From positions 1-22,477 of the IMG/VR virus record IMGVR_UViG_3300042470_001131: DNA of 22,477 nucleotides, one strand, 5' to 3'. Positions within the stretch are counted from its first letter, which is position 1. Each line of letters opens with the position of its first letter. The translations under genes were made by a program, and so were the position numbers. The notes under the pieces are model-generated. The model was not told where the DNA came from and ran no database searches. It worked only from the letters and a program-made list of their open reading frames with translations. The DNA is from a virus. Shown one piece after another: positions 1-22,477 of the stretch.

Positions 1-68
1 CTCGCGAATGACCCGCGATCGAGGGCCCAGGAAGGACCCAGACCGGGGGGTTGACTGGCTCGCTGAAC

Positions 69-779
69 TCATGACCTGGCGCGCGCGGTGCGCATGGCCT
101 GCTCGATGGCCCGCGCCCATTCGCGCGGCAACTCGCGGGCGACGACGGGCTGCGCGGCGGCCAGGAAGTCCACGCGCTTCTCGTAGCGCGCCGAGCGCTG
201 CGGGAACACGATCAACGGGATGAGCTGCGAGCGCCCATCGGGGCGCGCGATGCGCTTGTAGATGCCGGGCGGGCTGCCGGGCACGCCGGCCTCGGTGGGG
301 TCGCCGTAGAAAATCTCGACGTTGCGGCTGACGCGGATGGTGCGCGACTGGCGCTTGCTCAGCTTGCCTTCGCGCCGGGCCACGGCCAGCAGCTTGGTGA
401 TAGTGCCGCGCGGCAGGTTGCCGAAGGCGTCGAGCTCCACCGCAGCAGGCAGGCGCAGGGCCTTGCGCGCCGGCTGCCGCGTGCCGCCCTGCAGCTGCCA
501 GCGCAGGTAGCTGGCCTGCCGGGCCTTGAAGAAGACGCCGGCTTCGAGCTTGCGCTTGTCGGCGCGGGCGATGAAGGTCGATGCGCGGCTGCCCGTGGGC
601 TCGCCGGCCGTGAAGGGGGTGGGTCGATCCAGCGCGCCCCGCAGCAGGCCGGGCACGATGGCCTGCACGTGGCGGGCCGTGGCGTTGAGCGCCACGCTGG
701 CCGCAAAGTCAGCCTGCCCGGCCAGCGCGCCCAGGCGTTCGCGCACCTGGGCGATGTTGGTGTCGATGGTGATCCTCAC
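69..779 (-). CDS. Probable phage minor structural (tail or head-tail) protein
   Basis: This encodes 236 aa. The GTG start at 779 overlaps the TGA of the upstream 71-aa gene (GTGA), so translation is probably coupled. The N-terminus (ITIDTNIAQVRERL) followed by ALDRPTPFT near residue 50, a basic middle with a QLQGGTRQP segment, and a late PGIYKR segment fit a family of roughly 200-aa phage proteins, usually annotated as minor tail or morphogenesis proteins; I recognise this only by general resemblance. No signal peptide or membrane segment is visible. It is the last gene before the window edge in the leftward operon and may mark the change from replication to morphogenesis genes. The open frame runs further upstream to 1241, but that extension is repeat-rich and low in coding character, so the coupled GTG is preferred. 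Confidence 0.6.
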   Translation of the reverse strand: MRITIDTNIAQVRERLGALAGQADFAASVALNATARHVQAIVPGLLRGALDRPTPFTAGEPTGSRASTFIARADKRKLEAGVFFKARQASYLRWQLQGGTRQPARKALRLPAAVELDAFGNLPRGTITKLLAVARREGKLSKRQSRTIRVSRNVEIFYGDPTEAGVPGSPPGIYKRIARPDGRSQLIPLIVFPQRSARYEKRVDFLAAAQPVVARELPREWARAIEQAMRTARARS

Positions 780-991
780 GGCGCCGCCCCCCACACCAAC
801 CCACCCTGCCCGTCCAACCGCACCCGCCGGCCGCTGACCGTGCTGCCGAACTCGCGCAGCACGCCATCCGGCCCGATCTCGGCGGCGTAGAAGCCGCCCT
901 TGCCCTGCTTCCCCCTCAGCACAACGCGGTCGGCGGCCTGCTTGCCCAGCTCGGCCCGCAGCCAGTCCACCAGCGCGGCGGTCTGGGGCAT
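776..991 (-). CDS. Small phage protein of unknown function (71 aa)
   Basis: A 71-aa frame beginning MPQTAALVDWLRAELG and ending LDGQGGLVWGAAP. The middle contains RGKQGKGGFYAAEIG, a basic glycine-rich turn followed by a short beta-like region. I do not recognise the family. The stop overlaps the start of the downstream structural gene, so the two are probably co-translated. An in-frame ATG at 1039 would add 16 residues, but that part is low-complexity (MQQQGQGSKAAS) and neither start has a convincing Shine-Dalgarno. It is the first gene after a 295-bp gap rich in GTTGGAC repeats. Confidence 0.55.
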   Translation of the reverse strand: MPQTAALVDWLRAELGKQAADRVVLRGKQGKGGFYAAEIGPDGVLREFGSTVSGRRVRLDGQGGLVWGAAP

Positions 992-1078
992 GGTGGATCG
1001 CAGGCTTGCTGCCTTGCTGCCTTGGCCTTGCTGTTGCATGGTGCTGTGTTGTGGTGCTCTTTGCTCTCTCGTCCAACC

Positions 1079-1205
1079 GTCCAACCTCGTCCAACCCCTT
1101 TCCCCCTGTGCGCGCCCCTGCGGGGGCGTGCGGGGGCGTGCGGGCGTCCGCGCGCCCCCACGCACACACGCGCCCGCACGTGAGGCGGGTTGGACGAGGT
1201 TGGAC
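1079..1205. repeat. 19-bp perfect inverted repeat with nested dyad
   Basis: The arm at 1079-1097 (GTCCAACCTCGTCCAACCC) is the exact reverse complement of 1187-1205. Each arm contains two GTTGGAC units. Inside the 89-bp spacer a second perfect dyad pairs CGTGCGGGCG (1137-1146) with CGCCCGCACG (1171-1180). The whole could extrude as a cruciform or act as a multi-site binding region for a protein that recognises GTTGGAC. Confidence 0.8.
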
Positions 1206-1249
1206 TGCACCCTGCCACCGAGGTAAAAACCGCCCGTCCAACCTTGCGC

Positions 1250-1282
1250 AGAGGTTGGACGGAGGTTGGACGGAGGTTGGAC
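1250..1282 (+). repeat. Three tandem 11-bp iteron-like units
   Basis: Units of RGAGGTTGGAC follow each other at 1250-1260, 1261-1271 and 1272-1282 with exact 11-bp periodicity, about one helical turn, so bound proteins would sit on the same face of the DNA. They abut the end of the primase-helicase gene, and another copy of the core lies inside that gene at 1390-1396. Iteron arrays beside replication genes are typical of origins, but no AT-rich unwinding element is visible here. Confidence 0.7.
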
Positions 1283-1286
1283 GAGA

Positions 1287-3716
1287 TCAGAATTCATCGA
1301 GCGTTTCCTCGGCCGGACCACCGGCCTGCGGCTCGCTGGTGGGACCACCCACCGCGTTCTGATCGTCCGCGCCCTGCCCCGGCTTCGAGGTTGGACGGAC
1401 GTAGCGCCAGAGCCTGGCGCCATGGGCGTCGCGCTTCTTCGTCCAGCCGAGCTTGTGCATGGCGATGCCCACGCGCGTGCTCATCTGGCGGGCACCGTCG
1501 ATGCGGTCGCTGGGCACGCCCAGGCAGTACACCAGCAGCTCGTGCGTGGTGAAGCTGTCGCGCTCGCAGGCTTCGGTGTGCGCTTCGCCGAAGCGGGCGC
1601 TACTGTCCACCCAGCTGGCGATGCGCTCAAACCACGGGTCGCCGATCTCGCGGCGCTCTTGCTCGGGGACGAGGTAGCGCTGCTCTTCGTCGCGCGTGGG
1701 CCAGCAGCGCCGGGTTTCGGCGTCGTCGCTGGCCAGGCGGGCGATGGCCTCGGCAAACATCTGGTCGCGGTCGGCGGCCAGCTTGTCGAGGTTGATCTCG
1801 TCGTCGCAGGCCACGGGCCAGAAGCGGCGCGCACCGGTGCTGTCTTTGCTGTACTCGTCCTGGTTGGTGGTGCCGGCGAAGACGCAGCTGCGCGGGCGGT
1901 CAGCCGGGCGGCGCGCAAAGGGCTCGCGCACGCGGTCGATGCGGCTGGTGAGGTACTGCTTGACGGCGGTGGTTTCGGCGCGGCTGAAGCTGTCGAGCTC
2001 GGCGATCTCGTACAGCCACTTGCCCGACAGGTTGAGCAGCGCGTCCTTGTCGCCGATGCGGATGGGCGTGTCGGCAAACCAGTCGTCGCGGCCCACCAGG
2101 GTGCGCAGGCTGGTGCTCTTGCGCTTGCCCTGCTTGCCCTCGAGCACGATCATGTAGTCGGCCTGGCAGCCCGGCTGGCGGATGCGGCGCACCATGTTCA
2201 TCACGAACCACGGGCCGATCAGGCGCGTGTAGGTGGTGTCGGCCGCGCCCACGCACTCGTGCAGCCAGTGCGTCAGGCGGTCGATGCCGTCCCAGGCGGG
2301 CAGGTTGTCCAGGTACTGGCGCACCGGGTGGAACTTGTTGTCCGTGGCGGCCATGGCCACGCCGGCCGCCAGCGTGGCCTCAGCGCGCACCCGAAGGCGT
2401 AACTGCGTGGCCAGCCAGTAGCCCAGGCTGTAGTCGTCGTCGGTGGCCCACTCGCCCGGCTCGCTGCCCCAGGGCGTGGTGCGGGTTTTCAGCACGCGGT
2501 AGGCAAACTCGTCGAAGGCCACCAGGCCCGCCAGCTCGGGGTGGTGCTTCAGCGTCAGGAAGACGTTTTCACGGCAGTCGGCCACCCCGCCTTCGCTGTT
2601 GCGCAGCAGCAGCGCGTCCAGCGCCGGGGGCAGGTTGTTGCGGGGCTTGCGCCTGCCACCCGGCGCGGAGCCGGACGCAGGGGTAGATCGGGCTTCGGCC
2701 GCTTCGGCGCCCTCGGGGTCGGCGTGGTACTCGGGCGCGTCGTCGGCCTGGTCGTCGCCGGCCGCACCGTCGTCCTGCAGATCGGGCGCGTCCTGCGGCG
2801 GTGGCGGTGCACGCAGCGGGCCGCGGCTGCGCGGCGGGGACCAGCCGGCGTCGATGGCGCGGCGAAAGATGGTGGCCTCGGTGATGCCCTGGCCACGGAA
2901 GCTGGCCCACTTGCGCGCCAGCACCTCGTGCCCCGGGTACTTGCTGCCCTTGCTGCTCCACCAGTCCCACAGCCGCAGGCCGCCTTCGCCCAGCGCGGCC
3001 TTCAGCGCCATGCCCACCTCGACCCAGTCGTCGTGCGGCATGTCGCTGTCCAGCTGCAGCAGCGCCGATTCAAGCCGGCGGCCCAGGTCATCGGCGGCGG
3101 ACGTGGCGGGGCGTGGTGCAGCGGCGCGCGGCGCCTGGTCGCGCGCCGGCTTGACCAGCTCGCGCAACATCGCCAGCGTCTGCGGCGTGATCGGGCCCAC
3201 CTCGGCCGGCGTGCCGGCCCAGCGCTCGCCGGTGCAGGTGAAGAACTGTCGGCCGCAGAACACCTCGACGCCGATCGCGTTGTCCTTGAAGGTCTGCGTG
3301 TGGCCGGCCACGATGATGTGCACGCCCCGGCCGCTGGGGCTGCGCTCGGTGTAGCTGGCGCACTGCTCGATGATGCGCAGGCAGTGCGGCGCCACCTCGC
3401 CGGTGTCGGCGTCGATGGCGGCGTCGATGTCGATGCCGATGAGCCCGTCGCCGGGCAGGAAGGCGAACCCCAGCCCGTCAAAGCGCCCGGTGTCCACCAG
3501 CGCCCGCGCTTGGGCAAAGCCGGCCAGCTGGGCGCGGTCGTCGGCACTGCCCTGCTCACCGCGGCGCTTGCGTCCGCTGCAGTAGTAGGGCACCTTTCGC
3601 GGCTTCTTGTCGCCGGGGTAAGTCTCGAAGCGCCAGACCAGCCACTGGTCCAGCGCCCGCATGGCGGCGGGCAGGTTGTCCAGCAGCGGCTGCATCAAGG
3701 CGGCTTTCTGTGTCAT
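1287..3716 (-). CDS. PrimPol / PriCT / VapE-type primase-helicase, phage replication protein
   Basis: About 809 aa from the ATG at 3716; a TTG seven codons upstream is less likely. Three domains are visible. Residues about 10-190 are a primase-polymerase domain with GIDIDAA (acidic metal-binding pair) and SPSGRGVHI. Residues about 210-290 match PriCT (HDDWVEVGMAL...LWDWWSS...KWASF). A proline- and acid-rich linker follows (about 295-360). The C-terminal half is a virulence-associated-E helicase with Walker A GKQGKRKSTS near 527-536, Walker B LYEIAELD and a DSTGARRFWPV arginine-finger region. By family this protein primes and unwinds DNA at the phage origin. It is the replication gene of the leftward operon, and repeats at its 3' end may be its origin. 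Confidence 0.93.
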   Translation of the reverse strand: MTQKAALMQPLLDNLPAAMRALDQWLVWRFETYPGDKKPRKVPYYCSGRKRRGEQGSADDRAQLAGFAQARALVDTGRFDGLGFAFLPGDGLIGIDIDAAIDADTGEVAPHCLRIIEQCASYTERSPSGRGVHIIVAGHTQTFKDNAIGVEVFCGRQFFTCTGERWAGTPAEVGPITPQTLAMLRELVKPARDQAPRAAAPRPATSAADDLGRRLESALLQLDSDMPHDDWVEVGMALKAALGEGGLRLWDWWSSKGSKYPGHEVLARKWASFRGQGITEATIFRRAIDAGWSPPRSRGPLRAPPPPQDAPDLQDDGAAGDDQADDAPEYHADPEGAEAAEARSTPASGSAPGGRRKPRNNLPPALDALLLRNSEGGVADCRENVFLTLKHHPELAGLVAFDEFAYRVLKTRTTPWGSEPGEWATDDDYSLGYWLATQLRLRVRAEATLAAGVAMAATDNKFHPVRQYLDNLPAWDGIDRLTHWLHECVGAADTTYTRLIGPWFVMNMVRRIRQPGCQADYMIVLEGKQGKRKSTSLRTLVGRDDWFADTPIRIGDKDALLNLSGKWLYEIAELDSFSRAETTAVKQYLTSRIDRVREPFARRPADRPRSCVFAGTTNQDEYSKDSTGARRFWPVACDDEINLDKLAADRDQMFAEAIARLASDDAETRRCWPTRDEEQRYLVPEQERREIGDPWFERIASWVDSSARFGEAHTEACERDSFTTHELLVYCLGVPSDRIDGARQMSTRVGIAMHKLGWTKKRDAHGARLWRYVRPTSKPGQGADDQNAVGGPTSEPQAGGPAEETLDEF

Positions 3717-3729
3717 CGCGCGGCCTGCG

Positions 3730-3993
3730 TCAATCAACGCGAACCATCAAGCGCGAGGCCACGCGCTCGTGCATCTGGAACCCGTCCTTGCGGGTCTTCG
3801 TCGGCCCCAGGGCGCCGGCATCGGGCGGGGGGTCCAGGTATTCGAAGTGCAGGATGTCGTCGCCCGATGCATCGGGCTCGATCTTGGCCAGGCGTGCAAG
3901 GCGGCCGGTGCGAGTGAGGTACTGGCGGTTGACCTTGGCTTCAAAGGCGCGGTGGCGCACCAGGCCCGGTGTCTGCGTGCGGCCTGCCATCAC
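3730..3993 (-). CDS. Small phage protein of unknown function (87 aa)
   Basis: Eighty-seven residues beginning MMAGRTQTPGLVRHRAFEAKVNR and ending MHERVASRLMVRVD. The N-terminal half is basic and could be a DNA-associated segment; the middle DASGDDILHFEYLDPPP is acidic and proline-rich. I do not recognise a family. Its ATG overlaps the TGA of the ribbon-helix-helix gene (ATGA), and its stop lies 13 bp before the primase ATG, so it belongs to the replication operon and may be a replication accessory protein. Confidence 0.65.
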   Translation of the reverse strand: MMAGRTQTPGLVRHRAFEAKVNRQYLTRTGRLARLAKIEPDASGDDILHFEYLDPPPDAGALGPTKTRKDGFQMHERVASRLMVRVD

Positions 3994-4259
3994 GCAGCCC
4001 CCCGCACTTGCGCATGCTCACCAGTCCCGTCGCCCGGCGCCGGGAACACATGCAGCCGGGCAGGCAGTGGGCCTTCCCGCGTGACGGCGATGCGCCGAAC
4101 ATGGGCCACATGCTCACCCCACGTCTTGCCATGCTCGAGCGAGCACACCAGATCACGCAGCAGCTCGCCCGGGTTGCACCCGGCCGCGTGCGCGCGTCGA
4201 CGGAAGGCCTCGGCTGTTTGCTCGTCGAGCCTGACCTTGATTTCCTCGGTGAGCTTCAT
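3990..4259 (-). CDS. Ribbon-helix-helix-like DNA-binding protein (89 aa)
   Basis: The N-terminus MKLTEEIKVRLDEQTAEAFRRRA is a short beta strand followed by an amphipathic helix, then a turn (HAAGCNPGELLRDLV) and a second helix. This is the pattern of Arc/CopG ribbon-helix-helix proteins, which bind DNA as dimers through the N-terminal strand. The C-terminal half (about 45 residues) is basic and proline-rich with no clear domain. It is translationally coupled to the 87-aa gene and sits upstream of the primase, so it may regulate the leftward operon. The family assignment rests on secondary-structure pattern only. Confidence 0.7.
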   Translation of the reverse strand: MKLTEEIKVRLDEQTAEAFRRRAHAAGCNPGELLRDLVCSLEHGKTWGEHVAHVRRIAVTREGPLPARLHVFPAPGDGTGEHAQVRGAA

Positions 4260-4491
4260 GGTGCGTCAGGCTCCGAGCGTGGAAGAAAAAACGCGCCGCC
4301 CGGCCGGGCATGCGGAGGAGACGGTACGCAGCGGCACCGGCCGGGCAGCCGGCATCACGGCCGGCCAGCGTGGCGCAGAAACCCGGCCATGGGCACCGGG
4401 CAGGGAGGGATCGGGGGCGACGAAGGGCGGGCGCCCTGCCCGGCTGACAATGGCGGCTCTCACCCCAACCAGTGCAACCAAGAGGGCGCCC
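4260..4491. other. Intergenic region with GC-rich dyads
   Basis: No gene is supported here. A 10-bp perfect inverted repeat pairs CCGGGCAGGG (4396-4405) with CCCTGCCCGG (4434-4443). Read on the minus strand, a GCCCGGCCGGGC palindrome precedes a short T-run (4286-4291) ahead of the RHH gene, a possible weak terminator or antitermination target. No strong promoter was found. Confidence 0.45.
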
Positions 4492-4683
4492 ATGGACAAA
4501 TACGATTTCACGCAGTACCACCTGCCGCCCCGGCAGCAGCGGGATGCGTTGCAGGAGCTGTGGTCAATGCATGCGGAGACGCTGCAGGCTCTTGCGCGCA
4601 TCGAGTCGCTGCTGCAGCAGCTGCTTGCCGCTCACCAGGCAGCACCGGAGCGGCCAGCTGCGAATCCATCCACGCCTGGTTGA
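4492..4683 (+). CDS. Small coiled-coil protein, antisense to the leftward operon
   Basis: A 63-aa frame, MDKYDFTQYHLPPRQQ followed by a heptad-rich helix (LQELWSMHAETLQALARIESLLQQLLAA) and a proline-rich tail. AGAGGG about 7 nt before the ATG is a reasonable ribosome binding site. The gene runs rightward, convergent with and overlapping the 3' half of a leftward gene (4508-4813) over 176 bp. It may be a genuine small phage protein or a spurious frame opposite that gene. The composition favours a real protein, because the overlapped end of the opposing gene is low-complexity. Confidence 0.5.
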   Translation: MDKYDFTQYHLPPRQQRDALQELWSMHAETLQALARIESLLQQLLAAHQAAPERPAANPSTPG

Positions 4684-4813
4684 GCTGCTCGGCAAACTCA
4701 GGCGGTTCGCGCTTGAACGTAAGGTACATCGACAGCACAAGCTGCCGCTCCAGCAGCGCGCGGATGGCGCGCAGCTCGGTCAGCATCTCAGGGGTGTCTG
4801 CGGTGTTGGTCAT
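4508..4813 (-). CDS. Small helical phage protein of unknown function (101 aa)
   Basis: Starts MTNTADTPEMLTELRAIRALLERQ, a predicted helix, then LSMYLTFKREPPEFAEQLNQAWMDSQ; the last 40 residues are alanine-rich and low-complexity. The ATG at 4813 lies 4 bp after the stop of the Cro-like gene, so it is the second gene of the leftward operon. The function is unknown. The C-terminal half overlaps a plus-strand gene at 4492-4683, and only one of the two may be functional in the shared part. Confidence 0.6.
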   Translation of the reverse strand: MTNTADTPEMLTELRAIRALLERQLVLSMYLTFKREPPEFAEQLNQAWMDSQLAAPVLPGERQAAAAAATRCAQEPAASPHALTTAPATHPAAAGAAGGTA

Positions 4814-4817
4814 GCGC

Positions 4818-5111
4818 TCATCCCTCCTGCGCCACAGCCAGCGGCCGGGCGACGTCAATCACGGGCCGGCCGGCCGGGTGCGGCCAGCTCGGATCAGGGA
4901 TGCGGCTCCAGGCCGCATCGGGGCGCAGCACCTCGACGGTGACGGCGCCTTGGGTGGCGCGTTCGATGGCTGCGCACGAATCGTGGGCCACGGGGCGGCG
5001 TCCGTTGATCCACTGGCTGACCATGCCGGGCGTGACGCCCATCTGCTTGGCAAGGGCAGCCGCGCTGCCGAACTTCGCACAGGCCGCTGCCACGGGATGG
5101 CTGTTTTCCAT
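4818..5111 (-). CDS. YdaS/Cro-family transcriptional regulator
   Basis: Ninety-seven residues from the ATG at 5111. Residues 8-45 form a helix-turn-helix (FGSAAALAKQMGVTPGMVSQWINGRRPV) followed by CAAIERATQGAVTVEVLRPDAAW, the characteristic YdaS signature. Proteins of this family take the Cro position in many lambdoid prophages. It is the first gene of the leftward operon, divergent from the repressor gene at 5184, with a promoter and dyad operator in the 72-bp gap. It probably represses the lysogeny promoter and tunes its own. An upstream in-frame extension to 5273 would cross the operator and the start of the divergent gene, so the 5111 start is chosen. Confidence 0.88.
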   Translation of the reverse strand: MENSHPVAAACAKFGSAAALAKQMGVTPGMVSQWINGRRPVAHDSCAAIERATQGAVTVEVLRPDAAWSRIPDPSWPHPAGRPVIDVARPLAVAQEG

Positions 5112-5118
5112 GGCGCGC

Positions 5119-5148
5119 ACTGTAGCATTGCTTTTGCGGCGCTGTAAA
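5119..5148 (-). promoter_or_regulatory. Leftward early promoter (PR-like)
   Basis: On the minus strand, -35 TTTACA (5148-5143) and -10 TACAGT (5124-5119) are separated by 18 bp and lie just upstream of the Cro-like gene, giving a leader of only a few nucleotides. The spacer sequence CCGCAAAAGCAATGC is nearly identical to the spacer of the rightward promoter at 5800-5828, which suggests a shared regulator. Confidence 0.7.
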
Positions 5149-5151
5149 GCC

Positions 5152-5177
5152 ATGCTATCCCGATGCCTGGATAGCAT
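5152..5177. promoter_or_regulatory. Dyad operator in the genetic switch
   Basis: ATGCTATCC (5152-5160) and GGATAGCAT (5169-5177) form a perfect 9-bp inverted repeat with an 8-bp spacer. Outside it, TGTAGC (5121-5126) and GCTACA (5179-5184) form a second, wider dyad. The half-site TAGCAT recurs at 5123-5128, inside the leftward promoter. The arrangement fits cooperative binding of a repressor or Cro between two divergent genes. Confidence 0.72.
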
Positions 5178-5183
5178 CGCTAC

Positions 5184-5636
5184 ATGAAGCGGAAGGCCAG
5201 CACCGAATTTGAGGCCCGCGCACTGCGCGAATTGATGGACGGCCGAGAGAAGAAAGCGTTCGCGCGCCAGCACAAGCTGCCTGGCGGCGAATCAATGCTC
5301 AGCCAGCACATGCATGAGCGCCGGCCGGTGAACATGGAGGCAGCGGTGATCTACGCTGAGGCCTTCGGCGTGACGCTGGATCGCATCAGTCCCACGTGGG
5401 CCGCGCTGGCCCGGCGCGCTTCGTTGTTGCTGCAGCCGGTGACCATGAATGGGCACAGTCTCACGGTGCAGGTGCAGGAGCCGGCGCCGGTGGTTTACGG
5501 CATTCCCTGGCCCTTCGATCAGTTGACGCCGGACGAATGGCGTGATCTGACGCCGGATCAACGCTCGTTGATCGAGGGCACTGCAAAGCAATTTGCCGCT
5601 CAACGACCAAACGGCAATCGCCGGGCAGCCGCTTAG
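5184..5636 (+). CDS. Divergent CI-position repressor without a peptidase domain
   Basis: One hundred fifty residues. Residues 1-70 look like a DNA-binding helical domain (FEARALRELMDGREKKAFARQ, then GGESMLSQHMHERRPVNMEAAVIYAEAFGV and LDRISP), as in Cro/CI-type regulators. The rest (VTMNGHSLTVQVQEPAP... FDQLTPDEWRDLTPDQRSLIE) ends in a helical segment. No S24 LexA-like Ser-Lys dyad is visible and the protein is shorter than lambda CI, so induction may not work by RecA-stimulated self-cleavage. It is divergent from the Cro-like gene and shares the operator region. The ATG has no Shine-Dalgarno and sits at the edge of the outer dyad, so the message may be leaderless or weakly translated. Confidence 0.75.
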   Translation: MKRKASTEFEARALRELMDGREKKAFARQHKLPGGESMLSQHMHERRPVNMEAAVIYAEAFGVTLDRISPTWAALARRASLLLQPVTMNGHSLTVQVQEPAPVVYGIPWPFDQLTPDEWRDLTPDQRSLIEGTAKQFAAQRPNGNRRAAA

Positions 5637-5650
5637 CGACTGTGCATTCT

Positions 5651-5706
5651 CTCGCCGCTTGGCGAGCACGTAACCGAAGCAAATCCTGACCCTTTGCGGG
5701 GTCGGG
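5651..5706 (+). terminator. Two hairpins after the repressor gene
   Basis: CTCGCC-GCTT-GGCGAG (5651-5666) is a perfect 6-bp stem with a tetraloop starting 15 nt after the repressor stop. A second hairpin pairs 5685-5692 with 5699-5706 (eight pairs, one wobble). Neither is followed by a T-run, so intrinsic termination is uncertain, but position and pairing suggest a transcript end. Confidence 0.45.
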
Positions 5707-5736
5707 ACTTGCGCGTTTGCTCATCAATCCAGAAGT

Positions 5737-5768
5737 CGACCATATCGAGCGCAACCTCGGTATGGTCG
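5737..5768. other. Strong 13-bp hairpin upstream of the rightward promoter
   Basis: CGACCATATCGAG (5737-5749) pairs with CTCGGTATGGTCG (5756-5768) around the loop CGCAAC. There are twelve Watson-Crick pairs and one wobble. No T-run follows on either strand. It lies 32 bp upstream of the -35 box at 5800 and could be a terminator, an operator dyad or a small structured RNA. Confidence 0.6.
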
Positions 5769-5799
5769 CCTTGGCATGCCCGACGTTGAAGCATTGCTA

Positions 5800-5828
5800 T
5801 TGACGGTCCGCAAAAGCAAAGCTACAGT
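5800..5828 (+). promoter_or_regulatory. Sigma-70 promoter of the rightward operon
   Basis: -35 TTGACG (5800-5805), a 17-bp spacer and -10 TACAGT (5823-5828) give a near-consensus promoter about 49 bp before the first ATG at 5877. Its spacer and -10 (CCGCAAAAGCAAAGCTACAGT) match the leftward promoter box at 5119-5139 except at one position, so both may answer to the same Cro or repressor protein. Confidence 0.78.
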
Positions 5829-5876
5829 CCGCACCCAGCCCCACGACAACGGCTTACGCCGGGGGCGGGAGATGCG

Positions 5877-6245
5877 ATGTCGGTGCCTGTCGTTCCCCAC
5901 ACGCCCACCCGGGCTGAGCGCCGCGCCGCCGCGGCGTATGAGTTCCTGCTCTGTTTGATCCTGGCTATCGTCGGCGCGGTCGCGCTGGTGCACTGGGTGG
6001 AGCTCGAGGGCCTGATCGGCCCGCACGCGGCGGCGGTGGCCGCGCTGGGCGTGCCCCGGCCCTGGTGGCTGCGCCTGCGCACCGCGCTGCGCGCCGCCTA
6101 CCTGCGCCACCTGATCGCCGGCGCCGAGCGCGACATCGGCTGGCTGCAGGATGAGGCGCGGGACATTCCGCTGCTGATCGCCGCGCACCGCGGCTACGTC
6201 AGCGAGCTGCGCGTGCAGCTGGCCCAGGTGGAGGCCGGGCGATGA
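5877..6245 (+). CDS. Single-pass membrane protein of unknown function, first gene of the rightward operon
   Basis: One hundred twenty-two residues. After a basic N-terminus (TPTRAERRAAAAYEF) comes a clear transmembrane segment LLCLILAIVGAVALVHWV at about 24-41. The remainder is soluble and helical (AERDIGWLQDEARDIPLLIAAHRGYVSELRVQLAQVE), probably a short coiled coil. CGGGAG (5866-5871) lies 5 nt before the ATG as a Shine-Dalgarno. The leader is about 40 nt from the promoter at 5800-5828. The stop overlaps the next start. The family is not recognised. Confidence 0.72.
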   Translation: MSVPVVPHTPTRAERRAAAAYEFLLCLILAIVGAVALVHWVELEGLIGPHAAAVAALGVPRPWWLRLRTALRAAYLRHLIAGAERDIGWLQDEARDIPLLIAAHRGYVSELRVQLAQVEAGR

Positions 6246-6739
6246 GCGCGGTGCTTGTCGCGCAGCGTCCGGCAGATGTGCAGCCCGCGCAACACCTGCC
6301 CGACTGGATCACCCAGCCGCTGCCTGGTGAGGTGCAAGCCGCCGGCTCTGTGGTGGCGGTGTACCCCAGCGTCAGGCCCCACGGCAACGGCGGCGCGGCG
6401 CTGCCCGTGCTGCGCGTGGTGCTGAAGCAGCCGCAGCCGCAACAAAAGGCGCCGACCGAATACCGCCGCAGCGGCGTGCTGCTGCACGCCCTCATCTGGC
6501 TGCAGACCGCTGCCACCGCCGAGCAGGCCTCAGCCGACGCCGAAGCGGCCAAGCAGCGCCTGCTGGTGCACGCTCACCAGCGGCACGGCCTGGTGCGCCT
6601 GCACGGCCGCAGCGTCAAGCGGTTCAGCGTGGCAAGCCTGGACTTGTGCCTGGATGCCGCGCGGCTGATGGGCTGCGTGCTGCAGCCGCAGCCGCAACCC
6701 GCGCCTGTGCCGCGCCCGCTGATGGGGGCGGCGCTATGA
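6242..6739 (+). CDS. Phage protein of unknown function (165 aa)
   Basis: Begins MSAVLVAQRPADVQPAQHLPDWI and carries a central alanine-rich helical part (HALIWLQTAATAEQASADAEAAKQ) and a tail rich in Gln-Pro (LQPQPQPAPVPRPL). No domain is recognised. Its ATG overlaps the upstream stop, and its own stop overlaps the next start, so it is embedded in a coupled operon. Glutamine-proline stretches suggest flexible ends. Confidence 0.65.
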   Translation: MSAVLVAQRPADVQPAQHLPDWITQPLPGEVQAAGSVVAVYPSVRPHGNGGAALPVLRVVLKQPQPQQKAPTEYRRSGVLLHALIWLQTAATAEQASADAEAAKQRLLVHAHQRHGLVRLHGRSVKRFSVASLDLCLDAARLMGCVLQPQPQPAPVPRPLMGAAL

Positions 6740-6864
6740 CCTGGGCATCCAGCCCGCCGACTGGCTGCACCTGCGCGACGGCCGCGGCGTGGCTGGAGCG
6801 CTACCAGGAACTGCGCGCCGGGGCGTATGAGCAGGCGCGGCAGGGTGAGGGGGCGGCGGCGTGA
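6736..6864 (+). CDS. Small protein of unknown function (42 aa)
   Basis: A 42-residue frame (MTWASSPPTGCTCATAAAW followed by LERYQELRAGAYEQARQGEGAAA) with overlapping start and stop signals on both sides. It has two cysteines near the N-terminus (GCTC) and a helical C-terminal half. It is supported mainly by its position in an unbroken chain of coupled genes. Confidence 0.5.
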   Translation: MTWASSPPTGCTCATAAAWLERYQELRAGAYEQARQGEGAAA

Positions 6865-7076
6865 GCGCTGGTGACCGCTGGCTGCTGCCCGATGGCCGCG
6901 AGGCCCTGGAGCTGCAAGGCAGCCAGGGCGGCCTGCTGCGCGTGGCGCCCATCGTGGCGAACTGGCCCTTTCCCGCGCCGCCCGAGGTGGCCCAACGCCG
7001 CATGTGCACCCGCCTGCCCAGCCGCTACCTGCGCGGGCAGGTGCCGGCGCCTGAGCTGGAGGACGCGCTGTGGTGA
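6861..7076 (+). CDS. Small protein of unknown function (71 aa)
   Basis: Starts at GTG 6861, overlapping the previous stop (GTGA). Sequence MSAGDRWLLPDGREALELQG, then LLRVAPIVANWPFPAPPEVAQ, then MCTRLPSRYLRGQVP. The pattern suggests a small beta-rich fold. The family is not recognised. The next gene starts 22 bp downstream. Confidence 0.6.
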   Translation: MSAGDRWLLPDGREALELQGSQGGLLRVAPIVANWPFPAPPEVAQRRMCTRLPSRYLRGQVPAPELEDALW

Positions 7077-7098
7077 CGCATGGTCAAGGGGCAAACGC

Positions 7099-7599
7099 AT
7101 GACCCGCAAACGAAGCCGTTACCGCCCCCGCGGCGTCAACCCGCAGGCGCACTTGGTCGCCATGCAGGGTGCGGCACTGCTGAGCCAGGCCGACCGCGAG
7201 CGCTGGGCCCTGCAGCTGCTGCTGGCGCTGGACGACGTGCGCCGCGGCCAGGCCGGCGAGCAGGCGTGGACCGAGATCTTCAACGCGATCAACCTGGCCG
7301 AAAGCTTGGTGCTGCAGCGCGTGGCGCGTGACCCGCAGGGCACCGTGCGCGCCGCGCAGGACGCCTGCGTGGCCATCCTCGAGCGCCAGCGCGCCACCGG
7401 CACCCGCGCCGCCCGCGCCGGCGAACTGGCCGCGCTGCGCGAGCTGCAGGCCGCCTGGGTGGATCTTCTGGATGGCATCACGCACAGCGAGCGCTTTGCG
7501 GCCGAAGAACTGGTGCAGCGCCGCACCGTATCAGCCCAGGCCGGTGGCATGGGCGCCAACGTGGTGGTGATCGAGCCACCGAAGGAGCAAAGAACGTGA
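7099..7599 (+). CDS. Conserved-looking helical phage protein (166 aa)
   Basis: Starts MTRKRSRYRPRGVNPQAHLVAMQGAALL, a basic N-terminus of a kind common in small proteins of Burkholderiales and other betaproteobacterial phages. It continues as an almost all-helical protein (ERWALQLLLALDDVRRGQAGEQAWTEIF and a long alanine- and arginine-rich helix), ending VVVIEPPKEQRT. The function is unknown; the basic start hints at nucleic-acid contact. The longer open frame back to 6871 overlaps the upstream gene and is rejected. AAGGAG within its 3' end serves the next gene. Confidence 0.7.
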   Translation: MTRKRSRYRPRGVNPQAHLVAMQGAALLSQADRERWALQLLLALDDVRRGQAGEQAWTEIFNAINLAESLVLQRVARDPQGTVRAAQDACVAILERQRATGTRAARAGELAALRELQAAWVDLLDGITHSERFAAEELVQRRTVSAQAGGMGANVVVIEPPKEQRT

Positions 7600-8204
7600 A
7601 CCCGCTTGCTGTACAGGTGATGGTCGACATCGAGACCATGGGCACCAGTGTCGATGCCGCCATCTTGAGCATCGGCCTGGTGCGCTTCACCGTGGCCGAT
7701 GGCGTGCTGCCCTACGGCCACGGCCACTGGCATATCGACCTGGCCGACAGCCTGCGCAACGGCGCGCAGGCCGACGGCGAGACGATCAGCTGGTGGCTCA
7801 CCCAGCCCGAGGCTTTGCGGCGTGCGCTGCGCGGCCTGCAGCGGCGGGAAGACGGGCATGGCGGGATGCTGGAGGTTGATGCGCTGAAGACTTTCCACCG
7901 CGCGCTGAGCACCGCCGAATATGGCGCGTTCGACGGCCTGTGGGCCAACGGCATCGACTTCGACCTGGTCATCCTGTCGCGCGCCTTGGCCCGCCACAAG
8001 CTGCCAGTGCCCTGGGCCTACTGGCAGCAGCGCGATTTGCGCACCCTGCGCAAGCTGCTGCCCCACGTGCCCGCGCCCGAGCGCGACGAGGCCGACAAGC
8101 ACAACGCGCTGCGCGACGCCATGCACCAAGCCGCCCACTGCGCCGCCCTGCTGCGCGCCTTGCGCGATGGCTGCGCCCCGCGCGAACAGGAGGCCCAGGC
8201 ATGA
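7596..8204 (+). CDS. DEDDh-family 3'-5' exonuclease
   Basis: Two hundred two residues from a GTG that overlaps the previous stop; AAGGAG (7582-7587) is an ideal Shine-Dalgarno. Motif I is MVDIETMG (Asp and Glu at about 10 and 12), motif II is NGIDFDLVIL near residue 118-127, and motif III is DKHNALRDA near 168-176, giving the D-E-D-D set with the preceding histidine. It resembles phage and bacterial 3'-5' exoribonucleases of the DnaQ/RNase H superfamily (RNase AS or T4 DexA type). It could degrade single-stranded RNA or DNA during recombination or host takeover. The exact substrate cannot be told from sequence. Confidence 0.87.
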   Translation: MNPLAVQVMVDIETMGTSVDAAILSIGLVRFTVADGVLPYGHGHWHIDLADSLRNGAQADGETISWWLTQPEALRRALRGLQRREDGHGGMLEVDALKTFHRALSTAEYGAFDGLWANGIDFDLVILSRALARHKLPVPWAYWQQRDLRTLRKLLPHVPAPERDEADKHNALRDAMHQAAHCAALLRALRDGCAPREQEAQA

Positions 8205-8287
8205 ACAAGATGGACCTGGATCTGTTTTGGGGCATCTGCATCGTGATCGTGTTGACGACGGCGCTGTTTGCGCCGCTGGGGGGGTGA
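8201..8287 (+). CDS. 28-residue single-membrane-segment miniprotein
   Basis: MNKMDLDLFWG followed by ICIVIVLTTALFAPLGG: one transmembrane helix occupies most of the peptide. AGGAGG (8188-8193), 7 nt before the ATG, is a near-perfect ribosome binding site, and the ATG overlaps the exonuclease stop, so translation is very likely. It is too short for ordinary gene calling. The role is unknown; tiny membrane proteins in phage early operons can modulate host membrane processes. Confidence 0.7.
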   Translation: MNKMDLDLFWGICIVIVLTTALFAPLGG

Positions 8288-8289
8288 GC

Positions 8290-8529
8290 ATGAGCGACTT
8301 CGAGGTGATGCCGGCGGGCACCAGCACCGTGCTGCGCCGGGCGCTGCAGCAGCTTGAGCAGGGCTTTGCTGGCCCGTGCGAAGCTGTAGCCTGGCGTTTC
8401 CGCACCATCGGCATCGAGCACGCAGCCTGGCGCCTGACCGACGACGCCGGCCTGATCGCGCAGATGCGCAAGCTCGGCCACTGGGACATCCGCCCCCTGG
8501 GCGAGCTGCCCGCCGAAGGGGGCGCATGA
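8290..8529 (+). CDS. Small phage protein of unknown function (79 aa)
   Basis: Starts MSDFEVMPAGTSTVLRRALQQLE two bases after the miniprotein stop and ends RPLGELPAEGGA, overlapping the next ATG. It has an N-terminal helix and two tryptophans (AWRFR, AAWRL). No family is recognised. Confidence 0.62.
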   Translation: MSDFEVMPAGTSTVLRRALQQLEQGFAGPCEAVAWRFRTIGIEHAAWRLTDDAGLIAQMRKLGHWDIRPLGELPAEGGA

Positions 8530-9107
8530 TGCCGCACGCAACCGGCACCTACCTGGGCGGCATCCGCACGCTGGAAGACCTGCGCCAGCGCTGCGTCATC
8601 GATGCCGAAACCGGCTGCTGGCACTGGCGCCTGAGCTTCAGCCAGGGCTCGCCCCGTGTCCACCTGCAACACCCTGCCGCAGCCGGCGGGCGCATGGGCG
8701 TGGCCATGCGCGGCCGGCGCGCCGCGCTGCTGCTGGCCACCGGGAGCGACCTTCCGCCCGGCCACTTTGCCTTCGCGCGGGCCTGCTGCAAGGCAGACGA
8801 CTGCGTCAACCCCGCCCACAGCCGCGCCGGCACCCGCCAGCAGCACGGCGAATGGCTGCGCAAGACCGGCAAGGTCAAGAACCTCTTGAGCAAGAGCCTG
8901 GCCAGCCGCCGCATGTGGGACCAGCGCGGCCGCAAGGTCACCCCGGCCATGCGCGACGAGATCCTGGCCAGCGACGAACCCAACCAAGCCCTGGCCGACC
9001 GGCTGGGCTTGAGCAAGTTCGTCATCTACCAGGTGCGCAACGGGCGCACCCACGTGGGCGCGCTGCCCGGGGCCAGCGTCTTCAGCTGGAGGCCGCCAGC
9101 ATGCTGA
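8526..9107 (+). CDS. HNH-endonuclease-like protein with C-terminal helix-turn-helix
   Basis: One hundred ninety-three residues. The N-terminal half has CVIDAETGCWHWRLS followed at about residue 80-98 by ARACCKADDCVNPAHS, the cysteine-rich C-x4-C-x-NP-x-H layout of HNH homing-type endonucleases with a bound zinc. The canonical first histidine pair is not evident, so catalysis is uncertain. The C-terminal part (MRDEILASDEPNQALADRLGLSKFVIYQVRNGRTH) is a helix-turn-helix, a common DNA-targeting add-on in phage HNH proteins. It starts with two methionines at an ATGA overlap. It could be a DNA-nicking enzyme or an inactive DNA-binding relative. Confidence 0.72.
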   Translation: MMPHATGTYLGGIRTLEDLRQRCVIDAETGCWHWRLSFSQGSPRVHLQHPAAAGGRMGVAMRGRRAALLLATGSDLPPGHFAFARACCKADDCVNPAHSRAGTRQQHGEWLRKTGKVKNLLSKSLASRRMWDQRGRKVTPAMRDEILASDEPNQALADRLGLSKFVIYQVRNGRTHVGALPGASVFSWRPPAC

Positions 9108-9565
9108 CCGACCCTGAGCTCGCCGACATCATGGGCTGGAGCGTGCGCTTCATGGACAGATCGCCCATCGGTGACCCCGATGGCTTGGCTCAGCGCGTGC
9201 GTCGCGTGGCTCAGGCGGCGGCGCAGGCTGGGCGCGCTGTGTTGCAGGTCACGCCGGCGGCCTGGATCTCAGTCGCCAATGCCATGCCCAAGCCTGGCGT
9301 CAAAGTGCTGGCGTGCTACCGCAACAGGCTCGGGAAGCTGCGGCGTATCCGCGCGCATTGGATCGCCGCGAAGACCGTGGAAGCGAACACCGAGGACTGG
9401 GATCAGTGCTCGGAATATGACGAGGCGACCGACACCTATTACGTCGCCGAGGGCTGGTTTGAGTGCATCGACAACTGGGGCGACTATTCGGCTGTTGCGG
9501 TCAGTGAAGGCGATGTGACGCACTGGATGCCGCTGCCAGAGGCGCCGCAGGAGCCTTACGAATGA
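9101..9565 (+). CDS. DUF551-domain phage protein
   Basis: One hundred fifty-four residues. From about residue 55 the protein reads AWISVANAMPKPGVKVLACYRN and closes with VTHWMPLPEAPQEP, the paired signature of DUF551, a small domain common in phage early proteins with unknown function. The N-terminal 50 residues are helical. Its ATG overlaps the end of the HNH-like gene by 7 bp, and the stop overlaps the next ATG. An acidic middle (EDWDQCSEYDEATDTYY) is notable. Confidence 0.85.
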   Translation: MLTDPELADIMGWSVRFMDRSPIGDPDGLAQRVRRVAQAAAQAGRAVLQVTPAAWISVANAMPKPGVKVLACYRNRLGKLRRIRAHWIAAKTVEANTEDWDQCSEYDEATDTYYVAEGWFECIDNWGDYSAVAVSEGDVTHWMPLPEAPQEPYE

Positions 9566-9921
9566 AGCAGCTGGCCCTGTTCGACCATGCCGCGCCGGCC
9601 AGGCGCAACAAAGCCCAGGTGTCCGTCCTCGAGCGTCTGCATCACGTCCTTCAGCGCCGCGGCATCGACCCCCACTGGCGCCGCAACCCGGGCACCGTGC
9701 GCCGCACCTGGATCTTGCCCTTGTGTGGCCTGGATTGCGGCGACCGGCTGCGCATCGGGCAGCCCCAGCCCGGCGAGCGCGGCCTGCCGGCCCAGGGCGC
9801 CTGGGAGACGCTGTGCGCCTGGCACGTCAATGCGGCCGACCAGTGCCCCGAAGACCGCTACGACTACGCCGGACGGCATGACCCGGGGGTGGATCTGAAG
9901 CCGTGGGGATACGGACGATGA
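9562..9921 (+). CDS. Phage protein of unknown function (119 aa)
   Basis: Starts MKQLALFDHAAPARRNKAQVSVLERLHHVLQRRG, a short peptide followed by a basic helix. A region with three cysteines (ILPLCGLDCGDRL, then ETLCAWHV, with a further CPEDRYDYAG) follows, but the spacing does not match a known zinc finger. It is coupled on both sides by ATGA overlaps. LALFD near an N-terminus can resemble a clamp-binding motif, but that is speculative here. Confidence 0.6.
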   Translation: MKQLALFDHAAPARRNKAQVSVLERLHHVLQRRGIDPHWRRNPGTVRRTWILPLCGLDCGDRLRIGQPQPGERGLPAQGAWETLCAWHVNAADQCPEDRYDYAGRHDPGVDLKPWGYGR

Positions 9922-10283
9922 CCACGCCTGATCCGCTGCTCACAGCCCGCCAGGTGGCCGACCGGCTGGCCATCAGCAAACGGGCGGTCTATGACCTGAC
10001 GTATGCTGGCCGCCTGCCCTGCTTTCGCCTGGGCGCGGGCGAGGGGGCCATGCGCTTCAGCGCCGAAGACGTCGACAACTACCTTGCATCATGTCGATCT
10101 ACTGGTCAAAGGCTGACAAGCGCTGGCGTTTCTCGTTCGACCGCTATCTTGAAGGTCGCCGACACCGACTTACTCGATTGCTTCCGAAGGGCTGGAGTCA
10201 AGCCCAGGCTGACACGTTCGACCGAGCCGAAACAGCGCGGCTCTACGCGCTTGCGGCTGGCGTCGCCCGAGCCGAGCCGCTGA
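9918..10283 (+). CDS. xis: Excisionase-like helix-turn-helix protein
   Basis: Residues 1-60 (LLTARQVADRLAISKRAVYDLTYAGRLPCFRLGAGEGAMRFSAEDVDNYLASCR) are a textbook excisionase/MerR-type winged HTH: ARQVADRLAIS, then the recognition helix, then the wing with R-F-S. By family it bends attachment-site DNA and directs the integrase to excise. The last 60 residues (after about 61) are not conserved-looking and lie in the 193-bp out-of-frame overlap with the integrase gene. The start overlaps the previous stop. Translation of xis through the integrase start may control integrase synthesis. Confidence 0.85.
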   Translation: MTTPDPLLTARQVADRLAISKRAVYDLTYAGRLPCFRLGAGEGAMRFSAEDVDNYLASCRSTGQRLTSAGVSRSTAILKVADTDLLDCFRRAGVKPRLTRSTEPKQRGSTRLRLASPEPSR

Positions 10284-11044
10284 TCGACCAGGCGGTCAAG
10301 CACTACCTGACCGACAAGACCGGCCTCAAGAGCTACAAGAGCGCGGCCGAGCACCTGGGCGCCATCGCCTGGGCCTGGCAGGGCAAGCCCATGATCGACC
10401 TGCCCGATGTGGCGCGCGAAGTGATCGCCGCGTCCGACGCCAGCCCGGCCACCCTGCGCAACCGCTTGGCGCTGCTCAAGGCGGCGTGTCGCTGGGCCTG
10501 GAAACGCCACGGCCTGACCGACACCGACCCCACCGCGCGCATGCTGCTGCCCGTGGTGCGCAATGCCCGCAAGACCTACATCACGCGCAAGGGCATGCTG
10601 CAGGCGTGCCGCGCGTGCGGCAGCTGGCAGGCGCAGATCGCCATCCGCGTGTGCTTCTACACCGGCATGCGCCTGGGCGAGCTGTGGGCCGTGCAGGTGG
10701 TCGACGGCCTGCTGGTGCTGCACGACAGCAAGAACGGCCAGCCGCGCGTCATCCCGCCGCACCCGCGCATCCGCCACCTGCTGAAGTTTCTGCCGCTGAC
10801 CGGCCACAAGCGCGGCATCCAGGCCGCCTGGACCCGCGCCCGCGACAAGGTGGGCCTGGGCGACGTGCGCTTCCATGACCTGCGCCACAGCGCGGCCAGC
10901 GAGATGGCGAACTCTGGCGTGCCGCTGTTCACCGTCGGCCAGGTGCTCGGCCACAAGAGCCCTGCCAGCACGCAGCGTTACGCACACCTGTACGCGGACA
11001 CGCTGGCCGATGCCGTGGCCAAGATCGGCAAACGCCGGGCCTGA
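10091..11044 (+). CDS. int: Tyrosine-recombinase integrase
   Basis: Three hundred seventeen residues. The short N-terminus (MSIYWSKADKRWRFSF) is an arm-binding-type fold, followed by a helical core-binding domain (KSYKSAAEHLGAIAWAWQG). The catalytic domain shows TGMRLGEL (first Arg), HDLRHSAAS (His-x-x-Arg), GHKSPASTQRYAH (His and the Tyr nucleophile). It integrates the phage at a tRNA gene by strand exchange. The 3' end points at the attachment site 33 bp downstream, the same geometry as lambda int and attP. No ribosome binding site is needed if it is coupled to xis; the ATG at 10091 lies inside xis. Confidence 0.95.
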   Translation: MSIYWSKADKRWRFSFDRYLEGRRHRLTRLLPKGWSQAQADTFDRAETARLYALAAGVARAEPLIDQAVKHYLTDKTGLKSYKSAAEHLGAIAWAWQGKPMIDLPDVAREVIAASDASPATLRNRLALLKAACRWAWKRHGLTDTDPTARMLLPVVRNARKTYITRKGMLQACRACGSWQAQIAIRVCFYTGMRLGELWAVQVVDGLLVLHDSKNGQPRVIPPHPRIRHLLKFLPLTGHKRGIQAAWTRARDKVGLGDVRFHDLRHSAASEMANSGVPLFTVGQVLGHKSPASTQRYAHLYADTLADAVAKIGKRRA

Positions 11045-11064
11045 GGGGCAGCGACTGGGAGGAT

Positions 11065-11076
11065 TTCCTCACAGTC
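11065..11076 (+). promoter_or_regulatory. Candidate integrase arm-type site, copy 1
   Basis: TTCCTCACAGTC abuts the tRNA-derived core at 11077. The same 12 bases recur at 11221-11232, 156 bp to the right, beyond the core. Paired direct repeats flanking a core fit arm-type binding sites for a tyrosine recombinase. Confidence 0.5.
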
Positions 11077-11136
11077 TGGCGGAAAGGGAGGGATTCGAAC
11101 CCTCGGTACTGGAGAACCAGTACGCCGGATTTCGAA
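11077..11136 (-). other. attP: Attachment core: 3' part of tRNA-Ser (CGA)
   Basis: On the minus strand the sequence reads anticodon loop TTCGAAA with 3' stem TCCGG, a long variable arm (TACTGG-TTCT-CCAGTA), the T-arm GAGGG-TTCGAAT-CCCTC, acceptor strand CCTTTCC, discriminator G and CCA. This is the 3' 60 nt of a type II tRNA-Ser with anticodon CGA. The 5' half is absent: the bases before the anticodon loop are GGCA rather than the CCGGA stem, and no D-arm or 5' acceptor follows. Such fragments are carried by phages that integrate into tRNA genes. It is not a functional tRNA here. Confidence 0.88.
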
Positions 11137-11220
11137 TGCCATGCACGTGCCGCGCTACGAGGGAAGCGCCCTCGTGAAACAGCGGCAAAAGGGGCGTTTG
11201 GAGGGGGTTGTTGGGCAAGA

Positions 11221-11239
11221 TTCCTCACAGTCCGTGAGG
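11221..11239. promoter_or_regulatory. Candidate arm-type site copy 2 within a small hairpin
   Basis: TTCCTCACAGTC (11221-11232) repeats the sequence next to the core. CCTCAC (11223-11228) and GTGAGG (11234-11239) form a 6-bp stem around AGTCC. It lies between the attachment core and the convergent 99-aa gene, so it could also be a weak bidirectional terminator; there is no T-run. Confidence 0.45.
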
Positions 11240-11247
11240 CTCTTGGC

Positions 11248-11547
11248 CTAACCCTCTTCGGGGCGCCGGAAGTGACGGATGGCGACGTTACTCACCTCGC
11301 CATCCAGCCACGCGATCTGCACAGTGTCTGGCCCGGCCAGCACCCAGCAGCCGGGCGTTTTGGTGGGGCCCTGGATGAACACGGCCAGCTTCGCGGCGCC
11401 CACGCACGGCCCGGGCTGGTCGTGCAGCTCAGCGCGGCGGTCTCCGTCGGTGGCGACGGCGATGACAGCGGCGGCGGCGGGCTGGATGGTCAGGGCGATG
11501 GCCAGCATCAGAAGGACGGCGGCGAGGGCGTGGGCGAGAAGGCGCAT
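11248..11547 (-). CDS. Small secreted protein with two cysteines
   Basis: Ninety-nine residues with a classical signal peptide: MRLLAHALAAVLLMLAIALTIQPAAAA, cleavage probably after an AAA near residue 27. The mature part (about 70 aa) reads VIAVATDGDRRAELHDQPGPCVGAAKLAVF... PGCWVLAG, with two cysteines likely to form a disulfide in the periplasm, then a WLDGEVSNVAIRHF strand. It is the last gene of the lysis region next to the attachment site, the place where lysogenic-conversion genes often sit. The function is unknown. Confidence 0.72.
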   Translation of the reverse strand: MRLLAHALAAVLLMLAIALTIQPAAAAVIAVATDGDRRAELHDQPGPCVGAAKLAVFIQGPTKTPGCWVLAGPDTVQIAWLDGEVSNVAIRHFRRPEEG

Positions 11548-11586
11548 GCTGGGGCTCCTGGGCTGGGCTGGGGGTGGGCGGCGGGG

Positions 11587-12177
11587 TCAGTGCGGCGGGG
11601 CGGCGGCCGGCGGGCGCGGGGTGGTCATCAGCGCGTCGTAGGCGCGCTCGCAGGTGGTGCCGGCGGCGGCGCGGGCGTCTGCGAGCGCTGCCAGCTCTCG
11701 AGCTCGCGCGTCCAGCCGGCTGAGCATGTCGGCGAGCACCAGGCCGGCGTTGCCGGCTGGCGGGCTGCCGGGGGCAGCGGGGGGATGGCCGGGGGCTGTG
11801 TGGCCGGGGGCGGCAGGGGCGTTGCACTGGGCTGCGTAGGCTGCCGCCCATTGGCGCAGGCTGTCAGCAGCAGCGCGAGCGCGGTCAGCGTCAGCGCGGG
11901 CCGCGGCCTGCTGGCGCGCGGCGGCGGCGGCGATGTCGTCATGGGCACTTCTCCAGGCGGTTTCGGTGGCGCGGGCCTGCTCGCTGGCCTGGGCGGCGGC
12001 GGTGGCCAGGGTGGCGCGCTCGGTGGCCCACTGGGCGCGCTCTTCGGCCAGGGTGGCGCGCAGGCGCTGGGCGGTGCGCTCGGCGTCGCGCACGTCCATC
12101 CACAGCGTGACGCTGAGGGCGCCCAGGCCGATGGCGGCGGCGGTGGCCAGGGCGGTGATGGCGCGGTCGATCAGCAT
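11587..12177 (-). CDS. Rz: Inner-membrane spanin subunit (Rz-like)
   Basis: One hundred ninety-six residues from ATG 12177. MLIDRAITALATAAAIGLGALSVTLW is an N-terminal membrane anchor, followed by a long alanine- and arginine-rich coiled coil (about 30-120) and a proline-rich stretch near 125-145. This matches i-spanins, which reach across the periplasm and, with the outer-membrane partner, fuse the membranes in the last step of lysis. The frame is open back to 12300, but that part is proline-rich and precedes the membrane anchor. The Rz1 gene is nested inside in another frame. It follows the endolysin gene by 88 bp. Confidence 0.85.
   Translation of the reverse strand: MLIDRAITALATAAAIGLGALSVTLWMDVRDAERTAQRLRATLAEERAQWATERATLATAAAQASEQARATETAWRSAHDDIAAAAARQQAAARADADRARAAADSLRQWAAAYAAQCNAPAAPGHTAPGHPPAAPGSPPAGNAGLVLADMLSRLDARARELAALADARAAAGTTCERAYDALMTTPRPPAAAPPH
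11628..11942 (-). CDS. Rz1: Outer-membrane spanin lipoprotein nested in Rz (Rz1-like)
   Basis: One hundred four residues from ATG 11942, a different frame inside Rz. After a basic start (RASRPRPALTLTALALLLTAC) there is a lipobox LLTA-C with Cys29 as the lipidated residue. The mature part is proline-rich (TPLPPPATQPPAIPPLPPAARQP), as in known o-spanins. Fully nested Rz1 is a known arrangement (lambda). A GTG two codons upstream (11948) is an alternative start. The frame ends 41 bp before the Rz stop; the last 40 residues may be over-extended relative to typical Rz1. Confidence 0.83.
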   Translation of the reverse strand: MTTSPPPPRASRPRPALTLTALALLLTACANGRQPTQPSATPLPPPATQPPAIPPLPPAARQPATPAWCSPTCSAGWTRELESWQRSQTPAPPPAPPASAPTTR

Positions 12178-12265
12178 GGCGGTGGGGCTGGTGGGGATGG
12201 GCGCGGGGTGGTGTGGATCTGGTGCGGATGTGCTGCGCTTGCGCTGTAGATGTGGCGCTGGTCGC

Positions 12266-12739
12266 TTAGGCGATGCCGGCGCTGTAGCTGACGCGGCCAC
12301 CGGCGAAGTGCGCGGTCAGCACCTGCGCGCGGGGCGTGCCGCGGCCTGGGGGCAGGAAAGAGATGTGCACCCACTGGCCCTCGAAGATCAGCTGGTCGTA
12401 GCGGATCTGCTCGGCGTGGTTGGCGATGTGGCGGGCGATGGCGCGAGGGGAGCCGAAGCGTGGGGCGATGAAGTCGGCGGCGAGGCCCAGGGTGTGCTGG
12501 CTGAAGTCACTGCCGCCGATCGCGGCGTTCAGCGCCGGGCTGCGGTAGCCGCTGGTGATCTGCACCGGCTGCATCAGCAGATCGCGCACGCGCTGCATGG
12601 ACGGGCCGAGCACGTTGCGCAGGTTGGCCAGCACGGCGGCCGGGGGCTCGTTGTCGATGCCGCGGCGCACGGCGGTTTCTGAGCGCAGGAATTCGCTGAG
12701 GCGGAAGTCGGCGCTGACGGGTTGGTCGACGAGGGTCAT
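12266..12739 (-). CDS. M15-family peptidase endolysin
   Basis: One hundred fifty-seven residues. The core has TSGYRSPALNAAIGGSDFSQHTLGLAADF: the zinc ligands His and Asp in H-x6-D, and the third histidine in QWVHISF about 45 residues later. The N-terminal RLSEFLRSETAVRRGI is the usual M15A entry. The enzyme cleaves peptide bonds in the peptidoglycan stem and releases phage at lysis. No signal peptide is visible, so it needs the holin next to it. Its ATG overlaps the holin stop (ATGA). Confidence 0.93.
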   Translation of the reverse strand: MTLVDQPVSADFRLSEFLRSETAVRRGIDNEPPAAVLANLRNVLGPSMQRVRDLLMQPVQITSGYRSPALNAAIGGSDFSQHTLGLAADFIAPRFGSPRAIARHIANHAEQIRYDQLIFEGQWVHISFLPPGRGTPRAQVLTAHFAGGRVSYSAGIA

Positions 12740-13077
12740 GGGTGGGGCGTGGTTGCGGCTGGGGCTTCGACAGGCTCAGCCCGAGCGGTGGGTGGCTCAG
12801 CCCGAACGGGGGGTGTGGCGGGCGCGGCGTCTTCCACGCCCGGCTGGCCGACCAGGCGCGCGGCCAGGAAGAGCAGGCCCAGGGCCAGGGGCAGCCGGTG
12901 CTCGGGCACGCCGATGGCGGCCAGCAGAGCGGCCTGTTGGTCAGGTGGCAGCAGGCCGAAGCCGCAGGCCAGCGCGGCGATCTGCACGCTGAGCATGCGC
13001 CAGGCGCGGCGCCAGTTGGCGGTCAGCGTGATCGTGATGCGCAGCGGGCGGGCGCGGGGCGGGCGGGCGGCGGCCAT
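12736..13077 (-). CDS. Holin-like membrane protein
   Basis: One hundred thirteen residues from ATG 13077, which overlaps the stop of the upstream gene (TGATG). After the short basic N-terminus (MAAARPPRARPLRITITL) come two hydrophobic stretches, WRMLSVQIAALACGFGLLP and LPLALGLLFLAARLVGQP, separated by a short loop. Position next to the endolysin and topology fit a phage holin. The C-terminal tail (VRAEPPTARAEPVEAPA) is encoded by the dispersed repeat described at 12761-12809, and so was probably added by repeat invasion. Confidence 0.8.
   Translation of the reverse strand: MAAARPPRARPLRITITLTANWRRAWRMLSVQIAALACGFGLLPPDQQAALLAAIGVPEHRLPLALGLLFLAARLVGQPGVEDAAPATPPVRAEPPTARAEPVEAPAATTPHP
12761..12809. 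repeat. Dispersed repeat, full copy plus partial copy inside the holin 3' end
   Basis: A full copy of GGGGCTTCGACAGGCTCAGC followed by CCGAGCGG (12761-12788), then a partial copy of GGCTCAGCCCGAACGG (12794-12809). GGGCT and AGCCC at its ends can pair. It encodes the VRAEP/EPVEAPA tail of the holin-like protein. The same unit is found at three more places in the tail region. Confidence 0.88.
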
Positions 13078-13415
13078 CAGATCAGCCCTGCCCTCTTGGC
13101 GATGTACATGCACGCGGCAGCGGCGGCGGCCCACATGGCGCGGTCCATCCACGCGGCGGCGCGGGTGGCTGCGGGGGCTTGTTGCTCGAGGACGGTGAGA
13201 CGGGCTTCGATGCGCTCCAGGGCGGTGAAGGCGCGTTCTTGCGCCGCGGCGGCTTGCGCCTGGCGCTCTTCGACCAGCGCCAGCCGCACGACGGCGGCGG
13301 CCAGCTCGCGCAGGGCGGTCTTGATCTCGCCGACGTCGCCATGCAGCGTGTCGAGGCGGTGGTTGAGCACGTCAGCGGCTGGGCTGGGTGGTGGCGGGGC
13401 CTCGGTGGTGTGCAT
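13077..13415 (-). CDS. Coiled-coil protein with C-terminal membrane anchor (XhlA-like position)
   Basis: One hundred twelve residues. The centre (ADVLNHRLDTLHGDVGEIKTALRELAAAVVRLALVEERQAQAAAAQERAFTALERIEARLTVLEQ) is a long heptad-rich coiled coil, and the C-terminus AAAWMDRAMWAAAAAACMYIAKRAGLI is a single membrane helix. The architecture recalls XhlA-type lysis proteins that sit before holin genes. The holin start overlaps its stop. It probably acts as a holin partner or membrane-associated lysis factor; this is inferred from topology and position. Confidence 0.7.
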   Translation of the reverse strand: MHTTEAPPPPSPAADVLNHRLDTLHGDVGEIKTALRELAAAVVRLALVEERQAQAAAAQERAFTALERIEARLTVLEQQAPAATRAAAWMDRAMWAAAAAACMYIAKRAGLI

Positions 13416-13496
13416 GGGGCGGCTTCAGTGCGGGTGGCGGGGCGGCGGATGGTGTGCTGGTGCGTGGCGGCTGGCGGTGGGCGGCGCGGCCGGCGC

Positions 13497-13835
13497 TCAA
13501 GCGCCTGGCGGGGCCTGCGCGGCGGCGCGGGCTTCGATCTCGAGCGGGTGGTTGCGGTAGCCGTAGCGCAGCAGGCCGGCGAGGTAGCGAGCGTAGAAGC
13601 CGATGACGCCGAAGCGCTGCGCCTGCGCCCAGTGCGCCAGCTCGTGGCGCAGCAGCCGATCGGCCTCGGTGCCGGGCGCGGGGGCGGCGTGGCCGGCGCG
13701 CTGCCAGGTCATCAGGTCGGGGTGCAGCCAGATGCCGATGGGGGGTAGGCAGAGACCAGAGAAGCCGGTGAGCTCAAAAAGCCACCGCATCGGGCCGCGC
13801 AGAGCCCGCACCTTGGGCGTGTCTTGCAGCACCAT
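13497..13835 (-). CDS. HExxH zincin-like protein coupled to the DGR reverse transcriptase
   Basis: One hundred twelve residues from ATG 13835, which overlaps the reverse-transcriptase stop (TGATG). Residues about 75-88 read LLRHELAHWAQAQRFG, an HELAH zinc-metallopeptidase motif, followed near the end by NHPLEIEARA, where the glutamate could be the third ligand. The start (MVLQDTPKVRALRGPMRWL) is basic with a hydrophobic middle (LTGFSGLCLPPIGIWL). I cannot name the family with confidence; similar small phage proteins with HExxH exist near lysis genes. It could be a peptidoglycan- or capsid-related peptidase. The long open frame upstream to 14474 overlaps the reverse transcriptase and is noise. 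Confidence 0.68.
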   Translation of the reverse strand: MVLQDTPKVRALRGPMRWLFELTGFSGLCLPPIGIWLHPDLMTWQRAGHAAPAPGTEADRLLRHELAHWAQAQRFGVIGFYARYLAGLLRYGYRNHPLEIEARAAAQAPPGA

Positions 13836-14893
13836 CACCGCACCTCCCCCCGGTTGAAGGCATACCGCCCCAGCACCGCCGCAGCCAGGCCGCCGGCGGG
13901 AGCATGCGCGATGTGGGCCAGCCAGCTCTGCACCGACTGCGCCACGCGCTGCAGCGGCACCAGCCCGTCGCGGTACCAGTGCTGCAGGCGCGTCAGCGTG
14001 CGGTGGATGCGCTGGATGCTGCTGCGGCGCACGCGGCGGTGCGTGGGCCAGATGCGGTAGCCGCAGAAGTCCAGCGCATGGGCTGGCCAGCGGCCCACGG
14101 GGAAGACCTGCGTCTTGGCGTTGAGCTGCAGCCTCAGCCAGCGCTGCAGCCACTGCGCCAGGTGCGCGCGCAGGCGTTGCAGGTGGGCCTTGTCGTGGTG
14201 CAGCAGGATGAAGTCGTCCATGTAGCGCACATAGGCCCCGTGCTGCAGCCCGTGGGCGACGTGCAAGTCCAGCTCGTGCAGCATCACGTTGGCCGCAAGC
14301 TGGCTGACCAGGTTGCCGATGGGCAGGCCCACGCCGGGCGTGGTGTGCAGCGGGTTGGCGCTGTCGATGATGTGGTCCAGCAGCTGCAGCGTGCGCCGGC
14401 AGGCGATGCGCTTGCGGAACAGGGCCTTCAGCACGGCGTGGTCGATGCTGGCGAAGTAGCTGGCCACGTCGCACTTCAGCGCGTAAACCTGCCCGTGCTC
14501 GCGCTTGACGCGGCGGATCATGCGCTGCGCGGCATCTGCGGCGCGATGCGTGCCGCGGCCGGGGCGGCAGGCGTAGCTGTGGGCCACGAAGCGGGTCTCG
14601 AAGATCGGCTCGATCACGGCCACCAGGGCGTGCTGCACCACGCGGTCGCGGAAGGGCAGCGCGGCCACGTCGCGCGCCTTGGGCTCGAAGATGCGGAACT
14701 GGCGGTAGGCGCCGCTGCGGTAGGTGTTGTGCTGCAGCTCGTTCAGCAGCGCGATCAGGTTGCCCTCGAGGTCGCGCTCGAAGTGCTGCACCTCGGTGCG
14801 CGTGCGTTTGCCGCGCCGGGCGCGCAGGTAGGCGGCGTGCAGCGCATCAAAGCTGGCGATGCGGTCGAACAGGTGCTTGTGGGTCTTGGCCAC
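13835..14893 (-). CDS. Diversity-generating-retroelement reverse transcriptase
   Basis: Three hundred fifty-two residues from a GTG at 14893, preceded by GCAGGTG as a weak ribosome binding site. Motif A is ALKCDVASYF with catalytic Asp142; motif C is YMDD at 224-227. Motif 4 is GLPIGNLVSQ at 189-198, the DGR-type form with SQ in place of the SP usual in retrons and group II introns. No maturase, endonuclease or RNase H domain is present, as in other DGR enzymes. It copies TR RNA into cDNA with random bases opposite adenines. The TR lies 179 bp upstream and Avd beyond it, so all cis and trans parts are in place. Confidence 0.96.
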   Translation of the reverse strand: MAKTHKHLFDRIASFDALHAAYLRARRGKRTRTEVQHFERDLEGNLIALLNELQHNTYRSGAYRQFRIFEPKARDVAALPFRDRVVQHALVAVIEPIFETRFVAHSYACRPGRGTHRAADAAQRMIRRVKREHGQVYALKCDVASYFASIDHAVLKALFRKRIACRRTLQLLDHIIDSANPLHTTPGVGLPIGNLVSQLAANVMLHELDLHVAHGLQHGAYVRYMDDFILLHHDKAHLQRLRAHLAQWLQRWLRLQLNAKTQVFPVGRWPAHALDFCGYRIWPTHRRVRRSSIQRIHRTLTRLQHWYRDGLVPLQRVAQSVQSWLAHIAHAPAGGLAAAVLGRYAFNRGEVR

Positions 14894-15072
14894 GTCAGCA
14901 CCTGCGGGGTGTAGGCGGCAGGGCCGAGCGGTCGCGCTTGCGCGTTACTGGAGCGGCCTGCCTGGGGGGTTTTTCGGCTTCGGGCTGATGGTGGGCCCTG
15001 GCCGGGGAAGCTGCAGCCTTTTGTGTGGTGTGCTGTCTGGCGGCGCAGTACGCCACCAGCTTCTGACGGCCC
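14894..15072 (-). other. TR-RT spacer
   Basis: These 179 bp separate the template repeat from the reverse-transcriptase start. No convincing gene lies here; a minus frame crosses it but only continues the template repeat. In the Bordetella phage system the comparable spacer is part of the structured RNA needed for cDNA priming, so this stretch is probably functional RNA rather than idle sequence. Confidence 0.6.
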
Positions 15073-15192
15073 ACAAGAGCGGGGCGGGCGCCGATGTTCG
15101 TGTTCACGTTGCTGCGGGCATTGTTCAAGTTCAACGCGAACACGCCCGAGAGCGCCCCGTTGTTCCAGTTGCCGCCGCGATACGGCACGCGC
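15073..15192 (-). repeat. TR: DGR template repeat (TR)
   Basis: A 120-bp repeat matching 15660-15779 at a constant offset of 587 bp. Read on the minus strand it would encode VPYRGGNWNNGALSGVF, with AAC codons at most variable sites, and it holds 22 adenines. It begins 4 bp past the Avd stop and ends with the GC-rich block 15079-15092. All 22 adenines lie within the codons of the variable positions and the adjacent serine and threonine codons, the design of a codon-level diversity template. Confidence 0.95.
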
Positions 15193-15196
15193 GTTG

Positions 15197-15589
15197 TCAC
15201 TGCTGCTGCCCCATCGGCGCGCTGAACGTGCGCAACCAGCCGCCCACCATGCGGCCGATCTCGTCGTTCAACGTCGCCCATGTCTCGTACTTGTGCATGT
15301 CAAGGTAGCCCAGGCCCTTGGCCAGCCGCACCTGGGCGCGCAGCAGGTCGAGCTGGGCGTCCAGGTCTTGCAGAGTCGTGCGCTTGTGGTAGCGCTTGTG
15401 CGCCAGCACGATCAGGTGCAGCAGCGTCCACATGCGGTTGCGGATCTCGGCGGCCAGGACATGGCGCTCGTATTGCGGGAACTGGCGCAAACAGACGTAC
15501 CCGTACTCGATCATGGCTTCGGTCTTTTGCCTGATGAGCAGGTCCGTCACCTTGGGGGGTGACGGGGGGTTGTTGTTGCTGCGGGCCAT
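15197..15589 (-). CDS. avd: DGR accessory variability determinant (Avd)
   Basis: About 130 aa from ATG 15589; a GTG at 15613 would add eight residues. The protein is all helical, with KVTDLLIRQKTEAMIEYGY, then FPQYERHVLAAEIRNRMWTLLHLIVLAHKRYHKR, then LDLLRAQVRLAKGLGYLDMHKYE, matching the four-helix-bundle Avd family in fold pattern, length (BPP-1 Avd is 128 aa) and location. Avd binds the reverse transcriptase and TR RNA and is required for mutagenic retrohoming. It is surrounded by positive charge on its helices, consistent with nucleic-acid binding. The start has no strong Shine-Dalgarno. Confidence 0.92.
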   Translation of the reverse strand: MARSNNNPPSPPKVTDLLIRQKTEAMIEYGYVCLRQFPQYERHVLAAEIRNRMWTLLHLIVLAHKRYHKRTTLQDLDAQLDLLRAQVRLAKGLGYLDMHKYETWATLNDEIGRMVGGWLRTFSAPMGQQQ

Positions 15590-15609
15590 GGGGTGGTTGG
15601 GTGGTGTAG

Positions 15610-15629
15610 GCACCGGCTACCGCCGGTGC
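15610..15629. other. Hairpin downstream of VR
   Basis: GCACCGG (15610-15616) and CCGGTGC (15623-15629) form a perfect 7-bp stem around the loop CTACCG. It lies 24 bp past the target stop codon and 30 bp past the VR end in the coding direction. In the Bordetella phage DGR a DNA hairpin just past the VR is needed for efficient retrohoming; this is a candidate counterpart, although its distance and loop differ. Confidence 0.5.
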
Positions 15630-15652
15630 TGCAGAACACAGGTGGTCAGAAC

Positions 15653-16717
15653 TCAGGACACAAAAGCGGGGCGGGCGCCGACGTCCGAGTTCACGTAGCT
15701 GCGGGCAAAGCTCAAGTACACCGCGAACACGCCCGAGAGCGCCCCGTGGTCCCAGAGGCCGCCGCGAAACGGCACGCGCTCGCTGGTGACGTCGACCCAG
15801 AATCCATCGCCGCCGAGGCCACTGCCGGCCACCGGGTACAGGCCCAGGGCTCGCAGTTTTTCCAGCGCGGCGGTAGCTACAGGCGTCGTCCCAGGATTGC
15901 TCATGCCTTCGAAGCTGCTGCCGCTGGTGCGCACCAGGGTGTAGGCGGTGGTGCCTGACGTGGCGTACTTCACGGTGTTGGCCGAGCCTGGTGCCACGAG
16001 GTTGCCATTGCTGCCGTCGATGGCCTGCCACGAGGCAGAGCCCGACGACAGATCGGTCGCATTCAGCGCGGCGTTGTTGTTTTCGATGACCTGGATCTCG
16101 CCCGCATTGATGCGCATGCCGGCGGCCCATTCGAAGACGTTGCCTGCCAGGTCTGCGATGCCGAACGGGGTTTGGTCATGCCGCCAGCTGGCCGGGCCGC
16201 TGCCCGTGCGGGTGGTGGTGGTGGCGGTGCCGGTGGCGGCGGCCAGGCGGCCGGTGGCGGCGTCGACGGCGCGCTCGGTGGTGACGTCGGTGCTGCGCCC
16301 GTAGGCGTCGTTGCCGCGGGGCTGGGTGCCGTTCTTCCAGCACCACAGGGCCAGGGCTGCCCACTCGGCGTTGGTCATGATGTGCCAGCCGGTGCCGTTG
16401 GCTCGCGCGAGGTTGACCGAGTTGTCGAAGTTGATGCTGCGGATGGGGTCGACGCCGGGGACGGAGATCATTTCTCCGTTGCTGCTGAAGCCGATGTATT
16501 GGCCGATGAAGATTTCGGACTTGGCGACGCCGCTGACGATGAAGGCGGGGTGGTCGCCGGTGCCCAGGCTGGCGTCGATGCTCTGCAGCGTGAACTTCGG
16601 GATCACGGCCATGAAGCAGGGCTGCCCTTTGGCGGTGTAGAGGACGGTGTTTCGGCCCTGGCTGGCGGCTTCGACTTGGCGGCGCAGGGTGTCGGGGACG
16701 CTGATGGTGATGGACAT
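15653..16717 (-). CDS. DGR target: C-type-lectin/FGE-like tail receptor-binding protein
   Basis: Three hundred fifty-four residues. AGGAG 9 nt before the ATG is a good ribosome binding site. The centre (GTGWHIMTNAEWAALALWCWKNG, GNDAYG, then FGIADLAGNVFEWAAGMRIN) is the FGE-sulfatase/C-type-lectin fold used by many DGR-diversified proteins. Residues 314-353 are the variable repeat, ending five bases before the stop. Compared with the TR, residues 317, 321, 323, 324, 334, 336, 337, 341 and 344-346 differ at adenines; 333 and 352 differ at other bases. FGE catalytic cysteines are not evident, so it is a binding protein rather than an enzyme. It sits among tail-fibre genes and very likely contacts the host receptor. 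Confidence 0.93.
   Translation of the reverse strand: MSITISVPDTLRRQVEAASQGRNTVLYTAKGQPCFMAVIPKFTLQSIDASLGTGDHPAFIVSGVAKSEIFIGQYIGFSSNGEMISVPGVDPIRSINFDNSVNLARANGTGWHIMTNAEWAALALWCWKNGTQPRGNDAYGRSTDVTTERAVDAATGRLAAATGTATTTTRTGSGPASWRHDQTPFGIADLAGNVFEWAAGMRINAGEIQVIENNNAALNATDLSSGSASWQAIDGSNGNLVAPGSANTVKYATSGTTAYTLVRTSGSSFEGMSNPGTTPVATAALEKLRALGLYPVAGSGLGGDGFWVDVTSERVPFRGGLWDHGALSGVFAVYLSFARSYVNSDVGARPAFVS
15660..15779 (-). repeat. VR: DGR variable repeat (VR)
   Basis: A 120-bp block at the 3' end of the target gene that matches the template at 15073-15192 except at 15 positions; 13 of these are TR adenines (A to T seven, A to G four, A to C two). It is bounded on the coding 3' side by the GC-rich stretch 15666-15679, which is identical to the TR and is the probable initiation-of-mutagenic-homing (IMH) site. 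Confidence 0.96.
15666..15679 (-). promoter_or_regulatory. Probable IMH-type GC-rich segment of VR
   Basis: GCGGGGCGGGCGCC is identical in VR (15666-15679) and TR (15079-15092), and contains no adenine on the template sense strand, so it stays fixed while the upstream part varies. In BPP-1 such a (G/C) stretch at the VR 3' end marks where cDNA integration starts. One C-to-T difference lies two bases beyond it, at 15664. Confidence 0.72.
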
Positions 16718-16747
16718 GGTGGGGAGCTCCTGTGCTGGGGCTGTGCT

Positions 16748-16776
16748 GGGGCTTCGACAGGCTCAGCCCGAACGGG
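16748..16776. repeat. Dispersed repeat between the target gene and the upstream gene
   Basis: GGGGCTTCGACAGGCTCAGC plus CCGAACGGG sits in the 76-bp gap before the DGR target gene, upstream of its Shine-Dalgarno. Ends GGGCT/AGCCC can pair. It belongs to the same family as 12761-12809, 16807-16834 and 18337-18366. Confidence 0.88.
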
Positions 16777-16793
16777 TGGTTGGCGGGGTCTGG

Positions 16794-17162
16794 TCAGGGT
16801 TGCGCTGGGGCTTGGACAGGCTCAGCCCGAACGGTGTCCACGGGCGGCGCCAGGCGCTCGTCGCGCGCGGTGGCGGCGGCGATGTAGGCGCTGTACAAGA
16901 TGGCGTAGACCTCGGCGTAGGTGATGCTGTCGCCCGTCAGCTCGCCGGTGGTTGGGTTGCGCAGGGGCACGGCCAGGGCGGGGTCAAAGTCTTGCGTGAT
17001 GCCTGCAGCGGGCTTGCGCAGTTCGTCGCCGGTGTCGAGCGAGACGACGCGCTCTTCCTCGAAGCGCACGGTGGGCGTGGCGTGGCGCGGGTTGTCGATG
17101 ACGATCTGGCTGCATCGCTGCCAGACTTGGCCGGTGACGGTGGATTCAGCGTAGGTGCTCAT
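16794..17162 (-). CDS. Conserved-looking tail-region protein of unknown function (122 aa)
   Basis: Starts MSTYAESTVTGQVWQRCSQIVIDNPRH and continues with FEEERVVSLDTGDELR and ALAVPLRNPTTGELTGDSITYAEVYAILYSAYIAAATARDE. The NPTTGE and Y-rich helical segment occur in small proteins beside phage tail-fibre genes, where they may be assembly factors or tail components; I cannot assign a precise role. The C-terminus (VRAEPVQAPAQP) is again encoded by a dispersed repeat copy. It lies between the tail fibre and the DGR target. Confidence 0.65.
   Translation of the reverse strand: MSTYAESTVTGQVWQRCSQIVIDNPRHATPTVRFEEERVVSLDTGDELRKPAAGITQDFDPALAVPLRNPTTGELTGDSITYAEVYAILYSAYIAAATARDERLAPPVDTVRAEPVQAPAQP
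16807..16834. repeat. Dispersed repeat inside the 3' end of the 122-aa gene
   Basis: GGGGCTTGGACAGGCTCAGC plus CCGAACGG, one base different from the other full copies. It encodes the VRAEPVQAPA tail of the 122-aa protein. It is separated by about 30 bp from the copy at 16748-16776, making a near-tandem pair. Confidence 0.87.
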
Positions 17163-17280
17163 GATGGGTGGGCCTCAAGCGGTGGGGTGTTGCGGGGCGG
17201 CGTGCGGTGGTGCGGGCGGCGGGTTGTGCGGGGCGGTGTGGTGCAGTGGTGTAGGTGGCTCAGTGAGTGAGCTACTGGGG

Positions 17281-18315
17281 TCACCAGCTGCTGATGGCGG
17301 CGCGGCGCCAGGTGTTGGTGGCGGTGCAGACGTAGATGTAGTTCGCGTCCCAGGCCACTTCGCCTTGGTTGCCCGCAGCGCCCACGCTGGCTGGGGTTTG
17401 CGCGGTGCGCACGCGAAGCTTGTTGTCGTTGACGTCCAGCAGGCCGGTGGGGGTGGCGGTGCCGATGCCCAGGCGGCGGTCGCTGGTGATGCGCAGCGCG
17501 TCTTGCCCGCCGATGGCCAGGCCGACGGCGTCGGCGCCGGGGCTGTACCAGCCGGTGTCGAGGTCTCCGTCGTAGTGCAGCGAGGGGTCGCCGACGGTGC
17601 CGCGGCGCAGGATGACATCGCCCCCGGCCACGGCGCGGGCGGCCACGCCGGCGATGTCGGCCAGGTACTGGATGTGGCGGATCAGGATCTCGCTCAGCGC
17701 GGTGGCGGCGATGTCACCGGCGCCCACCTCGCGCGCGGCGACGCCGGCCAGATCCAGCGCCTGCTGCAGCCCGGCCAGCAGCTGCGCCAGCGGTACGGCG
17801 TCGCTGCTGGGGGCGCTGAGGGCGATGTTCCACGTGGTGAAGGTGCCGCTGCCGCCGGTGCTGGTGACTTCGACCGTCATCGCGCCGGTGCCGCTGTTGT
17901 AGGCGGTGATGTAGCCCAACATCCAGTTGGCCGCGCCGGCGCTGTTGGCCACGATGACCCACTGGCCCAGCACCCAGGCCTTGCCCGTCTGCGTGTTGAA
18001 GCTCTTGGCGCCGGTGCCGACGGCCAGGCTGGTGGTGCTGGTGCCTTGCGTGCCCGGCGCGTTGACGGCGGTCAGCGCGGCGGCGCTGGCCGTAGCGGCG
18101 CTGGCAGCGGCGGCCACGCGGTGCGCGTCGGCGGCGGTGGCGTCTTGGTCGGCTTCGACCGCGTTGTTGTAGGTGGTGGCGGCCACCGCGTTGAGCTGCG
18201 TGCCGAACCCGGGCAGCGCGGCCACGAAGGCGTCGGCCCGGGCCGGGAAGTTGGCGGGGTCGGTGCGGCTGGGCGCGACGGGCAGCGCGGTGATGGTGCT
18301 GGGTGCGGTGGGCAT
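17281..18315 (-). CDS. Tail fibre protein
   Basis: Three hundred forty-four residues. The N-terminus (ALPVAPSRTDPANFPARADAFVAALPGF) is a common anchor of phage tail fibres. It is followed by a long alanine-rich coiled region (NNAVEADQDATAADAHRVAAAASAATASAAALTA), a beta-rich middle with VTSTGGSGTFTTWNI, and a C-terminal module ending NQGEVAWDANYIYVCTATNTWRRAAISSW, another frequent fibre terminus. It probably binds the cell surface or supports the DGR-diversified tip. No VR-like sequence is present here. The low-complexity repeats may reflect coiled-coil trimerisation. Confidence 0.82.
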   Translation of the reverse strand: MPTAPSTITALPVAPSRTDPANFPARADAFVAALPGFGTQLNAVAATTYNNAVEADQDATAADAHRVAAAASAATASAAALTAVNAPGTQGTSTTSLAVGTGAKSFNTQTGKAWVLGQWVIVANSAGAANWMLGYITAYNSGTGAMTVEVTSTGGSGTFTTWNIALSAPSSDAVPLAQLLAGLQQALDLAGVAAREVGAGDIAATALSEILIRHIQYLADIAGVAARAVAGGDVILRRGTVGDPSLHYDGDLDTGWYSPGADAVGLAIGGQDALRITSDRRLGIGTATPTGLLDVNDNKLRVRTAQTPASVGAAGNQGEVAWDANYIYVCTATNTWRRAAISSW

Positions 18316-18336
18316 GGTGGCGGCTCGTGTGCTGTT

Positions 18337-18366
18337 GGGGCTGGGGCAGGCTCAGCCCGAACGGGG
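18337..18366. repeat. Dispersed repeat, divergent copy before the tail-fibre gene
   Basis: GGGGCTGGGGCAGGCTCAGC plus CCGAACGGG lies in the 77-bp gap between the 295-aa tail gene and the tail fibre. It keeps the GGCTCAGCCCGAACGG core and the stem ends but differs in the CTTCGACA part. Confidence 0.8.
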
Positions 18367-18392
18367 GTGGCGGGTGGTAGCGGCGGGCGTCA

Positions 18393-19280
18393 TCAGGTCA
18401 GGCCCTCGATTTCCAGGCTGACGAAGCTCTGCACCGGGTAGGCAATCTCGACCTGAAAGTCCCGGAAAAAACCGTACACGGTGCCGGCCTGGTACTGCGT
18501 GTCGTCGGCCAATATCCAGACGGCGGGGGTGGCGCGCAGGTCGCTGAGCAGGCGGGAGACGCGGTTGATCTGGGCGTTTTCCAGCATCAGGCGGGCGCTC
18601 AGGCGTTTGCTGAAGTCGCGGCGGACAAAGGTGGTGATGCCGAACTCGTCGGTTTCCTTCTTGCTGTAGTCGATGATGCCCAGGCCGGCGCCATATTCGG
18701 CGTCGCCGATCGCGTACTGCGTGCCGAAACTGCTATTGCCGATCTTGATGGTGCCGGTGCCGGTTAGGGCAATCGTCAGCCGCGCGGTGGAGATGGGGAC
18801 CAGGTCGGTCAAGACGACTTCGCTGATTTGGACGTACGGCTCGTAGAAATACTGATACCAGTCTGCGATCAGCGTGCCGTCCAGGGACACGGTCTTGGTG
18901 TAGACGGTGGGCCCGCCAGCGCCATCGGTGACGGTGACGACGACCTGGTCGCCTACCAGGCCCAGCAGGGCCAGGGCGTTGACGGATCCGGGGGTGAGCA
19001 CGACGGTGAGCGGGCTGGTGGACGCAGTCGCGGTCGACACCTGCTCGTCGAACATGGCGTGGGTGTTGTCGGGGCCGACGAGCGCCCATTGCGTGGGGCT
19101 GGTGTCGGGCTGGTTGCCGGTGTTGCTGTTGACCAGGCTGATCCAGTAGAAGGTGCCGAAGTCGACGACGGCGTCCTTTGCGTAAGTTGTGCCCACGGCC
19201 CAGGCGGCGGCCGACTCCACCGCTGTGCTGCTGACCAGGTGGGTGCCGGCGTTGAAGGTGACGGGCTTGATGACTCGCAT
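18393..19280 (-). CDS. Tail tip protein with carbohydrate-binding-like segment
   Basis: Two hundred ninety-five residues. Residues about 26-70 (AAWAVGTTYAKDAVVDFGTFYWISLVNSNTGNQPDTSPTQWALVG) look like a CBM5/12-type carbohydrate-binding motif (W...Y...V...Y.....N.G..P), as found in tail proteins that touch polysaccharide. The central part is beta-rich, and the C-terminus (YSKKETDEFGITTFVRRDFSKRLSARLMLE ... VEIAYPVQSFVSLEIEGL) fits a distal-tail or baseplate protein. It lies directly downstream of the tape-measure gene (26 bp). The function is inferred from position and motif. Confidence 0.72.
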   Translation of the reverse strand: MRVIKPVTFNAGTHLVSSTAVESAAAWAVGTTYAKDAVVDFGTFYWISLVNSNTGNQPDTSPTQWALVGPDNTHAMFDEQVSTATASTSPLTVVLTPGSVNALALLGLVGDQVVVTVTDGAGGPTVYTKTVSLDGTLIADWYQYFYEPYVQISEVVLTDLVPISTARLTIALTGTGTIKIGNSSFGTQYAIGDAEYGAGLGIIDYSKKETDEFGITTFVRRDFSKRLSARLMLENAQINRVSRLLSDLRATPAVWILADDTQYQAGTVYGFFRDFQVEIAYPVQSFVSLEIEGLT

Positions 19281-19306
19281 GGTGGGCTGCTCAGGCTCCG
19301 TCGGCG

Positions 19307-22300
19307 TCAGGGCGTGGGCGTGACGTCGACGATCTGCATCGACTCACCGTCGCGCGTGACGCGCTCCCACAGGCGCTGGACTTTGTTGGTGGCGACTGCC
19401 GTTACCCGCGCTTCGGCGCGCAGGCCCTGCACCTCAGCCCGCAGGGCGCGGATTTCAGCGGCCAGCAGCTCTTCGCGCCGCTGCCCGTTGCCGAGCATCG
19501 CGGTGGTGTCGGCGGCGGACCAGTAGCGAGCGGGGCCCGTGGCCTCGAGCTCGGGGCCGCGCTCGCCGACGATGCGAAGGCCGCCGGAGTGCAGGCCGCC
19601 TGCGGCGAACTGGGGGATGCCGCCGAGGTTGCGGATTTGTTGGCGTAGGGCTTCGAGGTCGGTCTGCGCTGCCTTGACGGATTCCAGATACCGCAGGACG
19701 GCATTGGCGGCCTCGCTGGCGGGGCCTGTCAGAGCGACAAAGCTGCTCTTCAGGTTGCCTTGCGCAACCTGGTCGGGCGTTGCCAGATTGAAGCTGAGCG
19801 GGCTGCCGACAGGGCCCAGTTGCTGCGCATTGATCAGGCGCACCGCCTCTGCAAAGTTTCCAGCATCTGCGGCGCGTTGAATTTGCTCTTCGCGCTGATA
19901 CAGGTCGCCAAAATAGCTTCCGAATCTGTCTTTTGTGGCGTTCTTGACATTCCAGAAATCCGGCTGCCCTTGATCCATCCGCACAGCAGTGAAATAGGGA
20001 TCAAACGACTTGAGGAACGTCTGAACAAATTGCTGCTCAGCTACTGCATAGGGCTGTGAATATGCCGAGGTCAGCTTGTTGAAATTGGAAAGCGCTGCTT
20101 GGCCTTCGTTTTGCCGAATTGCGATTTCCTGCTGCACGCGCTGCGCTTCGTTGGCGGCGGTGAGCGCGTTGGTCAGGCTCTGGATGCTTCCGTTCAGCGT
20201 GCTGAGCCGCGTGCTGTTGACCACTGTCTCGGTCACCAGCTTGCGTAGCTCGGCCACCTGCTTTTCCGATTCGGCCGCGGTGGCTTCGGTGTAATCCCCG
20301 ACTTGGATCGTGTTCGTGTTCAGCGCCCCATAAGCGCCGGTGTTGTTGGCGACTTGGCGCAGGGCTTCGGCCTGCTGGGCTTGCCAGCTCTGCGTGGCGG
20401 GCAGGCCCTCGAGCTCGCTGGCCACGCGGGCGCGCAGCACGCGGGCTTCGGCGCTGCTGCGGGCGGTGGCGGTGGCGGCGTCCAGGTAGGCCTGGGCGGC
20501 GCCGGTGATCTGGCCGCTGGCCTCGACATCGCCGGCCTGGGCGCGGGCCAGGGTGCTGGCGTAGATGCTGCGGGCGCTGCCGCCGGCCGCGCCGCCGCGC
20601 AGGGTGGTCACGAAGGCGGCGATGCCCTGGCCGGCCTGGGCCAGGGCCTGCAGGCGCTGGGCGCTGGCCTCGGCCGCCAGCACAAAGCGGGCGAAGGCGC
20701 GGTTGAGCGGGTCGAGCGTGGCCAGCTGGCGGGCCTGCAGCTCTGCGGTGCGGCCCTGGGCTTGCAGCAGCCGGTCTTCCAGCGTGATGCGCTCGCTGAT
20801 GACCTGTTGCGCGATGCTCAGGCGTTGGCTTTCGGCCTGGGCCAGCTCACCCTGCAGCGCGCTGATTTGCTGCTGCAGCTCTTGCGCGGCGGCCTGGGCG
20901 GTCTGGCGCAGTTGCTCGAAGCGGGCTTGCTCGTCTTGCAACGCGATGATGCGGTCATAGAGCGCCCGGTTGCTCTCGTGGATCGCTTCGCGCTCGCGGC
21001 GGCGCAGCTCTGCGGTGTCGCCCTGCAGCTGCAGCAGGCGCTCTTCGAGCTGCGCGCGCTCGGCCATGACGCGCTCGTACAGCTGGCGCAGGCTGCTGGC
21101 GGTCATGCCGGCGCCGCCGGCCAGGCGGGCCATTTCGTCGGCCACGCTGCCCAGTTCCTGGGCCAGCCGCTGCTGGATCTGCTCTTCGGTCAGACCCATG
21201 AAGCTGATCTTGATCTGCCGGTTGAAGCCGTTGACGGCATCGGCGGCTAGGCCCATGTCGCGGGCCATCTGCATGGTGCTGTCGCGCAGCGTGGTCAGGC
21301 TGGTGTCGAGGAAGGCTTCGAGCTCGGGCTGCACCCCTTGGCGCGTGGTCTTGTCGCTGCGAAACAGGCCGCCTTTGTAGAAGTTGTACTGGCTGCCATC
21401 GAAGCCGCTGCCGGTGAGGAAGCCCTCGATGCCGGTGTCCTTGAGCTTGCGGCCGAACAGGGGCTGCCACAGCGCGGCCAGCGCGCCTGCGGCGGCCAGC
21501 CAGGGCAGCGCGGTGGCAAACGCTGCCCCGGCGCCCATGGCGCCGCCAGCGCCCGCGGTGGTGGGCCCGGCCAGGCCGGCGGCCAGCGATGCGCCCTGCA
21601 TGCCGCTGCCGAACAGGCCCAGGCTGGTGCTGCCGATGGCGTTGCCGAAGCCGCCGATCAACCCGCCCAGGCTGCTGGCGGCTGAGCCGCTGACGGCGCC
21701 GACCAGGCTGCTGATGCTGTTGACCCCGCTGAGGATGGACAAGCCCCCGGCCGCGCCGCCCGTGCTCGCGGCAGCCGTGCCGGCCAAGCCCAGGCTGCCC
21801 ACGATGACGCGGGCCACGGGGTCGACGATGGCCTTGATGATGGGCTGCAGCACCAGGGTGCTGAAGTAGCGCTTCAGCGCATCGCCTGCGCTCTTGCCGC
21901 CTGACATCAGCGCGTCGGCCAGCGATTGGCCCACCTGGTCGACGGTGCGTTCCCACTGCGCGGCCGCGTCCTTGGCCGCCTGGTCGTTGGCCTGGCGCAC
22001 GCGCTGGTCGCCCAGGGCGCCGAGCAGCTTTTCGCGGGCCTGGATCTCGCGCTCGATGGCGTTGTAGCCCTCGGTGCCCGCGCGGTACATGGCCTGCTGC
22101 TCGCGCAGGCGGGCGATGGTGACCAGCTCGATGGCTTCGGCCAGGCTGATGGCCTGGGCGGCGGCCAGGGCGCTGGCCTTGGCGTCGAGCTCGAGGTCTG
22201 CGGTGCGGGCCTGGATGGACTCGAGGTTGCGGCGGGCGGCTTCGGTCTGGTCGTCGAGGTACTTCTGGACGGCGGCGGCGTCCTGGATCTGGGCCTGGGT

Positions 22301-22477
22301 GATCTGGTCTTGCAGGGTCAGCAGGTAGTCGCGGTAGGCCTCGCGCTGGCGCAGGTACTCGCGGGTCGCTTCTTCTTCGGCCTCGTACTCGCGCACCAGG
22401 GCGGCCAGGGCGATGTCGGCCTGCAGCTGCAGCTCGCGCTGGTGGGCGGCTTCGGCGGCCAGCTCGGCGGCGTCGTA
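19307..22477 (-). CDS. Tail tape-measure protein, 5' end cut by the window
   Basis: The frame stays open to the last base, so the N-terminus is missing; at least 1056 residues are visible. The right part (N-terminal side) is a long coiled coil (EYEAEEEATREYLRQREAYRDYLLTLQDQITQAQ). A hydrophobic glycine/alanine-rich membrane-like part follows (LSILSGVNSISSLVGAVSGS and GASLAAGLAGPTTAGAGG). The rest is further coiled coil, ending with FAAGGLHSGGLRIVGERGPELEA and a basic C-terminus, all typical of siphophage tape measures, which set tail length and help DNA entry. The low-complexity GC-rich middle gives a long frame on the opposite strand. Confidence 0.92.
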   Translation of the reverse strand, partial: YDAAELAAEAAHQRELQLQADIALAALVREYEAEEEATREYLRQREAYRDYLLTLQDQITQAQIQDAAAVQKYLDDQTEAARRNLESIQARTADLELDAKASALAAAQAISLAEAIELVTIARLREQQAMYRAGTEGYNAIEREIQAREKLLGALGDQRVRQANDQAAKDAAAQWERTVDQVGQSLADALMSGGKSAGDALKRYFSTLVLQPIIKAIVDPVARVIVGSLGLAGTAAASTGGAAGGLSILSGVNSISSLVGAVSGSAASSLGGLIGGFGNAIGSTSLGLFGSGMQGASLAAGLAGPTTAGAGGAMGAGAAFATALPWLAAAGALAALWQPLFGRKLKDTGIEGFLTGSGFDGSQYNFYKGGLFRSDKTTRQGVQPELEAFLDTSLTTLRDSTMQMARDMGLAADAVNGFNRQIKISFMGLTEEQIQQRLAQELGSVADEMARLAGGAGMTASSLRQLYERVMAERAQLEERLLQLQGDTAELRRREREAIHESNRALYDRIIALQDEQARFEQLRQTAQAAAQELQQQISALQGELAQAESQRLSIAQQVISERITLEDRLLQAQGRTAELQARQLATLDPLNRAFARFVLAAEASAQRLQALAQAGQGIAAFVTTLRGGAAGGSARSIYASTLARAQAGDVEASGQITGAAQAYLDAATATARSSAEARVLRARVASELEGLPATQSWQAQQAEALRQVANNTGAYGALNTNTIQVGDYTEATAAESEKQVAELRKLVTETVVNSTRLSTLNGSIQSLTNALTAANEAQRVQQEIAIRQNEGQAALSNFNKLTSAYSQPYAVAEQQFVQTFLKSFDPYFTAVRMDQGQPDFWNVKNATKDRFGSYFGDLYQREEQIQRAADAGNFAEAVRLINAQQLGPVGSPLSFNLATPDQVAQGNLKSSFVALTGPASEAANAVLRYLESVKAAQTDLEALRQQIRNLGGIPQFAAGGLHSGGLRIVGERGPELEATGPARYWSAADTTAMLGNGQRREELLAAEIRALRAEVQGLRAEARVTAVATNKVQRLWERVTRDGESMQIVDVTPTP

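Follow-up and report, generated by a model that had tools for sequence, protein, structure and literature searches.

A temperate tailed phage with a very probably complete diversity-generating retroelement of BPP-1 architecture and a TaqVP-like target

Does this stretch of viral DNA carry a complete diversity-generating retroelement (DGR), has that element been at work in recent time, and which protein does it vary? The window, that is, the whole stretch that was analysed, is the entire IMG/VR record IMGVR_UViG_3300042470_001131 (22,477 nt). At 22.5 kb it is probably a fragment of a phage genome. Its source is a temperate tailed phage, and comparison with relatives makes the Burkholderiales the probable, candidate host order. 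DGR reverse transcriptases (RTs) have been catalogued from IMG metagenomes by the tens of thousands (PMC8144416). We give a probability of about 95% to the reading that the window holds a complete DGR of BPP-1 architecture, which rewrites the VR of a TaqVP-like target in this phage. This is an established system from which the cassette makes no departure, and the concepts of the field are unchanged by it. The locus does provide an unusually clean natural test of a DGR, in which near-identical contigs carry mirrored non-adenine TR changes and differ at most of the adenine sites. It also adds a new TaqVP-like target, with a variable set larger than that of TaqVP, in an environmental temperate phage.

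The whole cassette is on the minus strand. In the order of transcription it consists of a target gene with the VR at its 3' end, avd, the TR and the RT gene. A sequence-only reading had described it as a complete DGR in BPP-1-like order, and this was upheld for each component by sequence, family model or fold. The TR (15072–15192, with 22 adenines) aligns without gaps to the VR (15659–15779), which makes up the last 41 or so codons of the target. The offset between them is 587 bp, as first reported, and the match is 121 nt long rather than the 120 bp originally given. There are 15 differences between the repeats. Thirteen of the 22 TR adenines are changed (A>T at 7, A>G at 4 and A>C at 2; hypergeometric p = 4.5e-10) and the others are a single T>G and a single C>T, so that the alignment reproduces the earlier counts. 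Eleven residues are altered, again the number first proposed, and all of these through adenines. Two further residue changes arise away from adenines, L>V through the T>G and L>F through the C>T, which is inside the IMH. The T>G, at 15721 (T in the TR, G in the VR), is outside the IMH. Being a non-adenine change that is missing from the sister contig described below, it is best seen as a rare error or a point mutation. When the TR is read in the VR frame it has 13 adenine-bearing codons, mostly AAC/AAT and nine of them AAY; no stop codon can be reached from it by adenine change, and approximately 1e13 proteins are possible. An ORF crossing the TR (14895–15281) is taken as spurious. No second VR, second TR or remote target was found in the 22,477-bp record.

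The 3' end of the VR contains the IMH (15659–15680, minus strand), a GC-rich run followed by TTTTGTG. Its TR copy, IMH*, is CTCTTGTG at 15072–15093 on the same strand. There are no adenine changes in this region and there is one C/T difference from the TR copy, which recurs in those relatives whose repeat extends into the IMH. A GC-rich VR end that is free of adenine change, together with this recurrent C/T, is the pattern expected of an IMH and IMH*. Past the VR, 29 nt beyond its end, is a DNA hairpin or cruciform (15610–15629, minus strand), GCACCGGC-GGTA-GCCGGTGC, with an 8-bp stem and a GRNA-type loop. It fits the rule published for phage DGR targets, which is a 7–10 bp GC-rich stem and a 4-nt GRNA loop located 4–34 bp past the VR (PMC3240598). 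In many related loci a hairpin with a 4-nt GRNA loop is kept while the stems vary, the loop being mostly GATA or GGTA. We accept the hairpin because it matches the published rule and because the GRNA loop recurs in relatives, and not for its folding z-score (-1.6), which is weak taken alone. The spacer between the TR and the RT gene (14894–15071, minus strand) is the most conserved stretch in the comparison with the sister contig, with 1 difference in 178 nt, and by analogy with BPP-1 it probably forms the 3' portion of the DGR RNA. An Rfam search gave no match, and the folding energy of the TR-spacer RNA was not below that of shuffled sequences (z = -0.98).

The avd gene (15197–15589, minus strand) has matches to Pfam bAvd (6.6e-32), PHROG 3206 and NCBIfam DivGenRetAVD (1.4e-33). 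Its ORF is open from 15613 (15197–15613), and the ATG at 15589 is the most likely start. The last of these family models scores Avd at 115 bits against a cut-off of 80. The RT (13835–14893, minus strand; 352 aa from a GTG start) matches Pfam RVT_1 (2.3e-18) and PHROG 1423 (8.6e-128). Both of the motifs that had been recognized in it are present, IGNLVSQ as part of GLPIGNLVSQ and the catalytic YMDD (14213–14224), where the RTs of group II introns have QGGxxSP and YADD. The best match in the PDB is the BPP-1 DGR RT (8ub7, 4.5e-57); group II intron RTs come far behind it, at 1.7e-20. In a maximum-likelihood tree made up of DGR RTs and three group II intron RTs, the RT groups with that of a relative, L003, and with other DGR RTs, and the DGR-type RTs are split from the group II intron RTs with support of 100/100. 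Both the PDB ranking and the tree place the RT with those of DGRs and not with those of group II introns, in agreement with the first reading.

Other identities for the RT were considered and rejected. PADLOC/DRT and retron assignments proved to be generic RT matches only, and the NCBIfam group II, Drt and retron models all match it below their cut-offs. The RT of a Vibrio mediterranei plasmid was tried as a non-DGR outgroup. It has IGSVTSQ/YMDD and falls among the DGR RTs, and this DGR-type motif and position make it invalid for that use. This IGSVTSQ RT (L170:1360-2664; NZ_CP033579.1) has a long branch and is found near an Ig-like-domain protein.

The target gene (15653–16717, minus strand) encodes 354 aa and matches PHROG 2889 (1.1e-123). 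TaqVP (PDB 5vf4), which has been crystallised, is the protein varied by the DGR of a prophage in Thermus aquaticus (PMC6328139), and the target matches it with a phmmer value of 4e-89. An AlphaFold model of the target (pLDDT 82.9, pTM 0.85) matches 5vf4 both in Foldseek (4.1e-37) and in VIA-align (Z 44.7, 2.8 A over 331 residues, 48% identity). The next structural matches, PvdO, TvpA, FGE and Mtd, have Z of 10–13. Confidence in the model is low for residues 1–5, 134–177 and 322–328, the last of these segments being inside the VR. As modelled, the target is a TaqVP-like protein with the FGE-subtype C-type-lectin fold, and the match to TaqVP would set the VR in the C-terminal ligand-binding site. 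The lectin-like tip suggested by the sequence-only reading is borne out by this, as the confident model matches TaqVP and the VR corresponds to the C-terminal 41 or so residues.

The cassette shares with the BPP-1 DGR (mtd-avd-TR-brt) the gene order, Avd, a GC-rich IMH, an IGxxxSQ RT and an 8-bp hairpin with a 4-nt GRNA loop. The TR/VR offset is similar too, 556 in BPP-1-type phage vB_BbrP_003 and 587 here, and the RT of the BPP-1-type phage has about 39% identity to the one in the window. The target, however, is TaqVP-like and not Mtd-like (Z 44.7 against about 11), and it is without the beta-prism/beta-sandwich trimerisation domains of Mtd (PMC6328139). With the Thermus aquaticus DGR it has in common target homology over the whole length, a VR in the C-terminal 40 or so residues, AAY codons, and avd followed by the TR. 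There are 13 variable codons here and 9 in TaqVP, which accounts for some 1e13 variants as against the 3e9 reported for TaqVP (PMC6328139). Homologous targets, with 36–50% identity over 99%, are present in Vibrio phages VHML and VP58.5 and in Pseudomonas phage Bise, and in all three a DGR RT adjoins the target. VP58.5 and Bise also have TR/VR pairs with adenine-only differences. All three are phages different from the source of the window. In Bise the target gene follows a contractile-tail baseplate module, and the RT, which carries YVDD, forms a long branch in the tree. A full-length homologue of the target with 44% identity is also found in Klebsiella phage KPN U2874 (L168:5001-6095; MF415411.1). 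No DGR RT is present in its 59-kb genome and there is no TR/VR pair within 5 kb, so the target scaffold also serves in a fixed form, without variation.

What role does the varied protein have? Its gene follows directly on those for tape-measure, tail and fibre-like proteins, with the lysis genes coming next, all on the same strand. Upstream, in the tail operon, are a tape-measure-like protein (19307–22396, minus strand; PHROG 25966, 9.4e-5), with a short match to an Acidovorax phage tape measure protein, and a tail-fibre-like protein (17281–18315, minus strand; PHROG tail fibre families, 2.6e-9 to 1.9e-5). An uncharacterised but conserved phage protein also belongs to this upstream group. A small ORF upstream of the target (16794–17162, minus strand; 122 aa) has no family match in Pfam or PHROG and is possibly a tail-fibre accessory. 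Downstream, the DGR is followed by genes for a small HELAHW protein, a holin-like product, an M15 endolysin (12266–12739, minus strand; Pfam Peptidase_M15_3, 1.9e-17) and an Rz-like spanin. The remaining genes of the record include, in keeping with a temperate phage, a tyrosine integrase (10091–11044, plus strand; Pfam Phage_integrase, 3.6e-19), along with excisionase-like, repressor-like and primase/helicase genes.

Two further features of this neighbourhood were observed. The HELAHW protein, named for its metallopeptidase-like motif, is encoded by the small ORF directly after the RT gene and on the same strand (13497–13838), and has only a weak match, to PHROG 37302, a phage family that is itself uncharacterised. 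Four copies of a 21-bp repeat, TTCGGGCTGAGCCTGTCGAAG, with 0–3 mismatches, are found between genes (12765–12785, 16752–16772, 16811–16831 and 18341–18361), when none is expected by chance. Two of these copies are just upstream of the target gene.

Since the gene follows those of the tail, and homologous DGR targets occur in VHML, VP58.5 and Bise, we infer a receptor role for the target. It is most likely, judging from its sequence and context, a tail-tip or fibre-associated adhesin, and its gene position and homology to DGR variable proteins point to receptor binding. Could the DGR be functional and yet act on a lysogenic-conversion protein, or another non-tail surface protein, instead of a receptor-binding protein? 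The DGR targets of cells are often proteins other than those of tails. The virion location of the target here is drawn from gene order and homology, and TaqVP, its closest solved relative, belongs to a prophage and lacks an established ligand. Against this, the gene follows tape-measure, tail and fibre-like genes and precedes lysis genes on one strand, and the position is the same in Bise, after the baseplate and tail genes, and in the BPP-1-type phage. The targets of several clades of viral DGRs are also mostly tail proteins (PMC8144416). We consider such a non-receptor target unlikely. That the target belongs to the tail operon but is varied for another role, such as display by the lysogen, we hold to be very unlikely; the DGR would in that case be diversifying something other than host range.

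Has the varied receptor-binding protein proposed here been rewritten recently, or are the TR/VR differences the fossil of a DGR that has since decayed? A search of IMG/VR for the exact TR returned only L163 (3300044825_001656, a separate metagenome record; L004 is the same contig) and L003 (3300016665_000452), one of them a near-identical relative. Both have the same cassette, hairpin and 587 offset as the window, with RT identities of about 98% for L163 and 77% for L003, and in both the VR has been diversified anew at adenines. Between the window and L163, the TR differs at 4 of 121 sites. The VR differs at 16 of its 23 template-adenine sites, against 4 of the 98 others. There are 18 differences in 808 sites of the RT part (2.2%), 15 in 393 of avd, 1 in 178 of the spacer (0.6%) and 110 in the 944 sites of the target gene outside the VR. 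The TR substitutions at 15180 (T/C) and 15141 (G/C), neither of which involves adenine, are both mirrored in the VR of each contig. These mirrored substitutions, and the contrast of 110/944 with 4/98, indicate that the VR tracks its own TR and not the surrounding gene; the mirroring also implies that the VR was overwritten from the TR after the two lineages split. The sequence comparison is strong evidence for adenine-mutagenic retrohoming since that split. It is also the pattern that the sequence-only reading had led one to look for in relatives, variation of the VR confined to adenines beside a stable TR.

A decayed DGR has on its side the one non-adenine VR difference outside the IMH. However, the RT and Avd are open and their motifs intact, the nucleotide divergence from L163 is low in the RT and the spacer, and TR changes made after the split are already in the VR, which has been diversified again at its adenines. 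Decay is thus highly improbable and, by comparison of the sequences, the cassette is recently active.

A panel of 38 related loci behaves in the same way: TR adenines account for 449 of 482 TR/VR differences, and 15,970 of 16,469 (97%) non-adenine pairwise TR differences are matched by the locus's own VR, although the panel includes near-duplicates, so that the direction and magnitude of the effect are what count and the numbers do not stand for independent events. The target alignment omits loci L014, L084 and L087, in which the homologue was called in the wrong frame. An ordinary diverged duplication, with its adenine bias due to chance or positive selection, is refuted by L163 and this panel and keeps a negligible probability. 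Nothing was found in its favour, and against it are the p of 4.5e-10 that the window gives by itself, the recurrence of the pattern across the 38 loci and the concerted non-adenine change of TR and VR. Separately, the target gene outside its VR (15780–16717) has 11.7% divergence from L163, compared with 0.6–3.8% in avd, the TR, the spacer and the RT. This excess suggests that the region upstream of the VR has recombined or has evolved faster.

The anatomy, the adenine-confined change, the copying from TR to VR in natural lineages and the fold are supported directly. For the mechanism, the RNA and the chemistry of priming and integration are presumed to follow BPP-1, which has been studied by experiment. 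On that model the avd-TR-RT region would be transcribed, and the RT and Avd would copy the TR RNA into cDNA with misincorporation opposite adenines. With the GC-rich IMH and the hairpin that follows it as guides, the cDNA would then take the place of the VR. Up to 13 codons in the ligand-binding surface of the target could be rewritten in this way without stops, and particles with new host-binding surfaces would arise, the receptor step being suggested by context.

A more unusual arrangement than the cassette in the window, a tandem DGR with a remote VR, is found in related prophages. Relatives in Ideonella, Pigmentiphaga and Pseudothauera have two tandem cassettes in the order avd1-TR1-RT1-avd2-TR2-RT2 (L165:6361-9787, on Ideonella dechloratans plasmid NZ_CP088082.1; L084, L086, L087, L013 and L014), with RT1 and RT2 from different DGR groups. 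There is no VR near TR2. The matching VR is about 62–65 kb away in the opposite orientation, within an FGE/lectin-like hypothetical gene near early-region genes. On the Ideonella plasmid it is at 629,231–629,341, about 64.6 kb off and in the opposite orientation, and in the 78.9-kb IMG/VR record G006 it is at 11,980–12,081, about 62 kb off. Adenines account for 10–13 of the 14–16 differences between TR2 and the remote VR in three cellular genomes, and for 10 of 26 in G006.
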